Source of the DNA: Lachnospiraceae bacterium 3-1
Lineage (GTDB): Bacteria; Bacillota; Clostridia; Lachnospirales; Lachnospiraceae
Direction of reading: 5' to 3'
NCBI GenBank assembly: GCA_000403255.2
Contig: KE159593.1
Coordinates: 191,969 to 255,968, forward strand
DNA: 64,000 nucleotides
Part shown: positions 1 to 64,000 of the stretch, piece after piece
How the letters are laid out: every line of letters begins with the position of its first letter
How positions within the stretch are numbered: position 1 is the first letter of the stretch
Made by a program: the position numbers and the translations under genes
The notes under the pieces: generated by a model
Seen by the model: only the letters and a program-made list of their open reading frames with translations
The model's database searches: none
What the model was told of the DNA's origin: nothing

Positions 1-2
1 TG

Positions 3-515
3 GAAAGCATCACGAAAGGTCAGGCTTTTGGTGGTGCTTTTCCTTTGCAGAAAAAGAATATTTTTTTTAGTTTTTACTTGACAAAAGCAGAAATGTTAGC
101 ACTGACAAAAGAAGATGTTGATTTTCAAAACAATCAAATTAGCATTACTAAGACTTATTACAGAACGGAGCGTAGGGATATTATTACAACGCCGAAAACG
201 GAACAGTCGGTTAGAGTGATTGACATTCCCCAATTTTTAACGAAAGAGATTGAAATGTATGTGAACCGCTGTTATGCTCTGCCGGATAATGAAAGACTGT
301 TCCCGATTGTGGCAGAAGCGGTACAGCACAAGCTGAAACGTGCGTGTGTGAAATCGGGTGTAAAGCAAATTAGGGTGCATGATTTACGTCATAGCCATGT
401 GGCATATCTTATCAATCAAGGCGTACAGCCTTTGATTATTAAAGAACGGTTAGGGCATAGGGATATTAAAATCACGCTGAATATCCACTATAGAATAAAA
501 TTCCCGGTCATTTAG
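3..515 (+). pseudogene. Broken tyrosine-recombinase (phage-type integrase), C-terminal part
   Basis: The frame is open to the left window edge. The catalytic-domain signature HDLRHSHVAYLI (box with Arg and His) and the LGHRDIKITLN box of Int-family recombinases are clear. Two faults are visible. The region that normally reads like TGMRxxE, which carries the first catalytic Arg, reads YLTKAEMLAL, so that Arg is absent. Just after ITLN (near 484) the sequence leaves the family and stops, so the catalytic Tyr segment (usually TYGHLYP-like) is gone. The gene is most likely a dead integrase from an old conjugative or phage element, joined at its 3' end to unrelated DNA. The family call is firm; which element it came from is unknown. 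Confidence 0.75.
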
Positions 516-677
516 GCTTCTCTTAGAATAAAAATTCTGAAAGTCTGTGTCGCTTGACATCATAAGAAAGCGGAAATTTTCAATAAAGCTCCGTTGCTTG
601 TCTTGTGATTCCAGTTTTTCATATTCCCGTCTTATGTAGTGGGAAAGATTTTTTTCGATTTCTAAAATGAGTATCAC
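450..677 (-). CDS. Hypothetical protein fragment, antisense to the integrase end
   Basis: A 75-residue frame starts at a GTG behind a weak purine-rich stretch and is rich in charged residues (IRREYEKLESQDKQRSF). I do not recognise a family. Its last ~12 codons run through the integrase sequence, so the natural C-terminus was probably lost at the recombination junction near 484. It may be the remnant of an accessory gene of the same mobile element. It is given low confidence because the length is short and no motif is visible. Confidence 0.25.
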   Translation of the reverse strand: MILILEIEKNLSHYIRREYEKLESQDKQRSFIENFRFLMMSSDTDFQNFYSKRSLNDREFYSIVDIQRDFNIPMP

Positions 678-903
678 CGCCTTTGCATAATATAGTTGGA
701 GTTTATAGAAATTTAATAATTGGACATCACCTCACTTAAATCACAAATATAATTAAAACATCACACTTATAAATGAGATTATACATATAACTATGTGAAA
801 AGTCAATAGCACAAGATAACAAATAAGTTCAAAAAAACATGATACTTTGATTTTTCACATTTATTCATGTATAATCTTTGAAAAAGCATAACGAGGTGAT
901 TGT

Positions 904-1116
904 ATGGCTATGGCTTCTAAAATCCGTATTCTTCTGATTGAAAGAAACATGAAGATTAAGGACTTGGCACAAATGCTTGGATATAGTGGAAATAATTTGA
1001 GCAATAAATTGAGAGATGATAACTTTTCGGAAAAGGAATTGAGAAAAATAGCGGAGTTGTTGGATTGCGATTTTGACGCCACGTTTACTTTGAGAGATAC
1101 GGGGAAGATTATATAG
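904..1116 (+). CDS. Small XRE/Cro-type helix-turn-helix regulator
   Basis: A 70-residue protein that is almost only a Cro/C1-type HTH: KIRILLIERNMKIKDLAQML is helix 1-2 and GYSGNNLSNKL the recognition part. Regulators of this size are common in conjugative elements of Clostridia, where they control excision or transfer genes. The start at 904 has a GAGGTG ribosome-binding site six bases upstream; a second in-frame ATG lies two codons later. It stands alone between integrase debris and a recombinase-like gene and probably regulated one of them; that link is inference. Confidence 0.7.
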   Translation: MAMASKIRILLIERNMKIKDLAQMLGYSGNNLSNKLRDDNFSEKELRKIAELLDCDFDATFTLRDTGKII

Positions 1117-1192
1117 GCGAGAAAACAACGTAATTGGTAGCGTGTGATTATTTTAAGTTTTTCATAAACGAATTTATTTAGAGGAGAATATT

Positions 1193-2193
1193 ATGCAAGC
1201 AAATTTGAATGATTTAATTGACAAATATGCACATAAAATAAGTGAAAAACAGGCTATACAATATGTTCCGATGTTAAAAAATTATTTTGTACCTTATATT
1301 ATTGAGAATTATTCTTGTAATAATCTAAAATCTTTATTTTGTGAGGAAATTACCCGTAATGGCATAATACAATCCGGGGTGTATTATGTCATGAATAATG
1401 AAAATGTTTCTGCAAAATCAAGATTGATTTATTTTTTGAATGCTTTGGATAGTTTTTTTATAATTCCTTGTTTGAAATATTTCCTAACCCCAATATACGA
1501 GGTATTTATCCATTTACTAGTCTACAAGATGAAATTGTAGAAATTTTAAATAAAAAAGGTATTCATTTGTATGATAAAAAACAGAACCCACCTATTGATG
1601 ATGAACAGTATATTTTTTTGATGGATACAATAAAAAATAAAAACGGTTCCTTTATATCGAAACAGAAAAATATTATTATTAAGTTGTATTTATTATATGG
1701 GTTGAGTGCGGATAAATTGTCAAAAGTGCTGGTATCAAAGTACTCAAGTGAACGTAATGTATTGATGATTCCGTGTTCTGTTCGTACAGATATAATTATT
1801 CATATTGAGTTACCTTATGGATTATCTAAGGAAATATCAACCTACATAAGTGAAAGAGGTTTGAGTGATGATGATTTTCTGTTTTTAACTGAAAAAGGAA
1901 ATGCAGTTACTTCTAACTATATTAACGATTATCTGAAAAGTATACAAAAAGCATATTATAAAGGTGTACAACCAATGCAAGAGAATCAATTTACTCCTAC
2001 GGGTTTACAAAAATATGCTATTATTAAAATGATTGAAGGAGGAATGAATCAATCTATAATTATGGATTTTACTGGACAAGGTTCTGATATTTTCAGTGAT
2101 TGTCAAAATATAGTAGATGAACGCAAACATTTAAACAGAAATAGATATATAAATCATATGATAAGAGGTATAGTTTCGTATGATGATATGTAA
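1193..2193 (+). pseudogene. Tyrosine-recombinase-like protein split by a -1 frameshift at a T7 run
   Basis: Two overlapping frames belong together. The first (from ATG 1193, with AGAGGAG upstream) reads NALDSFF up to seven T at 1453-1459. Re-reading one T there continues as YNSLFEIFPNPNI and stays open to 2193, giving about 333 residues. The second half has recombinase-like architecture (an LLYGLSADKLSKVL helix and FTPTGLQKYAIIKMI in the place of the HxLRH box), but the catalytic Arg and His positions are not conserved. It therefore looks like a catalytically inactive or very divergent recombinase. The break may be a mutation, a homopolymer error, or programmed slippage. It lies directly before the tuf fragment. 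Confidence 0.5.
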
Positions 2194-2400
2194 TTAGTAT
2201 TGCGTTATGAGTATTTCCTTGATGATATATCAAACATGATGCTAGCACCATGTAATAAGGGTGGATAAGAAGAAAATTGGTATTTTGCCACTGGCTCTAT
2301 TTTGGCTCTAAAATTTTTCAAAACAGTAAATATGTAGTGCTAAACCAGATAATATGATGAATAATAAGCAGGAAAATGCAGTAAAAACATTCAGATTTCA

Positions 2401-2466
2401 TTTCCGAAAGCTCGTGAGGGTGGTAGAACAGTAGGTTCTGGTCGTGTGGCTACGATTATCGAGTAA
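2401..2466 (+). other. tuf: 3'-terminal fragment of the EF-Tu gene (tuf), likely attachment-site scar
   Basis: The frame ending with TAA at 2464-2466 reads REGGRTVGSGRVATIIE, which is the conserved C-terminus of elongation factor Tu. Upstream of the Arg codon the sequence stops resembling tuf, so only about 54 bases of coding sequence are present, without a start. Elements that integrate into the 3' end of a gene leave exactly this kind of duplicated gene end at the distal border. The recombinase-like gene and integrase debris immediately upstream fit that reading. The intact tuf gene is not in this window. Confidence 0.8.
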
Positions 2467-2488
2467 TCAGTAAAAAGCTAGATTTTAT

Positions 2489-2520
2489 GGGGCTTTCCGA
2501 GAAATCGGGAAGCCCTTTTT
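2489..2520 (+). terminator. Intrinsic terminator after the tuf fragment
   Basis: GGGGCTTTCC and GGGAAGCCC form a GC-rich stem around a GAGAAATC-type loop, followed by five T. It sits 23 bases after the tuf stop and is probably the original tuf terminator. Confidence 0.8.
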
Positions 2521-2595
2521 GACGTATTGAAAAAGGTGGGTAGAATAGCGAAAAATAGAGTTGACGGTGCCAAAATGGTGCCAAGAAGGATGTAA
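2521..2595 (+). pseudogene. Possible integrase C-terminal remnant
   Basis: An open frame without a start ends in RVDGAKMVPRRM. Tails of the GAKMVP kind are common at the ends of Firmicute phage and conjugative-element integrases. It directly follows the tuf terminator, so it could be the tail of a second integrase that used the same site. The segment is short and the call rests on recall of the motif only. Confidence 0.3.
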
Positions 2596-2760
2596 ATATG
2601 AATATATTTTTTTATAGGTGGTAGAATAAGAAGTGGATATTAAATAAAATATATGTTAAAATGTATTCATAAAAAGAAATTTATATAGGATGTTACATAA
2701 ACTGTATGTATGTGATACAATATGCTTCATACGCCAATTTAAGGAAAAGAGGGCTGGCGA

Positions 2761-3207
2761 ATGGAGTCAAAAGCTATTCTATATCATAGTAATAAAGAAC
2801 ATGAATGTAAAAAATTTATTTCTCTGAGTGATTATTTAATTGTTAGTGAAAACAATAAAGATGATATATGGCTAGGGAAAGGTATGTACTTTTGGGATAA
2901 TAGAGGAAATGTTGACTGGTGGAATAGGAAACAGATGAAAAAACATCCACAAGATAGATTTTCTATTGTGGTTGCAAATGTGAATTTAGACCATCTTCTT
3001 GATTTAACGGATATTGAGATTTATAAAAAATTACAGGAAGTGTGGAATGCAATATGCAAGAAAGCAAAGTTGGATTCTAATAGACCTTTGGGAAATAAGT
3101 TGGATTATTTATTGGATATAGAAAATTATAGTATAGTATATTCTGTTACACCACTTTACAACTTTTTGAAAAATAAAATAACGCACAAGGCACTTTCTCA
3201 TGTATAA
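2761..3207 (+). CDS. Truncated hypothetical protein, possibly ADP-ribosyltransferase-like
   Basis: About 129 native residues are followed by a tail encoded by the IS that interrupts the gene at 3148. The N-terminal part reads ILYHSN then, some 35 residues on, WLGKGMYFWDN and a WW pair. This order resembles DUF3990-type ADP-ribosyltransferase-fold proteins (YHGS ... GxGFY). I cannot confirm the family; the similarity is in pattern only. The GAGGGCTGGCGAATG context gives a plausible but poorly spaced ribosome-binding site. The C-terminal portion is missing, so the product is probably not functional. Confidence 0.45.
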   Translation: MESKAILYHSNKEHECKKFISLSDYLIVSENNKDDIWLGKGMYFWDNRGNVDWWNRKQMKKHPQDRFSIVVANVNLDHLLDLTDIEIYKKLQEVWNAICKKAKLDSNRPLGNKLDYLLDIENYSIVYSVTPLYNFLKNKITHKALSHV

Positions 3208-4378
3208 TAAGTTTGCATACAAAACTATACGAAAGAGAGTGATCTTGTACGTCAGACTTATTATACAACGAAAATAATCTAATTGGTAGACTGTACCGTT
3301 ATTTTTATATTTATTTTAAAACTTTTTCCGCACCAACTATTGAAACCCTGTTTTTGCTGGTATTATCTATACTTGCTATGGAGTCAGCGGCCTCCATCCG
3401 TTCATTGTACAGACATTTTTTGGCGGGAATTACGAAAAAATCCCTGAATGCATTTTATTATGCATGTTCTTATGCAAAGGCAGATTATTCCAGATTCATG
3501 AATACCACTGCGGGCATGGCTCTAAATCTCATACCGGAAAAACTACAGTCACAGCCTGTGTTTCTATGCATTGATGACACAATGGTTTCGAAATTTGGCA
3601 AAAAATTCGAGGATGTTTCAAAGCTTTTTGACCATGCCGCGCATCATGTTTCAAACTATCTGAACGGACACTGCTTCGTAAGTGTAATGGTCTGTGTCCC
3701 GGTATGGAACAAAGGCAGGATCCACTATCTTTGCGTTCCGCTTGGATACCGCATGTGGCAGAAAAAGGAATCCAAGCTGGAACTGGCTGCATCCATGATA
3801 CGGCATGTAATGCCTGTATTCCATGAAAAGAAAAATGTCATCATCCTCTGCGACAGCTGGTATGTAAAGAAGAACCTTGTTTCCATCGTGGATGAGTATG
3901 AAAATCTGGATCTTATAGGGAATGCAAGATCCGACTCCGTTATTTATGACCTGCCGCCGCAGCGCACGGGGAAACGGGGACGGCCTGCATCGCATGGAAA
4001 AAGGCTTTCTATCCATGATGATTTTACGCTGTCTGATGAAAAAGATAGAAGTTAGTTACTACGAACAGAAAACTTTCTGGTCACTGTGCAGTTACATGGT
4101 CCGCAGCCGCAGAGGGATTGAAATGCTGGTCAATCTGATTAACATTTCATACTGTGCGATGAAGCTGCTGCCATACCAGGATGAGGCGTTTTTTAAATAT
4201 CAGACAGAAAGCGTTCAGGAGTTTCGGTTTGCTCTAAGCGAACAGATTCGCCAGCAGGTATTTTATGCCATTTTCGTAGAAAAAGTCGAAACCAGTATAA
4301 AATCAAATGCCCTAATAAATGCCTTAAAACAGCTAATTAAGAAACAGGGGCATCATTTATAAAGTTGTAAAGTAGTGT
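3148..4378 (+). mobile_element. Insertion sequence, copy 1, DDE transposase type, internally deleted
   Basis: The ends are near-perfect inverted repeats: ACACCACTTTACAACTTT on the left and, reading the other strand, ACACTACTTTACAACTTT on the right. A second copy with the same ends lies at 13412-14512 in the opposite orientation. A leader of about 100 bases precedes the transposase frame in both copies. No clear target duplication is visible at either end. The element cuts a hypothetical gene on its left and a relaxase gene on its right. Confidence 0.85.
3354..4362 (+). pseudogene. IS transposase with an internal deletion and frame change (copy 1)
   Basis: The first frame carries the early part of an IS4/IS701-like DDE transposase: FLCIDDTMVSKFGKKFED holds the first Asp and VIILCDSWY the second. 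Coding similarity extends upstream of 3354 without an ATG (RLYRYFYIYFKTF), so the real start is uncertain. After the DEK codons near 4042 the reading frame shifts, and the terminal part KIEVSYYEQKTFW, with the presumed catalytic Glu, continues in another frame to 4362. Comparison with copy 2 shows about 80 codons missing at the junction. No single frame encodes all three catalytic residues, so it should be inactive. Confidence 0.8.
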
Positions 4379-5033
4379 AAAAGAAAACAAGCCAAGAATT
4401 GTATATTGCAGGGTGCGTCGGTATAAAAGGGCAAAGATGTCCGGGTTACAGAAAAAGTATTATGCGAGGCTGTACCGGATTGGGAAGCTTAAGAAAAAAG
4501 CCTATTCTGTGACATGGAAGTACAAGGATGAGATTAAGAAGATGCAGAAATTGCAGGCACAGTATCAGTTTCTTGTAAGGCATGATATTCATTCCGTAGT
4601 TGATCTGGCACTTGTGGAAGATAATCTTACGGATAAAAGAAAAGAGGCATCTGCCATGAAAAGCCGGATTTACCGGGCAAACAGCAAGAATAAGGAGCTT
4701 TATGATATTGCAAATGAGATGGATGAACTTTTAGAGTGTGAAAATTCCTTTAGAAACGGAGATGCGTTTTTCGAGGATGAGCATAACAGATGGCTTTTGC
4801 GGGAGAGCAGATTAAAGGAGCTTGGCTATTCCTATGATGAGGTAAAGGCATTAAAAGAGCATTACCGCAGTGAAGGAGCAAAACTGAAAAGTCTGGAACA
4901 GGAAGCATCGAAAGAGCTGAAACTTGCAGAATCTATCAGAAAAGATTTTGTTGGTGCAGACGGACAGGAAGTTGAAAGACAGCAGGAAGAAGTAAAAGAA
5001 CAGAATATGGAACACGAGAAGCAGCCAAGATGA
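4379..5033 (+). pseudogene. C-terminal fragment of a conjugative-element relaxase
   Basis: The open frame (first in-frame GTG at 4413) reads RRYKRAKMSGLQKKYYARLY followed by a long, charged, probably coiled-coil region. I recognise this as the C-terminal half of the mobilisation nuclease found in conjugative transposons of Lachnospiraceae. The N-terminal nuclease domain with its Tyr and His triad is absent because the IS ends directly upstream at 4378. The fragment has no convincing start and probably is not made as a functional protein. A small conserved gene follows it, as expected in such modules. Confidence 0.6.
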
Positions 5034-5070
5034 TAGGCTGTTATTTTTTTGAAAGAAGGAGGAAATTCAG

Positions 5071-5412
5071 ATGGAAAGACAGATGACGGCAGTTGATGTC
5101 CAGGCATATCTTAGAGATGTAAAGGACAGAATCATGGATGCCAGGGTCATAGCTCTAGTCGAAGAAGATTTGGAACATGGGCTGATGCCGGGCGAGATTA
5201 ATGATTATACAGACAGGGGACTTAGTTTTGAACAAATGAAGGCTGTTTCTGATATGTATCGAAACAAAATTCCCATAGCAGTAGTTGCATCCATTGGTGC
5301 AAAAAAATATGATGCAGAGAAAATGAAGGTGGCAACAGAGCTTTATCTGAAGCAGATACCGGTAGAAGATATTGAGAAGGCATTGGCAGATACAAATACT
5401 GTAAGCGATTAA
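5071..5412 (+). CDS. Hypothetical protein of a relaxase module, C-terminus replaced by IS66
   Basis: 113 codons begin at an ATG behind AGAAGGAGG. The protein has a repeated helical pattern (EKMKVATELYLKQIPVEDIEKAL resembles an earlier segment EQMKAVSDMYRNKIPIAVVASI), suggesting tandem helical repeats. I recognise it only as a small conserved companion of relaxase genes. The IS66 left end begins at 5401, and the final residues VSD plus the stop codon are encoded by the IS terminal sequence, so the original C-terminus is lost. Confidence 0.6.
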   Translation: MERQMTAVDVQAYLRDVKDRIMDARVIALVEEDLEHGLMPGEINDYTDRGLSFEQMKAVSDMYRNKIPIAVVASIGAKKYDAEKMKVATELYLKQIPVEDIEKALADTNTVSD

Positions 5413-5575
5413 TAACACACCGTTCCACAAATCGTTCCACTTCTGAGATAATACAGTAAATAAACAGTAAATGGCTGCTGTTTCTATTCGCATATCCAGA
5501 TGCTGTCGCATCACTACTCTTTTCTGAAAAAGGTAGCCGGTTACTGTGCAATAACTACTTCAGGAGGAACAATAA

Positions 5576-5968
5576 ATGAGGAGCAAAAATAAAACCGAGG
5601 CTGAATGGATGACTCTGATCCAGACATGCCGCAGCAGCGGTCTGACAGACAGATCCTGGTGTGAACAGAACGGCATTTCAATCAATACATTTTACAATAC
5701 GATTTCAAAACTCAGGAAAAAATCATGTGTCATTCCGAAGTCACTTGAGAGTCGTGTGAATGAATTACCGGAAATTGTTCCGGTATCTGTGAGCAGTGAA
5801 GACGACACACTGGTATCGGATATGTCCGGGCAGCGAAACACTGATACACTGGAAACGGATACCATTGCTGCAATTACGGTTACAGTGAATGGCTGTTCTG
5901 TTGAAATCAAAAACAATGCCTGCAGAGACCTGATTTACAATACATTATCAGCTCTGCAGCAATTATGA
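5576..5968 (+). CDS. tnpA: IS66 accessory protein TnpA
   Basis: A 130-residue protein with the N-terminal HTH typical of IS66 TnpA: TEAEWMTLIQTCRSSGLTD followed by RSWCEQNGISINTFYNTIS. TnpA is a DNA-binding accessory factor needed for transposition. The C-terminal half is acidic and variable, as in relatives. CAGGAGGAAC lies upstream of the ATG. The stop overlaps the start of tnpB (ATGA), showing translational coupling. Confidence 0.85.
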   Translation: MRSKNKTEAEWMTLIQTCRSSGLTDRSWCEQNGISINTFYNTISKLRKKSCVIPKSLESRVNELPEIVPVSVSSEDDTLVSDMSGQRNTDTLETDTIAAITVTVNGCSVEIKNNACRDLIYNTLSALQQL

Positions 5969-6318
5969 TCGGGGATTTGTCCAGAGTACAGAAAATCTAT
6001 CTGGTAACAGGGCGGACTGCCATGAGAAAGTCATTCGACGGCCTCATGGCAGTCATCCGGGATAACTTCCAGCTGGATCCCTTTACCAATGCAGTGTTTT
6101 TGTTCTGTGGACGAAAACACAATACCATGAAAGCCCTCTATTTCGACCGTGATGGATTTGTACTCTTACAGAAACGGTTAGACAATGGAAAGTTTCAGTG
6201 GCCGCGTAATTCATCTGAAGTCCGTCCTTTAACAAGACAGGAATTCCGATGGCTGATGGAAGGGCTTTCCATTGACCAGCCCAGGGCAATCCAGCCGGCG
6301 AAAGGCAGGGACTTCTGA
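5965..6318 (+). CDS. tnpB: IS66 accessory protein TnpB
   Basis: A 117-residue IS66 Orf2 protein. The family signature is plain: VYLVTGRTAMRKSFDGL-like at residues 10-27, then VFLFCGRKHNTMKALYFDRDG and the RPLTRQEFRWLMEGL tail. Its exact role in transposition is not settled in the family. It overlaps tnpA by four bases and is intact. About 280 bases of non-coding IS sequence separate it from tnpC. Confidence 0.9.
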   Translation: MIGDLSRVQKIYLVTGRTAMRKSFDGLMAVIRDNFQLDPFTNAVFLFCGRKHNTMKALYFDRDGFVLLQKRLDNGKFQWPRNSSEVRPLTRQEFRWLMEGLSIDQPRAIQPAKGRDF

Positions 6319-6602
6319 TTTGTGCAATATGCAGAATTTAAAAAAATATTTCTGCTGCAGAAAGCTGCTGTAACCCGGAGATATCCACAGATGTGAAATC
6401 ATGGGGAAAGTTGTTCAGGGAAACTTGTCCCGTCATACACAAGGCTGTGGATAACTTTCTGGAGTTCCTGTAAAAACAGCTGGTTTATGAGTGAAAAAAA
6501 GATACTTTGGATTCGTCATAATGCCAGTGTCCTTTTTGCCGGCATTTGCGGTAATTCCGCCATTTTAGTACAATACATGTATCTTAAAAGAAGGAGGAAT
6601 TC

Positions 6603-8333
6603 ATGGTGGATCCAAAGGGGCAGAACATACTTTTCCGAAACCAGCTTGCACAGAAAGAACAGCTGATGCAGATGCAGAATGAGCGTCTGGCAGAGCAGAC
6701 AGAAACAATCAAAGATCTGCGGGCAACCGTTGACCGTATGACAGAAGAGATTGCAGGACTCCGGGAGACCGTGAATGAATTCCAGCGGATGCTCTTTGGC
6801 AAAAGCAGCGAAAAAACAAAGAACAATGCAGAAACAGAAGATGCAGCACCGGAAGACATGGAGAAAGTGCCGACTACGGTAAAGAGTCATACAAGAACAA
6901 CACGGAAAGCAAAAGCCACCCGTGAAGACCAGTACGGAAATCTGCCAGTCCATAAAGAGGTGATCCCACTGCCGGAAGAAGAGAAACAGTGTCCTTACTG
7001 TAATTCACAGATGGAACCCATAGGGGAAACATTTGTCCGGGAGGAGCTTCGGATTACCCCGGCAAAGGTGGAACGCATCCATTATTATCAGGAAAAATGG
7101 ATCTGCCCGGACTGCAGACAGGACGGGGATGGAACATTTGCAGAATCCAAAGCACCTGCCGCGCTGATTCCACACAGTCCGGCATCACCATCCATTGTCG
7201 CTTATGCTGCAATGGAAAAGATCAGTCTGGCAATGCCGTACTACCGTCAGGAATACCTGATGAATCAGCTGGGATTTACACTTCCGAGGGAAACGATGGC
7301 AAACTGGATCATTTACGCTGCAGAGAATTATTTCTATCCGGTCTATGAGCGGATGCGCGAAGAGCTCCTGACACGTGACCTTGTGCATGCAGATGAGACG
7401 CCATGCCGGGTGCTGCGTGAAAAAGGACGTGCCGCTGAACAGATATCATATATGTGGTTATACACAACCGGCAATGATGGTCTGGCGGCGGTCGTGCTCT
7501 ACGATTACCAGCCAAGCCGGAAAGGAGCATGCGCCCAGGACTTTCTGGAAGGATTTCATGGTCTGGTACAGTGTGACGGATATCAGGGTTACAATAAACT
7601 GGAAGACGTCATACTGGTATGCCGCCTTGCACATGCAAGGCGTAAGTTCTTCGAAGCGGTTCCTGCAGGCAGGCGTAAAAAGCTTAAGCTGCTGGATATC
7701 AATTCAGATGCAGCAATCGAAGATACCGCACTTCCGGATGGGGAAGAAGCAGGGCAGCTGCTTCCTGCGGAGATCGGACTTATGTATTGCAACAAGCTCT
7801 TCTATCTGGAACGGACGCTGAAGGATCTGAAACCGGAAGAACGGAAACAACAAAGGCTGGAACTGGAACAGCCCGTATGGGAGCAGTTCTGGAACTGGCT
7901 GGACACACTGCATCCAAGTGGCGGAAGCAAGCTTGGGAAAGCGGTGGCCTATGCCCAAAACCACCATGACACCCTGATGAACTATCTGCTGGATGGCAGA
8001 TGTGAGATCTCGAATAACCGTGCGGAACGAAAGGTCAAGAGCTATGCAATCGGACGGAAAGCATTCTTATTCCACACATCAGAGGCAGGTGCAGGGGCAA
8101 GCGCAGTAATGTACAGCATTGTCGAAACTGCAAAAGCGAACAATCTGAATATCTTCCAGTATCTCTATACGGTACTCCTGTATATGCCGGATTGCATGAA
8201 TTCGTCCGCAGGTATAGAACAGCTGATGCCATGGAGCGATTTTATTAAGGAGCAATGTTCAGGACTCATTGATGTGGAGTCAAATGTTCCAGAAAAAAGA
8301 ATTCCCCTGCCACTTGCGGAGCAGAGGGATTGA
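6603..8333 (+). CDS. tnpC: IS66-family DDE transposase TnpC
   Basis: A full-length 576-residue IS66 transposase. An N-terminal coiled coil (residues 10-70) precedes the FGKSSEK linker, a Cys zinc-binding region (CPYCNSQM and CPDCRQDG), the DDE core with VHADETPCRVL and VQCDGYQGYNKL, and the ISNNRAERKVKSYAIGRK region with the last acidic residue. AAGGAGG is six bases before the ATG at 6603. Nothing in the frame is broken, so this copy may still be able to move. Confidence 0.92.
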   Translation: MVDPKGQNILFRNQLAQKEQLMQMQNERLAEQTETIKDLRATVDRMTEEIAGLRETVNEFQRMLFGKSSEKTKNNAETEDAAPEDMEKVPTTVKSHTRTTRKAKATREDQYGNLPVHKEVIPLPEEEKQCPYCNSQMEPIGETFVREELRITPAKVERIHYYQEKWICPDCRQDGDGTFAESKAPAALIPHSPASPSIVAYAAMEKISLAMPYYRQEYLMNQLGFTLPRETMANWIIYAAENYFYPVYERMREELLTRDLVHADETPCRVLREKGRAAEQISYMWLYTTGNDGLAAVVLYDYQPSRKGACAQDFLEGFHGLVQCDGYQGYNKLEDVILVCRLAHARRKFFEAVPAGRRKKLKLLDINSDAAIEDTALPDGEEAGQLLPAEIGLMYCNKLFYLERTLKDLKPEERKQQRLELEQPVWEQFWNWLDTLHPSGGSKLGKAVAYAQNHHDTLMNYLLDGRCEISNNRAERKVKSYAIGRKAFLFHTSEAGAGASAVMYSIVETAKANNLNIFQYLYTVLLYMPDCMNSSAGIEQLMPWSDFIKEQCSGLIDVESNVPEKRIPLPLAEQRD

Positions 8334-8452
8334 GGGTAAACGGCAGCCGTTTACTGCTTAAAACTAATTTTTGAAAAAAGGTAGGCGGTGAGTTATTCAT
8401 CGCTTACATTTATAGTAAATTTATGAGGATTGTGTCATTTTCAACTGGGTAA

Positions 8453-8620
8453 GATGTTGTAGAGGATGAATGTTTAGAGCAGTTGAACTGGAAATTGTAT
8501 GATGCAGGTAACTATGAAGAATGGGATGGACTGACAGCATTATTTATTGAACTGGTAAATGCAGATAAAACATTATTGGAAGACTCATATATTAAGAAAT
8601 GGTATAAATTATCGTGTTAA
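8453..8620 (+). pseudogene. Remnant of a hypothetical gene right of IS66
   Basis: A stop-terminated frame without a start reads LNWKLYDAGNYEEWDGLTAL and ends KKWYKLSC. The composition is protein-like and a stop separates it from the IS end. It is probably the tail of a gene cut by the IS or by the rearrangement that removed the target duplication. I do not recognise the family. Confidence 0.4.
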
Positions 8621-8682
8621 TTGAAGGAATGGTAGTGTGAAAGAAAGTAAATTAAGCCCAAAACGTGAATTAGACACAAAAA

Positions 8683-8707
8683 ATAGGCTCACATTGTGAA
8701 CCTATTT
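8683..8707 (+). terminator. Hairpin AATAGGcTCACA / TGTGAaCCTATT
   Basis: A nearly perfect 12-bp inverted repeat with almost no loop. The T-tract after it is short, so it may be a weak terminator or a remnant end of a repeat. The following 140 bases before the next gene contain G-rich and C-rich blocks (8724-8790) that could fold, but I cannot assign them. Confidence 0.4.
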
Positions 8708-8891
8708 GACGGTATTCCCACCTAAGAAAATAGGCGCACCTGCACATCAACAGCAAGACGGGTGGGTGCATCTGATATTGATGCCGGGATGCTTTAATAA
8801 TTGGGTAAATTATAACACGAAAACTTGAAGGTGTAAAACACTTTCATTACTATTTGTGCCGCCAGCCGAAGGCGGCGGAATGGAGATTAGT

Positions 8892-9350
8892 ATGCAGATA
8901 TATGTAGATGCAGACGCTTGCCCGGTGGTAAGTATTGTAGAAGAAGTGGCAGAAAAATATAGGATCAATGTTACATTGCTCTGTGATACGAATCACATTT
9001 TGACTTCCGATTACAGTGAAGTCATTGTGGTTGGTGCAGGAGCAGACGCAGTTGATTATAAATTGATTAGTATTTGTCATAAAGGAGACATCATTGTTTC
9101 ACAGGATTACGGAGTAGCGGCAATGGCGCTTGGAAAAGGTGCGTATGCAATTCATCAATCAGGAAAATGGTACACAAATGAAAATATTGATCAGATGTTA
9201 ATGGAACGACACTTGAATAAGGAAGCAAGGAGAGGTTCTCATAAGAATCATTTGAAAGGTCCTAGGAAAAGGACAGAGGAAGACGATAAGAGATTTGCAC
9301 AGTCGTTTGAGAAGCTGGTGTTAGTGGCACGGACACAAGAAGGAGAGTAA
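8892..9350 (+). CDS. YaiI/YqxD family protein (DUF188)
   Basis: A 152-residue member of the UPF0178/DUF188 family. The N-terminal IYVDADACPV motif, DTNHI, the GADAVDYKLI motif and SQDYGVAA are all present, as is the basic GSHKNHLKGPRKRT tail region. The fold is PIN-like with conserved Asp residues, suggesting a nuclease, but no reaction is established for the family. The ATG at 8892 is chosen over an upstream in-frame start because GGAG lies six bases before it. It opens a tight run of seven genes to 12891 with gaps of a few bases. Confidence 0.85.
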   Translation: MQIYVDADACPVVSIVEEVAEKYRINVTLLCDTNHILTSDYSEVIVVGAGADAVDYKLISICHKGDIIVSQDYGVAAMALGKGAYAIHQSGKWYTNENIDQMLMERHLNKEARRGSHKNHLKGPRKRTEEDDKRFAQSFEKLVLVARTQEGE

Positions 9351-9353
9351 TCA

Positions 9354-10040
9354 ATGGCAAAGAGCAAGAAAACCAAAATACATAAGAAAACAGATGGACA
9401 GCTTTTGCAGATGAACAAGTCTTTTAACAATCTTAAGATGAAGCAGAAAGATAAGATTACTGCATGGGTATACGAAGAATACAAAAAGTATGTAACTGAG
9501 AATGAAAAAGTTCCTGACTCAGAAGCGGATGAGCATATTATTGATGCTGTTCTTGATAAGATTAATGAGGCACAGATATGGATACCGTCGGGAGAAATTG
9601 TTAGTTATTATCGCAGAAAGAAACCACATTTGCAGAAACGACTGGATAATGAGAAAAACATAAAGTTCATGTCGTATGTGAGTTTTTATAAGAGTATCGT
9701 GGATCAGGACAGATGTGCAGTAGTAATATGCGATTTGAATCATGAAATTATTTATATGAATCCGGCGGCTGTACTTAACTATGAGAAATGGGGCGGAGAA
9801 AAGTTGATTGGAAGAAGCCTCATGGAATGTCATAACCAAGCGTCTAGAGAAAAGATACAGCAAGTGGTTGATTGGTTTATAGCAGATGATAACCACAATA
9901 TTGTATATACTTTTCACAATGAAAAGCAAAATAAGGATGTATATATGGTTGCTCTTCGAGATGAAGGAAAGCTGATTGGGTACTACGAGAAGCATGAATA
10001 TAGAAATACAGAGAAAATGAAACTTTATGATTTGTGGTAG
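9354..10040 (+). CDS. PAS-domain protein with a conserved N-terminal region
   Basis: 228 residues in two parts. Residues 1-95 are basic and helical, with the IWIPSGEIVSYYRRKKPHLQKRL segment that I know only as a conserved hypothetical region. Residues about 108-215 form a PAS-like sensor domain (CDLNHEIIYMNPAAVLNYEKWGG ... GRSLMECHN). PAS folds bind small ligands or cofactors and sense redox or metabolites; the ligand here is unknown. No kinase or DNA-binding output domain is visible, unless the basic N-terminal part binds nucleic acid. It starts three bases after the previous stop with GAAGGAGAG upstream. Confidence 0.65.
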   Translation: MAKSKKTKIHKKTDGQLLQMNKSFNNLKMKQKDKITAWVYEEYKKYVTENEKVPDSEADEHIIDAVLDKINEAQIWIPSGEIVSYYRRKKPHLQKRLDNEKNIKFMSYVSFYKSIVDQDRCAVVICDLNHEIIYMNPAAVLNYEKWGGEKLIGRSLMECHNQASREKIQQVVDWFIADDNHNIVYTFHNEKQNKDVYMVALRDEGKLIGYYEKHEYRNTEKMKLYDLW

Positions 10041-10049
10041 GTGAAGCAG

Positions 10050-10391
10050 ATGAATATCCAGATTTTTGGAACTAAGAAATGTAATGATACAAAGAAAGCA
10101 GAACGCTTCTTCAAGGAGCGTGGCATTAAATATCAGTTTATTGATATGAAAGAAAAAGGCATGAGTAAGGGAGAGTTTACTTCTGTTGCGCAGGCTAATG
10201 GCGGTCTTGAAAATATGATTAACTGGGAAGGAAAAGACCAGGATATACTTGCTCTTATTAAGTATATTGCAGATGAAGATAAACTGGAAAAGGTACTTGA
10301 GAATCCGCAGGTAATTAAAACACCAGTAGTAAGAAATGGAAAACAATCTACACTTGGATATCAGCCTGATGTATGGAAGGGATGGAATTAA
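10050..10391 (+). CDS. ArsC/Spx-family thioredoxin-fold protein
   Basis: 113 residues with the family start QIFGTKKCNDTKKAERFFKE: a single Cys in the position of the ArsC active-site Cys, and the later TPVVRNGKQSTLGYQPDVW segment with the conserved TP and Arg. Members are arsenate reductases, Spx regulators or uncharacterised oxidoreductases. There is no arsenic gene nearby, and the CxxC of Spx is absent (Cys-Asn-Asp-Thr), so a redox role is more likely than arsenate reduction. The ATG at 10050 is preferred over GTG 10041 because GGTAGGTG precedes it. The stop overlaps the deformylase start by one base. Confidence 0.75.
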   Translation: MNIQIFGTKKCNDTKKAERFFKERGIKYQFIDMKEKGMSKGEFTSVAQANGGLENMINWEGKDQDILALIKYIADEDKLEKVLENPQVIKTPVVRNGKQSTLGYQPDVWKGWN

Positions 10392-10801
10392 TGGTAAAGA
10401 AGATAATGCATGATCCGTTGTTTCTGGCACAGAAGTCAGTGGATGCAACAGAGGCAGATAAACAGATTGTGACTGATTTGCTTGATACACTTAGGGCAAA
10501 TTTAGAACACTGTGTTGGTATGGCTGCCAATATGATTGGAGTAAAAAAGAATATCATTGTAGTAGCAGCCGGACCATTTCAATTTGCAATGATAAATCCG
10601 ATAATTACAAAGAAATCCGGAGTGTATCAGACTGAGGAAGGATGTCTTTCGCTGAAAGGCGTAAGACCATGCACGAGATATCAGGAAATAGAAGTGGACT
10701 ATCTTGATCAGAACTTTAAGAAACAGCACGGAAAGTATTCAGGGTGGACAGCACAGATTATTCAGCATGAGATTGACCATTGCAATGGAATAGTAATCTA
10801 A
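10391..10801 (+). CDS. def: Peptide deformylase
   Basis: A 136-residue peptide deformylase, which removes the formyl group from the N-terminal Met of new proteins. All three motifs are present: GMAANMIG (for GxGLAAxQ, with Met-Ile instead of Gln-Ile), EEGCLSL with the metal-binding Cys, and QHEIDHCNG with the two metal His and the catalytic Glu. The Gln of motif 1 is replaced by Asn (AANMIG), a deviation from the consensus. It is short for the family, as are other Clostridial secondary deformylases. It is embedded in an accessory operon, so it is probably not the sole deformylase of the cell. Confidence 0.88.
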
Positions 10802-10820
10802 GAATCAGGAAGATGGAAAG

Positions 10821-11342
10821 ATGTATTTAATCAAGACGGTAAAAGGTGATATTACGAAAATTACAGATGTTCAGGCAATCGTCAATGCTGCAAACAACTC
10901 TCTTTTAGGAGGGGGTGGAGTTGATGGTGCCATTCACAGGGCAGCAGGACCGGAACTTCTGGCAGAATGTAGGACTCTTCATGGTTGTGAGACAGGTCAG
11001 GCAAAGATTACAAAAGCATATAATCTGCCATGCGATTATGTGATACATACTGTGGGTCCGATTTGGAATGGTGGCAGAAGTAAGGAAGAGGAACTTTTGG
11101 CAAGCTGTTATTTTCATTCTATGCAGGTGGCACTTGAGAATGAGATAAGAAGTATCGCATTTCCTTCTATTTCAACCGGAGTATATAGTTTCCCGGTAGA
11201 ACTTGCAGCAAAAATAGCGGTCAAGACGGTCAGCCGATTTTTGGAGGATAACAAGAATAGCTTTGACCTTGTAGAATGGGTTTTGTTTGATTCTGTGACA
11301 GAATCAGTGTATGAAAAAGAAGTGGATACGTTGTATTCATAG
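10821..11342 (+). CDS. Macro-domain protein, O-acetyl-ADP-ribose deacetylase type
   Basis: 173 residues forming one macro domain. The ligand-binding features are plain: GDITKI near the start, [44 protein letters not shown] and the [10 protein letters not shown] loop. This is the MacroD/YmdB-like class, which hydrolyses O-acetyl-ADP-ribose or removes ADP-ribose from proteins. The Asn-Asn and Gly-Gly-Asp positions expected for catalysis are intact. A second, divergent macro protein sits two genes downstream. Confidence 0.9.
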
Positions 11343-11359
11343 ATTGGAGTGTGATTGAT

Positions 11360-11818
11360 ATGCCAAAAATGAAATGGTCAGAATTAAGTCCCATGCAGAT
11401 AGGACGGTATGCGGAGTATTATGCAAAAATGGAGTTTACTTCGTATGGATATGACGTATATACATCGGAAGTAGATGACCATGGCGTTGATTTTGTGGCT
11501 AGAGATGTGAAGACGGATATTTTTTATGAGATACAGGTAAAGAGCCTGCGAAAAGGAAATTATGCATTTATTCCGAAAAAATTAATGGATTGCAACGATA
11601 GTAAAAGACTTGTGTGTTTTCTGAAATTTGTGGATGGTCGATTACCGGATGTATATGTGATACCTGCAACAGCATGGCAGAATCTGAACGAAGCATTGCT
11701 ATATAGAAAATATGATAAGCCGGGTCAATCAAATAAACCGGAATGGGGAATTAGTTGTGCGAATAAGAATTTGCCATTATTAGAGAAATACCGTGCTGAA
11801 AAATATCTTGAGCAATAA
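11360..11818 (+). CDS. PD-(D/E)XK nuclease-like protein
   Basis: 152 residues. RYAEYYAKMEFTSYGYDVYT resembles the helical start of DUF4365 or homing-type PD-(D/E)XK domains. It is followed by HGVDFVARD and FYEIQVKSLRKG, giving the D ... ExQxK pattern of the nuclease core. A DNA or RNA cleavage role is inferred from this pattern alone. ATG 11360 is chosen because GGAG lies ten bases upstream; the earlier GTG has none. It lies between two macro-domain genes with spacings of about 10 bases, so all three are probably co-transcribed. Confidence 0.6.
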   Translation: MPKMKWSELSPMQIGRYAEYYAKMEFTSYGYDVYTSEVDDHGVDFVARDVKTDIFYEIQVKSLRKGNYAFIPKKLMDCNDSKRLVCFLKFVDGRLPDVYVIPATAWQNLNEALLYRKYDKPGQSNKPEWGISCANKNLPLLEKYRAEKYLEQ

Positions 11819-11829
11819 GGAGGTGCCAG

Positions 11830-12891
11830 ATGCCATTTAAGATAGTACGCAAGGACATAACTCATGTCAAAGTAGATGTGATTGTAAATACTGCAAATCC
11901 AAAACCAATATACGCAAGTGGCACAGATCTGGCAATTTATCAGGCGGCTGGAGCTGATGAGCTTCTGGCGGAACGAAAAAAGGTAGGATGTATTGAACGA
12001 GGTGATATTGCGGTAACAGGTGCATATGCTCTAAATGCTAAATACATTATTCATACAGTTGGACCGGTATGGGTGGATGGAAAGCATGAAGAATTTGAAA
12101 TCCTCGAAAGCTGTTATGAAAAATCATTACAGAAAGCATTGGAGCTTGGATGTGATAGTATTGCATTTCCACTTATTTCAACCGGCGTTTATGGATTCCC
12201 GAAAGATAAAGCATTGCAGATTGCGGTGTCTGTGTTCAGCAGATTTCTCTTGCAAAATGAAATGCAGATTATTCTTGTAGTTTTTGACAAGAAAGCATTT
12301 CAGCTTTCCAGACAGCTGGTTGGAGAGATTGATTCATATATTGATGCAAATTATATCAGACAAAAGCGTAGAACCGAATATTCGAGGCGACTATTCAGGC
12401 GCAGTAGAATAGAATCTGATATAACATGCGATTCGGAAGTTTATGAAGAATGTAGCCGCTATACGGAGGCAGAAGAGAGTAAGCCGGAACTGCTTATGTC
12501 TGTTCCAATGCCGGAGAAGGCTATGTCTCTGGAAGAGGAGTTGGAAAATGTAGGAATGTCGTTCCATGATAAGCTTTTTGAACTGATTGGCAAGTCAGGA
12601 ATGGACAACAAGGATGTCTGGAAAAGGGCGAATCTCGATAGAAAGCATTTTTCGAAGATACAGTGTGATGAAAAGTATCATCCCAAGAAAAAGACAGTGA
12701 TGGTTCTTTGTATTGCTCTGGAATTAGATTTGGAACAGGCAAAGGATTTGCTAGCGAGGGCGGACTGGGCGTTTAGTCCAAGCAGTAAGGTTGATTTGAT
12801 TGTACAGAAGGCAATCATTGATAAGCAGTATGATATTTATCAGCTTAATTTGGTGCTGTTTCAATACACTAATGAAATACTTGGGGTGTAA
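11830..12891 (+). CDS. Macro domain fused to an HTH-like C-terminal domain
   Basis: 353 residues. Residues 1-160 form a divergent macro domain: VDVIVNTANPKPIYASGTD replaces the usual NAANxxLxGGGGVDG loop, and ISTGVYGFP is kept. A charged linker (about 175-230) leads to a C-terminal domain of about 110 residues (SFHDKLFELIGKSGMDNKDV ... RKHFSKIQ ... KTVMVLCIALELDLEQAKDLL), which looks like an XRE-type helical bundle. The loop changes suggest ADP-ribose binding rather than hydrolysis. The C-terminal part would suit nucleic-acid or RNA polymerase contact, but that is inference. AAGGAGGTG gives a near-ideal ribosome-binding site. Confidence 0.75.
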   Translation: MPFKIVRKDITHVKVDVIVNTANPKPIYASGTDLAIYQAAGADELLAERKKVGCIERGDIAVTGAYALNAKYIIHTVGPVWVDGKHEEFEILESCYEKSLQKALELGCDSIAFPLISTGVYGFPKDKALQIAVSVFSRFLLQNEMQIILVVFDKKAFQLSRQLVGEIDSYIDANYIRQKRRTEYSRRLFRRSRIESDITCDSEVYEECSRYTEAEESKPELLMSVPMPEKAMSLEEELENVGMSFHDKLFELIGKSGMDNKDVWKRANLDRKHFSKIQCDEKYHPKKKTVMVLCIALELDLEQAKDLLARADWAFSPSSKVDLIVQKAIIDKQYDIYQLNLVLFQYTNEILGV

Positions 12892-13020
12892 TTGCAATGG
12901 ATGTCCTGTTTTACCAAAGTACTTCATACTATCACATTACTTAGAACAAAATTGATATAACATAGAGTAGCCTGTTTGAAAAGATAGGTTCTATTAACAG
13001 AAGGAGTTGAATAAATACGA

Positions 13021-13434
13021 ATGCAAAAGTTATTTGGCAAAGAAGAAATTGAACAGTATTCTCAAATTTCACTTGAATATATGGTAAAAACAACATATGA
13101 AATGGGTGGAGACATAGATGAGAACGATAGAAGCATACTGAACACAGATTTCGTGGAAAATGCACTTTATTGTGGTAATTGTTTTGACGGATTTTTTGAA
13201 CAAATTAATTGTCGCCGTTTTGGTAATCGACTTTTTGTTGAACTCCAGAAATTAGGGGACTACGATGGTTGTTATAAAGATTGGTCGATGAAAAAGTATA
13301 TGAAAACTATGCATGAAATTTGTGAAAGTATGGACGAGGTTTTGGTAAGTAATTATGAATATGATGATAATGACCCTGCTGGAAGAGCTTTTTTTATTGC
13401 TTTTTTGTTTGACACCACTTTACAACTATTATAA
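13021..13434 (+). CDS. Hypothetical protein truncated by IS copy 2
   Basis: About 130 native residues, acidic and rich in aromatic residues, then a few IS-encoded residues (TTLQLL). I recognise no family. The start ATG has GAAGGAG 14 bases upstream, which is far, so a nearer non-ATG start is possible. The IS end at 13412 removes the C-terminus. The gap of 129 bases from the preceding gene shows no clear terminator. Confidence 0.45.
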   Translation: MQKLFGKEEIEQYSQISLEYMVKTTYEMGGDIDENDRSILNTDFVENALYCGNCFDGFFEQINCRRFGNRLFVELQKLGDYDGCYKDWSMKKYMKTMHEICESMDEVLVSNYEYDDNDPAGRAFFIAFLFDTTLQLL

Positions 13435-14512
13435 ATAGCGCTCCTTTTGCTGAACAAGGTATTTTAAGGCTTTCATAAGGGCAGATGATTTTATTATACT
13501 TTCGCTCTTTTTCACGAAAGTGGCAAAAAATACCTCCTGCCTGATCCGCTCGCTGAGCACAAACCTGAAATCCTGTACGCTTTTCCTACGATACTTTGAA
13601 AATGCTTCATCCTGATATGGCAGTAGTTTCATCGCGCAATAAGCTATGTTGATCAGATTCACCAGCATTTCAATCCCTTTCCGGCTGTGCACCATATAGC
13701 TGCATAGTGACCAGAAGGTTTTCTGTTCGTAATAGCTGACTTCTATCTTCCATCTGAATGAGTACAGGAACAAGGGGATGTAATCCATCCATGCGCTCCC
13801 CGTCTGGTTCAGGGGAGTCTTTTCCTGCCATGCGCAAAAAATTTGCAGCTGTGTGGGGAAAACCGTACTGAAGAACAGGCGCCTGGAACCGCCTTCCTTC
13901 TCTGTAGCTGTCACATAGGCAAAAACTTCCCTTGTGCCGAAAATATTTGTAAGGACACGGCGCATCCCAATATAATAACCGCCTATAAAGCAGTGCCCAT
14001 TCAGGTAGCCGCTGCCGTTGTGCGCGGAATGGTCAAAGAGTTTTGAGACATCCTCAAATTTCTTTCCATATTTGGGAACAATGGTATCATCAATGCATAA
14101 AAAAACGGGCTGTCTCTCTAAGGATTTCGGGATTAGTTTCAATGCCATAGATGCTGTTGCATTCATAAACCTGGAATAATCCACTTTAGCATAGGAGCAG
14201 GCATAGTAAAAGGCATTCAGGGATTTATCTGTTAGCTTTGACAGGAAATGTCTGTAAAGGAAACGGATGGAATCCGCTGACTCCAGTGTCAGTATGGACA
14301 GCACAAGCAGGACTAATGTCTCGGCTGTAGGAATGGAACAAGTCTCAAAATAAATGTAAAAATAATGATAAAGTCTACCAATTATAGTTTTTTCGTTGTA
14401 TAATAAGTCTGTCGTACAGGATCACTTTCTTTCGTATTTTTTGTTTGCAAACTTATTATACATCAGAAAGTCCTGTATGACATTTTTTTATGGAAAAGTT
14501 GTAAAGTGGTGT
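13412..14512 (-). mobile_element. Insertion sequence, copy 2, internally deleted, reverse orientation
   Basis: It has the same terminal repeats as the element at 3148 (ACACCACTTTACAACT at both ends) and the same leader with TATAATAAG boxes. At 1101 bp it is shorter than copy 1 and carries a different internal deletion. No target duplication is evident. The left end truncates the gene at 13021; the right end lies 30 bases from the promoter of the nuclease gene at 14599. Confidence 0.85.
13429..14304 (-). pseudogene. IS transposase with in-frame internal deletion (copy 2)
   Basis: The frame is continuous for 291 residues but lacks a central block. FLCIDDTIVPKYGKKFED (first Asp) leads to NGHCF and then jumps directly to IGGYYIGMRRVLTNIFG. 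The part with the second catalytic Asp (CDSWY in copy 1) is missing. The end with KIEVSYYEQKTFW and the presumed Glu is kept. Because one DDE residue is absent the product should not transpose. It could still bind ends and act as a dominant-negative product, which is speculation. Confidence 0.8.
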
Positions 14513-14540
14513 AAAATTTATAGAGTGGTAAAATCAATCC

Positions 14541-14569
14541 TTGTCAATCTTACAGACACATATTATAAT
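14541..14569 (+). promoter_or_regulatory. Sigma-A-type promoter of the Rpn nuclease gene
   Basis: TTGTCA at 14541-14546 and TATAAT at 14564-14569 are separated by 17 bases, 30 bases before the start codon. Confidence 0.7.
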
Positions 14570-14598
14570 AAAGGTAAAGAAAAAGAGGGAGCGTCATT

Positions 14599-15387
14599 AT
14601 GGAGAAAGCTTTTGAAGAACTGCAAATCAAGGATGATTTCATGTTTAGCGTTATTATGAGAAATCCAAAATTTTGTAAACCTTTTTTAGAGCGGATACTT
14701 GGCATAAAAATATCCCATATTGAATATCCGAAGGCGCAGGAGACAATAGATATTACCGCAGATGCAAAAAGTGTGCGTTTGGATATCTATGTAGAGGATG
14801 GAAAAGAAACCGTTTATAATATTGAAATGCAGACCACAGAGAATAGAAATCTTCCCAAGCGAACAAGATATTATCAAGGGATGATAGACTTGAATATCTT
14901 GGAAAAAGGGGATAATTACAAAAATTTGAAACGGAGTTTTGTCATTTTTGTATGTACTTTTGATTTGTTTGGTGAAGGAAGGCACATCTATACCTTTGAA
15001 AATCGTTGTATCCAAAATTTGGACTTAGGTCTTGGAGATGATACAACAAAGATTATTTTAAATACTAAGGGCACAATGGACGATGTGACGCCGGAACTGA
15101 AAAAGTTGCTTGACTTTATTGACGGTAAGGAGCCGGAGGATGACTTTACCAGAGAATTAGATGAAGCGGTACAGTCTGTCAGAAAGAATGAGAAATGGAG
15201 GTTGGATTATATGACATTGCAGATGAATTATCAGGAAAAGTATGAGCAGGGTATAGAGCAGGAAAAGAGACAGTCTGCATTAAGAATGATAGAGGCAGGG
15301 AAATTGTCTTCAGAGGAAATTGCGTTGTATTCCGGTCTTACTATTGAACAGGTGTTTGAACTGGAAAAAGAATTACAACCAGTATAG
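14599..15387 (+). CDS. Rpn-family recombination-promoting nuclease / PD-(D/E)XK transposase-like protein
   Basis: 262 residues of the Rpn/YhgA-like family. The N-terminal part (IKDDFMFSVIMRNPKFCKPFL) is typical. The nuclease core is seen as RLDIYVEDGK ... YNIEMQTT, the D ... ExQ pattern, followed by YYQGMIDLNIL and the IFVCTFDLFG segment. The C-terminus has the helical EKYEQGIEQEKRQ repeat region usual for these proteins. The E. coli relatives are DNA endonucleases that raise RecA-independent recombination. The gene has its own promoter and a terminator, so it is a monocistronic unit. AGAGGGA precedes the ATG. Confidence 0.85.
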   Translation: MEKAFEELQIKDDFMFSVIMRNPKFCKPFLERILGIKISHIEYPKAQETIDITADAKSVRLDIYVEDGKETVYNIEMQTTENRNLPKRTRYYQGMIDLNILEKGDNYKNLKRSFVIFVCTFDLFGEGRHIYTFENRCIQNLDLGLGDDTTKIILNTKGTMDDVTPELKKLLDFIDGKEPEDDFTRELDEAVQSVRKNEKWRLDYMTLQMNYQEKYEQGIEQEKRQSALRMIEAGKLSSEEIALYSGLTIEQVFELEKELQPV

Positions 15388-15417
15388 ATATGTGCATATT
15401 TGGAATAAGATATATAT

Positions 15418-15460
15418 TAAAAGGACAGAGATTCTGGGATTGAAATTTCTGTCCTTTTTA
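15418..15460 (+). terminator. Intrinsic terminator of the Rpn nuclease gene
   Basis: AAGGACAGA and TCTGTCCTT form a stem, followed by five T, about 33 bases after the stop codon. Confidence 0.8.
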
Positions 15461-15521
15461 GAACTTTTTGGATTAAAAATTTATAAAAGTCTTAGTGACA
15501 TAGAATTTAAACGGCCAGAGT

Positions 15522-15677
15522 GATATAGAAAAGATATAGTTTTGGTCTTTGCAGATATAGGAAAGATATAGGATTTTGGAAATTGATATAGGAAAGATAT
15601 AGCCATCGCTCAAGGGGGGATTTTAATTGATATAGAAACGATATAGAAACCGGAAAAAAGATATAGGAACGATATAG
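15522..15677 (+). repeat. Five iteron-like repeats GATATAG-RAAM-GATATAG
   Basis: Copies start at 15522, 15554, 15585, 15629 and 15660. Each is an 18-base unit holding two GATATAG boxes whose starts are 11 bases apart. Unit spacing is 32, 31, 44 and 31 bases, so the boxes would lie on about the same face of the helix. This is the arrangement of direct-repeat binding sites for a replication initiator, recombinase arm sites, or a response regulator. No gene lies within 200 bases downstream. The function is not proven. Confidence 0.8.
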
Positions 15678-15680
15678 GGA

Positions 15681-15768
15681 AAGCCGGACCTTCGGGCGGC
15701 TTGCATTTTGTGACACAAAATGCGTATCTGGCGAAAACTTTGGGAGTGAAAAAGGGGCAAAGTTTTCG
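15681..15768 (+). other. Candidate origin of transfer: two inverted repeats next to the iterons
   Basis: A 10-bp inverted repeat GCATTTTGTG-A-CACAAAATGC (15703-15723) is followed by GTATCTGG and then by an 11-bp inverted repeat CGAAAACTTTG / CAAAGTTTTCG (15732-15742 and 15758-15768) with a 15-base loop. A hairpin next to a short conserved nick region is the usual layout of an oriT. The region lies in conjugative-element debris, but the only relaxase remnant is 10 kb away. The call is by structure. Confidence 0.5.
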
Positions 15769-15950
15769 GGGTAAGAAAAGATTTGCAGCAGCAAAACAGC
15801 CAGGTAAAAAACAGGTGCAGGGAACGAAAAACTTTTTCAAACAACAGGCTGACTTCTGAAATAGAGCGCGGTATAATCAAAAACAATAAAGATGTGCATG
15901 CGATTTTTATTGTTTCAGTAAAACGATTATCTACAAGGAGGAACACGCTT

Positions 15951-16834
15951 ATGAAGGGAAAAAGCAGAATGATACTTCTCTTTGCTGTAACACTCATGAT
16001 TTTGTTGTCCGACATATCAGTAGAGACGAAAACAAAGCCAAAACTGGAAGCAGGGAAAAAGGCTACAACGGTAGGGCAGAAATATCAGTTAAAATTAAAC
16101 GGGGTGCCCGGAAGGGCAGACCATCCGGTGTTAAACAGCGGTGATGTGACACTGTACCATCTTTCGGAATCATATAAAGATTACATAACCTATGACAGCA
16201 GCAATCTTCGGGAATACCGTTTCCGGGTGTCCGGTACGAAGAAAGAAGTGAGGGACTGGAAGATTAGTGGGGAGGATGCCGGATATTTTAAGATTACGGA
16301 TTATGGGCTGCTGCGGTTGAATTATGGACCTGCCTATGTTGCCCCGTGTGTGACTGCAACGGTAACCGCTGTTCTGGAGGACGGAAGAAAACTGACAGCT
16401 GCGGTGAGGGCGTATTCCGAAGTGAATATCTATATAGATAAGCTGTTTGCGGACTTTGAGGGACAGTATATTACCCCATCTATGACAACAAAAGAGAAAG
16501 CGGAAAAGGCGGCATGGTATATCAGCACAACTTCAGATTATGAATTGTATAATTATAACTGGCTTGATATTTTTCTGAAAGGAAAAGGGGACTGTTATGC
16601 AAGCCGTTATGCCCTGCAGTACCTGTGCAACTACATGGGGATAAAGGCGGTAGCATGCCGGAATCTTGATGACCATGGAAAACGCTGGTTTATGCAGATG
16701 GCATATTTTATGTCATCGTTACCGGCTTTAATGAGCCAAAGCCAAGACCGTATGGAATTTATGAAATCAGCGGTGGGGCTTTGGAAGATTTGGCAGAAAA
16801 GAATAAATTTGACCTGGATTATTTCCGCAGGTAA
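15951..16834 (+). pseudogene. Secreted transglutaminase-like protein, frameshifted
   Basis: The ATG at 15951 has AAGGAGG nine bases upstream and begins a signal peptide (MILLFAVTLMILLSDISV). The transglutaminase-like core is seen at GDCYASRYALQYL (catalytic Cys) and NLDDHG (His). At the four A of 16679-16682 the frame is lost. Adding one base continues as TLVYADGIFYVIVTGFNEPK with the Asp position, to a stop at 16834 after DYFRR. Corrected length would be about 294 residues. Proteins of this kind act on the cell surface and may cross-link or cleave peptides. As it stands the product lacks the third catalytic residue. Confidence 0.7.
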
Positions 16835-16898
16835 AAGGGGGCATGGGTTGTGGATGTTATAATCAGAAGAATTTGTTTTTGACCGCACTGGGGAACAT

Positions 16899-17558
16899 TT
16901 GGAGGCAAGAATCCGGAACAGTGAAAGTTTTCAGCAGCAGATGAAATCCCTGCATGAGGCAGCCAAAGCATTTACAAGGGATTCCGTCAAATCGGATGAA
17001 TGCTGGAAAGCATTTGACAGGCTGGAGAATGAATGGAGTAAATACAACATCCGGTATGGGGAAGAATCCTACCGTTTAGGATTTGAGGACGGGGTGCAGT
17101 TAGCGTCTGAGAGGGAAATCCGTGCCAAAGGCTCTGTTCTGGATGATAAGGATATGGCACATTTGGTTTTCATGTATGATGCCGTAAAGAAACTGAATAA
17201 ACTCTTGCTGGGGGAATGGGAAATACATGGCAGGGATGGCGGTGTGCTGGAGGAACTGGACCGGGTGTGTTGTTTGCTTTTTACATTAGCAATTCTACCA
17301 GCACAATATAAAGACTCTATCAATATGATTAAATCTTATCCGCCTAAGATTAGACAAAGAGTGGAAGAATTACCACAATACAAAGGAATGATTAAGCAAA
17401 GAAAAAAAGCTCATGTATTCAAAAAAATATTTGGGTTAATATTTTTTGTTGTGAATATCTATGATTTGATTGTTTTAGATGGGGGGTTCTGTCATAATTT
17501 TGCTTGCCCAAATCTCCATCTGCCGCGATATTTAACCGCCGGAGTAATATATATTTGA
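16899..17558 (+). CDS. Chimeric hypothetical protein (DUF6809-like front, membrane-protein tail)
   Basis: The frame is open from a stop at 16860, with a TTG at 16899 as the first plausible start. Residues 1-130 are helical and charged (QQQMKSLHEAAKAFTRDS ... YRLGFEDGVQLA), similar in style to small DUF6809-type proteins of conjugative elements. From about residue 130 the sequence changes to YPPKIRQRVEELPQYKG and a hydrophobic stretch (IFGLIFFVVNIYDLIVLDGG), which looks like the N-terminal part of a CPBP-type membrane protein. Base composition also drops. A deletion probably joined two genes. Function cannot be assigned. Confidence 0.45.
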   Translation: MEARIRNSESFQQQMKSLHEAAKAFTRDSVKSDECWKAFDRLENEWSKYNIRYGEESYRLGFEDGVQLASEREIRAKGSVLDDKDMAHLVFMYDAVKKLNKLLLGEWEIHGRDGGVLEELDRVCCLLFTLAILPAQYKDSINMIKSYPPKIRQRVEELPQYKGMIKQRKKAHVFKKIFGLIFFVVNIYDLIVLDGGFCHNFACPNLHLPRYLTAGVIYI

Positions 17559-17559
17559 A

Positions 17560-17823
17560 GTGCTGCTTGTTATTCTAATCATAATATACGGGCAAAAAGC
17601 GATTGAAACTCTGTTGAAAAAAGAAAGCCCAATTCCTTTTGGCGGTATTATATTGGCTATGACATGGGGAGCGTTTCATTTTGTGTCAAGAGGGGTAGGT
17701 CTTGAAATATGGAACGGAAGTTCTACTATGATGTTTTCTGTTCTTAGCGGTGTAATGTATCTAAGATTAAACAGGCAATGTTTGTATAGCTATCTTTTTA
17801 TTGCTATAGGTTATTTACTATAA
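17560..17823 (+). pseudogene. C-terminal remnant of a CPBP (CAAX-like) membrane protease
   Basis: An 87-codon frame directly after the previous stop carries a membrane segment and ILAMTWGAFHFVSRG, which matches motif 2 (FxxxH) of CPBP-family intramembrane proteases. The motif 1 (EExxxR) region is missing. The tail of the preceding frame probably derives from the same gene, so the protease has been split and shortened. CPBP proteins act in bacteriocin immunity or membrane processing; this one should be inactive. Confidence 0.5.
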
Positions 17824-17861
17824 CTTCCTGTTTATAGAGAATGTAAGTAAGGAGTTTGGCA

Positions 17862-19346
17862 ATGAAAAATCTATTGAAAAGTAACCGATTTGCAGTTTTC
17901 ATAATCTTAACTTTTTTAATTTATGTAATGTCCAATGGAGAATGGTGTATCCCGTTCTTTGCATGGATTTATCCAATTTTATTTTTACATATGCTTTCTC
18001 ACAATCACACCCGAAAAGTATATCTTATAATTGGCTCAATATATGCCATCGGGTTTGTTTTCCAGTTTGAAAAAGCCATCGGAATGGATATAAAAATATG
18101 TATAGTGGTAGCTTTTTTGGTAGCTTTTCTGAAAATTTTACCATATATCTATTGGTCTAAATCAAAAATGAGATTTCAAGATACTGTTATTTTTGCAAGT
18201 ATAATGGTATTAATGGAATATATCATGTATTTGGTATATCCTATTTTGGGCGGGTTGTCTGACGCTTATACACAATACCAAAATCTATACCTGCTACAAA
18301 TAGTAACGGTAACAGGGATTTACGGAATCACCTTTTTAATGTATTGGACGGCGGCAATGGTTATATGGATTTGGAACAATAAAAGCAAAAAAGAATACAT
18401 CAGAAAATACATAATCGTATATGGTTCTGTAATTGGCTTGGTATTTGTCTATGGAGTTGTTATGTTTCATTTTGCAGGAAATTCAGATAAAAGTGTTAGG
18501 ATCGCTGGAGTAACCGTTCCGATTTCAGAGCTGTTAAATAATGATAAAGATGTATATTCTACATTTTATACCAATACATTTACTGATGAAAACATTACCA
18601 ATACAAGGAATAAACTATCATCAGTAGCTGATGAACTTTTCCTAAAAACAGAGTTGGAAGCACAAGCAGGTGCAAAGATTGTTTTTTGGTCTGAACTGAA
18701 TGGAGCGGTTTTAAAACAAGATGAAGATATGCTTTTGCAACGAGCGTCGGATATGGCAAAACAGGAAGAAATTTATTTGATTGTTTCATTACTGGTGAAA
18801 ACCCCTTACGAGGACTTAAAGGAAAATAAAACGGTAGCATTTAATCCACAAGGGGAACTAATATCAGAATATTTTAAGCATGGACGTTCAATCGGAGAAT
18901 TGTGCCAAAAAGGAGATGGAATGCTAAAAAGTTTTGATACAGAATATGGTAGAATTGCGCCGTTTATATGTTCTGATATGGCATTTTTGTCTAAAATACA
19001 GCAGGCAGGTAGAAGTAATGTAGATATACTAATTGTTCCAGCTTCGGATTGGAAAGAAATGACATTATTAGCTGCAAAGACAGCGATTGTGCGTGGGGTT
19101 GAAAATGGAAGTAATATAATCAGACATACAAATAACGGAATGTCGATTGCTTCAAATGTTAAGGGCTGTGTGCTGGCACAGACCGATTACTTTCAGTCTG
19201 ATACAAAGACATTATCAGCACAGGTTATCACGAAAGGGCGATTTACTCTTTATTCGTATATTGGAAATCTATTTGTATATCTGTGTAATTTATATTTGTT
19301 AGGGAGTTTGATACTTCCCAAAATTAAACGATTAATTAAGAGGTAG
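17862..19346 (+). CDS. Membrane-bound carbon-nitrogen hydrolase, apolipoprotein N-acyltransferase-like
   Basis: 494 residues: about seven membrane segments in residues 10-210, then a nitrilase-fold domain outside the membrane. The Glu-Lys-Cys triad can be placed at IVFWSELNGAV, EYFKHGRSIGE and PFICSDMAFL. The C-terminus has a last membrane helix (LFVYLCNLYLLGSLILP) followed by a basic end. This is the architecture of Lnt, which adds the third acyl chain to lipoproteins. Lnt is typical of Gram-negatives and Actinobacteria, so in a Firmicute the substrate is open. ATG 17862 is chosen because AAGGAG lies seven bases upstream. The 270 bases after it hold no gene that I can see. Confidence 0.75.
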   Translation: MKNLLKSNRFAVFIILTFLIYVMSNGEWCIPFFAWIYPILFLHMLSHNHTRKVYLIIGSIYAIGFVFQFEKAIGMDIKICIVVAFLVAFLKILPYIYWSKSKMRFQDTVIFASIMVLMEYIMYLVYPILGGLSDAYTQYQNLYLLQIVTVTGIYGITFLMYWTAAMVIWIWNNKSKKEYIRKYIIVYGSVIGLVFVYGVVMFHFAGNSDKSVRIAGVTVPISELLNNDKDVYSTFYTNTFTDENITNTRNKLSSVADELFLKTELEAQAGAKIVFWSELNGAVLKQDEDMLLQRASDMAKQEEIYLIVSLLVKTPYEDLKENKTVAFNPQGELISEYFKHGRSIGELCQKGDGMLKSFDTEYGRIAPFICSDMAFLSKIQQAGRSNVDILIVPASDWKEMTLLAAKTAIVRGVENGSNIIRHTNNGMSIASNVKGCVLAQTDYFQSDTKTLSAQVITKGRFTLYSYIGNLFVYLCNLYLLGSLILPKIKRLIKR

Positions 19347-19616
19347 TTAAATTCCGATTTGTAGAATTGCAGCCAGCTAAAAACTGAATAACCGTCGTAC
19401 ATACAGAACGGCACATCAAGACAGGAAATCAAGAAAAAGTGTCTTAATTTGTGAGACCATTATAGTATATACTTTAAGTCAAGAATGAAATACACTCTAG
19501 TGTTGATTACAAAAATATCTGGAATAATCAAAAAGATATCTATGAATATTTATAAAAAGGTTGTAAAATATGTATAGAAACAAGAAATAAAGATTTAAGA
19601 TATGCAAGGAGTACAG

Positions 19617-21128
19617 ATGATTAGGATATTGATAGTTGATGACCAGCGAGAGGAACGGGAAGGGATTGCTTATTTACTTGAAAAGTATAAATACCCAGTA
19701 GAGACGGTACAGGCGTCAAACGGAGCAGAAGCATCCAGATATATTCGCAGCCATGAAGTTGATATATTATTTACCGATATCAAGATGCCAATTATGAATG
19801 GGCTGGATTTGGCAAAAGAGGTGAATGAGTATGATCCCCAGATCAAGATTATTATTTTCAGTGCATATGGAGAGTTTGAGTATGCAAAGCAGGCGCTTGT
19901 GGCAAATGCAGTTAGCTATCTGCTAAAACCAATCGAGATCGATGAATTCCGTCAGTTAATGGACGATGTAATTGATTCTATCAATAAGAGAAAAGTTCTA
20001 TATGAAAAGAAGCAGCAGGATGACATGCAGAATAGGAAAAATTTGCTCTATAAGGTCTTAACCAGCGGCAGAGTAGAGGAAAAAGAGGAAGAACGTCTGT
20101 GTGAAATACTTTTTCCAAAGGAGAATACCATATATGGATTTTTAGATATTGAGTTCATGGGGAATTATTTCGAAAGACAGGAGGATGAGTTTTTACATTT
20201 TGTAAAAATGTATCTGGGAGATCAAGCCAAATATATTGGGATATACCCCAATAAAGCATTTTTGATTCTGCCTTATGTGAATAGAAAATCATTAGAAGAG
20301 CAGCTTAAAAAATTACTACGGGATATAAAAACTCAAACAGGAGATGAGTGTTTGATTTTGATTTCTTCCCAGGTTACGGAGATTCATGATCTGATCGAGC
20401 AGTTAAAGAGGATGAACGAGATACATATGGAGGTCTTGGGGTATGGAGATCAGATTATTGCAGTGGCAGACTACTATAATAGAACGGAGTACTATGCAGC
20501 AGATGTAGAGATTGCTAGTAAACAGCTTGTGACAGCAATAGAGTCAAAGAATCCAGATTTGGTCCGGGAACAGAACAAAAAGTTTATTAGCTGTATCTGT
20601 TCCCTTGAAAAAGTAAGCAGGCTGTATATTCAGAACCTCTTATATTCCATTGTAAAAGCAGTTTACGATATCGTCCCTGGTACGGTATATGAAAAGGTTC
20701 TCATTTTAGCAGAGGCTTTGTTCCAGGAGAATGATTTAAAGACAATGCTTAAGGAATATGAGCGAATCATAGAGTTTATGATGGATTCTTTAGAAAACGA
20801 GAAGGTTGACGAGTCAAGGATTGTACAAAATATCAAAAACCTGGTAGAAAAAGAATACATGAAGGATATCAGCTTGAATTATGTGGCAGATAAAGTGAAT
20901 CTGGCTCCAGCGTATGTCAGCTATATATTTAAGAAGGAAACAAACCAGACGCTGGTAAAATTCATTACAGATGTGAAGATGCAAAAGGCAAAGCAACTGT
21001 TAGAAGAAGGAAACTTAAAGATTGTCCAGATTGGTCGGGCCTGCGGCTATGGGAACCAGTCGTATTTTAACAGACTGTTTAAAAATTATTATGGTGTGAC
21101 GCCTAAGCAGTACAGGGAAAAGGTATGA
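19617..21128 (+). CDS. YesN-type response regulator with AraC DNA-binding domain
   Basis: 503 residues. The receiver domain (1-120) has the acidic pair DDQ, the phospho-acceptor Asp in ILFTDIKMPIMNGLDL, Ser in FSAYGEFEYAKQA and Lys in LLKPIEID. A middle region of about 270 residues follows. The C-terminal AraC domain has two HTHs, ISLNYVADKVNLAPAYVSYI and the final GYGNQSYFNRLFKNYYGVTP. These regulators activate carbohydrate genes next to them when their partner kinase senses sugar binding. AAGGAG lies five bases before the ATG at 19617. The stop overlaps the kinase start (ATGA). Confidence 0.9.
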   Translation: MIRILIVDDQREEREGIAYLLEKYKYPVETVQASNGAEASRYIRSHEVDILFTDIKMPIMNGLDLAKEVNEYDPQIKIIIFSAYGEFEYAKQALVANAVSYLLKPIEIDEFRQLMDDVIDSINKRKVLYEKKQQDDMQNRKNLLYKVLTSGRVEEKEEERLCEILFPKENTIYGFLDIEFMGNYFERQEDEFLHFVKMYLGDQAKYIGIYPNKAFLILPYVNRKSLEEQLKKLLRDIKTQTGDECLILISSQVTEIHDLIEQLKRMNEIHMEVLGYGDQIIAVADYYNRTEYYAADVEIASKQLVTAIESKNPDLVREQNKKFISCICSLEKVSRLYIQNLLYSIVKAVYDIVPGTVYEKVLILAEALFQENDLKTMLKEYERIIEFMMDSLENEKVDESRIVQNIKNLVEKEYMKDISLNYVADKVNLAPAYVSYIFKKETNQTLVKFITDVKMQKAKQLLEEGNLKIVQIGRACGYGNQSYFNRLFKNYYGVTPKQYREKV

Positions 21129-22846
21129 GAAGGATTTGGAATTGGTATTATGGAACTGCAACGATAAGGACGAAATTAGTCATCAGTTATCTTGTCCTAG
21201 TTCTCCTTCCCATATTGATACTTGGCCTGTACTCTTACCATATTTCAAAGAAGAGTCTTTTAGAACAGACCAGAAGCACGATGGAAGGTAACTTGTCCTC
21301 CATCGCAGACAGTATGGAAAGAAATATACAGAGGGAGAACGATAACATCAAGTATTTGTCTTATAATCTAAAATTTCGGGAAAAATTGGAGGCAGGTATC
21401 AAAGATGCAAGTGCGCTGGCTCAGGAGTTAAATAATTCTGTGGAACCGACATTTTGGTACTTTATTACAAGTGATGATAATATTAAGTCTATTGAGAGCT
21501 ATTCTCCATATGTGAAGCATGCCATCGGAAGCTTCTTAAAACCCATAGATGGAAGTGAGGAAGCAAAGATATATGAAGAGAATAAGAAAACATTTAAGAC
21601 CTTATGGAATTATAAGGATGGACACATCTATGCCACAAGGACCTTGCTGGATGCCCATACGTCTTCAAAGGCCATAGGTGTTATGCGGCTGGAGGTATTT
21701 GAGGATAATTTTATCAGTCCCATTTTCCAGACAGAGTATTTAAACAATGGAGTGATTCTTGCAGATGCAGATGGAAGGATTTACAATGGCAGATCGGTTT
21801 TGGACACATATATAGAGGATGAGATACAAAAACTTGTAAAAGAAGGAAGAACCAGTGGATTTGTGGAAACTGGCCAGTATATGCTGCAGGTGTCAGAGGA
21901 GTTGGTGAATGGCTGGAAGATTTATTACTACGTGGACAAACAGGAGATTTCAGATAAGCTGGACAGGATACTTGCAGGTACAGTATTTCTTATGCTGGTG
22001 TGCCTTGGAATTATCATGGTGCTTATTAGCGTTATTTCCCGTATTTTGACTTCCCGTATTTTAAGGCTGAAGGAATGTGCAGAAGAAGTTAGTAAAGGGA
22101 ATTTTGATATTATAATAAGTGGGAATTCCACAGATGAAATCGGTATTGTTGCCAATAGCTTTCGTGATATGTGCAGCAAAATCAATGAAATGATGGAGGA
22201 AATGTACCAGCTTGGCTTGGAGAAACGCTCGGAAGAGCTGAAAGCATTACAGGCTATGATTAACCCACATTTTTTGTATAATTGTCTCTCTAGCATTAAG
22301 TGGAAGGCGATTCGGGCGGAGCAGGATGATATCAGTGATATTACGGGACTTCTGGCAAAATTTTACCGGACAGCATTGAATCATGGAAAGCAGATTACTT
22401 TGGTGAAAAATGAGATAGAGAACGTAAAGTCATATCTTGAATTGCAGAGCAGGGCCCATGAAAATAGCTTTGACGTGGAATATGATTTATCAGAAGAAGG
22501 GATGGAGCTAGAAATGCCCAATTTCCTTCTGCAGCCGATTGTGGAGAACGCAATCTGTCATGGAGTGGAATATTGTAAGGAAGGGGTAAGGGGCTTTATC
22601 AAGGTTGTATATGAGAAGAAGGACGGGTTTTTAATCTTCCGTGTATATAACAATGGCGCCGTACTGGAGGAAGAAGCATTGTACAGGATATTAGTAACAC
22701 CTGGCAACGGGTATGGTATTTACAATATTCAGGAACGAATCAGGATGTATTACGATGAAGAGTGCGGGGTATCCGGCAGTGTGCCGGAAGAAGGGATGGT
22801 GTGCTTTTCCGTCAGGTTAAAAGAACATATGATCAAAGGCATGTAA
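21125..22846 (+). CDS. YesM-type sensor histidine kinase
   Basis: 573 residues. There is a membrane segment at about 22-42 (LVISYLVLVLLPILILGLYS), an extracytoplasmic sensor region of 230 residues, and a second membrane segment near 285-310. A HAMP domain follows, then the His_kinase domain with LQAMINPHFLYNCLSSI (phospho-acceptor His) and a HATPase with PIVENAICHGVEY and GNGYGIYNIQERI. The gene overlaps the YesN-type regulator by four bases and precedes an ABC sugar operon, so it probably senses the sugar or its binding protein and controls that operon. Confidence 0.9.
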   Translation: MRRIWNWYYGTATIRTKLVISYLVLVLLPILILGLYSYHISKKSLLEQTRSTMEGNLSSIADSMERNIQRENDNIKYLSYNLKFREKLEAGIKDASALAQELNNSVEPTFWYFITSDDNIKSIESYSPYVKHAIGSFLKPIDGSEEAKIYEENKKTFKTLWNYKDGHIYATRTLLDAHTSSKAIGVMRLEVFEDNFISPIFQTEYLNNGVILADADGRIYNGRSVLDTYIEDEIQKLVKEGRTSGFVETGQYMLQVSEELVNGWKIYYYVDKQEISDKLDRILAGTVFLMLVCLGIIMVLISVISRILTSRILRLKECAEEVSKGNFDIIISGNSTDEIGIVANSFRDMCSKINEMMEEMYQLGLEKRSEELKALQAMINPHFLYNCLSSIKWKAIRAEQDDISDITGLLAKFYRTALNHGKQITLVKNEIENVKSYLELQSRAHENSFDVEYDLSEEGMELEMPNFLLQPIVENAICHGVEYCKEGVRGFIKVVYEKKDGFLIFRVYNNGAVLEEEALYRILVTPGNGYGIYNIQERIRMYYDEECGVSGSVPEEGMVCFSVRLKEHMIKGM

Positions 22847-22885
22847 GTAATAAAACAGTTCATAGGCGTAGAAAATACGGCGTAT

Positions 22886-23074
22886 GGGCTGTCGCACTAA
22901 TATAGTTACTTGTTCAAAAGGTCTTGCCGCTTATGCGGCAAAGACAGAATGCACAAAATTACTCTGGGAAGCTAGCTTCCCAAGATTTTTTTTGTGCATT
23001 TTGTTTGCATTGCTTTGCAATGTAAACCTTTTGAACAAATTTATGTATTGTAATTTACGTTAGTGCGACAGCCC
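22886..23074 (+). repeat. MITE-like element with GGGCTGTCGCACTAA terminal inverted repeats
   Basis: The 15-bp ends GGGCTGTCGCACTAA and TTAGTGCGACAGCCC match perfectly. Subterminal TTGTTCAAAAGGT and ACCTTTTGAACAA also pair, and the inside contains small hairpins (CTTGCCGC..GCGGCAAAG and GGGAAGCTAGCTTCCC). It is 189 bp with no coding capacity. Ends of this kind occur in IS1182-like elements, so it is probably a non-autonomous derivative. It lies between the kinase gene and the solute-binding gene and could also end transcription. Confidence 0.75.
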
Positions 23075-23210
23075 CTTTCTTGTTTTTTAATTTTTTGAAA
23101 TTTCTTAAAAATATATTAGGAATCTAAAAAATGTGCAATTTTTTTCTTTACTAGTTGAAATTATAATAAAACTATGCTAAGGCGAGACAAAAAAAGAGAG
23201 GAGAAATGGT

Positions 23211-24530
23211 ATGAAAAAGAAAATTGTGAGTGTATTGCTGTGTGCTATGATGGTTGTCGGAATGGTTTCAGGCTGTGGAAAGGATTCATCAGAAACAGAG
23301 TCTAAAAACACAAACAAGAGCGAGACAAGTGAGGACAGCCAAGGTGAGACAAGTGAGGGTGACACAAGTGAGGGTAAGACCAAGATCCGAATGACTTACT
23401 GGAATAGTGAGGATACGGTAAAAACTCTTTTAGATTACCTGAAAGAAGAGGTTCCAGACGTTGAGATTGAATTCCAGTTTATTGACAATTCCAACTATGA
23501 TACCGTAGTTGACACCCAGTTATCTGCAGAAGAAGGACCAGACATTATCTGTGAGTCTCCGGCTTCCGCATTAAAGCATGCGAGATTAGGATATCTTGCA
23601 GAGCTAAATGATTTAGGGGCAAAGTATTCAGACGCAGGAACAAGCGTATACAGCTATGACGGCAATATCTATGCATTACCAGGCATAAGCTGGTTTGAAG
23701 GAATTTATTACAACAAGCAGTTGTTTGAAGATAATCAGATTGCGCTTCCCACAACCTTTGATGAGTATATTGCTGTATGTAAGAAATTCCAGGAACTGGA
23801 TATTAAGCCGCTTGCGGCAGGATTAAAGTCCTGGGAGCCTATGCTTAAAAATTCCATGGCGTTCGTGACAGCAGATTACCTTTCTACAGATGAAGGAAAA
23901 TCTTTTGGAGAGGATTACCGCAATGGTGAGGCAACATTGGATGGCACATGGAATCAATACTTAGAGAAATGGTCTGAAATGATTACAGAAGGAATCTACA
24001 CCACCGATATGACAGGAACCGATCACGATCAGGCATTGGAAGAGTTTGCAACAGGTAAGGCAGCAATGTTCTGTTCTGGTCCATGGGATCTTGAAACTAT
24101 TACCAGCAAAAATCCAGATCTTAAGATTGACATGATGCCTTTCAACGGAACAAAGGCAAGTGACGGATGGCTGATTGGCGGACCTGGATGTGGAATTGCA
24201 ATTAACGAGGCTTCAAAGAATAAAGAGGCAGCAAAGAAAGTACTGGAAGCTATCTCTACCGTAGAGGGGCAGAAGGCATTCTGGCAGGATAACCAAGGCG
24301 GTTCTTCCTATCTTGATGGGGCAGAATTTGATCTTCCTGAAGCGTATACAAGTGTTGCAAAGACACTTGCGGCAGGAAATGTATACTGTCCATGGAATGA
24401 ATGGGGCGGTGCAGCAGGCGCCCATGAGCAATATGGAATAGAGATGCAGTCTTATCTCTTAGGAGAACAGGATATAAGTCAGACATTGAAAAATGTTGAT
24501 ACTGAGGTAAAGGAATTGCTTGAGAAATAG
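23211..24530 (+). CDS. Sugar ABC transporter substrate-binding lipoprotein
   Basis: 439 residues. A lipoprotein signal (VVGMVSGCGK, Cys at about 22) is followed by a low-complexity ETSEG-type linker made of short direct repeats and then a family 1 extracellular solute-binding domain (RMTYWNSEDTVKTLLDYLKEE ... PDIICESP ... GIYYNKQLFEDN ... KAAMFCSGPWDLETI). It should capture an oligosaccharide at the outer membrane face of the cytoplasmic membrane and pass it to the two permeases downstream. AGAGGAGAAATGG supplies the ribosome-binding site. A strong terminator directly after it probably makes this product more abundant than the permeases. Confidence 0.9.
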   Translation: MKKKIVSVLLCAMMVVGMVSGCGKDSSETESKNTNKSETSEDSQGETSEGDTSEGKTKIRMTYWNSEDTVKTLLDYLKEEVPDVEIEFQFIDNSNYDTVVDTQLSAEEGPDIICESPASALKHARLGYLAELNDLGAKYSDAGTSVYSYDGNIYALPGISWFEGIYYNKQLFEDNQIALPTTFDEYIAVCKKFQELDIKPLAAGLKSWEPMLKNSMAFVTADYLSTDEGKSFGEDYRNGEATLDGTWNQYLEKWSEMITEGIYTTDMTGTDHDQALEEFATGKAAMFCSGPWDLETITSKNPDLKIDMMPFNGTKASDGWLIGGPGCGIAINEASKNKEAAKKVLEAISTVEGQKAFWQDNQGGSSYLDGAEFDLPEAYTSVAKTLAAGNVYCPWNEWGGAAGAHEQYGIEMQSYLLGEQDISQTLKNVDTEVKELLEK

Positions 24531-24540
24531 GAAGTTTTTA

Positions 24541-24580
24541 AAATACCCTTCATGTCAGCAATGACATAAGGGTATTTTTT
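24541..24580 (+). terminator. Terminator/attenuator between binding-protein and permease genes
   Basis: AAATACCCTT-ATGTCA pairs with TGACAT-AAGGGTATTT around a GCAA loop, followed by T-rich sequence. It is 11 bases after the stop of the solute-binding gene; the first permease begins 18 bases later, so part of the transcripts must read through. Confidence 0.85.
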
Positions 24581-24597
24581 TAGCCAGGAGGGGTTTT

Positions 24598-25497
24598 ATG
24601 ACGAAAAAAAGAAAGTTGAGACCAGGAGAACTGGGAAAATATTTTATGATTTTTATTCTGCCAGCGCTGGTTATCTATTTAATATTTAGTATCGCACCGT
24701 TTTTGTATACGATTTTTTATAGCTTTACTGATTATACGGATATGAATCCCGTCAATTTGCATTTTGTGGGCCTTAAGAATTATATTAAGGTGTTTGACAC
24801 GCCATTAATGCTTACCGCCATTAAGAATTCAGTTATCTATGCAATTCTGCTGACTGGTTTTCAGACGGTATTAGGATTGCCCTTAGCTGTAGTCTTGAAT
24901 AAAAAGCTGAAAACGAGAAATCTCCTCAGAGCAGTGTTCTTTTTTCCAGCAGTATTTAGTTCATTGATTATTGGATACCTGTGGAACTTTATTATGTCTT
25001 CATCGGACTTTGGTCTGATCAATAATCTTCTTCACCAACTGGGAATGGATACGGTAAATTTCTTTACTTCGGATAATGCATTGTATTCCGTGGTACTTAC
25101 TCAGATCTGGCAATGGACTGGATGGGGGATGGTAATTTACCTTGCAAACTTACAGAGCATATCGCCAGACTTATACGAGGCGGCGGATATAGACGGGGCT
25201 ACCGGCGTACAGAAATTTTTCCGGGTTACGCTGCCCCTGATGTGCCCTTCTGTTAAGATTATCGTAGTAACTGGGTTAATCGGCGGTATGAAAGTGTTTG
25301 ATATTATTTACTCCATGACATCAGGCGGTCCGGGGGATGCGACACAGACAGTTATGATGGTCATGATGAAAAAAGGAATTTCAGATGGATTTTATAGCAC
25401 AGGCTCTGCATTTGGCGTATGCTTTTTCGTAATCGTATTACTAATTAGTGCAGTTGTCACAAAGCTAATGGGGAAATGGAGTGAAGCGATACAATGA
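24598..25497 (+). CDS. Sugar ABC transporter permease (MalF/UgpA type)
   Basis: 299 residues with about six membrane helices, the first at 20-45 (YFMIFILPALVIYLIFSIAP). The cytoplasmic EAA loop for ATPase contact reads YEAADIDGATGVQKFFRVTLP near residue 200. It forms the channel together with the next gene. AGGAGGGG precedes the ATG. Its stop overlaps the next start (ATGA), so translation is coupled. No ATPase gene is nearby; a shared MsmK-type ATPase elsewhere is the known solution in Firmicutes. Confidence 0.9.
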   Translation: MTKKRKLRPGELGKYFMIFILPALVIYLIFSIAPFLYTIFYSFTDYTDMNPVNLHFVGLKNYIKVFDTPLMLTAIKNSVIYAILLTGFQTVLGLPLAVVLNKKLKTRNLLRAVFFFPAVFSSLIIGYLWNFIMSSSDFGLINNLLHQLGMDTVNFFTSDNALYSVVLTQIWQWTGWGMVIYLANLQSISPDLYEAADIDGATGVQKFFRVTLPLMCPSVKIIVVTGLIGGMKVFDIIYSMTSGGPGDATQTVMMVMMKKGISDGFYSTGSAFGVCFFVIVLLISAVVTKLMGKWSEAIQ

Positions 25498-26324
25498 GAA
25501 AAACAAAGAGAAATTTAATACTAACAGAAATCATCATGATTCTGATTGCAATTTTCTGGTTTATCCCGATCTATTATCTGATTGTTACCACCCTTAAGAA
25601 CCCGCAGGAGGCAACAGCAGGACCGTTGGCATTTCCGAAAGTGCTGCGGCTTGAAAATTATGCAAATGCGTGGGTGAATATGGAGTATCCCAGAGCATTT
25701 GGCAATACCTTTTTCATAACAGCGTCGGCAGTGCTTTTGATTGTTATCTTCGGTTCCATGGCGGGGTATGCACTGGCAAGAACAAAATCAAGACATGGAA
25801 ATGTGATATTCCTTTTATTCCTTGCAGGGCTGATTGTTCCGTTTCAGATGAATATCGTAAGCCTTTATAAGATTGTAAAAAGCTTTGGACTGATGAACAC
25901 GTTGTTTGCTGTCATTTTGGTGGATGTTGCAATAAACACGCCCCAGGCAATTTTCTTGTTCAAAGAATTTATACAATCTACGATACCAAAGGAGCTTGAG
26001 GAAGCTGCTACCATAGATGGATGCTCGGTGGTCAAACGGTTTTTTGTGGTTGTCCTTCCATTGCTAAAGCCTGTAATTTCTACGGTGGTGATTATCGTTA
26101 CATTGAATGTATGGAATGAATTTATGACGCCCTTGTTATTTTTGCAGAGCAGGGAAAATGGGGTAATCCTTCAGGAAGTAACAAGAAATATTGGACAGTT
26201 TGCAACAGACTGGACGGCATTGTTCCCAATGCTGATGCTTGGGGTGGCGCCACTTATGATTTTCTATATCTTTATGCAGAAGTATATTATTGCAGGTGTG
26301 GCGGCAGGAGCTGTGAAAGGTTAG
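25494..26324 (+). CDS. Sugar ABC transporter permease (MalG/UgpE type)
   Basis: 276 residues with six predicted membrane helices and the EAA loop EEAATIDGCSVVKRFFVVVLP near residue 165. It is the second half of the channel. The start is the ATG at 25494 inside the stop of the preceding permease. The end VAAGAVKG matches the usual short C-terminus of this class. It is followed after 8 bases by the deacetylase gene, so the import and processing genes are one operon. Confidence 0.9.
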   Translation: MRKTKRNLILTEIIMILIAIFWFIPIYYLIVTTLKNPQEATAGPLAFPKVLRLENYANAWVNMEYPRAFGNTFFITASAVLLIVIFGSMAGYALARTKSRHGNVIFLLFLAGLIVPFQMNIVSLYKIVKSFGLMNTLFAVILVDVAINTPQAIFLFKEFIQSTIPKELEEAATIDGCSVVKRFFVVVLPLLKPVISTVVIIVTLNVWNEFMTPLLFLQSRENGVILQEVTRNIGQFATDWTALFPMLMLGVAPLMIFYIFMQKYIIAGVAAGAVKG

Positions 26325-26332
26325 GTGTATGA

Positions 26333-27217
26333 ATGAAGGAGTTAAAAATAGATCAGGGGTTTGGCAGTATCATGGTTATTGTACCTCATCAGGATGATGA
26401 AATCCTGATGACGGCAGGGGTTTTGTATGAAGCAGTGAAAGCAGGTCTTGAGGTTACTGTAGTTATGGTTACCAATGGTGATTGTGACTGTAAGGATTAT
26501 ACAAAGGGAAGGACCCGCTTGAAAGAGACTGTTGCAGGCTGCAAGCGTCTTGGAATGGGAGAGGAACAGTTGATTTTTTTGGGATATGCAGATACTGGTA
26601 TGCCTAAGAAGGATAGCTTTGTGACACATCTATTTGAAGAAAAGAAGCCTTCAAAGGTATATCCCTCCCATTGCTCCTATGTAACCTACAGTCTGGAGGA
26701 AAAACCGGAATTTCATATGGAAATGACAGGAAACCATGCACCTTATATCAGAGAAATGTTAAAGGGTGATTTGAAACAGGTGATTGAAAAGTATCATCCG
26801 CAAAATATATTTACTACATCCCAGTTTGACATGCATGGGGACCATTCAGGGCTGTGCGAATTTGTGTATGAAATTCTGGACGAAATGGGGGAAGAGAATG
26901 CAGATTCCCCTCAGGTCTACTGTGGACTGATACATTCTGGTGCAGGTGACGACAGGTGGCCAGTTCCAGGTACGGAAAGGTTTGATTGTCCTCAGGGACT
27001 GGAGAAGGATACAAAGTATTTATGGGATGAACGTTTTGTGCTGCAGATGCCCGATGAACTTAAGCGAAGCGCAGGGACAGATAATCTAAAATATCGGGCG
27101 CTTTTAGAATATGAAACGGCCTTGGAGCCTAACGCATATGAATTTTTGATGGCATTTGTCAAAGATGAAGAAATTTTTTGGAAGGTGCGGGAATCAAAGA
27201 TTTTCAAAGAGCAATAG
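26333..27217 (+). CDS. PIG-L/LmbE family deacetylase
   Basis: 294 residues. The zinc-binding motif is PHQDDEILMTAG (family PHxDDE), VTNGD follows, and the distal metal His lies in FDMHGDHSGLCEF. The family removes N-acetyl groups from GlcNAc-type sugars and related glycosides. In this operon it suggests that the imported sugar carries an acetamido or acetyl group, or that the enzyme works on a surface glycan. There is no signal peptide, so it acts in the cytoplasm. It starts 8 bases after the permease gene; GTATGAATGAAGG gives only a weak ribosome-binding site. Confidence 0.85.
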   Translation: MKELKIDQGFGSIMVIVPHQDDEILMTAGVLYEAVKAGLEVTVVMVTNGDCDCKDYTKGRTRLKETVAGCKRLGMGEEQLIFLGYADTGMPKKDSFVTHLFEEKKPSKVYPSHCSYVTYSLEEKPEFHMEMTGNHAPYIREMLKGDLKQVIEKYHPQNIFTTSQFDMHGDHSGLCEFVYEILDEMGEENADSPQVYCGLIHSGAGDDRWPVPGTERFDCPQGLEKDTKYLWDERFVLQMPDELKRSAGTDNLKYRALLEYETALEPNAYEFLMAFVKDEEIFWKVRESKIFKEQ

Positions 27218-27233
27218 AATGGAGGAAATTTGT

Positions 27234-29600
27234 TTGAATACAGATAAATTGCCGATTTACCCGGTGGAACCATGGACCATTACAGAAACCTCTTTCGACA
27301 AGGCGAATAATTATCGGAATGAGACTACCTTTGCGTTGTCCAATGGGTATATAGGAACCAGGGGAACTTATGAGGAGGCATATCCTTTTGATCTTGATAC
27401 AGGTCTGGAAGGAAATTTTGTAAATGGGTTTTATGAAAGTGAAGAAATTCGGTATGGAGAAGCGAATTTCGGCTCACCATTACGCAGCCAGTCATTGTTG
27501 AATCTTCCTAATATGAAAGAAACAAGAGTTTATCTTGATGGTGAACTTTTTAGTATGGAGGAAGGGAAGATGGAGGATTATTCCAGAAGGCTTTCTTTCA
27601 AGGATGGGGTTTTGGAGAGGAAGCTTATCTGGACTTCTCCTTCTGGGAAAAAGGTTCAGATTGAGATTAAGAGACTGGTATCTTTTGACATCAAGAATAT
27701 AATGGCCATTCGTTATCAGGTAACTCCTCTTAATTTTTCAGGAGAGATAAGGTTTACGTCGGTACTTCAGGCTGATGTGGAGAACCATACGAGAAAGACC
27801 AATCCCATTGTGGATTATGGGCCATTTGGCAGGAGGCTGGAACCGCTTCGCCTTATTTCAGAAGGAAAACGGATGTTTTACAGGGGAATCACAAAGGGAA
27901 GCGGACTTACATTAGCTTGCGGATGCAGCCACAGTATAGACGGGGGAAATGGTACGGAAAATATAAGCTGTGAGACAGGTGAACGAGAGGCAAATTTAAG
28001 TTTCACGGTTCATGGTCAACAAGGAGAGACCATTACATTAGAAAAAATGCTCTGTTATTCCACAGATTTGGATATGGAGCCAGAAAAGCTGGACAATTTT
28101 GTTGAAGAAATTCTGGATCTGGCAGAGAAAAAGGGATATACAGAGCTTGCGAACAGCCAAAAGGCGTATCTACAGCAGTTTTGGGACATTGCGGATATTC
28201 AGATTAAGGGGGAGGAGAGCGAATCGTTACAACAGGGAATCCGTTTTAATCTATTCCATATCCTGCAGTCTGCTGGAAGAGACGGAAAGACGGGAATGGG
28301 AGCCAAGGGATTGTCAGGAGAAGGCTATGAAGGGCACTATTTTTGGGATACGGAGATGTATGTACTTCCAGTGTTTGTGTATACGGAGCCGGATACAGCA
28401 AGGAGACTGTTGGATTATCGGTATGCAACCATAGAACAGGCAAGGAACAGAGCAAGGATTCTTGGGCACGAGAAAGGAGCATTGTTCCCCTGGCGGACCA
28501 TCAATGGGGAGGAAGCATCCACTTATTATCCCTTGGGGACGGCTCAATATCATATCAATGGGGATATCGCATATGCATTGTGCCTATATTTGCAGGTAAC
28601 AGGGGATATAGAATACCTGAAAGAAAAAGGTGCGGAAATTCTCATAGAGACGGCAAGAGTCTGGGCAGATGTGGGCAGCTTTGCCGAGAATAAAGGCGGA
28701 AAATACTGCATCTGCAGTGTGACTGGACCAGACGAATATAATGTGCTGGTGGACAATAATTTTTATACAAACCTGATGGCGCGGGAAAATCTTAAGGCGG
28801 CAAAGGGAGCGGTGGAATATCTGGCATGTCATGACAGGGAGACCTTAGAACGTCTCCAAAGAAAACTGGATTTTTCGGAAGAGGAAATGATTCTTTGGCA
28901 GCAGATTATTGATAAAATGTATTTCCCATATGATGAATCCAGGCAGGTATATCCGCTGGACGACGGGTTTATGATGCGTAAGCCCTGGGATGAATCAAAG
29001 ATACCAGAGGAGAAAAGAGCCTGGCTGTATGAGAACTATCATCCCCTGTTTATTATGCGGCACCGTATGTCTAAGCAGGCAGATGCAATTTTGGGAATGT
29101 ATCTGCACAGTAATCTTTTTACGGCGGAAGAGCTTAAGCGGAATTATGATTTTTATCAAGAGGTTACGCTGCATCATTCTTCCCTGTCTACCTGCATTTT
29201 TGGTATTGTGGCATGTGATATTGGATATTATGACGAGGCATATCGGTATTTCTCCCAGTCGGCCAGAATGGACCTGGATGATTACCATAATAATTTTTAT
29301 GCTGGGATTCATGCGGCAAACATGGCAGGTACATGGCAAGCGATTGTGAATGGATTTGCTGGATTGCGTTGCCAGGATTCCAAGCTGCGGTTTTGTCCGT
29401 CTTTGCCAGAGACATGGGAAAGCTATGCTTTTAAAATCAAGTACCGGGATGCTTTGCTAAAAGTAGTCGTAACGAAAGACGAGACAGAGTTTGTTTTAGA
29501 AGCCGGGGACAAAATCACATTTTGTGTAGATGAAAAAGAAGTTACTATGAGAGCTGAAGCTCCCATAGTAAGGATGACCATGCGGCCTGTTATCCGATAG
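27234..29600 (+). CDS. Glycoside hydrolase family 65 disaccharide phosphorylase
   Basis: 788 residues, normal for GH65. The N-terminal domain has NGYIGTRGTYEE, and the (alpha/alpha)6 barrel has GEGYEGHYFWDTEMYVLP and TGPDEYNVLVDNNFYTNL with the catalytic Glu. The phosphate-binding part lies near HHSSLSTCIFGIVACD. GH65 enzymes split alpha-linked disaccharides (maltose, trehalose, kojibiose, nigerose or glucosyl-rhamnose) with phosphate, giving a sugar 1-phosphate; the exact substrate cannot be read here. The TTG at 27234 is preferred because GGAGG lies eight bases upstream; an ATG five codons earlier overlaps that site. It follows the deacetylase by 16 bases. Confidence 0.9.
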   Translation: MNTDKLPIYPVEPWTITETSFDKANNYRNETTFALSNGYIGTRGTYEEAYPFDLDTGLEGNFVNGFYESEEIRYGEANFGSPLRSQSLLNLPNMKETRVYLDGELFSMEEGKMEDYSRRLSFKDGVLERKLIWTSPSGKKVQIEIKRLVSFDIKNIMAIRYQVTPLNFSGEIRFTSVLQADVENHTRKTNPIVDYGPFGRRLEPLRLISEGKRMFYRGITKGSGLTLACGCSHSIDGGNGTENISCETGEREANLSFTVHGQQGETITLEKMLCYSTDLDMEPEKLDNFVEEILDLAEKKGYTELANSQKAYLQQFWDIADIQIKGEESESLQQGIRFNLFHILQSAGRDGKTGMGAKGLSGEGYEGHYFWDTEMYVLPVFVYTEPDTARRLLDYRYATIEQARNRARILGHEKGALFPWRTINGEEASTYYPLGTAQYHINGDIAYALCLYLQVTGDIEYLKEKGAEILIETARVWADVGSFAENKGGKYCICSVTGPDEYNVLVDNNFYTNLMARENLKAAKGAVEYLACHDRETLERLQRKLDFSEEEMILWQQIIDKMYFPYDESRQVYPLDDGFMMRKPWDESKIPEEKRAWLYENYHPLFIMRHRMSKQADAILGMYLHSNLFTAEELKRNYDFYQEVTLHHSSLSTCIFGIVACDIGYYDEAYRYFSQSARMDLDDYHNNFYAGIHAANMAGTWQAIVNGFAGLRCQDSKLRFCPSLPETWESYAFKIKYRDALLKVVVTKDETEFVLEAGDKITFCVDEKEVTMRAEAPIVRMTMRPVIR

Positions 29601-29679
29601 GTTACGCGTGACGTTGAATTATTGGGATAGCGAAAGCTCCCATAGTGTTGGAATATGATGGAAGGAAGCGGAGGGATGT

Positions 29680-30552
29680 ATGTTGAAAAAATATAAGGCA
29701 GTTTTTTTTGACTGGGATGGAACGGCAGTCATGTCCAGGAAAGCGCCTGTGGAGGAGGCAGTAAAGGCAATGGCGCCATTACTGGATGAAGGCGTAAAGC
29801 TTGCAATTATCAGTGGAACTACAATTGAGAACATAGCAGGAGGGGAAATCGAGAAATATTTTACTGAGAAGCAGCTTGCAAACCTGTATCTGGGATTGGG
29901 GCGCGGCGCTTATAATTATATGTTTCAAGAAGGAAAGCCTTGTTGTTTTCAGAATATGATACCAGAGGAAAGGATCCTGTTAAATATCCATAGAATATGC
30001 TTTGATATCCATATGGAACTAAAGGAGAAATTTGGATTTGACACAGATATTGTATTCAGCAGGCCTAATTATTGTAAGATAGATTTGATGGTAAATAATG
30101 AAAGAGGAGATAACCTGTTTCTACAGGAAAGCGAGCTGGATATCTTAAAGAAGGTTATGGCAGAGCATGGAATGGAAGGCGGAATCAAACAGCTTATGGA
30201 TTTGGCCGATGAGATAGGAAAAAAATATCAGGTTACGGTCGTCCCCACCTGTGATGCCAAATATCTGGAAGTGGGGATTTCCAGTAAGAGCGATAATGTA
30301 AACGCTATTTTTGGGCGGATACAGGAGGAAACTGACATTAAGCCAGAGGAGTGTGCATACTGGGGAGATGAATATGTGGGAATCGAAGAGGGGATATTTG
30401 GAAGTGATAGCTTTATGTATACGTCGGTAACCGCATCAGGTGATTTTTTTGATGTATCTGATATAAATAGTAAGAATCGCCCAGATTGGGTGAGGATAAT
30501 AGGAGGAGGGGTAGATAGCTTCTTAAAATTTCTATGTGGGCAAATAATATAA
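29680..30552 (+). CDS. HAD-superfamily hydrolase
   Basis: 290 residues. Motif I is FFDWDGTAV (nucleophile and acid Asp), motif II IISGTT, and motif III CAYWGDEYVGIEEG with further Asp residues. A large insert between motifs II and III is a C2-type cap. GH65 operons usually carry beta-phosphoglucomutase, a HAD enzyme with a C1 cap. This protein does not look like that group but like a Cof/IIB-type phosphatase, so it may dephosphorylate a sugar phosphate rather than isomerise it. CGGAGGG precedes the ATG; the gap to the GH65 gene is 79 bases. Confidence 0.8.
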   Translation: MLKKYKAVFFDWDGTAVMSRKAPVEEAVKAMAPLLDEGVKLAIISGTTIENIAGGEIEKYFTEKQLANLYLGLGRGAYNYMFQEGKPCCFQNMIPEERILLNIHRICFDIHMELKEKFGFDTDIVFSRPNYCKIDLMVNNERGDNLFLQESELDILKKVMAEHGMEGGIKQLMDLADEIGKKYQVTVVPTCDAKYLEVGISSKSDNVNAIFGRIQEETDIKPEECAYWGDEYVGIEEGIFGSDSFMYTSVTASGDFFDVSDINSKNRPDWVRIIGGGVDSFLKFLCGQII

Positions 30553-30565
30553 GGAGGGATAACGA

Positions 30566-31849
30566 ATGAAGAAATTGGTAAAAATGCTGTGTAGTATGGC
30601 GGTCTTTTCATTTGCAATCATGGCGTCAATGAATGTTCATGCAGCAGATACGCCAGCAAACCCAGTGGAAAAAGAAGGGTATACTTTGGATTTTGCGGAT
30701 GAGTTTAATGGGCCATCCTTAGACACAGAAAAATGGACAGACTATTATCTGCCTCATTGGTGTGATGATCCAAGTAAAGCAAAAGGTAATTATCGGTTTG
30801 AGAACGGATGTCTGGTTGAATATATTACAGAAGATCAGGCAGCGTGGTGTCCAGAACATGATGGAACTGTAAAGTCTTCTGCCATTATGTCATTTGACAA
30901 GAGCTGGATACATAACTTTAGCGGAACGACAGATAATCATGACAGACCTACATGGTACGGCTATAAGACCAAGTATGGATATTTTGAAATTCGGGCAAAG
31001 CTTGCAAATTGCGGCGGCGGAGGACACCAGGCTTGGTGGATGGTCGGATTGCAGCAGGATACAGATGACTGGTTTAACTCAACGGAGACAGGGGAGATTG
31101 ATATATTGGAAACATTCTTTAGCACACCAGATGCATGGCGTATTGCAGCGTTTGGATGGAATGATCCGAATTTTCAGTCAGGTAGCTGGTGGTCCAGTCA
31201 GGATAATGTTCCGTCAGGTCAGCCTACAGAGGAATTCCATATCTATGCAATGGATTGGACGCCTACTAGCTTGAAATTTTACTATGATAACCAGTTAGTG
31301 AAGGTGCTTTATGATTCACCAGATTACGAAATGGGAACGATTTTAAATATCTATACCGATGCAGGATCTGGGGTACATAATGATGTTTGGCCCAAAGAAT
31401 GGTATGTAGATTATTACAGAGTTTGGAAATCCAACGATGGCTACGATACACCGGATACAGGAGAATATTTGTTGAGGAACCATCAGACTGGTAAGTTTGC
31501 TTATATTGATTCTGCAGACGAGCATGTAAAGTATGGAGATGTGCCTGCAAATGAAGACTATGCTAAATGGGCATTAGAAGAATTCGAAGGGTATGTACTG
31601 CTTAAGAATGTAGCCACAGGTGAATATATGCATATTGAAAATCTTACCGGGTATGTGGAGCATGGGTCTGTACCATCCACATATTGGAGCGCTCAATGGG
31701 CTATGGATACTGTAGGCAATTATAAGCGGTTTACAAACAGGTGGCAGCCAGACCAGACGATACATACGGAGGACGGGCTGTCCAAATTGCAATATGGTGC
31801 ATGCCCAGAAACCTGGTGGACCAGCCAGTGGCAATTGATAGAATTGTAA
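30566..31849 (+). CDS. Secreted glycoside hydrolase family 16 glycanase with C-terminal binding domain
   Basis: 427 residues. A signal peptide (LCSMAVFSFAIMASMNVHAA) precedes the GH16 domain (about 35-285) with the catalytic ETGEIDILETF motif, nucleophile and acid/base Glu both present. Trp-rich substrate-cleft segments surround it (HQAWWMVGL, SGSWWSSQD). Residues 295-427 form a beta-trefoil or ricin-like domain of three related segments (YLLRNHQTGKFAYID, VLLKNVATGEYMHIE). GH16 enzymes cut beta-linked glucans, galactans or host glycans; the target here is open. It lies 13 bases after the HAD gene with AAGGAGGG. Confidence 0.9.
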   Translation: MKKLVKMLCSMAVFSFAIMASMNVHAADTPANPVEKEGYTLDFADEFNGPSLDTEKWTDYYLPHWCDDPSKAKGNYRFENGCLVEYITEDQAAWCPEHDGTVKSSAIMSFDKSWIHNFSGTTDNHDRPTWYGYKTKYGYFEIRAKLANCGGGGHQAWWMVGLQQDTDDWFNSTETGEIDILETFFSTPDAWRIAAFGWNDPNFQSGSWWSSQDNVPSGQPTEEFHIYAMDWTPTSLKFYYDNQLVKVLYDSPDYEMGTILNIYTDAGSGVHNDVWPKEWYVDYYRVWKSNDGYDTPDTGEYLLRNHQTGKFAYIDSADEHVKYGDVPANEDYAKWALEEFEGYVLLKNVATGEYMHIENLTGYVEHGSVPSTYWSAQWAMDTVGNYKRFTNRWQPDQTIHTEDGLSKLQYGACPETWWTSQWQLIEL

Positions 31850-31866
31850 AGGAGATTGACGAAAGA

Positions 31867-32481
31867 ATGAAAAAAGGTATCTTACTTATCTTGATGGTTT
31901 TGCTATGCGGATGTGGCACACCGGAATCAGAGAAAGCTGTTTTAGAATCATCCCAGAGTGAAAAAGCAGACACTGCAAAGCTGCAGGAGGAAGAAACCCT
32001 GTGGGCAGTATTGGATCATGATGAAAATACGGTGGGATATTTAGCAGAAGATGATAAAAATGTAGTTCAAATCAAAGAACTCATTGAAAACCACTGTAAT
32101 TATGTGGATAACCGGAGCGCAGATAATCTTCCCATCGAAAAAGAAATGCAATTATATACAGAGGAATTCCGTACATTATTGGAGGAAAGCGGATATACAG
32201 AGAGTGTGCAAGACATGTATAAGGGAAATCAATTGGCTCTAGAGAAAAAGCAGATTCTTTGGTGTCCAAATACCTTCGATGAAGAGTTAAAATATGGAAA
32301 AATCACTGTAGATGCACAATTTCTGTTGACAAAGGGAGACGAGGGATATTTAAAACAACACGAGATGAGTTTAGATACCATTTATATTGAACAGAGAGTT
32401 TACTATCTGGAAAAGACAGATGGGAACTGGAAAATCAGCAATATTAACAAAAGTGCATTAGATCAGTATAATCCCACATAG
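31867..32481 (+). CDS. Small lipoprotein of unknown function
   Basis: 204 residues with a lipoprotein signal MKKGILLILMVLLCGCG. The mature part is acidic with a long helical region and a beta-rich end (TIYIEQRVYYLEKTDGNWKISN) resembling the SnoaL/NTF2-like or DUF4878 type, but I cannot name the family. ATG 31867 is chosen because GGAGATTGACGAAAG precedes it and the lipobox then has the right distance. It is the last gene of the glycan operon, before a terminator, so it may help hold the GH16 enzyme or substrate at the cell surface. Confidence 0.65.
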   Translation: MKKGILLILMVLLCGCGTPESEKAVLESSQSEKADTAKLQEEETLWAVLDHDENTVGYLAEDDKNVVQIKELIENHCNYVDNRSADNLPIEKEMQLYTEEFRTLLEESGYTESVQDMYKGNQLALEKKQILWCPNTFDEELKYGKITVDAQFLLTKGDEGYLKQHEMSLDTIYIEQRVYYLEKTDGNWKISNINKSALDQYNPT

Positions 32482-32505
32482 AAATGAAAAAAGTTATGAT
32501 ATAGT

Positions 32506-32544
32506 AGAAAAGCAGCATGGATACAAATGCTGCTTTTCTCTTTT
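32506..32544 (+). terminator. Intrinsic terminator of the glycan operon
   Basis: AGAAAAGCAGCAT and ATGCTGCTTTTCT form a perfect 13-bp stem with an 8-base loop; the T-rich 3' arm is followed by CTTTT. Confidence 0.85.
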
Positions 32545-32605
32545 GAGGTTGTGGGAGATTTGAAAAGTGAGTATAGACATATAGAGATAGGCGATATATA
32601 ATGAA

Positions 32606-33778
32606 ATGAGAAATAAAGTTCGCATTTTGGGAGAAAGAGCTATAATAAATTTGGTGAAAGAATATAGAAAAGAAAGAAATATTACACAAGAACAATTAGC
32701 TCTTTTGGTAGGCATAAGCAGAAAATATTTATCTATGATAGAAAGGAATAAAACAACTCCATCTATAGACGTGGTGGTTAGGCTGTCTGAAGAATTATCT
32801 GTAAATGTTGAACGCTTATTTTTTACACTGTCAGTAGTGGAAAAGAAAAAATTACCCTCAACGATAAAATTTATTGATTTATTTTGTGGAATAGGTGGAT
32901 TTCGTTATGCCTCACAACAAGCATTTGAAAAATTGGGAATCAAAGGACAGTGTATGTTTAGTAGTGATATAGACAAGTTTGCGGCAGAAAGTTATGAAGC
33001 GAATTTTAATGAAAAGCCTTTGGGGGATATTACTAAAGTTAATGAAAAAGATATTCCTGATTTTGATTTACTTTTTGCAGGCTTTCCATGCCAGGCGTTT
33101 TCAATCTGTGGTTTGCAGAAAGGATTTGAGGATAATACCAGAGGAACACTCTTTTTTGATATTGCTCGTATCATAAAGGAAAAGCAGCCAGACGCTTTTG
33201 TATTGGAAAATGTGAAAAATCTTGTGAGTCACGATGGAGGAAACACTTTTAAAACAATTATTCATGTTCTGAGGGAAGAATTGGGATATTATGTAGATTA
33301 TAGAATTTTAAATGCTCTTGATTTTGGTTTGCCACAAAAGCGTGAGAGAATCATAATAGTCGGTGCAAAAAAGCCATTTAGTATGGATTGGGAGTTTAAC
33401 ATTGAGAACATAAAAACTTTGAAAGATATACTGGAAGATGAAGTGGACAGGAAACATTATGCTTCAGAAGAAATCGTCAAAAAGCGTAAGAAAATGCACG
33501 CTGCGCAGACAGTGCCAGCAATTTGGCATGAAAATAAATCAGGCAATATATCATCTTATCCATATAGTTGTGCGTTGCGAGCAGGAGCAAGCTATAATTA
33601 TCTGCTTGTTGATGGAGAACGAAGATTGACACCTAGGGAAATGTTAAGATTGCAGGGATTCCCAGATGAATTTAAGATTGTTGTGTCGGATGCCCGAACC
33701 AGGAAACAGGCAGGAAATGCAATTCCAATCAACATGGTTGCTAAAGTGATTGAAAAGTTTGTACCGCTGGTTTTTTGA
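32606..33778 (+). CDS. DNA (cytosine-5) methyltransferase with N-terminal XRE domain
   Basis: 390 residues. Residues 10-70 are an XRE HTH (NITQEQLALLVGISRKYLSM). The C5 methyltransferase motifs follow in order: I FIDLFCGIGGFRYA, IV FAGFPCQAFSICG with the catalytic Cys, VI VLENVKNL, VIII PQKRERIIIVGA, IX RLTPREMLRLQGFPDEF and X QAGNAIPINMVAKVI. The target domain between VIII and IX is short. The HTH probably represses its own gene, as in M.SsoII and other type II enzymes. A vsr gene follows; no restriction endonuclease is recognisable, so it may be an orphan enzyme. Confidence 0.9.
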   Translation: MRNKVRILGERAIINLVKEYRKERNITQEQLALLVGISRKYLSMIERNKTTPSIDVVVRLSEELSVNVERLFFTLSVVEKKKLPSTIKFIDLFCGIGGFRYASQQAFEKLGIKGQCMFSSDIDKFAAESYEANFNEKPLGDITKVNEKDIPDFDLLFAGFPCQAFSICGLQKGFEDNTRGTLFFDIARIIKEKQPDAFVLENVKNLVSHDGGNTFKTIIHVLREELGYYVDYRILNALDFGLPQKRERIIIVGAKKPFSMDWEFNIENIKTLKDILEDEVDRKHYASEEIVKKRKKMHAAQTVPAIWHENKSGNISSYPYSCALRAGASYNYLLVDGERRLTPREMLRLQGFPDEFKIVVSDARTRKQAGNAIPINMVAKVIEKFVPLVF

Positions 33779-33925
33779 TGATGTATTTTAGGGGAAATTG
33801 TGCTATACTGTACAAAACTATGGGTTTGGATATCTGGAATGAACGTGTATCAGCAGTAAGGCAGATATTTAAGTTTGTAAGAACGGTTGTAAAGTAATGT
33901 GTTTTTAGGATAGAGGTGTGGAGAA

Positions 33926-34360
33926 ATGGCACGTGACAAAGAGATAGTTACTAAAACTATGAAACGTGTGAAAAGTAAAGATACATCTATTGAGATTGCT
34001 TTAAGAAAGGCGTTGTGGAAAAAGGGCTTCCGATACCGCAAGAATTGTGTTAAATTACCTGGAAAGCCCGATATTATTATCCCTAAATATAAGATTGCGA
34101 TATTCTGTGACAGTGAGTTTTTCCATGGGAAGGATTGGGAAAAACTTAAGTTGCAGTTACAAAGAGGGAATAATCCAGATTATTGGATTAAGAAAATTGA
34201 GAGGAACAGGCAACGAGATAGAGAGAATGAGAAGAAACTTATATTTTTAGGATGGGATGTTGTGAGGTTTTGGGGTAAGGATATTGTGAAAGATGTATAT
34301 AATTGCGTTAGAGTTGTAGAGGAAATGATTTTTGATAGGAGTATAGATGATTTTTCTTAG
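33926..34360 (+). CDS. vsr: Very short patch repair endonuclease
   Basis: 144 residues of the Vsr family. The start KTMKRVKSKDTSIEIALRKALWKKGFRYRKN, here spanning residues 11-42, contains the conserved Met-Ser/Lys-xx-Asp-Thr-xx-Glu pattern. LPGKPDIIIPKYKIAIFCDSEFFHG carries the catalytic Asp and His. Two usual zinc Cys and His positions appear partly replaced (FCDSEFFHGKDW for VDGCFWHGC). Vsr nicks T:G mismatches that arise by deamination of 5-methylcytosine, so it protects the sites of the methyltransferase next to it. GAGGTGTGGAG lies before the ATG. Confidence 0.85.
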   Translation: MARDKEIVTKTMKRVKSKDTSIEIALRKALWKKGFRYRKNCVKLPGKPDIIIPKYKIAIFCDSEFFHGKDWEKLKLQLQRGNNPDYWIKKIERNRQRDRENEKKLIFLGWDVVRFWGKDIVKDVYNCVRVVEEMIFDRSIDDFS

Positions 34361-34526
34361 TAGATACTTTTATATGTTATAGAGTGTGTTTTGAAATTAA
34401 TTTAGGAAACTAAGAGGTAGGGTAGAATGTGAAGTTAAATGATTATGAAAATTGATGGATTAATACAAAACATATGATATAATCAAGGAAAGAAAAATAC
34501 ATATTTTAAATGTTGGGGGAGTCGGG

Positions 34527-35597
34527 ATGAAGAGTTTCGGATTATGGTATTTTCCAAAAGATGATAGTGCTGATAGCGCTGATATGCCAGAATTTGATTT
34601 GCATGTAAATTTTTGGTCTTTAGAAGATTATAAACATATAGTTAGTGGGGAAATTCCATGCCTGGATATAGGAATAAAGATCTCTGGATATAAGAGGATC
34701 AATAAATTGACATTTTTTTGCCCATTTATAGTAGGCGAAAATGATATTAGAGATTTAGCGGAGAAAATGACAACCAAAAATAATGCCAATATTATTTTTA
34801 ATAAAGATTGTGAAATTCAAACCAAAGATAATTATACAATAATCGAATTAGAGGAAAAGAAATTACTTGTGTTTTCCTTGGATCAGGTGATAAAAGGGGT
34901 ATATTGCGTTAAAACGGAAGAATATGGAACTAAATTGGAGTTTGAATTTCAAAATTTTCAGGAGTATGCTAATTCTAATCCAGAATTAGAGAAATTTGAT
35001 ACAATCTATATTAGGTTTCGAATTAGTGGGAATGCGTTAACGGATAATATTTATTTCGATAGTGAGCCATTAAACAAATCATTTGAAAGTGCTTTTTCAG
35101 GAACAAGAATGATTGATTTTAAAATAAATGAGAAAAGAAATATTGAAGAAAAGATAAGAGCAGAAATTATTGTCAACCATGAAAAATTGGTGGATTTTAA
35201 AAAGGTTCATTTTTTGGTGATGGAACCATCTGCTTATGATGTAAGTTCGTTTGATGATTTAGACATGAGTTGTAGAGAATTGGAAGAAGGATTGTGGGAT
35301 GACTATTTAGGGACGAAAATTAATTTTTCTAAAGGGCATATATTAGCATATCATTGGAAGACAAAGGGCGATCCGGGAAGCTTTAGCTGTTTAGTTAAAG
35401 TGAATTATTCTAAAACCAAAGTGAGTACTATTTTTGTGTATGCGATGCTGGTAATTGTACTTGGAATCATAAGCAGCGCTGTTGTGACTGGGGTTAATAT
35501 TTTGTATCCAAATGATTTAGGCGCTATGCTGTGTTGCGTAATAGGTGGAAGTTTTCTAGTCATGTTAGGGATGTTTATTGGAAAATATTCAAAATAG
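34527..35597 (+). CDS. Unknown protein with two C-terminal membrane helices
   Basis: 356 residues, no family recognised. Residues 1-290 are soluble, with alternating beta-rich segments and charged loops. Residues about 295-320 (IFVYAMLVIVLGIISSAVVT) and 330-352 (LGAMLCCVIGGSFLVMLGMF) are membrane helices, so the protein is anchored at its C-terminus with the main part in the cytoplasm if it has no export signal. The AT-rich leader has GGGGGAGTCGGG before the ATG. Its position after a methyltransferase-vsr pair suggests a defence or effector role; this is inference from context. Confidence 0.55.
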   Translation: MKSFGLWYFPKDDSADSADMPEFDLHVNFWSLEDYKHIVSGEIPCLDIGIKISGYKRINKLTFFCPFIVGENDIRDLAEKMTTKNNANIIFNKDCEIQTKDNYTIIELEEKKLLVFSLDQVIKGVYCVKTEEYGTKLEFEFQNFQEYANSNPELEKFDTIYIRFRISGNALTDNIYFDSEPLNKSFESAFSGTRMIDFKINEKRNIEEKIRAEIIVNHEKLVDFKKVHFLVMEPSAYDVSSFDDLDMSCRELEEGLWDDYLGTKINFSKGHILAYHWKTKGDPGSFSCLVKVNYSKTKVSTIFVYAMLVIVLGIISSAVVTGVNILYPNDLGAMLCCVIGGSFLVMLGMFIGKYSK

Positions 35598-35666
35598 TAG
35601 GAACTAAAGTATTGAAAACTCATAAAATAAGAGGTATAATAATACGATTAAAGAGAGGAGGAAGTT

Positions 35667-36317
35667 ATGAATAGAATAAATGTGAATGAAAAATATAGAA
35701 TGTATTCTACTTTCTCTGCTTTTGAAAAAGGTTTATATCAAAATCATATATATGATTTTTTAAAAAGATTGAATATTGAGTATCCGGGATTTTCCAAATG
35801 GTATAAAAGATTATTTGTAGGAAAAAACGAATTACAGAATGGTAGAGAAATAATAATTTGTGAAAAAGACTATCGTATTGCTGGTGTTGCAATATTAAAA
35901 TCAACGGAAGGAGAAAAAAAGATTTGTACTTTACGTGTAGCAGCTCCATTTCAAAGACAAGGGATAGGAAAAGAATTAATGGAGATGAGTTTTGAATGGC
36001 TTCAAGAAGATAAGCCATTGATAACTATGCATAAATCAAAACAACATGAGTTTGCTGCATTATTAGAATATTACGGTTTTGTATTGGAACAAACACAATG
36101 GAATTATTATAACATTTTTAGCACGGAGTTATCGTACAATGGCATCCTTCCAGAAAAGAAAATTTTTTTTAATAAGATAGAAATTAAGGATATTGATAAT
36201 TGGTATAAAAGTTTTATCATGTCTGGCAACAATAACATTAAAGAATTTCTAGAAGAATGCATTGAAAAATGGTATCAACGTGAACAGAAAAGAAGAAGAG
36301 AAATATTAACGTATTAA
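35667..36317 (+). CDS. GNAT-family acetyltransferase with extra C-terminal region
   Basis: 216 residues. The acetyl-CoA loop is seen as LRVAAPFQRQGIGKELMEM near residue 95. The region before it (DYRIAGVAILKS) is the usual beta4-beta5 part. After the GNAT core ends (YYGFVLEQTQWNYYNIF) about 70 further residues follow, helical and basic at the end (YQREQKRRREI). The substrate is unknown. AGAGGAGG precedes the ATG. A terminator separates it from the kinase-ASCH gene 50 bases downstream, but both are AT-rich, in one direction and probably inherited together. Confidence 0.8.
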   Translation: MNRINVNEKYRMYSTFSAFEKGLYQNHIYDFLKRLNIEYPGFSKWYKRLFVGKNELQNGREIIICEKDYRIAGVAILKSTEGEKKICTLRVAAPFQRQGIGKELMEMSFEWLQEDKPLITMHKSKQHEFAALLEYYGFVLEQTQWNYYNIFSTELSYNGILPEKKIFFNKIEIKDIDNWYKSFIMSGNNNIKEFLEECIEKWYQREQKRRREILTY

Positions 36318-36350
36318 AAGCTATCTTATGTATATGAGATAGCTTTTTTA
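36316..36350 (+). terminator. Intrinsic terminator after the GNAT gene
   Basis: AAAAGCTATCT and AGATAGCTTTTTT form the stem with a TATGTATATG-type loop; it starts inside the stop codon of the GNAT gene. Confidence 0.8.
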
Positions 36351-36366
36351 GACTAGGAGGAAAAAT

Positions 36367-37242
36367 ATGATTTTTGTTTGTGGTATTCACGGAGTGGGGA
36401 AAACGAAATATTGTACATCATTAAGCATAGAGACAGGGAAAAAATGTTTCTCTGCCAGTAAATTGATATTAAAGAGAGGGAAAGATAACTTTTATCATAA
36501 AAAGGTTGAAAATATTAAATTAAATCAAAGTTTTCTGATTGATGAGGTTGAGAAGATAAAAAGTACGGGGATGGATTTTATTTTGGATGGGCACTTATGT
36601 TTATTAAATCAGAAAGGGAAGATAGAATTAATAGATAGGGAAGTTATTAGGGCATTAAAAATTGATTTTTTAATTGTGTTAGTGGATAAACCACATGTGA
36701 TACAAGAGAGAATGAGGCAACGAGATGGAATCCTATGGGACAACCAGTTTGTAAATTTATTTCAGGAGAAAGAAATCGAATATGCTAAAAAATTAGGAAT
36801 GGACTTAAATATAGATTATAAAATAATATCCAACAGGAACAATAATGACACAAATTTTGGGAAAAGTATAATTCTTCCTGTTAAGCCGATTTATGCAGAG
36901 AAAATTATTTCTGGAGAAAAGAGATATGAATTTCGGAAAAAACTTTGTAGGGAAAATATAGATAAGGTATATTTGTATGCAGTATCACCAGTTAAAAAGG
37001 TTGTGGGAGAGGTTGAAGTACTTGAAAAATATTCTATGAAAAAAGAGCATTTATGGGAAATAACCCATGAAGAATCTGGCATTTCGGAGGAATTTTTTAA
37101 AGAATATTTTAAGAATCAAAAGCGAGCTTGCGCATATAGGTTAGGAAAGGCTATACAATATAATGCTCCCATAGAATTGCAAAGGATGGGGATAAATTAT
37201 GTACCACAGTCGTATGCATATACTAAAACAAGGGAAATGTAA
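36367..37242 (+). CDS. P-loop nucleotide kinase fused to an ASCH domain
   Basis: 291 residues in two domains. Residues 1-160 are a small P-loop kinase of the adenylate-kinase type: Walker A GIHGVGKT, a Walker B-like FILDGHL, and a basic lid ERMRQRDG. Residues 175-291 form an ASCH (PUA-like) domain: ILPVKPIYAEKIISGEKRYEFRK, VVGEVEVLEKYS and AYRLGKAIQY. ASCH domains bind RNA or modified bases; E. coli YqfB is an N4-acetylcytidine amidohydrolase using Lys, Thr and Glu. Here the Lys of GEK is kept but the Thr position reads Glu. A modified-nucleotide or RNA role is inferred. TAGGAGG precedes the ATG. Confidence 0.75.
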   Translation: MIFVCGIHGVGKTKYCTSLSIETGKKCFSASKLILKRGKDNFYHKKVENIKLNQSFLIDEVEKIKSTGMDFILDGHLCLLNQKGKIELIDREVIRALKIDFLIVLVDKPHVIQERMRQRDGILWDNQFVNLFQEKEIEYAKKLGMDLNIDYKIISNRNNNDTNFGKSIILPVKPIYAEKIISGEKRYEFRKKLCRENIDKVYLYAVSPVKKVVGEVEVLEKYSMKKEHLWEITHEESGISEEFFKEYFKNQKRACAYRLGKAIQYNAPIELQRMGINYVPQSYAYTKTREM

Positions 37243-37367
37243 CAGTTGAGTTTATATTGTGTTAATATGTCGCAGATTTCAAAGTCAATTTTTCCGTTGA
37301 TTATTACAGAACTCTTGAGTATAATAGAAAAGTAATACAATCATTTGAGTTGGAAAGGAAGAGAAAT

Positions 37368-38138
37368 ATGAGAGAATCAAACTGTTACAAAAGAAAGTTT
37401 AACTCCGCAGCAATTCTGTTGGGGGCTATGGTATTTTTTTTATTGGCAGGATGTGGGAACAAAGATATACAGAAAGATAACTCTTCATCAAGTAACCAAA
37501 GCAATCCGTCAGGCACAGTGAATGAGGAAAGTCAGAACAATCTGCAAAACACAACGAATGAGGAAAGTCAGAACAATCCGCAAAACAAGACGAATCAGGA
37601 CAGTCAAAATAATCCTTCTGGTACAACAGATGAAGGTGGCCAGAATAATCCATCAGGAACAGAAAATCAGAACAGCCAGGCAAGTTCTGTAAATCAACCT
37701 CAGATTGGTATGGAGGAAGCAAAAGAGGCAGCATTAAAACATGCGGGATTGACTGCAGCAGAAGTTACTTTTATAAAAGAAGAACTGGATTATGATGATG
37801 GAAAAACAGAGTATGATCTTGAATTTGTAACAACCACCACAAAGTATGAATATGAGATAAGCGCTGAGGATGGGGCTGTTTTGGGTAATTCACAGGAACC
37901 AGTAGAACAGGTTCCAGAAAACTTGCTGGGTCAGGGAGTCATTTCCATAGACCAGGCAAAGGAGGCGGCATTAAATCATGCAGGAGTTAGCCCCGAACAA
38001 GCAGCATACATTAAGGTTGAATTGGAACAGGATGATGGTATCGCACAATATGAAATTGAATTTTATGCAAATGGAAAAGAATATAGTAGTACGATTCAGG
38101 CATCTACAGGTGCGGTGATAGAATACGAAGTGGAATAG
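37368..38138 (+). CDS. Lipoprotein with two PepSY domains
   Basis: 256 residues. A lipoprotein signal ends in LLAGCGN. A 75-residue linker of imperfect NEESQNNPQN/NPSGT repeats follows, coded by short direct DNA repeats. Two PepSY domains follow, each starting EEAKEAALKHAG or DQAKEAALNHAG and ending in a beta-strand pair (KYEYEISAEDGAVLG, EYSSTIQASTGAVIEYEV). PepSY domains inhibit or guide peptidases at the cell surface. ATG 37368 has AAAGGAAGAG upstream. It stands at the border between the accessory block and the core-like part. Confidence 0.85.
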   Translation: MRESNCYKRKFNSAAILLGAMVFFLLAGCGNKDIQKDNSSSSNQSNPSGTVNEESQNNLQNTTNEESQNNPQNKTNQDSQNNPSGTTDEGGQNNPSGTENQNSQASSVNQPQIGMEEAKEAALKHAGLTAAEVTFIKEELDYDDGKTEYDLEFVTTTTKYEYEISAEDGAVLGNSQEPVEQVPENLLGQGVISIDQAKEAALNHAGVSPEQAAYIKVELEQDDGIAQYEIEFYANGKEYSSTIQASTGAVIEYEVE

Positions 38139-38204
38139 CAGAGTGGTTCAACTGATACTATGCTAAAGTGAAAGAACAACAATGGCCACTGGGAGGAAAC
38201 AGAC

Positions 38205-38837
38205 ATGACAAAAGAGAAATTGGCTCTTGCAATCATAGAGCGGATGAAAAAAGAGTATCCAGATGCTGGATGTACCCTGGATTACAACCAGGCATGGAAG
38301 CTGTTGGTGAGTGTTCGCCTGGCGGCACAGTGTACCGATGCCAGGGTCAATGTAGTGGTCCAGGATCTTTATGCGAGATTTCCAGATGTGGCATCCTTGG
38401 CAGAGGCGCCAGTAGAAGAGATAGAAGCTATTGTTAAACCTTGCGGCTTGGGGCGCAGTAAGGCCAGGGATATCAGTGGATGTATGAAAATAATACAGGA
38501 GGAATATGAAGGAAAGGTTCCAGATGATTTCGATGCGCTGCTAAAGCTGCCTGGTGTGGGAAGGAAAAGCGCAAATCTCATAATGGGAGATGTATTTGGA
38601 AAACCTGCCATCGTAACGGATACCCATTGCATTCGTTTGGTAAACCGGATGGGACTGGTGGATGGCGTCAAGGACCCTAAGAAGGTGGAGATGGCATTGT
38701 GGAAATTGATACCACCGGAAGAAGGAAGTGATTTCTGTCACAGACTGGTATATCATGGTCGGGATGTGTGTACGGCAAGAACCAGCCCCCATTGTGACAA
38801 GTGTTGTGTCAGTGACTTGTGTGGGAAAAATATATAA
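38205..38837 (+). CDS. nth: Endonuclease III
   Basis: 210 residues, a normal length. The helix-hairpin-helix LPGVGRKSANLIMG carries the catalytic Lys (K of GRKSA), and VTDTHCIRL carries the catalytic Asp. The iron-sulfur loop shows four Cys as C-x6-C-x2-C, then C (CTARTSPHCDKCCVSDLC; an extra Cys is present). The enzyme removes oxidised pyrimidines from DNA and cleaves abasic sites. GGGAGGAAAC lies before the ATG. DUF1015 follows after 46 bases. Confidence 0.93.
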   Translation: MTKEKLALAIIERMKKEYPDAGCTLDYNQAWKLLVSVRLAAQCTDARVNVVVQDLYARFPDVASLAEAPVEEIEAIVKPCGLGRSKARDISGCMKIIQEEYEGKVPDDFDALLKLPGVGRKSANLIMGDVFGKPAIVTDTHCIRLVNRMGLVDGVKDPKKVEMALWKLIPPEEGSDFCHRLVYHGRDVCTARTSPHCDKCCVSDLCGKNI

Positions 38838-38883
38838 GTTTTACATTTACCCACACCTTAATACAGAAAGCGAGGAAATACAG

Positions 38884-40125
38884 ATGGCAGTAATTAGACC
38901 TTTTTGTGCAATCAGACCTGCCAGGGAAAAAGCAGAAAAAATAGCAGCTCTTCCATATGATGTATATAATCGGGAAGAGGCAAAAGCAGTTGTAGCAGAG
39001 AATCCAGAAAGTTTTTTAAAGATAGACCGGGCAGAAACACAGCTTGCAGATACGGTAGATACATATGATCCTATGGTATACCAGAAGGCCCATGATACGT
39101 TGTGGGAGTTGGTGCAAGATGGAGCTTTTGTGAAAGAAGAAACGAAATGTTATTACATCTATGCGCTGACAATGAATGGAAGGACCCAGACTGGAATTGC
39201 GGCCTGCGCTTCCATCGATGATTATGAAAAAGGCGTGATTAAAAAACATGAAAATACAAGAGCAGAGAAAGAAAAAGACAGGATTAATCATGTGAATATC
39301 TGTAACGCCCAGACAGGACCTATTTTTTTGGCATATCGTGCAAATTCAGCAATTAATGAAGTGGTAGATCAGGTGAAAAAAGAAGAGGCTCTGTATGATT
39401 TTACTGCAGAGGACGGTATCCGGCACAGTGTTTGGACAATTTCAAAGGAAGAGCAGATTGAGATTGTGGAAAAAGCATTTGCAGGAATTGGAGAGATTTA
39501 TATTGCAGATGGACACCACCGGGCGGCGTCGGCAGTACGTGTCGGGCAGAACAGGAGAAAAGAGCATCCAGAATATACGGGAGAAGAGGAATTTAATTAT
39601 TTTCTATCTGTATTGTTTCCAGACGAGCAGCTTATGATTATGGATTATAACCGGGTCATCAAGAACCTGAATGGGTTGACAGAGAAGGAGTTTTTGGGAA
39701 AGGCGTCAGAAATTTTTGAGGTTCAAGAAATTGGCAAAAAGGCTGTAAGACCAGAAGGAAAAGGACATTTTTCCATGTATTTGGGTGGAAGCTGGTATCA
39801 ATGCACCATCAAACCAGAGGATATTCCAGAAAGTCCGGTAGAAGGCTTGGATGTGTCTTTGCTGCAAAACAAATTATTGTCCCCTGTACTTGGAATTGCG
39901 GACCCGAAAACCGACGAGAGAATTGATTTTGTAGGGGGAATCCGCGGATTGGAAGAATTGGAACGAAGATGCAGCATGGATTGTGTGGCAGCATTTGCAA
40001 TGTATCCCACTTCGATTCAGGAGTTGTTTGCAGTGGCGGATGCAGGACTGTTGATGCCGCCCAAATCTACTTGGTTTGAACCAAAACTGCGCAGTGGATT
40101 GTTTATTCATGAACTGGATGGGTGA
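38884..40125 (+). CDS. DUF1015 family protein
   Basis: 413 residues. The family start RPFCAIRPAREKAEKIAALPYDVYNREEA, here residues 4-32, is clear. The central IYIADGHHRAASA motif with two His looks like a metal or phosphate site. In Firmicutes the gene is often found next to serine biosynthesis genes, but its reaction is unknown to me. ATG 38884 has GCGAGGAAATACAG upstream; the frame extends further up into nth but without a site. It ends 59 bases before the convergent MocR gene. Confidence 0.85.
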   Translation: MAVIRPFCAIRPAREKAEKIAALPYDVYNREEAKAVVAENPESFLKIDRAETQLADTVDTYDPMVYQKAHDTLWELVQDGAFVKEETKCYYIYALTMNGRTQTGIAACASIDDYEKGVIKKHENTRAEKEKDRINHVNICNAQTGPIFLAYRANSAINEVVDQVKKEEALYDFTAEDGIRHSVWTISKEEQIEIVEKAFAGIGEIYIADGHHRAASAVRVGQNRRKEHPEYTGEEEFNYFLSVLFPDEQLMIMDYNRVIKNLNGLTEKEFLGKASEIFEVQEIGKKAVRPEGKGHFSMYLGGSWYQCTIKPEDIPESPVEGLDVSLLQNKLLSPVLGIADPKTDERIDFVGGIRGLEELERRCSMDCVAAFAMYPTSIQELFAVADAGLLMPPKSTWFEPKLRSGLFIHELDG

Positions 40126-40183
40126 TTTTTTACCACATAATAACTTAGTTTGACACCAAGCTGCACAGCCAATGATTCCCCGA

Positions 40184-41647
40184 TCAACTGGACGAGAGAT
40201 TTTCGGCCCACTGGATGGCTTCACAGAGCTTGTCAATGGCCGCTTTCATATGTTCTGGGTGGATGGAAGAGTAATTCATGATAAAGGTGTGTTCTCCCAA
40301 AAAGGCTTGTTGGCGGTTAAGCTCTGCGTCCCATTGCTTCGTGGGAGGGTAGCTTTCATAATATTGTGATAGAGAAGCAATGCGGACTCCCTTGGATTTC
40401 GCATATTGAATCATGAGTTCATCTGGCACAGAGGTGTTCAAATGCATGAGAAAATGCAGTCCGGCATCTTCTTCTGTAATGGTAATACGGGAGGAGAGCG
40501 GACTGTTTTTTAGACAGTCCAAAAGTAAATCCCGTTGATTATGGTAAAAGTTTCGCATACGGTTCATATGCCTTTCAAAATGTCCATTCTTTAGGAAGCG
40601 GGTTAGGGTGTACTGTTCAAAATTAGATACAGTACAGGAATAAAACCCCATGTTTTGCTGAAACTGTTCCATCAAATGATGAGGCAGCACCATGTAGCTG
40701 ATTCGGATGGTGGAAGCCAGGGTTTTGGTAAAGGTATTCATGTAAATCACCTTCTCCATCACGTCGATACTTTGAAGGGATGGGATGGGCCTTCCCATAA
40801 AACGGAATTCACAGTCATAATCATCTTCAATAATGTATCTGGAATCAGATTCCGAAGCCCAGCCTAGAAGCTCATATCTACGGCTGATGGGGGTAATAAT
40901 GCCAGTTGGAAAGTGGTGGGAGGGAGAGATATGTACAATATCGGCTCCAAATTTTCTCAATTGATCCATGCATATGCCCTGCTGATCCATAGGAACATGG
41001 CAGCATTTGACTTGATTGCTCCTGTAAATGGCAGAAATTTTTTGGTAGCCAGGATTTTCTACAGCGTAAAGCTTGTGGAAACCTAGCAGTTGAATGAGAA
41101 GTCCATAAAGATATTCTGTTCCAGCGCCTACTATAATCTGTTCCGGTGATACAGTCATTCCGCGGAATGATTTTAAATGGTTGGCAATCTCCTGGCGCAA
41201 GGGAAAGATACCGCCGCTGGGAGAATTTTTCATCAATGCAAAGCTGTCTTCGCCAATTACTTCCCGCATTAACTTTGCCCAAATTGAAAATGGAAAGGTA
41301 TCTGGATGAGTCTGATTGCTGGCAAAGTCTGCAAAGTAAAGCTCTTCCTGCTGTTTTTGTATAGGCGCAGGGGAAGGGATGGACGCCGCCGAAATGCCTT
41401 CAGTAGAAATATCTGCTGTATAGTAGCCTTTTTTTGGTATAGAATAAATATAACCTTCAGCCAAAAGCTGGGCATAAGCATTTTCAATGGTAATGGTGCT
41501 GACATTTAAGTGTTTTGCAAAACTTCGCTTAGAGGGAAGGCGTTCTCCAGGAGATAACGTTCCATTTAGAATATCATTTTTCATACATTTATATAAATAT
41601 TCGTACAGGCTGTCAGAGCCAAGATCAGAAAAAGAATATGTTAGCAT
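40184..41647 (-). CDS. MocR/PdxR-type regulator (GntR HTH plus aminotransferase domain)
   Basis: 487 residues. The N-terminal winged helix is of the GntR type (LPSKRSFAKHLNVSTITIENAYAQLLAEGY). The rest is a fold-type I PLP domain: IIVGAGTEYLYGLLIQLLG, IIEDDYDCEFRF, and a TFTKTLASTIRISYMVLP segment with the PLP-binding Lys. MocR regulators use PLP as an effector, often to control vitamin B6 or amino-acid genes. ATG 41647 is chosen since GGAGG lies seven bases upstream. The divergent neighbour is the alarmone synthetase gene; no pdx gene is near. Confidence 0.88.
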   Translation of the reverse strand: MLTYSFSDLGSDSLYEYLYKCMKNDILNGTLSPGERLPSKRSFAKHLNVSTITIENAYAQLLAEGYIYSIPKKGYYTADISTEGISAASIPSPAPIQKQQEELYFADFASNQTHPDTFPFSIWAKLMREVIGEDSFALMKNSPSGGIFPLRQEIANHLKSFRGMTVSPEQIIVGAGTEYLYGLLIQLLGFHKLYAVENPGYQKISAIYRSNQVKCCHVPMDQQGICMDQLRKFGADIVHISPSHHFPTGIITPISRRYELLGWASESDSRYIIEDDYDCEFRFMGRPIPSLQSIDVMEKVIYMNTFTKTLASTIRISYMVLPHHLMEQFQQNMGFYSCTVSNFEQYTLTRFLKNGHFERHMNRMRNFYHNQRDLLLDCLKNSPLSSRITITEEDAGLHFLMHLNTSVPDELMIQYAKSKGVRIASLSQYYESYPPTKQWDAELNRQQAFLGEHTFIMNYSSIHPEHMKAAIDKLCEAIQWAENLSSS

Positions 41648-41872
41648 TTGAAAACCTCCAATCACACCATTTGGAATTACTTTGTGATAAACTATGGAAA
41701 CATTATAAGGAACCAGGAGAGATTTGTAAATTGTTTGTTTTAAAAATACGATTAGAAGAAATATTCTTATTTGTGTCCTGGTTATAATATTCGTAAAATA
41801 TTATAATCCGAACATCGGGATATACTATGCATAAGATAAAAAATGCAGGATATTTTGAGTTTGGAGGAAGAT

Positions 41873-42484
41873 ATGGAATTAAAGGATTTTTTACAACAGG
41901 AGGATTTTATTGTAAAATGCCAGTGGGGTATCAGTCTTATGAATGCCAGGCTGCAAATGATAAATGCAGAATTGAGTATGTGCTGCAAAAGAAAAGTGAT
42001 ACACAGCTATTCCAGTAGAATTAAATCTTATGAAAGCATTACAGCAAAGCTAAAGAAAAAGGGATTGGAGGAGAGTGTTTCTTCTATGGAAGAGCATGTC
42101 AATGATGTGATAGGCATCAGGGCGGTCTGTACTTATACAGATGATTTATATCGGATTGGGGATATGCTCTGCGCCCAACAAGATATGCGTCTGTTAAAGA
42201 AAAAGGATTATATTAGAAATCCCAAGAAAAGCGGTTACCGAAGTTTACATTTGATTTTCCAAGTGCCAGTTTCCTTTCAAGAGGATGTGCGGTGGATGAA
42301 GATAGAGGTACAGCTTCGAACGGGAGCCATGGATTACTGGGCAGGATTGGATTATCAGCTTCAATATAAAAAGGAAAACAAGGAGGCGAAGAATATCAGC
42401 AGGGAACTGAAGGAATATGCCAATGCCATAGAACAGATTGACAGTAAAGTATTAGAGCTAAGGAAGCGAATAGAGGCTATTTAG
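41873..42484 (+). CDS. Small GTP pyrophosphokinase (RelQ/YjbM type)
   Basis: 203 residues. Synthetase motifs are present: SRIKSYESITAKLKKKG, HVNDVIGIRAVCTYTDDLY, NPKKSGYRSLHL and IEVQLRTGAMDYWAGL. No hydrolase, TGS or ACT domain is attached, so this is a small alarmone synthetase that makes (p)ppGpp from GTP/GDP and ATP. The ATG at 41873 has GGAGG five bases upstream. It lies between a MocR regulator and a chemotaxis receptor and appears to be its own unit; the 210 bases after it contain no gene I can support. Confidence 0.9.
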   Translation: MELKDFLQQEDFIVKCQWGISLMNARLQMINAELSMCCKRKVIHSYSSRIKSYESITAKLKKKGLEESVSSMEEHVNDVIGIRAVCTYTDDLYRIGDMLCAQQDMRLLKKKDYIRNPKKSGYRSLHLIFQVPVSFQEDVRWMKIEVQLRTGAMDYWAGLDYQLQYKKENKEAKNISRELKEYANAIEQIDSKVLELRKRIEAI

Positions 42485-42696
42485 GAATGATTGAAATATA
42501 ATAAGTAAGCGACGCACATTTTTCTTGGCCCTCTTAGCTTCCAAATTATTACGCAAATTTTTATACAAATTTCACTAAATTGTGGAATTAGAGTTGAATC
42601 ATGCATTTTAAAAAGTTATAATTATTTTAAAAATTCTCATGTTGAGTGTGTAGAGAATTCTATGAATAAGATTATGAGTGGATGGAGGCGAAATAA

Positions 42697-44430
42697 ATGG
42701 AATCAAAACCAGGGAAAAAGAGAAAAGTGAAATTTGGTATTATGCAAAAAATATTGGCGATTGGGTTTGTTCCCATGCTGTTTCTTGCAGTTGTTTCGGC
42801 TGCAATTTCTGCAAAGACTATTCGAAAAGGGATGCAGGATGAGGCAATTAAGCGGCTGGAGGATATTACCGCTGGTCTGGAGCAGGCATTAGGGGTTACA
42901 GACAAAGGGGATTACAGTTCCGATGGACAAAATCTTTTTAAGGGGGAACATAATATTTCGGAGGATTTGGAGGCTTTCCAGAAATTTTATGACAGTTCAG
43001 GCATTGATGTGACGTTATGCTGGGGAGATACCCGCATGGTGACAACTTTAGTTGACAGAAGTACCGGGAAAAGCATGGCAGGAACACAGATTGCAGAGGA
43101 TGTGGCTCAGAGAGTGTTAAAGGATGGCATGGAATATACGGATATGGATATGGTCATTGCCGGAGAGCCTTATTTTTGCTGTTACATACCTTTAAAGAAT
43201 CATGACGGGACAATCGTTGGGCTGGCCTTTGCAGGAGAACCCAGCAGTGGAATTGAGAAGTATATTGATGAGGAGCTGATAGAAGTTACGATCATGAATG
43301 TAGTGTTGATTTTGTTAGCTAGCGGCGTCATCGTTCTTTTTTCCAGAAGTTTGGCCAAAGCAATCGGCAAGGAGGAAGATATTATTCAGCAGCTTGCAGA
43401 AGGTAACTTGAATCTGGAGGTGGAAGAGAAGCTTATGGAACGGGGGGATGAGCTTGGCAGTATCGCAAGGGCTTTGCAGAACCTGATTCAACAGTTGTCA
43501 ATGATTATTCAGCATCTTCAAAAATCCTCTGGTGAATTGATGGAGTCAGGCCAGTCCCTGGATGAGATGGCGGAGCGGGTCAATGCCAATGCATCGGAGA
43601 TTGGTCGGGCAGTGGAGGAGATTTCCACTGGTGCAATTTCCCAGTCAGAGGAAATTGAGACTGCTTCCAGCCAGATTATGGATATGGGATCTGTGATTGA
43701 AAATATTGTACAGGATGTAGATAAATTAAATCTTACCTCTAAGACCATGAAACAGGCAGGGGATACCTCGGCCGAGATTATGAAGCATCTGGTGAATTCC
43801 ACAGAACGCACTAACGAAGCGATTCAAAAAATTGGCACACAGATTTATATTACCAATGAGTCTGCCCAGAAAATCAGTGCAGCAGTGGATATTATTTCTT
43901 CGATTGCCAGCCAGACATCCCTGTTATCTTTAAATGCAAGTATTGAGGCGGCAAGAGCAGGGGAATTCGGCAAGGGCTTTGCAGTGGTGGCTTCAGAGAT
44001 TCAAAAGCTGGCAGATGAATCCAGTCATTCCGCACAAACAATCACAAATGTGATCAATTCTTTGGTGGCAGAGTCAGAAATGACTGTGGAGATTATGAAA
44101 GAAGTAGAGGAAATTATTTTAGACCAGAAGGAAAAATTAGAGGCAACCCAAAGCCGCTTTGTGGATGTGACAACAGGGATTAATAGCTCCAGAGAAGATA
44201 CCACTATGATTGAGGAACGGGTTCATGTCTGTGATTCCTCCAGGAAGACTGTTGTGGATGTGATTAATAATCTGACTGCATTGTCCCAGGAAAATGCAGC
44301 TTCTGCGCAAGAAACCACCGCATCTATGCAGGAGTTAAATGAAACCATTCGTTTGCTGGCAGAGGCAGCCAATAGTCTAAGGGGTATGTCTGATCAAATG
44401 GAAGAGGAAATGAAATTTTTTAAATTGTAA
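42697..44430 (+). CDS. Methyl-accepting chemotaxis protein with a periplasmic-type Cache sensor
   Basis: 577 residues. A basic N-terminus and a membrane helix ([19 protein letters not shown], near 20-38) precede an extracellular single-Cache domain of about 160 residues ([14 protein letters not shown] ... [16 protein letters not shown]). A second membrane helix ([19 protein letters not shown]) and HAMP follow. The signalling hairpin tip reads [17 protein letters not shown] and [15 protein letters not shown]. The receptor should control CheA. No che or flagellar genes are in this window. GTGGATGGAGGCG is before the ATG; hypB follows after 20 bases. Confidence 0.9.
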
Positions 44431-44450
44431 GGGAATGAGAGGACCAGGGA

Positions 44451-45128
44451 ATGAGTGAATTCAGAATTATGGAAATTAAGCAGAGCATTTTTGCAGACAA
44501 TGACAAAGATGCAGAATGCTTGCGGCAGGAACTGAAAGAGAAGAAAACCTTCCTGTTGAATCTTATGTCATCACCCGGAGCAGGCAAAACAACTGTGCTG
44601 ACCCGAACCATAGAGGCATTGAAGGATGAGATGAGGATTGGCGTCATGGAAGCAGATATTGATTCTGATGTGGATGCCCATACCATCGCTAAGACAGGGG
44701 CGAAGGTAATTCAGCTCCATACAGGCGGTATGTGCCATCTGGATGCAGATATGACCCGCCAGGGAATCAAAGGGCTTGACATTGAGGAGATGGATTTGGC
44801 GATTTTGGAGAATGTAGGGAATCTGGTATGTCCCGCTGAATTTGACACTGGGGCTTCCAAGAATGCCATGATTTTGAGTGTGCCAGAAGGGGATGATAAG
44901 CCCTTAAAGTATCCATTGATGTTTCAGGTTTGTGATGTACTGCTGATTAATAAAATAGATGTTATAGAATATTTTGATTTTGATTTGGAAGCCTGTAAGG
45001 AACGGGCCAAAAAGTTAAACCCTGAGCTTAAGATTATTCCCATTTCTGCTAAAACTGGCGAGGGAATAGAAGAATGGGCTCACTGGCTTAGGCAGGAAGT
45101 AAAAACCTGGAAAGAAGAAGGGGAATAA
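44451..45128 (+). CDS. hypB: HypB hydrogenase/urease nickel-insertion GTPase
   Basis: 225 residues. The P-loop SSPGAGKTTVL, the EADIDSDVDAHTI switch region, QLHTGGMCHLDADMT with the metal-binding Cys, ENVGNLVCPAEFD with a second Cys and the NKID GTP-specificity motif fit HypB. It lacks the N-terminal CxxC or His-rich nickel site of some HypB proteins. HypB delivers nickel to NiFe hydrogenase together with HypA. No hypA or hydrogenase gene is in the window. AGAGGACCAGGG lies before the ATG. Confidence 0.9.
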   Translation: MSEFRIMEIKQSIFADNDKDAECLRQELKEKKTFLLNLMSSPGAGKTTVLTRTIEALKDEMRIGVMEADIDSDVDAHTIAKTGAKVIQLHTGGMCHLDADMTRQGIKGLDIEEMDLAILENVGNLVCPAEFDTGASKNAMILSVPEGDDKPLKYPLMFQVCDVLLINKIDVIEYFDFDLEACKERAKKLNPELKIIPISAKTGEGIEEWAHWLRQEVKTWKEEGE

Positions 45129-45141
45129 AAAAGATTTGTTG

Positions 45142-45181
45142 GAGCGTACCTAGGACTGTGGAATGAAGCTTAGGTACGCTC
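45142..45181 (+). terminator. Convergent terminator hairpin
   Basis: GAGCGTACCTA and TAGGTACGCTC form an 11-bp stem. T-rich sequence stands only on the hypB side when read on the minus strand (CTTTTTTA), so it probably serves the glycosyltransferase operon best but may act both ways. Confidence 0.65.
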
Positions 45182-45188
45182 GAATCAT

Positions 45189-46172
45189 TTATATAGCGTT
45201 GCGCCGGATGGGAGTAATGTCATACACGTTGCTTGTAGCAGGCTTCGCATCTTGTTCCCGCACAATATAAATGGGGCGGTTTTTATTTTCCAGATAATCT
45301 TTGGAAAGGTATTCTCCCAGAATAAAAATCATCAACATTTGAAGACTGCTGAAAAAAATCACAATGTTGGAAACACAATAAAGGATTCCAATTTTATGGT
45401 GGAAAAGGAATTGCTGTACCAGTCCAAAGCCCCCAAGGAGGAAAGAGAGCAATAACAGGAATGCTCCAAGGATGCCAGGCAGCTTCAAGGGTGCAGTGGA
45501 AAAGGATAGTATTCCTTCAAAAGCGTAGGAAAACAGACTTCCCAAGTTCCATTTCGATGTTCCTGCTGCCCGCTGTATGTTTTGGAATTCCAGCCACTTG
45601 GTTTCAAAGCCTACAAAGGAGAAAATACCTTTAGTGTAACGGTTATATTCTTTCATTTGAAGGATTGCATCTACCATATTGCGGCTCATCATGCGGAAAT
45701 CTCCAGCGCCGTCACTCATATCCATATGGGTCATTTTCTGAATCACCTTGTAAAAGCTGCGGGAAAGGAAGCCGCGGAGTGGGCCGTCTCCATCTCTTCC
45801 CATGCGTTTTCCGGCGCAGCAATCATAGCCTTCTTGATTTACAGCCTGATACATAGGGGGAAGGAGTGTGGGGGGATGCTGCAAATCTGCGTCCATTATG
45901 ACACAGTAGTTGCCGCAGGAGTGCTCTAAGCCCGCATACATAGCGGCTTCCTTGCCGAAATTTCTGGAGAAGGAAAGATAGTGGCAGTTTTTATCCTGAT
46001 AACAGAGGACACGCAGGAGATCAAGGGTGTGGTCCTTGCTGCCATCATCGATGAAAATAAATTCATAATCCAGGTCTTCAATAGCTGTCACTGCTTTGTG
46101 GGTTTCCTGGTAAAAAAGGGAAATCACGTCTTCTTCGTTGTAGCATGGTACGATAATGCTTAGTTTATTCAT
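45189..46172 (-). CDS. Family 2 glycosyltransferase (polyprenyl-phosphate sugar synthase type)
   Basis: 327 residues. The GT-A fold has SIIVPCYNEEDVI, FIDDGSKDHT and MDADLQHPP (DxD-type metal site), then SFYKVIQKMTH and a C-terminal pair of membrane helices (ILGAFLLLLSFLLGGFGLV and a second near 265-290). This is the GtrB/DPM1-like type, which transfers a sugar to undecaprenyl phosphate. It is the last gene of a minus-strand operon with gtrA-like and yfhO-like genes, giving a complete lipid-linked sugar route for wall or teichoic-acid decoration. Confidence 0.88.
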   Translation of the reverse strand: MNKLSIIVPCYNEEDVISLFYQETHKAVTAIEDLDYEFIFIDDGSKDHTLDLLRVLCYQDKNCHYLSFSRNFGKEAAMYAGLEHSCGNYCVIMDADLQHPPTLLPPMYQAVNQEGYDCCAGKRMGRDGDGPLRGFLSRSFYKVIQKMTHMDMSDGAGDFRMMSRNMVDAILQMKEYNRYTKGIFSFVGFETKWLEFQNIQRAAGTSKWNLGSLFSYAFEGILSFSTAPLKLPGILGAFLLLLSFLLGGFGLVQQFLFHHKIGILYCVSNIVIFFSSLQMLMIFILGEYLSKDYLENKNRPIYIVREQDAKPATSNVYDITPIRRNAI

Positions 46173-46198
46173 GGAAGTTCTCTCCTTTCACGGTCAAT

Positions 46199-46639
46199 CT
46201 AATTTCGATTCTGAAAAATCTGGCATTTGCAAATCATATAATTGGCAATTACTGTAAAAACACTTACCGCAATTTTGGAAATTGCCGGATGAAACAGCCA
46301 GTGCTGGATCAAAAGAATTAAAAGGGCATTTTCCAACAGCAGAGTAAGAAATCGCAAGGATACAAATGAAATCAATTCTTTTCCCATCTGATTCTTGGAG
46401 TGGAATACAAAGGTTCGGTTACTGATATAGGCAAAAGCTACTGCAAATATCCAGGCAATGGTATTAGCTGCTAGGTAATTTACTTTGAAATGCAACAATG
46501 TCAGATATATGACATAATTAATCAGGGTAGTGGTTCCTCCCGTCAGCAGGTAGCTGGCAATTTCCTGAATAGAAGCTTTGGAGATGGAATTTGTCGGTAA
46601 CAGGCAGGGCTTTTTGAGTTGTAATTCATTCTTCATCAT
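46199..46639 (-). CDS. GtrA family membrane protein
   Basis: 146 residues with four membrane helices; TTLINYVIYLTLLHFKVNYLAANTIAWI and AYISNRTFVF match the GtrA/GtcA family. The family is thought to flip or help to carry the lipid-linked sugar across the membrane. It stands between the YfhO-like transferase (22 bases upstream) and the GT2 gene (26 bases downstream) in the same operon. AGAGGAATT precedes the ATG. Confidence 0.85.
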   Translation of the reverse strand: MMKNELQLKKPCLLPTNSISKASIQEIASYLLTGGTTTLINYVIYLTLLHFKVNYLAANTIAWIFAVAFAYISNRTFVFHSKNQMGKELISFVSLRFLTLLLENALLILLIQHWLFHPAISKIAVSVFTVIANYMICKCQIFQNRN

Positions 46640-46661
46640 AATTCCTCTTTTCTATTTGAAT

Positions 46662-49292
46662 TTATTTATGTTGAGAACCTTTCCAAGAAAGGTTACGAAA
46701 GTTCTTTTTCGATTGTTTTCTTTTATGCTCCAGCAAGATGCCCAGGAAAAATATGAGCAATGATACAAAGCTGATAACAACAGAGGCTGTTTTTCCAGGA
46801 GGCCGATAGGTAATGGTAATTTTATGAGAGCCTTCTGTCAGAGGGAATCCTACAAAGGCTTCATTGACAAGCTGGACGGGGACCTTTTTTTCGTCTATCC
46901 AGGCTTCATAGCCTTTGCGGAAGGGAAAAGAGGTAACAAAAAAGCTGTCTGTTTTGCAGGAAATGCTTCCCTGAAAGAGGGTTTTTTCCATACTTTTTTC
47001 AACATCTGCCAGGCATATGTTGTTATTTCCCCATTTTGAGGTATCCATGACCCAGAAGGATAGCTCTGACAAAAGGTATGTTCCAGCTTTCAGTTCCATA
47101 TTAAGAGCCGTTATCTCCTGATTGGAAGAAATCAGGTAGGTAAAAGTATGGTTTCGGTTTGGATAAGGAGCATTACTGCCGGAAAGTTTATTTCGAATTC
47201 CGTTGATCTCTATCGTAATCTCTTTCTTTTTGGGAGATTCCACCTGAAATGAGCAGATGAGAATCTTGTTTTCTAAAGGATTTATAAAAGGAAGGGATAT
47301 TTCCGTGTCATGCTTTAGGGATACCTTTAAGGTCCCATTTTCCTTTTCCTGATTCCAGCTAAGGAAGGGAACATCTTTGAAAAGTGCAGATGGTTCTTTT
47401 CCGGTCAGCATTTCAACAGAAACAGGAGTAATTTGGGAGGTTTCCATAAAATCATTGGCAGTAATGGTTGGCAGCTCCCAATCATTATCCTTCTTTTCCT
47501 TACCAACAAAAGCATTGGCCGGTTGATTGCTTTTGGCTGAGCTACCTATCATCGTGTATTTGGTCAGAGCTTCTAGTGTATAAGGAAATTCCAGTTTTTC
47601 AAATTCTGCTTGTTCCATGCCTAAAGTACTGGCATAGGCAATGGGAAGTACCTGGCTGTTTTTTGCAATTATAGTTTGGCCCTTTTTGGCAATGGGCTCA
47701 TAACCCCAGGGAAGATAAGATTCTTTTGTCTGAATATACTGTATCCCCATCAGGTAAGCAAAAAAAGGATTAGCGTCTGTCATCAATGCCACCCGGTTAC
47801 GGATGCGGATGGGATTGCGCATTCTGTTATAAAAAAAGTCTGCATAATTGCTGTCTGTCACAGAAGAATACATATTGGGACTTCCCATGCCCTGCAGTGG
47901 CAGTACATTGGCATTGGCAAAGGGTTCTGTTAGACAGGCAAAGCGGTAATTGGTGTCCAGGTTTAAATCTTCCAGTTCTTTTGTGGAAAAGACGGCTTGG
48001 CGGTTGTCCGAGGCATCAATAAATTGGTCGTGTCTTCCTACTGTAATGGAAAGGACAGATGGAGCCAGGCATAGCAGCAGAAAAAGATATTTTTCGCCTA
48101 AGAAAATTACCACAAATACAAGAATCATCAAAGCAACATCGATGAGCGCTACATCAGATTTTTCACTTAGACAGACTGGAACCAGACAGGCCAGGATGCA
48201 AAGGAGGCTGTGTCGTTCTTTTTTTGTAAAAATCAGTTCTAAAGTCTGTGTGCATAACAACAAAATCAATGGTACCAACGGAATTAGTACTTTAGAACGA
48301 ATATATAAAAGGCCGCTCAGAACATAGGGGCATACATTTACAGTGAGGCAAAAAAGCAGAACAATACTTAAAATTCTGGTGCTTTTGCGCCGGATACTGC
48401 AAAGCAGCGTATAAAAACAGACGATCGTTAGTCCACATCCGCCTGGATGATATAGCAGTGATTCCAGGGAAAGACGGATGGAAAATATTTCGGAAAAAGA
48501 AGGGGCAACACCTGCATCTTTTTTTGTAGAAAGTAAATCCAGTCCCGTTGGCAGCAGTAAAATGGCTGTAATTCCGATGGAAATTCCAATGGAAAAGAAA
48601 AGGCGCAGCCAATAGCTTCTGTTGCCGTTTTTTTTAGAATATTTTTTTTCCCCATACAGGCGGTATAAAAAATAGAGGAAAACAACCGCAAGGATTGCCG
48701 GGGCAAAATAATAGCTATGTAAATATGCAAGGCTTAAGGCTAGAACCAGCAGCTCGTGTTTTTCTTTTGTAAGCAGCCGGTCAATTCCCAAGAGTGCAAG
48801 CAGTAAAAAGGGCATATAATTTACAAACATAATTTGGTGGTGTGCATGGTAAAAGCACGTTCCGCAGGAATACAGGATTCCGCCGAAAAAAGCAAAAAAC
48901 GAACAAGATAAATGCTGCTTTAACCAGTAATAGCAAAGGATGGCGCCAGCGATAAGCTCCAAAATTGCATAGACGGAAAGAATCCAACCCATAGGAATCT
49001 TTGGCAATAAAAAAGAGATGAGAACATCTGGCCGGAGCAGTCCATAATATGAAAAATCGTAACTATTGCTTCCTGCACCAGCGGGGGAAATGTCAGGGAT
49101 TATTTGTCCTGTTTCATAAAAAATCATTCGAAACTGTTCAGCTACTGCCACATGCTGACTGAACCAGTCACCCTCGGAGCCAAACACAGAATGCTTTGGC
49201 AGAATCAGCAGTATACATAATAAGATAAATATCGCTAATAGAGTTGGATAAATCAATGAGTGGATATATTTCTGAAAAAAGTTCCTGTTCAT
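46662..49292 (-). CDS. YfhO-family membrane glycosyltransferase
   Basis: 876 residues. The first 60 per cent has about 12 to 14 membrane helices with the GT-C type start (GSEGDWFSQHVAVAEQFRM with acidic residues after the first helix). A large extracytoplasmic beta-rich domain follows (IEINGIRNKLSG, ITYRPPGKTASVV), then one last helix and a very basic end. In Listeria and Bacillus YfhO proteins add sugars from undecaprenyl carriers to lipoteichoic acid or related polymers outside the membrane. It heads the operon with GtrA and GT2 proteins. GGAGGTCATC precedes the ATG. Confidence 0.88.
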   Translation of the reverse strand: MNRNFFQKYIHSLIYPTLLAIFILLCILLILPKHSVFGSEGDWFSQHVAVAEQFRMIFYETGQIIPDISPAGAGSNSYDFSYYGLLRPDVLISFLLPKIPMGWILSVYAILELIAGAILCYYWLKQHLSCSFFAFFGGILYSCGTCFYHAHHQIMFVNYMPFLLLALLGIDRLLTKEKHELLVLALSLAYLHSYYFAPAILAVVFLYFLYRLYGEKKYSKKNGNRSYWLRLFFSIGISIGITAILLLPTGLDLLSTKKDAGVAPSFSEIFSIRLSLESLLYHPGGCGLTIVCFYTLLCSIRRKSTRILSIVLLFCLTVNVCPYVLSGLLYIRSKVLIPLVPLILLLCTQTLELIFTKKERHSLLCILACLVPVCLSEKSDVALIDVALMILVFVVIFLGEKYLFLLLCLAPSVLSITVGRHDQFIDASDNRQAVFSTKELEDLNLDTNYRFACLTEPFANANVLPLQGMGSPNMYSSVTDSNYADFFYNRMRNPIRIRNRVALMTDANPFFAYLMGIQYIQTKESYLPWGYEPIAKKGQTIIAKNSQVLPIAYASTLGMEQAEFEKLEFPYTLEALTKYTMIGSSAKSNQPANAFVGKEKKDNDWELPTITANDFMETSQITPVSVEMLTGKEPSALFKDVPFLSWNQEKENGTLKVSLKHDTEISLPFINPLENKILICSFQVESPKKKEITIEINGIRNKLSGSNAPYPNRNHTFTYLISSNQEITALNMELKAGTYLLSELSFWVMDTSKWGNNNICLADVEKSMEKTLFQGSISCKTDSFFVTSFPFRKGYEAWIDEKKVPVQLVNEAFVGFPLTEGSHKITITYRPPGKTASVVISFVSLLIFFLGILLEHKRKQSKKNFRNLSWKGSQHK

Positions 49293-49387
49293 GATGACCT
49301 CCTAGTTTGCAGCGGAACATATGGTCCTTGTGATTAAAAACGAGTCAATGTGCTATCTGACTACAAAGAGAAGTATAAAAGTATTTT

Positions 49388-49459
49388 CTTAAAAATTCAC
49401 CAAAGAAAGTCTTAAAGATTCTTAAGAATTTTTGAAAAGGATGATAGATGTGCTAGAAT
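49388..49459 (+). promoter_or_regulatory. Promoter with CTTAA repeats before the OmpR-type system
   Basis: TTGAAA at 49432-49437 and TAGAAT at 49454-49459 are 16 bases apart. Upstream, CTTAA-type boxes recur at about 49388, 49411 and 49421, the last two 10 bases apart. Such direct repeats are typical of OmpR-family binding sites, so autoregulation is plausible. Confidence 0.45.
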
Positions 49460-49549
49460 ACTTCTATGACAGCTTACGTCAAAAGCAGGAAGCAATATTG
49501 TTTTTGCTTGTACCGATGCACAGGAAATTTTAGATAGGAGATAAGGATT

Positions 49550-50305
49550 ATGGATACAGGAAATGCACCGAGAATTCTGATGGTAGATGATAACCATGAA
49601 ATTCGTGAGGTGGTCAATATATTATTAACAGGGGAAGGTTATCAGGTGGACGAAGCGGCGGATGGCAGGAAGGCATTGGAAAAAATTCGTGAAAATATTT
49701 ATGATTTGGTGATTTTAGATGTGATGATGCCTGGTATGAATGGGTATCAGACCTGCATGGATATCCGTAAAAGCAAAAATACGCCTATTCTATTTTTAAG
49801 CGCAAAATCTCAGGTGGAGGATAAGACACTGGGATTTTCCAGCGGTGGGGATGATTATCTGCCCAAACCTTTTTCTTATCAGGAGCTTTTGAGCAGGGTG
49901 AAAGCTCTAATCCGCAGGTATCAGGTGTATAAAGGAAAAGAAGAAGCCCAAGAGAAAGAAGGAGAGATGGAAGAAGCAAAGAGACAGAAACAGATAGAAG
50001 AGGAAAAGGCTATTGTTCTGCCTCGGCTTAAGATTTATGAAAATCAGGAAAAGGTATTGTTAGATGGAAAAGAAATTGAATTGACAGACATTGAGTTTGC
50101 AATTTTATGCCTGTTAGGAAAACATAGAGGGCAGATATTTTCTGTCCAGCATTTGTATGAGAGTATTTGGGAAGAAGAATATTATTATGGGGCTTCCAAT
50201 ACGGTGATGGTACATATTCGTAACTTGCGGGGAAAGATTGAGGAGGACCCCCATAATCCGAAAATTATTAAGAATATTTGGGGAAAGGGATATCGCTGTG
50301 GATAA
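49550..50305 (+). CDS. OmpR/PhoB-family response regulator
   Basis: 251 residues. The receiver domain has the acidic pair in MVDDNHE, the acceptor Asp in LVILDVMMPGMNGYQ, and Lys in DDYLPKPFSYQELL. A long charged linker (about 125-160, GKEEAQEKEGEMEEAKRQKQ) separates it from the winged-helix DNA-binding domain (ELTDIEFAILCLLGKHRGQIFS ... NTVMVHIRNLRGKIE). The linker is longer than usual. Kinase translation starts inside the end of this gene, so the two are coupled. The target genes are not visible in the sequence. Confidence 0.9.
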   Translation: MDTGNAPRILMVDDNHEIREVVNILLTGEGYQVDEAADGRKALEKIRENIYDLVILDVMMPGMNGYQTCMDIRKSKNTPILFLSAKSQVEDKTLGFSSGGDDYLPKPFSYQELLSRVKALIRRYQVYKGKEEAQEKEGEMEEAKRQKQIEEEKAIVLPRLKIYENQEKVLLDGKEIELTDIEFAILCLLGKHRGQIFSVQHLYESIWEEEYYYGASNTVMVHIRNLRGKIEEDPHNPKIIKNIWGKGYRCG

Positions 50306-51629
50306 AAGAAAAAGAACGGAAAAAATGACAGTAAGGCTCTTTGGGCTGCTGGCTATATGTGGGATACTAAGTATTTGCTGCTTTAGATATTTGATGCAGT
50401 GGCAGACCTGGACGTATCTTGAGCTGGTGAAAAGAGGTTATATTGATTTTGATCCCAAAAAAATTGTAGCAGAAATGCAGGAGATAGCCAGGAATGCCAC
50501 CTTTGGAGAAATAGGGAAAAAAGAGCTGAAAAAACTTTTGGATATTGACAAATACGACGATGGCTATACATCGATTCTTTTTTATGATGAGGAAGGAAAG
50601 TTTCAGTTCTACGGGCTGGAGCCAGCCGTGTGGGATTCTTTTGTGAGTGACGTTTTTTGGTATAATGATGTGGGATATTATAATGAATTGGATTACAAAG
50701 GAGAATTGGAGTTTCAGGATACGACGGAGACTGTGATGCTTTATTCTATGCATCAGGCCCAGATTGTAGTGCCATATTTTCTGGTTGCTTTGGGGATTAG
50801 TATGTTGTTCTTTGGCCCAGCCGTACTCTATGTGTGGAACAGAATGAGGTATGTAGGCAAATTGAAGGATGAAATTCTTGTCATGGCGAATGGGGATCTG
50901 GAGCATCCCATTACAATAAAGGGGAAGGATGAAATTGGAATTTTGGCCAGAAATTTAGATGAAATGCGCCTTGCTTTGGATGAAAATATTTGCAGGGAGC
51001 AAGAGGGGCAGAAAGCAAACCATGAGCTTATAAGCTCCATTTCTCATGATTTGAGAACGCCTATGACAACATTATATGGATATTTGGAAATTATGGCACA
51101 AAAGAAATGCCCAGAGAAAAAGAAAGAAGAATATATTTTAAGATGTATTGATAAGGTAGAGGAAATCCGTACATTGTCCGATAAAATGTTTGAATATGCG
51201 TTGGTGTATGAGAAGAATGAGCATGTGGATCTGACAGAAATTTTTTTATGGGAGCTGCTGGAGGATATGGAAGGCAGTCAGGAGTTTCTCAGACTAAAAG
51301 GGTTTCAGGTACAGGTAGAGTGTAAGGTAACCCAGACAGTAAAGGTAGAAGGAAACCGTGTATTCTTTCAACGGATTTTTAACAATCTTTTTTCCAATAT
51401 CTTAAAATATGGGGAGAAAGAACAGCCAGTGCTTATCACGACGGCAGCGGACAGGGGAAGTGTGGAACTGGTGTTTTTGAACAAAAAACGACAACAGGAA
51501 AAATTGGTAGAAAGCAGCCAGATTGGTTTAAAGAGTGTACAAAAGATGGTAGAATTGCAGGGAGGCAGTTTTTTTGTGGCAGAGGAGGAAGAGACTTTTG
51601 CAGTTACGCTCCGAATGCCGTTAAAATAG
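50298..51629 (+). CDS. Sensor histidine kinase, partner of the OmpR-type regulator
   Basis: 443 residues. One membrane helix lies near 15-33, an extracytoplasmic sensor of about 120 residues follows, and a second helix lies near 155-178 (VPYFLVALGISMLFFGPAVL). A HAMP domain leads to HisKA with ISSISHDLRTPMTTLYGYLE. The HATPase part has FFQRIFNNLFSNILKYG and QIGLKSVQKMVELQGGSFFV; its G1 box is weak. The GTG at 50298 is used as start because GGGGAAAGGG precedes it; it overlaps the regulator gene by eight bases. Confidence 0.88.
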   Translation: MDKRKRTEKMTVRLFGLLAICGILSICCFRYLMQWQTWTYLELVKRGYIDFDPKKIVAEMQEIARNATFGEIGKKELKKLLDIDKYDDGYTSILFYDEEGKFQFYGLEPAVWDSFVSDVFWYNDVGYYNELDYKGELEFQDTTETVMLYSMHQAQIVVPYFLVALGISMLFFGPAVLYVWNRMRYVGKLKDEILVMANGDLEHPITIKGKDEIGILARNLDEMRLALDENICREQEGQKANHELISSISHDLRTPMTTLYGYLEIMAQKKCPEKKKEEYILRCIDKVEEIRTLSDKMFEYALVYEKNEHVDLTEIFLWELLEDMEGSQEFLRLKGFQVQVECKVTQTVKVEGNRVFFQRIFNNLFSNILKYGEKEQPVLITTAADRGSVELVFLNKKRQQEKLVESSQIGLKSVQKMVELQGGSFFVAEEEETFAVTLRMPLK

Positions 51630-51691
51630 AAGATATTTGATGGTTTATTGCGAAACTCATATATTGTAGGAATTTCAGGAGGATAAGTAAG

Positions 51692-52195
51692 ATGAGAGAA
51701 CAACTGACAGAAAGTGATGTAAAGAAAATAGAGGAAGAAATTGAATATCGTAAGCTGGTTGTGCGAAAGGAAGCCATAGAAGCAGTAAAAGAGGCGCGGG
51801 CTCATGGGGATTTAAGTGAGAATTTTGAATATCATGCAGCAAAAAAGGATAAAAATAAAAACGAAAGCAGAATCCGGTATCTGGAACGGATGCTGAAAAC
51901 AGCAGTAATTGTGTCAGATGCTTCCAGGGAGGATGAAGTGGGAATTAATAACACTGTGACGGTGTACTTTGAGGAGGATGACGAGGAGCAGGTGTTTCGT
52001 CTTGTAACTTCCATTCGCGGGAATTCCATGAAAAATTTAATCAGTACAGAATCGCCGATAGGAAAGGCGATCCTGGGTCATAAAGAAGGTGACCGGGTAC
52101 AGATAAAAGTCAATGATACTTATAGCTATTATGTTGTCATCCGCCAGATTGAAAATACTTCGGAAAATGAAAGTGATACGATCCGGAGATTTTAA
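51692..52195 (+). CDS. greA: GreA/GreB-type transcription elongation factor
   Basis: 167 residues. The N-terminal coiled-coil has the tip residues LSENFEYHAAKKDKN (family GDLSENxEYxAAKE) with the acidic residues that enter the polymerase channel, and RIRYLERML. The C-terminal globular part has SPIGKAILGHKEGD. It helps stalled RNA polymerase by transcript cleavage. It differs from the standard GreA at several points, so it may be a second Gre-like copy. AGGAGG lies nine bases before the ATG. Confidence 0.88.
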   Translation: MREQLTESDVKKIEEEIEYRKLVVRKEAIEAVKEARAHGDLSENFEYHAAKKDKNKNESRIRYLERMLKTAVIVSDASREDEVGINNTVTVYFEEDDEEQVFRLVTSIRGNSMKNLISTESPIGKAILGHKEGDRVQIKVNDTYSYYVVIRQIENTSENESDTIRRF

Positions 52196-52196
52196 G

Positions 52197-52547
52197 CTAT
52201 TTGATAAATTGTTCTATGGCATTTTTTAAATCTTCCAATGACTGTTGATCTCCATGCTCCACGGCATCTACGATGCAGTGTGAGATATGGTCTTCCAAGA
52301 TGATTTTGCCAATATTATTGATGGCAGACCGGACAGCGGCTATCTGTACCAACACTTCGCTGCAGTCCCGGCCATCCTCCACCATGCGCTTTACCGCTTC
52401 CATATGGCCGATAGCCCGGGACATACGGTTTAACACAGCCTGGGTTTGGGTATGGCTATGGCTGTGAGAAGGATGATGTGTATGGGAATTTGCTGGTATG
52501 GTTTCTTTGTCTGGTTCTGTATGTCTATTTTTGTTCTCTGTATCCAA
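52197..52547 (-). CDS. CsoR-family metal-sensing repressor with a His-rich N-terminus
   Basis: 116 residues. The DUF156/CsoR core has LNRMSRAIGHMEAVKRMVEDG, RDCSEVLVQIAAV and LEDHISHC. The Cys, His and Cys (C, then HxxxC) correspond to the copper ligands of CsoR, so copper is the best guess. The His-rich segment HTHHPSHSHSHT before it is an added metal-binding region. The TTG at 52547 is chosen because AGGAGGG lies eight bases upstream; earlier starts would run into glpP. It starts 13 bases after the glpP stop, so both are one operon. No copper ATPase is visible nearby. Confidence 0.8.
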   Translation of the reverse strand: MDTENKNRHTEPDKETIPANSHTHHPSHSHSHTQTQAVLNRMSRAIGHMEAVKRMVEDGRDCSEVLVQIAAVRSAINNIGKIILEDHISHCIVDAVEHGDQQSLEDLKNAIEQFIK

Positions 52548-52560
52548 TTTAAAATCCCTC

Positions 52561-53127
52561 CTACAAAAACCAAATTTTTTCGTTGGTAGAAGATACACAG
52601 GATGCTCCGGCAGAGATCATAGAGATAATATCCTCTTTCTCAGAAATCAGGCCCCCCGTAATTATTGGAACATGACTGATGCCGGAGATACGGGTAAGAA
52701 TTCTGGGCATTAGCGCTGGAAGAACTTCAATGACATCTGGCTTCACGCTTTGAATCTGCTTCTCAATGTTAGAAAACGCAAGAGAATCAATGACAAAAAA
52801 ACGAAGCACAGTAAACAGGGAGAGTTTTCTGGCGTATTTGACTAATGCGGGCTTTGCAGAAATAATGCCGTCTGCGTCTGTCCGTTCCTTGATAAAGTCC
52901 ACAGCAATTTCTTTGGAAGCCAGTCCGGTAATCAGGTCAATATGAACTACCGCTAGTTTTCCTGCTGTTTTTATTTTTGAAACAATATCAGATATATTGC
53001 AGATGTCCCCAAAAAGAATAAAAATAATACAGCTATTACAGGTCAGAGCTTTTTCCAGGCTTTCAAAACTATTTACTGCAGCGATGACAGGAGAAGCTTC
53101 AATGGCCTTGCGATGTTCCTTTTTCAT
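52561..53127 (-). CDS. glpP: GlpP-type glycerol-3-phosphate-responsive antiterminator
   Basis: 188 residues. The family pattern is clear: SPVIAAVNSFESLEKAL, IIFILFGDI, VVHIDLITGLASKEIAVDFI, DGIISAKP, RFFVIDSLA, VEVLPALMP-like (IEVLPALMPRIL) and PIITGGLI. GlpP has a TIM-barrel fold, binds glycerol-3-phosphate and stabilises or antiterminates glp leader RNAs. No glpF, glpK or glpD gene is in the window, so it must act in trans. GGAGTGG precedes the ATG. Confidence 0.9.
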   Translation of the reverse strand: MKKEHRKAIEASPVIAAVNSFESLEKALTCNSCIIFILFGDICNISDIVSKIKTAGKLAVVHIDLITGLASKEIAVDFIKERTDADGIISAKPALVKYARKLSLFTVLRFFVIDSLAFSNIEKQIQSVKPDVIEVLPALMPRILTRISGISHVPIITGGLISEKEDIISMISAGASCVSSTNEKIWFL

Positions 53128-53225
53128 AATTCCACTCCTTTGTATCCTTAAATCGTTAAGCGAATTACCTTTCTGTTTTCCTATTATACATGATAGAAAG
53201 AAAAATGGCTATATGCAACTTAGGC

Positions 53226-53582
53226 TTAATCTTTTTTTCTGGTTTTTCTCTGTATGGATTCTAGATGTTGATAAAATTTTGCCTGTTCGACAATTAGTTC
53301 CTGCCGTTCCAAGGGCAGAGTGCGATAGAGATGTATTAACGCTCCTTCAGCAGGGCTTAGAGAAGAAGGGGCAGGCTTTTTCTCATTGCTAAGACCCAGA
53401 AGATAATCTGTGGATACATTGAAATACTTAGCAAAACGGACTAAAGTTGCAAAATCTGGTTCTCGCTTGTTGTTGACATATCCATTTAAGGTAAATGATG
53501 CAATATGAAGATCAATAGATAATTGCTTTTGTGTCAAATCTCTTTCTTCAATTAGATTTTCCAGACGGATGTAAAAATCCAT
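53226..53582 (-). CDS. XRE-family transcriptional regulator
   Basis: 118 residues. The HTH is residues 5-62 (LIEERDLTQKQLSIDLHIAS ... YVNNKREPDFATLVRFAKYF). The C-terminal part (EGALIHLYRTLPLERQELIVEQAKF) is helical and may dimerise. GGAGGTGCCC lies before the ATG. A decayed relative lies immediately upstream (54060 down to about 53760), so the two arose by duplication. The target is unknown. Confidence 0.82.
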   Translation of the reverse strand: MDFYIRLENLIEERDLTQKQLSIDLHIASFTLNGYVNNKREPDFATLVRFAKYFNVSTDYLLGLSNEKKPAPSSLSPAEGALIHLYRTLPLERQELIVEQAKFYQHLESIQRKTRKKD

Positions 53583-53756
53583 GTGAGGGCACCTCCATTC
53601 AGATAAATTAGAGTATCTTTATCTTATAGGAATCTACCTGTTTGGAAAAAAGAAATATGCGTAACAGAAATTGAGATACGCATATTGAGGATTAATTCTG
53701 TAAATCATAAGCCAGGCCGCCTTGCCTACATGGATATTAGAGAATGCTGCCAGGGT

Positions 53757-53808
53757 CAAAGCCCCCGATGGTCTGCAGTACTGCAAATCATCGGGGTTTT
53801 TGACTTTG
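53757..53808. terminator. Strong hairpin GTCAAAGCCCCCGATG / CATCGGGGTTTTTGAC
   Basis: A stem of about 15 bp with a loop of roughly 17 bases, and T-rich on the plus strand after the GGGG arm and on the minus strand after the CCCC arm. It lies at the end of the decayed XRE gene and could end transcription in either direction. Confidence 0.6.
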
Positions 53809-54060
53809 CCTGAGGGACGCTTAAATCGTTTTGACTATATATGTGCGCTTGCTTAAGCAGGTACATTTGCTCCTGAGGGCCAAGTGTCCGGTAAGTATCC
53901 AGTAAATCTTCTTCGTTGTGATCATAGCATAAGGTATAAGGCCGCCGTATTTCTGTAACGCCTAAAAGGTAGATGGGGCGATGTGAAGTTCTGTGGATAA
54001 TTTTCTTTGTGTAAGGTTGTTTTCTTCTAATAAATTTTCCAGTCTTCTGGAGAATTCCAT
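53760..54060 (-). pseudogene. Decayed XRE regulator, paralogue of the gene at 53226
   Basis: Reading from 54060 the frame gives RRLENLLEENNLTQRKLSTE and LHIAPSTF, then a stop. This matches the start of the intact neighbour (RLENLIEERDLTQKQLSIDL). In another frame downstream, EEDLLDTYRTLGPQEQMYLL and KQAHIYSQ match the neighbour's C-terminal segment. The middle part with the recognition helix is missing. It is a frameshifted and deleted copy, too broken to be expressed as a regulator. The rest of the 600-base gap contains only the hairpin above. Confidence 0.65.
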
Positions 54061-54187
54061 ATGGTATTCCTCATTCATAAAATATTTCTCTTTTGTATAG
54101 GTTGGTATCTGAGAAATATTTTACGAAAATTTACTTAGAAAATTATGGAAATATTCGAAACGCGAATATGATTCACAAACGTAAATT

Positions 54188-54922
54188 TTATTGCCAGCCA
54201 CCATCCATAGCAATAATTTGACCAGTCATGTAGGAAGGGGAATTTACGATGGAAAAGGACAGTTTTGCAATTTCTTCAGGAGAACCAAATCTTCCAGCAG
54301 GAATTTCTTCCTGGAGCTGTCTGCGTTCGTCTTTGGAAAAGCACTGATTCATTCTGGTGTCTATCACGCCGCAGGCAATGGCATTCACTGTGATATTGCT
54401 GGGGGCAAGCTCTTTTGCCAGTGATTTGGTAAAAGCATTTACACCCCCCTTGGAAGCAGAGTAGGCAACTTCACAGGAAGCGCCTGTGGCGCCCCAAACA
54501 GAAGAAATGTTCAAAATAGCGCCAGATTTTTTGTGGACCATAGCAGGAATGGCATGCTTGCAGCAGCAGAACAGGGAAGTGAGATTGACTTGTATCACCC
54601 GGTTCCATTCTTCCAGGCTCATGTCAGATAGCAGGCCAATGTGAGAGATACCGGCATTATTAATTAGGACGTCCGCCATCCCAAATTCCTGTTCTATGGT
54701 TTGGAAAGTATTTGCGACAAATTGCTCATCGCTTACGTCTCCAATAAAAGGAAGACAGCAAATATGGTAGGCGTCAGAGAGGTATCTGGCAAATGATTTT
54801 AATTTTTCTTCAGAGCTTTGACAATTGATGGCAAGGCAGTAGTTGTTGCGGGCAAACTCTTCTGCAATCGCATGTCCGATTCCGTGGGAAGCGCCAGTAA
54901 TAAAGGCAGTTTTTGATTTCAT
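54188..54922 (-). CDS. Short-chain dehydrogenase/reductase (FabG-like)
   Basis: 244 residues, classical SDR. TGASHGIGHAIA is the NAD(P) loop, INNAGISHIG the NNAG motif, and the catalytic Ser-Tyr-Lys are in ILNISSVWG and YSASKGGVNAF. The end IVNSPSYMTGQIIAMDGGW is FabG-like. It reduces a keto group with NAD(P)H; the substrate is unknown since no fatty-acid gene is near, and it may be a stand-alone oxidoreductase. AAGAAGGG lies before the ATG on the minus strand. Confidence 0.88.
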   Translation of the reverse strand: MKSKTAFITGASHGIGHAIAEEFARNNYCLAINCQSSEEKLKSFARYLSDAYHICCLPFIGDVSDEQFVANTFQTIEQEFGMADVLINNAGISHIGLLSDMSLEEWNRVIQVNLTSLFCCCKHAIPAMVHKKSGAILNISSVWGATGASCEVAYSASKGGVNAFTKSLAKELAPSNITVNAIACGVIDTRMNQCFSKDERRQLQEEIPAGRFGSPEEIAKLSFSIVNSPSYMTGQIIAMDGGWQ

Positions 54923-55059
54923 AAGAAGGGTTCCTTTTCACATTTTTTTATTGATTGTACACAAAATTGATATTATTTAGAAGTTTTGCAACTATTTACT
55001 TTTTGTTGATGTTATATTAGGACGAATTATGTGAAATGTCAAGAATTACCATAGATTTG

Positions 55060-55088
55060 TTGTATTCGGTTTTTAGGTATGGTATAAT
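55060..55088 (+). promoter_or_regulatory. Promoter of hpf
   Basis: TTGTAT (55060-55065) and TATAAT (55083-55088) are 17 bases apart. About 100 bases of leader with an unused AAGGAGGG near 55096 separate it from the hpf start, so a small leader peptide or folded leader is possible. Confidence 0.65.
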
Positions 55089-55195
55089 ATGCATCAAGGA
55101 GGGACAGGAGCCCAAGGGTCAGCCTTCCGGTCAGAGTGCACCCATACATGGCACAAAAATGACAATCTAAAAAAATGGAAAAGGGGTTGGACACC

Positions 55196-55723
55196 ATGCG
55201 TATTACAATCAGTGGAAAAAATATTGATATAACTGACGGATTAAGACAAGCGGTAGAGGACAAGTTATCAAAGCTGGAAAGGTATTTTACTCCTGAAACA
55301 GATATTGCTGTAACCTTAAGCGTGGAAAAAGAGCGGCAGAAGATTGAGGTTACGATTCCGGTAAAGGGAAATATTATCCGCTCGGAACAGGTGAGTAATG
55401 ACATGTATGTCTCCATAGATTTGGTGGAGGAAGTCATTGAGCGGCAATTGAAGAAATATAAAAATAAAATTGTAGACCAGCAGCAGGCAGCAGGAAATTT
55501 CCAACAGGAATTCATCGAGAAAGAGATAGAGGATGAAGAGGAAATTAAGATTATCCGGACCAAACGGTTTGGAATGAAGCCTATGTATCCAGAAGATGCT
55601 TGCATTCAGATGGAGCTGTTGGGACATAATTTCTTTGTATTTCAGAATGCGGAGACAGAAGAGGTTAATGTAGTATATAAGAGAAAAGGAAATACTTACG
55701 GTTTGATTGAGCCAGAATTTTAA
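55196..55723 (+). CDS. hpf: Long-form ribosome hibernation promoting factor
   Basis: 175 residues. The N-terminal domain (RITISGKNIDITDGLRQAVEDKLSKLERYF-like, residues 2-31) binds the 30S decoding region. A charged linker of about 30 residues leads to the C-terminal domain (IRTKRFGMKPMYPEDACIQMEL ... VVYKRKGNTYGLIEPEF), which dimerises 70S ribosomes into 100S. This long form is usual in Firmicutes. ATG 55196 has GGAAAAGGGG upstream. A clear terminator follows the gene. Confidence 0.93.
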   Translation: MRITISGKNIDITDGLRQAVEDKLSKLERYFTPETDIAVTLSVEKERQKIEVTIPVKGNIIRSEQVSNDMYVSIDLVEEVIERQLKKYKNKIVDQQQAAGNFQQEFIEKEIEDEEEIKIIRTKRFGMKPMYPEDACIQMELLGHNFFVFQNAETEEVNVVYKRKGNTYGLIEPEF

Positions 55724-55743
55724 AGATCAAGAGAATAGAGAAG

Positions 55744-55783
55744 AGCTGTTGCAAGAAATAATTTTGCAGCAGCTTTCTTTTTG
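55744..55783 (+). terminator. Intrinsic terminator of hpf
   Basis: AGCTGTTGCAA and TTTGCAGCAGCT form the stem, followed by TTCTTTTTG. The next 210 bases hold no gene, only a possible weak promoter (TTGCTA ... TATAAG) before ddl. Confidence 0.8.
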
Positions 55784-55996
55784 TTCTCGCCAGCAATGAA
55801 CCAAGCAGTCGTGCTCACGCGAATATTTGACTTGCGCGAGCAACTCTGTAAGGTAAAAAATGCGTGGCCTGTGGTAAAAAGTGCTAAAATAGGAAGAGGT
55901 TATTGCTAGTATGAATAAAATAGTATAAGATATGTAACAGTTCAGTCTGTAACTAGGATATCAGCAGAACATGGAATTACAAGGAGGTTAAAAAAA

Positions 55997-57049
55997 ATGG
56001 ATATTGTGGTGTTGGCAGGGGGCTTGAGCACAGAACGTGACGTATCTTTTGCGACAGGAAGTAACGTGACAAGCGCTTTAAGGCAAAAGGGACATCGGGT
56101 GATTCTGTTGGATGTATTTATGGGATACAGCGATAAACCAGAGGATTTGACGGGCATTTTTGAGCGGTCTTGGGAGGTCAGTGCATCCGTAGCAGGTATA
56201 TCCGAAAAAGCGCCAGATTTGGAAGCAGTGAAAAAGAGCAGGAAAGATCAAAGCAACAGCTTTTTTGGTCCCAATGTCATTGAATTGTGCCGGATGGCTG
56301 ATATGGTATTTATGGCCCTTCACGGAGAAAATGGTGAGGATGGCAGGATTCAGGCAGCATTTGATTTGTATGGGATTCAGTATACAGGGACTGGCTATTT
56401 AAGCAGTGCGATTGCTATGGATAAAGAACTTTCCAAACGGTTGTTTGCGGCAAACAAAATTCCAACACCGGCAGGGATTTCCATGGAGAAAGGAGCTTGT
56501 GAGTGGGAGTTTGAAAAGACTGGTCTTACATTGCCTTGTGTGGTAAAACCCTGCTGTGGCGGTTCCAGCATTGGAGTATCTATCGTACGAACGAAAGAGG
56601 AGTATCGCCATGCATTAGAAGAAGCTTTTCGCTGGGAAGAAAAGATTATCGTAGAAAGCTATATAAAGGGCAGAGAATTTTCAGTGGGAGTTATGGATTT
56701 TAAAGCATTGCCTGTGATTGAAATTGCCCCCCTGGAAGGGTTTTATGATTATAAAAATAAATATGCGGCTGGAAGTGCAGTGGAAACTTGCCCTGCTGAG
56801 CTTCCTTTGGCTATTACAGAAAAAATGCAGCATTACGCAGAAGAGGTAGCTAAGGTATTGAGTCTTGACACCTATGCCCGGATGGATTTTTTATTAGATT
56901 GCCAGGAAAAGATTTATTGTCTGGAGGCCAATACCCTTCCCGGTATGACGCCTGTGAGCTTGCTTCCTCAGGAGGCGCAGGCGGTAGGCATGGACTTTGG
57001 GGAGCTTTGTGAGGAGATTATTCGGATTTCTAAGAAAAAATATGCATAA
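55997..57049 (+). CDS. ddl: D-alanine--D-alanine ligase
   Basis: 350 residues. VLAGGLSTERDVSFATG is the N-terminal signature, ALHGENGEDGRIQ the second, and KPCCGGSSIGVSIV the ATP-grasp loop; EANTLPGMTPVSLLPQEAQ holds the metal-binding Glu and Asn. The enzyme joins two D-Ala for the peptidoglycan stem peptide. ACAAGGAGG is eight bases before the ATG. murF follows, whose enzyme uses the product, so the pair is an operon. An insertion after residue 55 (about 25 residues, SVAGISEKAPDLEAVKKS) is longer than in most Ddl proteins. Confidence 0.93.
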   Translation: MDIVVLAGGLSTERDVSFATGSNVTSALRQKGHRVILLDVFMGYSDKPEDLTGIFERSWEVSASVAGISEKAPDLEAVKKSRKDQSNSFFGPNVIELCRMADMVFMALHGENGEDGRIQAAFDLYGIQYTGTGYLSSAIAMDKELSKRLFAANKIPTPAGISMEKGACEWEFEKTGLTLPCVVKPCCGGSSIGVSIVRTKEEYRHALEEAFRWEEKIIVESYIKGREFSVGVMDFKALPVIEIAPLEGFYDYKNKYAAGSAVETCPAELPLAITEKMQHYAEEVAKVLSLDTYARMDFLLDCQEKIYCLEANTLPGMTPVSLLPQEAQAVGMDFGELCEEIIRISKKKYA

Positions 57050-57063
57050 AGGTGGAGAAAGTT

Positions 57064-58452
57064 ATGAAAAATATGACTTTGGAAAATATTGCAAAAGCAT
57101 GTAATGGCACTTATTTTGGAGAGGAACAGAAGAAACAGAATCAAATCTGTGGAGCAGTCACAGACAGCAGGCAGGTGGAGGAGGGATTTCTTTTTATCCC
57201 CATCAAGGGGGCAAGGGCAGATGGTCATGATTTTATCCCAGACGTGTGGAACAAGGGCGCTGTTGCAGTCCTTTCCGAGAAGAAGCTTAAAGACTGCACC
57301 AAGCCTTATATCTTAGTAAAATCTACGGAGCAGGCGTTGAAGGCGATTGCAAAATTTTATCGCTGCCAGCTTACAATTCCAGTGGTTGGTATTACCGGAA
57401 GTGTTGGAAAGACCAGTACCAAAGAGATGATAGCTTCTGTACTGTCAAAGAAATATAAGGTGTTGAAAACGGCAGGAAATTATAATAACGAAATAGGACT
57501 TCCCCTTACACTTCTGCGCATCCAGGAGGAACACGAAGCGGCAGTGGTGGAGATGGGAATTTCTGATTTTGGAGAGATGCATCGTTTGGCGGACATGGCA
57601 CAGCCAGATATTTGTGTGATTACCAATATTGGAATCTGTCATCTGGAAAATCTGAAAACCAGAGACGGAATTTTAAGAGCAAAAAGTGAAATTTTTGATC
57701 TTCTAAAGCCAAAGGGACAGATCGTGTTGAATGGAGAAGACGATAAACTGTCTACTTTAAAAGAAGTGAAGGGTATCAAGCCTGTATTTTATGGGTTCAA
57801 AGAGAATGAAACTGTACGACAGGACATTTATGCAGATCATATAAAAAACTGTGGACTTAAGGGCATGGAGGCTGATATCCATACGAAAGAGGGGGAAATT
57901 TCTGTTCATATACCGATTCCAGGGCAGCATAATATTTTTAATGCTATGGCAGCAACGGGAGTTGGGCTTGCATTGGGAATGGAGCTTAAGGAAATCCAAG
58001 CAGGGATTGAATCAGTAGAGACCATTGGTGGACGTACGAATTTGATAGAAATTGGCGGTTTGATAGTGATTGATGATTGTTACAATGCCAATCCAGTGTC
58101 TATGAGAGCTTCCATTGATGTACTTAGCAACGGTCTTGCTCGAACAGTAGCAATACTGGGAGATATGGGAGAACTGGGAGAGAATGAGAAGAAGCTCCAC
58201 TATGAAGTAGGCGCTTATGTAGCGCAAAAGCAAATTGATACGCTGTTTTGTGCAGGAGCGCTATCTGAGGAAATTGCCCAGGGAGCCAGGGACACCAACG
58301 ACTGGTGTGAGGTATTCCACTTTGACTCCCGGGACGAAATGCTGTCCCAGGTTTTGGATTATTTACAAGAAGGAGACACGGTACTGGTGAAAGCGTCTCA
58401 TTTTATGGATTATCCCAAAGTGGTGGAAGCAATTCAAGAGAGATTTCGATAA
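57064..58452 (+). CDS. murF: UDP-MurNAc-tripeptide--D-alanyl-D-alanine ligase
   Basis: 462 residues. Mur-ligase features: VTDSRQVEEGFLFIPIKGARADGHDFI-type N-domain, ATP loop GITGSVGKTSTKEM, NNEIGLPLTLL, EMGISDFGEMHRL and the DCYNANPVSMRASIDVL segment. The enzyme adds D-Ala-D-Ala to the UDP-MurNAc peptide in the cytoplasm. ATG 57064 is chosen because AAGGTGGAG lies before it; ATG 57073 is an alternative. It starts 14 bases after ddl. Confidence 0.93.
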   Translation: MKNMTLENIAKACNGTYFGEEQKKQNQICGAVTDSRQVEEGFLFIPIKGARADGHDFIPDVWNKGAVAVLSEKKLKDCTKPYILVKSTEQALKAIAKFYRCQLTIPVVGITGSVGKTSTKEMIASVLSKKYKVLKTAGNYNNEIGLPLTLLRIQEEHEAAVVEMGISDFGEMHRLADMAQPDICVITNIGICHLENLKTRDGILRAKSEIFDLLKPKGQIVLNGEDDKLSTLKEVKGIKPVFYGFKENETVRQDIYADHIKNCGLKGMEADIHTKEGEISVHIPIPGQHNIFNAMAATGVGLALGMELKEIQAGIESVETIGGRTNLIEIGGLIVIDDCYNANPVSMRASIDVLSNGLARTVAILGDMGELGENEKKLHYEVGAYVAQKQIDTLFCAGALSEEIAQGARDTNDWCEVFHFDSRDEMLSQVLDYLQEGDTVLVKASHFMDYPKVVEAIQERFR

Positions 58453-58460
58453 AAATTATC

Positions 58461-59198
58461 TTATAGCATAGATTTATGTTTTTCTAACATTTCTTCAATC
58501 TTGGACTGGGTATAGGCGCCGGAGAATTTCTGCTGTTCTTTATCCAGTTCTTTGATATAAATCGGTTCTCCATATTCCACAATTACATGGCATTTTCGTA
58601 TCCACGGGATATGGCTTTCAAAAATATTATGGGTGTTGCTGATTGCAATTGGAATGATGGGGCAGCCAGATTTTTCGGCTATTTTCAAGCTTCCTTCCTT
58701 AAAAGCCAGCATACCTTCTTCTGGGTTGGGGTTTCTTGTTCCCTCTGGGAAAATACATACAGAAATTCCTTGTTTGATTTGCTCGATCCCAGTCAAAACC
58801 GTTTTTAGTCCTTCTCGGGTATTGGTCCGGTCAAGAAACAGACAGTACAGCCGCTTCATCCATGTGGAAAGCACAGGATAACGAGCCATTTTGTCTTTGG
58901 CAATATATCCTGTCAGTCCAGGACATCTGGAGTAGGTAATGACAATGTCAAAGTAACTTAGGTGGTTGGGAATATAGAGTACGGCTTGATCCTTTGGTAC
59001 GTGCTCTTCTCCTATGACTGTAATTTTCGTTCCTGCAAGTACAAGAACCACCTTAAATGCCCATTGGATCAGCCGCAGGCTGCTTAGATCTGCAGCATGG
59101 GGGTTGAATTTCCCCACAATCCATTCCAGAAATAAAATGGGAATCGAAACAATCAAGAAAGTAATTAAAAAAATTGCTACTAAAATTAATCGTATCAT
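58461..59198 (-). CDS. plsC: 1-acyl-sn-glycerol-3-phosphate acyltransferase
   Basis: 245 residues. An N-terminal membrane helix (RLILVAIFLITFLIVSIPIL) precedes motif 1 NHLSYFD (His and Asp), motif 2 around YCLFLDR, motif 3 FPEGTRNPN and motif 4 CPIIPIAI. It transfers a second acyl chain to lysophosphatidic acid in phospholipid synthesis. It converges on murF, with only 8 bases between the two stops. The ribosome-binding site AAGGTAAAAT is weak. Confidence 0.9.
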   Translation of the reverse strand: MIRLILVAIFLITFLIVSIPILFLEWIVGKFNPHAADLSSLRLIQWAFKVVLVLAGTKITVIGEEHVPKDQAVLYIPNHLSYFDIVITYSRCPGLTGYIAKDKMARYPVLSTWMKRLYCLFLDRTNTREGLKTVLTGIEQIKQGISVCIFPEGTRNPNPEEGMLAFKEGSLKIAEKSGCPIIPIAISNTHNIFESHIPWIRKCHVIVEYGEPIYIKELDKEQQKFSGAYTQSKIEEMLEKHKSML

Positions 59199-59329
59199 AA
59201 TATTTTACCTTTTCCTTTTAAAGCATTCACATGTCTATTATACAGAGGGGAATGGGGAAATACAATCATAAATCAAGGAATTTTTTCATAGAATTCAGGA
59301 AGAATGTAAAAAAATTGGGGAAATAAACT

Positions 59330-59767
59330 ATGGGTAAACAAAAACAATGGCGTTCCTGTATTTGCACGCGCTCCATTCTCATTCTGTTGATGGCAGCTTT
59401 TAGTTTTTTGCAAGGATGCGGACTGGAGGAAACAGATACGAACAAATTAAAGGACCTCTCCTATGAAATTTTGGAGGAAAAAGAAATTCCAGAGGAATTT
59501 CTATCAATTATTGAAGAGAAGAAAGAAACAATTTTCAAGCTGACTTACACAGACAAGGAATATTTGTACATAGCAACAGGCTACGGAGTGCAGGAAACCG
59601 GAGGCTACAGCATTTCCGTGAATGACTGTTATCTGACTAAAAATGCAATTTATTTTGATACAACATTGATTGGACCCTCCAAGGGAGAAAAGATCAATCA
59701 GGTAAAATCATATCCATATATTGTGGTGCGGACAAAATATATGGAGAAAAATGTAGTGTTTGAATAA
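59330..59767 (+). CDS. Lipoprotein with PrcB-like C-terminal domain
   Basis: 145 residues. After a basic start (KQKQWRS) comes a membrane segment and a lipobox-like SFLQGCG. The mature domain has KLTYTDKEYLYIATGYGVQETGGYSISVND, here spanning about residues 69-98, where TGGYSI is typical of the PrcB C-terminal (protease complex) domain. Such proteins sit outside the membrane and may steer a protease. GGGGAAATAAACT is before the ATG. A small terminator follows near 59843-59876. Confidence 0.75.
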   Translation: MGKQKQWRSCICTRSILILLMAAFSFLQGCGLEETDTNKLKDLSYEILEEKEIPEEFLSIIEEKKETIFKLTYTDKEYLYIATGYGVQETGGYSISVNDCYLTKNAIYFDTTLIGPSKGEKINQVKSYPYIVVRTKYMEKNVVFE

Positions 59768-59842
59768 AATAGTAGGAATTTGAATGTAAATGTGTTAAGA
59801 TAGTAAACAGAAATTATTTCTCGATTTTACACAATGAAGTTG

Positions 59843-59876
59843 TAAAGCAGAAATGATTTCTGTTTCATTTTTTATT
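59843..59876 (+). terminator. Terminator after the PrcB-like gene
   Basis: AAGCAGAAAT and ATTTCTGTTT pair, followed by a T-rich stretch. Between 59880 and 60096 I see no gene or other clear feature. Confidence 0.6.
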
Positions 59877-60096
59877 TTAGGGAAGAACAACGAAAAGCAG
59901 TGCATTTTTTTTGAAGAAAGGCTTATACTAAAAACAGTTATTTTTGAGTAGAAAATCACAGTTCTGTCAATGATTTTCGGTAAGGCCATGCACGGATGAT
60001 GTAATTTCACATAAAATAAGATAAGCTGAATCGTAATTTAACGTCATTGTGCCTGGATTGAGAAAAAACAGGCGGCATGGGCACGGAAAGGAAAGA

Positions 60097-60181
60097 TTTA
60101 CAAATCGACAAAGTGTGTTATAATAGTACATAAAGATTTTTTGTCTCAAACTTGACAAAGAAGAACAGGTGTTACTATAAT
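60097..60181 (+). promoter_or_regulatory. Two candidate promoters of murA
   Basis: P1: TTTACA at 60097-60102 and TATAAT at 60119-60124 (16 bases apart). P2: TTGACA at 60152-60157 and TATAAT at 60176-60181 (18 bases apart). P2 lies 38 bases before the murA start. GAGGTG is the ribosome-binding site. Confidence 0.7.
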
Positions 60182-60218
60182 AACTTCTTGTACGAAAAAT
60201 ATAGCATAGAGGTGCAAT

Positions 60219-61514
60219 ATGGAACAATATGTAATAAAGGGAGGTAATCCGTTAGTTGGTGAAGTGGAAATCAGCGGAGCGAAAAATGCAGCGCTGGCAA
60301 TTTTGGCAGCAGCAATCATGACGGATGAAACCGTAACAATAGATAATTTACCCGACGTAAGAGATATCAATGCTTTGCTTCAGGCAATGGGGGATATTGG
60401 AGCAAAAATAACCAGAATAGATGCACATACTGTAAAAATAAATGGTTCCTTTGTAAAGGATATTCCAGTAGACTATGATTCTATGAAAAAAATAAGAGCG
60501 TCCTATTATTTGTTGGGCGCAATGCTGGGAAAATATAAAAGAGCAGAGGTTACTCTGCCAGGAGGCTGCAATATTGGAAGCCGTCCTATGGATTTGCATA
60601 TTAAGGGGTTCCGCGCGCTGGGCGCCCATGTGGAGATTCGTAATGGGGCAGTTGCAGCAGAGGCAGAACGATTAATCGGAAGCCATATTTATTTAGACAA
60701 GGTTTCTGTAGGAGCTACCATCAATATTATGATGGCGGCAGCTATGGCAGAAGGGAAAACGACGATTGAGAATGCGGCGAAGGAGCCTCATGTGGTGGAC
60801 GTGGCCAATTTCCTTAACAGTATGGGAGCCAACATTCGCGGTGCGGGAACCGATGTGATTCGTATTGTAGGTGTTGAGAAGCTCCATAAGACGGAATATT
60901 CTGTGATACCGGATCAAATTGAAGCAGGGACGTTTATGTTTGCAGCAGCGGCTACCCGTGGGGATGTTACTGTCAAAAATGTAATTCCCAAACATTTGGA
61001 GGCTACCACAGCCAAGCTGCTGGAGGCAGGCTGTGAAGTGGAAGAGTTTGATGATGCAGTTCGTGTGGTGGCTTCGAAGCCATTGCGCCATACACAGGTT
61101 ACTACGCTGCCCTATCCGGGATTTCCTACAGATATGCAGCCCCAGATGTCTGTGGTGCTTGGGATTGCCCAGGGAACCAGTACCGTAACCGAAAGCATTT
61201 TTGAGAACCGTTTTAAATATGTGGATGAACTGACACGGATGGGAGCTGACATTAAGGTAGAGAGTAATATAGCTATTATTAATGGTGTGAAAGGCTATAC
61301 CGGAGCGAGAGTCAGTGCACCGGATCTGCGTGCTGGGGCAGCCCTTGTGATTGCAGGTCTTTCAGCAGAAGGGGTTACAATTGTAGATGATATCCACTAT
61401 ATACAGCGTGGATATGAAGCTTTTGAGGATAAATTGGAGAGTTTGGGAGCTCAAATTGCACGGGTTAGCTCGGAAAAAGAGGTTCAGAGGTTCCAATTTC
61501 AGGCAATTGGTTAA
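60219..61514 (+). CDS. murA: UDP-N-acetylglucosamine 1-carboxyvinyltransferase
   Basis: 431 residues. The signature parts are GGNPLVGEVEISGAKNAAL (Lys and Asn at the substrate site), LPGGCNIGSRPMDLHIKGF with the catalytic Cys that is the fosfomycin target, and FPTDMQPQMSVVL with the catalytic Asp. The enzyme takes the first committed step of peptidoglycan synthesis, moving enolpyruvate from PEP to UDP-GlcNAc. It is complete. Firmicutes often have two MurA copies; which one this is cannot be told here. Confidence 0.95.
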   Translation: MEQYVIKGGNPLVGEVEISGAKNAALAILAAAIMTDETVTIDNLPDVRDINALLQAMGDIGAKITRIDAHTVKINGSFVKDIPVDYDSMKKIRASYYLLGAMLGKYKRAEVTLPGGCNIGSRPMDLHIKGFRALGAHVEIRNGAVAAEAERLIGSHIYLDKVSVGATINIMMAAAMAEGKTTIENAAKEPHVVDVANFLNSMGANIRGAGTDVIRIVGVEKLHKTEYSVIPDQIEAGTFMFAAAATRGDVTVKNVIPKHLEATTAKLLEAGCEVEEFDDAVRVVASKPLRHTQVTTLPYPGFPTDMQPQMSVVLGIAQGTSTVTESIFENRFKYVDELTRMGADIKVESNIAIINGVKGYTGARVSAPDLRAGAALVIAGLSAEGVTIVDDIHYIQRGYEAFEDKLESLGAQIARVSSEKEVQRFQFQAIG

Positions 61515-61616
61515 AAGCACTTGACAGAAGAACGAAAAGAGAGTATTTTAAGTAATAGAGAAAGATTAAAAAACCGAATATTGTTGCGCTGGCAAAATAT
61601 TTTGTCAGTTATTAAT

Positions 61617-61717
61617 TTCTCTTATTCAGAGTGGTGGAGATACATAGGATCTATGAAGCCACGGCAACCCCTCTACGGAAGGTGCCAACCTGAGCGAGCA
61701 ATCGAACAATAAGAGGA
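61617..61717 (+). promoter_or_regulatory. SAM-I riboswitch (S-box)
   Basis: The S-box core is plain: P1 from CTCTTATT pairing with AATAAGAG, the AGAGTGGTGGAGA kink-turn side, GAAGCCACGGCAACC, GGTGCCAACCTGAGCG and GAACAATAAGAG. Binding S-adenosylmethionine lets the terminator after it form and stops metK transcription. It lies 100 bases after murA. Confidence 0.95.
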
Positions 61718-61743
61718 TTTGATAATCTTTTTGGAAGAATCGG

Positions 61744-61776
61744 GTCCGCTTATTTTGTTTAAGCGGGCTTTTTTTA
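61744..61776 (+). terminator. Riboswitch-controlled terminator before metK
   Basis: GTCCGCTT and AAGCGGGC form the stem with an ATTTTGTTT loop, then seven T. It is the expression platform of the S-box. Confidence 0.9.
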
Positions 61777-61782
61777 TTCTAA

Positions 61783-62035
61783 AGGAAAGACCTTGTCACG
61801 CTAACGCGTGAAAGTATCTTCCTATAGAATAAAAAATAATATGCGCACTCGTGCGAATAGAAGATGTCACTGCGTGACCGCACTCGGCGCAGCAAATCGT
61901 CCAAGTCCCTCATGAATGAGGTATTTAGGGAGTTGAAGCGGACTTGTCCGCTTTGTTCTTCTATTAGGAAAGACCTTATTACGCGAAAGCGTGAAAAAAT
62001 GTGCAATCCCCCAAAGGATGGGGATCATAACCAAA
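61783..62035 (+). repeat. Dense hairpin array in the metK leader with a duplicated AGGAAAGACCTT unit
   Basis: Two related units, AGGAAAGACCTTGTCACGC (61783) and AGGAAAGACCTTATTACGC (61966), each carry a small hairpin ending in GCGTGAAA. Between them stand further short inverted repeats: GCGCAC/GTGCG, GTCAC-TGC-GTGAC, CTCAT-GA-ATGAG and AGCGGAC-TT-GTCCGCT; ATCCC..GGGGAT follows near 62007. There is no open frame. The function is unknown. Confidence 0.7.
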
Positions 62036-62047
62036 CAGGAGGAAAAA

Positions 62048-63235
62048 ATGGATAAAAGATTATTTACTTCAGAATCAGTAACAGAAGGGCATCCAGATAA
62101 ACTTTGTGATGCAGTATCAGATGCAATTTTAGATGCATTGATGGCACAGGACCCTATGAGCAGGGTAGCATGTGAAACAGCGGCATGCACCGGATTTGTA
62201 CTTGTGACAGGAGAAATCACCACCAAAGCTACCATAGACATTCCCCAGATTGTAAGGGAAACAGTAAATGAGATTGGTTACAATAATGCTGCCACTGGAT
62301 TTGACGGGAATACCTGTGCAGTTATGGTAGCCCTGGACCAGCAGTCAGCAGATATTGCAATGGGGGTAGACAAGGCCCTAGAAGCGAAAGAAAATAAAAT
62401 GTCTGAGGAAGAGCTGGAGGCAATCGGCGCGGGCGATCAGGGTATGATGTTTGGGTATGCAACCAATGAGACTCCGGAATTGATGCCCTATCCCATTTCA
62501 TTAGCACATAAACTTGCTTTGCAGTTGACCAAAATCCGCAAGGATGGCACATTGGGTTATCTGCGTCCAGATGGGAAAACCCAGGTTTCGGTAGAATATG
62601 ATGAAAATGGAAAACCCAGAAGGTTAGAAGCAGTGGTATTATCCACACAGCATGATCCAGATGTTACTCAGGAACAGATTCACACAGATATCAAAAAATA
62701 CGTATTTGATCCTGTGTTACCTGAGGATATGGTGGATGAAGAAACAAAGTTTTTCATCAATCCTACTGGCCGTTTCGTAATTGGAGGCCCTCATGGGGAT
62801 GCAGGCTTGACTGGCCGTAAAATTATTGTGGATACATATGGCGGATATGCTCGTCACGGCGGTGGAGCTTTTTCTGGCAAAGACTGTACCAAAGTGGATC
62901 GTTCAGCCGCTTATGCAGCGCGGTATGTAGCAAAGAATATTGTAGCAGCAGGTCTTGCAGAAAAATGTGAAATCCAGTTATCTTACGCAATTGGTGTGGC
63001 ACAGCCTACCTCTGTTATGGTGGATACCTTTGGAACCGGAAAAATTTCTGATGAAAAACTAGTGGAAATAATTCGGGAAAACTTTGATCTTCGTCCAGCA
63101 GGAATCATTAAGATGCTGGATTTGAGACGGCCGATCTACAAGCAGACAGCAGCTTATGGGCATTTCGGCCGGAATGATTTGAATCTTCCTTGGGAAGCAA
63201 CCGATAAGGTGGAAATTTTGAAGAAATATTTGTAA
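62048..63235 (+). CDS. metK: S-adenosylmethionine synthetase
   Basis: 395 residues, full length. [19 protein letters not shown] holds the ATP-binding His; [21 protein letters not shown] and [20 protein letters not shown] hold the catalytic loops and phosphate sites. The enzyme makes SAM from methionine and ATP. It is placed behind a SAM-I riboswitch, so its product feeds back on its own synthesis. ACAGGAGG is six bases before the ATG at 62048. Confidence 0.96.
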
Positions 63236-63259
63236 TTGTTCGTGGGCTTTCTCTTATAG

Positions 63260-63301
63260 CACCCCATGGATACGTTGCAGTCACAATGTATCCATGGGGT
63301 G
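63260..63301. terminator. Long inverted repeat between metK and the next gene
   Basis: CACCCCATGGATAC and GTATCCATGGGGTG form a perfect 14-bp stem with a 14-base loop. There is no good T-run on either side, so it may be a bidirectional terminator of reduced strength between convergent genes or a processing hairpin. Confidence 0.55.
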
Positions 63302-63316
63302 AACTGTTGATTGGTT

Positions 63317-64000
63317 TTACTCATTTCCAAACCAGACTTCGCAGTCCTTTCGGTAAAAGGATATTCCATAACAATCAATTGTCCGATATCCTTCTGCCTG
63401 TAATTCTTCTGTATATCTTTTGTCATAAATTTGCAGCCATGCCTTTTTTGCATCTGTTTCCAGATTATCAATGGAATTGGAGACTTTTAATTCCAGAACA
63501 AATGCTCTGCCTCGCAGAGAAGGACTCTTTACCATAATGTCAGAACGGCCATTCCCGGATTCACGGTTAGATTTTACCAGATAATTTTCGCTCTGGCTTA
63601 AGATTCCAGTGAGGAACCCGTGGTAAAAGCAGACACTTGAGTTCTGTCTTTTAGAACTCTTAGTGGTCGCTTTCCCTTTGGGCAAAGTTTCCACATTATC
63701 AAAAAAGCTGATGGTTTGAAAAAGCTGTCCACTTAAAATGTCTCTCATGCGCACTGCATCCTTGGCTTCCATTGCACGATAAAAATCTCGGAAATCCTCT
63801 TTCTTTATCCTGTCGTTCATCCAATTTAAAAGGGTGGTCTGGTAAATTGTTTTGACTTCTGTGTTGGGAATCCGTACCTGTAAAAAAATGGATGATTCCT
63901 GAAAGTATTGGTTTTCTTTTGTCAGATATCCAGTAAAATAGAGGAAGTTCCATAAGCATTCCCCACTGCTGTGTATATCCTCATAAGTAATTTCTTCATG
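63317..64000 (-). CDS. AAA-ATPase-like / PD-(D/E)XK nuclease protein, C-terminal part
   Basis: The frame is open to the right window edge, about 227 residues. The nuclease domain reads [17 protein letters not shown] and then [12 protein letters not shown], the D ... ExK core of the PDDEXK_9 domain; [20 protein letters not shown] and [18 protein letters not shown] complete it. The part before ([19 protein letters not shown]) is the usual linker from an N-terminal AAA-ATPase-like domain that must lie outside the window. Such proteins are common in gut Clostridia and Bacteroides and their job is unknown. Confidence 0.8.

Follow-up and report, generated by a model that had tools for sequence, protein, structure and literature searches.

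The question raised by this locus is how the last codons of tuf, the gene for elongation factor Tu (EF-Tu), came to stand beside recombinase-like genes with no continuation of tuf 5' of them. The window (the whole stretch of 64,000 nt that was analysed, contig C23:191969-255968 of a 5.08-Mb genome) carries at 2413-2466 of the + strand exactly the last 54 nt of tuf, encoding REGGRTVGSGRVATIIE and a stop codon. The first 11 nt of this fragment (2413-2423, +) form the core CGTGAGGGTGG, which occurs once in the 64-kb window and in 0 of 100 shuffles. A terminator-like hairpin, which travels with the tuf end, follows at 2489-2520 on the + strand (fold -21.6 kcal/mol, z -4.95, then UUUU); it was detected by folding, as 12 pairs around a GAAA loop at 2489-2516 with UUUU after them, none of 200 shuffles was equally stable, and a consensus terminator scan returned no hit for it. 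The earlier note had placed a reading frame with its stop codon and a terminator, lacking upstream tuf sequence, in 2193-2520, and both features do lie inside that span; its left limit, however, is the stop codon of a recombinase-like open reading frame (ORF; 1468-2193), and tuf sequence starts only at 2413. The fragment is the displaced tail of the essential EF-Tu gene, at a border between small mobile elements, and our preferred reading, with a probability of roughly 0.93, is that it is where site-specific integrative elements, which have the tuf 3' end as their attachment site, join in a tandem array. Our tuf-end scans require a close match to the EF-Tu tail, so that strongly decayed ends escape them, which biases upward how intact the fragments counted below look.

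The intact tuf gene and its displaced end

The genome has a single match to EF-Tu domain 3, an intact tuf ending at C23:90,497, which lies 103.9 kb upstream of the fragment on the same strand of the same contig. The fragment aligns to this gene at 82% identity (E 4e-9): the two have the 11 nt of the core in common, beginning at a CGT codon, after which 10 of the 54 positions differ, spread over nine codons. All 10 differences are silent, an outcome obtained in 0 of 200,000 random draws of 10 changes, which suggests that the fragment was under selection as a working tuf end before its displacement. Folding places a terminator-like hairpin directly right of the intact gene as well. Because the gene upstream of the element is the intact tuf, the fragment is, judged from its sequence, the distal att site, the attR of the left element. 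The earlier note had proposed just such a site for a tuf-targeting element, and relatives with uninterrupted elements are arranged alike. Its idea that the element rebuilds the target gene with a copy of its own also holds up, since the element carries its own, silently different tuf 3' end; as in islands that enter and restore the 3' end of a protein gene, the target is intact and the displaced end lies on the far side. The upstream search that it advised did recover an intact tuf but not a long identical 3' repeat, the common stretch being 11 nt.

Two elements meeting at the fragment

To the right of the intact tuf follow, in order, the hairpin, GGCTCTA repeats, a PemK-like gene, a repressor-like HTH gene, an excisionase-like gene (HTH_17 match just under the Pfam cut-off) and an N-terminal integrase segment (Arm-DNA-bind_4 and SAM_3 domains) with an in-frame stop. 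The repeats form the left-end twin GGCTCTA-AAAT-GGCTCTA at +193 of the gene. The PemK-like toxin gene (L004:10893-11555; loci compared are numbered L) lies just inside the left end of the element, and a 95% identical copy is found in L044, right of a tuf fragment. The integrase match stops at C23:93,070 and restarts at about window position 90-93. There, ORF 3-515 includes the C-terminal piece of a tyrosine integrase (93-515, +; PF00589, 1.2e-15). Over 132 aa this piece shares 95% identity with the uninterrupted L157 integrase, and from about position 489 onward it ends in an unrelated tail. The DNA that splits this tuf-element integrase is an insertion of ~99 kb (C23 ~93,070-192,060, or L004:13071 to window 92), whose right tip occupies window positions 1-92 (+), up to where the integrase match resumes, the boundaries being approximate. 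It looks like a separate integrative and conjugative element (ICE): three tandem serine recombinase genes stand at its right end, the last ending 24 nt before the window, and plasmid-partition and surface-protein-like genes were read by eye near its left.

Further right, a segment with an HTH gene (904-1116) spans 483-1115 (+) and has 90% nucleotide identity to L089:14710-15342, which sits between tuf ends at 8849 and 18753. Next comes a recombinase-like region, possibly frameshifted (1193-2193, +), made of overlapping ORFs in different frames, 1193-1540 with no Pfam match and 1468-2193 with a PF00589 match (1.2e-5) below the Pfam cut-off; among the compared tuf-element loci it has no tblastn relative at 1e-5. 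Together with ORF 3-515, this bears out the recombinase debris claimed for the border. The right-end twin repeat GGCTCTA-N4-GGCTCTA (2293-2310, +), putative integrase arm sites, lies 120 nt before the core and is the sole match in the window at one mismatch or fewer (0.01 expected). The right-end DNA (2214-2412) is 85-91% identical in L042/L091, L085, L094, L157 and L044. Both ends of the window's element thus bear one repeat type, GGCTCTA, as expected for one element. No AAA ATPase or MobV relaxase homologue was found in it at E 1e-3, and since an intact integrase and a relaxase homologue are lacking, mobility of its own cannot be claimed. L157, from another genus, has an uninterrupted integrase that is 98, 97 and 95% identical to the three pieces of the window's element, with genes for an AAA_25 ATPase and a Mob_Pre relaxase after it, and the locus shows the same junction of GGCTCTA, core and GGTGCCA.

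A second tuf element also has its left end in the fragment, which makes the fragment a tandem-array junction, because the fragment is followed by the left-end twin repeat GGTGCCA-AAAT-GGTGCCA (2566-2583, +), which has no other match in the window at one mismatch or fewer (0.01 expected). In L099/L161 (one contig) a full tuf is followed by a GGTGCCA-type left end to which positions 2413-2587 are 83% identical, and to the left end in L083 they are 80% identical; right of 2583 the rest of this element is not recognisable. An ORF without a Pfam match (2761-3207) lies directly right of the junction, and a DDE_5 transposase gene starts after it, at about 3354. Probably the older GGTGCCA element was in tuf first, and the GGCTCTA element then entered between it and the gene.

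Recurrence, core and end repeats in Lachnospiraceae

Among 29 same-genus genomes (the window's own included), 10 gave at least two DNA matches to the fragment with its terminator, one of them (G015) with a second match to the terminator part only. The 23 same-genus genomes that matched tuf at 1e-150 did so once each. Left-end-type twin repeats lie downstream of 11 of the 22 same-genus tuf genes with a readable end, two of the 11 genes without repeats having less than 160 nt of downstream sequence, and by this count elements at this target, of which the earlier note knew few described, are not rare in the group. In a first scan by integrase alignment, among at least 77 loci, a tuf end was present in 43 of 54 loci with an integrase at least 54% identical and in 0 of 23 at 49% or less. 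Seven of the 11 tuf-clade loci without a tuf end are contigs shorter than 6 kb; L092 has its tuf end further out (L159, 10.3 kb upstream), and L072 and L078 have none in ~10 kb upstream. In a sample of the family, with roughly one genome for each genus and 299 in all, 19 genomes had 22 integrase places at least 54% identical, the window's own split gene excluded. These places are covered by 21 loci. A tuf end is present in 20 of them, as a full tuf in 16 and as a fragment only in four, and the remaining locus lies at a contig edge. Relatives of the kind that the earlier note proposed to look for in other Lachnospiraceae therefore recur across the family. None of six controls with an integrase 45-50% identical has a tuf end, these controls being, with one exception, the next in rank from about 100 weaker matches and not a random draw. 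The first scan and the family sample overlap in some records, and several loci are the same records. A family census, covering the 30 best loci where 99 genomes matched, showed twin repeats in six of the 29 loci that were new to the counts. A class-level sample of 392 genomes yielded a single genome with a match at 1e-120, from the same family, so that the integrase clade seems for the most part restricted to Lachnospiraceae.

At L045 (G004:C24, ~3,900-13,400) tuf is occupied by a prophage-like element with a D5-type primase and repeats of the GGTACTA type, whose integrase belongs to another clade (43% identical) and lies in the opposite orientation, so integrative mobilizable elements (IMEs) are not the only users of the site. 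Two records of the phage collection and one of the plasmid collection have tuf ends. The plasmid-labelled Agathobacter rectalis record NZ_CP143948.1 (L188) reads rpoC-rpsL-rpsG-fusA-tuf, with a second tuf end 3.8 kb after the first and radical SAM and MFS genes, and no annotated integrase, between them; it may be a piece of chromosome.

The position of the crossover can be narrowed by comparing 27 left/right pairs of tuf ends (spans of 1.1-17.7 kb, plus 103.9 kb in the window's genome), which include near-duplicates such as L073/L074 and come from a search anchored on the CGT codon, which fragments starting elsewhere in the last 17 codons escape. Core positions 1-5, 7, 8, 10 and 11 are identical in all 27 pairs, and positions 6 and 9 agree in 24 and 25 of them, respectively. 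Divergence starts at wobble position 12, where agreement drops to 16 of 27, and each of the nine positions 5' of the core agrees in only 1-12 pairs. The block in which the crossover most likely falls is CGTGARGGNGG (R-E-G-G), at codons 17 to 14 ahead of the stop.

From 118 loci, 78 non-redundant tuf ends were gathered (40 full genes and 38 fragments, 12 of 90 having been dropped as duplicates). Downstream twin repeats occur at 45 of them, 28 at +139, and are absent at 33, some beside integrases; upstream twin repeats precede 26 of the 38 fragments, 15 at -120 and 11 at -121. This census accepted up to two mismatches between twins, the tree, family, same-genus and background counts at most one, and with that slightly stricter motif the background is 85 in 1.32 Mb, real ones included, or 0.004 per 60 nt. 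Placed on the integrase tree, repeat type needs 2 changes over 28 labelled rows (14, 13 and 1 by state), the minimum for three states; only integrases less than 3.1 kb from the left end were labelled, and all 34 labelled rows also gave 2. The second integrase tree omits the window's integrase piece and L085, which is in the first tree and has a shifted frame with 20 stops as X. Left and right repeats agree in the window's element and in 12 of 14 others, near-duplicates included; L082 and L091, with unlike repeats at their two ends, are read as composite arrays. Among the 12 array junctions at which both repeats could be read, 11 join two different types, a pattern that would arise if the core can be shared by unlike elements while like ones are excluded or lost. 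From their place, their pairing and the Arm-DNA-bind_4 domain, we infer that the twin repeats are integrase arm-binding sites, and linkage or relatedness of the adjoining DNA alone could yield part of their agreement with integrase clade.

That the twin repeats are a host regulatory feature of the tuf 3' region instead of arm sites would suit L190, L196, L204 and L206, where they stand without an integrase match within the 1.2-1.5 kb read (in L190 and L196 one follows further on). However, repeats are also found at right ends, 120-121 nt before the core and away from the intact tuf, their type tracks the integrase clade, and they were unseen in half of the same-genus tuf genes, two of these with little downstream sequence, all of which makes a host function quite improbable. 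Some bacteria possess two tuf genes, and the divergence of the fragment from the intact copy (82%) would suit a remnant of a second tuf gene or of a partial tandem duplication formed without site-specific integration. Such an origin is barely credible when in all 27 pairs of the anchored search the shared stretch starts at the same base and codon while agreement before it is inconsistent, many fragments have twin repeats at fixed spacings and integrases of a single clade beside them, and the same-genus genomes have one tuf match each; an ordinary duplicated tuf was rejected on the shared start and the adjoining integrases and repeats.

Taken literally, the earlier note made the fragment the ancestral tuf end of the host, pushed aside by a single element, and the fragment's terminator does resemble that beside tuf genes with no visible element, e.g., in G006 and G007. 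Nevertheless, the GGTGCCA repeats that follow and the 83% identity to the element left ends in L099/L161 make it more likely that the fragment was brought by an earlier element, and the single-element account is unlikely, if less so than the other two. The fragment may accordingly be the earlier element's copy and not the ancestral end, within the tandem array that we prefer.

Gene content, proposed mechanism and known systems

In the elements that were read, an HTH repressor gene on the opposite strand accompanies an excisionase-like gene and an integrase, often together with an AAA_25 ATPase and a relaxase, and in relatives uninterrupted integrases sit between the paired tuf ends. The stretch between the ends includes a MobV homologue in 17 of 26 paired relatives and an AAA homologue in 18, and Mob_Pre was confirmed in L040, L041, L042 and L157. 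Among the nine without MobV, MobA_MobL was found in L073, of which L074 is a near-copy, and in L162, and a MobA/VirD2-like relaxase in L108; L100 is a 1.1-kb piece, and L075, L080, L103 and L173 gave no relaxase in the small set of their proteins that was searched. Reading by eye of the ORFs of seven loci, with selected proteins in Pfam, showed no obvious pore genes inside the elements, and no packaging gene was identified among the element proteins searched. A search for an excised circle in five small 'Bacteriophage sp.' records was negative: they have no terminal overlap and give no attP evidence. The possibility that these are prophages only was rejected: L045 is prophage-like, yet most paired relatives have a MobV homologue. 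Cargo matches include a BsuBI/PstI restriction-modification pair and PDC-S18 (L041), an MmeI-type enzyme (L103), a cytosine methylase with Vsr (L044), a reverse transcriptase with retron RT_VI as best match (L047), bSEFIR (L046) and Thy1 (L043). These names are library matches with predicted functions, and no frequency of defence cargo is claimed because the proteins were chosen by eye. The elements are best read as candidate tuf-specific IMEs, and it is likely that related gut bacteria stack such elements at tuf, several with anti-phage-type cargo.

Both att sites, a common crossover block, the repeats, the gene content and the recurrence are all present in the genomes compared. Under the preferred reading of a tandem array at tuf, a tyrosine integrase would cross over inside CGTGARGGNGG of the gene, and the incoming element would bring its own silently different tuf end and terminator while pushing the previous tuf 3' end to its far side. 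EF-Tu would keep its sequence because the element supplies that silently different end, and insertion into a single-copy essential gene, which is among the most expressed in the cell, would be tolerable because synonymous last codons and a terminator come with the element. As integrase clades differ in their repeats, several elements could share one core. In the window's genome this would have left a broken GGCTCTA element between tuf and the fragment and an older GGTGCCA left end right of it. The predicted excised circle would join the right end, the CGTGAGGG core, the tuf end and the left end. Excision and transfer, like the action of the integrase at the core, are presumed from sequence, with machinery that would come from an ICE or a plasmid helper.

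A wider proposal, on which we would lay even odds, is that single-copy tuf is an accretion site of Lachnospiraceae used by at least four integrase lineages with one core, whose repeats (GGTTCTA, GGTGCCA, GGCTCTA and GGTACTA) act as compatibility types. Unlike elements would then stack in tandem without excising each other and like ones would rarely coexist, building a mobile defence island whose members would time and again rewrite the EF-Tu end and its terminator. The preferred reading itself would add EF-Tu to the essential protein genes that serve as attachment sites and give a name to a recurrent group of mobilizable elements of gut bacteria, of which some bear defence-type cargo, and the repeat types would pose a testable question, namely how integrases with one common core keep elements apart. 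It would also provide a simple finding rule, in that a contig with tuf would be looked over for another tuf tail, and it would supply integrases for a highly conserved site, useful in engineering Lachnospiraceae.

In the tandem accretion of ICEs and CIMEs, successive insertions occur at one att site core. The tuf arrays are alike in this use of a single core, and differ in that nearly all of their readable junctions (11 of 12) join elements with different end repeats. PICIs carry a repressor and defence cargo and are mobilised by a helper phage and not by conjugation, with no relaxase. Phage satellites such as these resemble the tuf elements as small integrated elements with their own integrase (PMC10111431). 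Most of the paired tuf elements differ from them in having a relaxase homologue (MobV in 17 of 26). Genomic islands targeting dusA or trmE also have integrases specialised on one conserved protein gene, although dusA is entered within its 5' end and the hosts and genes are others (PMC4482086 and PMC8409611).

In the openly licensed literature searched, mainly abstracts and including PMC5704250, PMC12292103, PMC9092696 and PMC12884075, tuf is not described as an attachment site, nor are repeat types that allow tandem stacking; an earlier description of either in a database or subscription journal is possible. The tuf-targeting group is apparently undescribed, while its general kind is already known from IMESag-rpsI and similar streptococcal IMEs (PMC5704250). 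IMESag-rpsI likewise has its own integrase and a MobV relaxase and is named for a conserved protein gene, and its mobilization module is mobilized in trans by plasmid pAMbeta1 (PMC5704250). The elements described here differ from it in targeting tuf and not rpsI, in their Lachnospiraceae hosts, and in combining several integrase clades and different end repeats with one core and tandem stacks.
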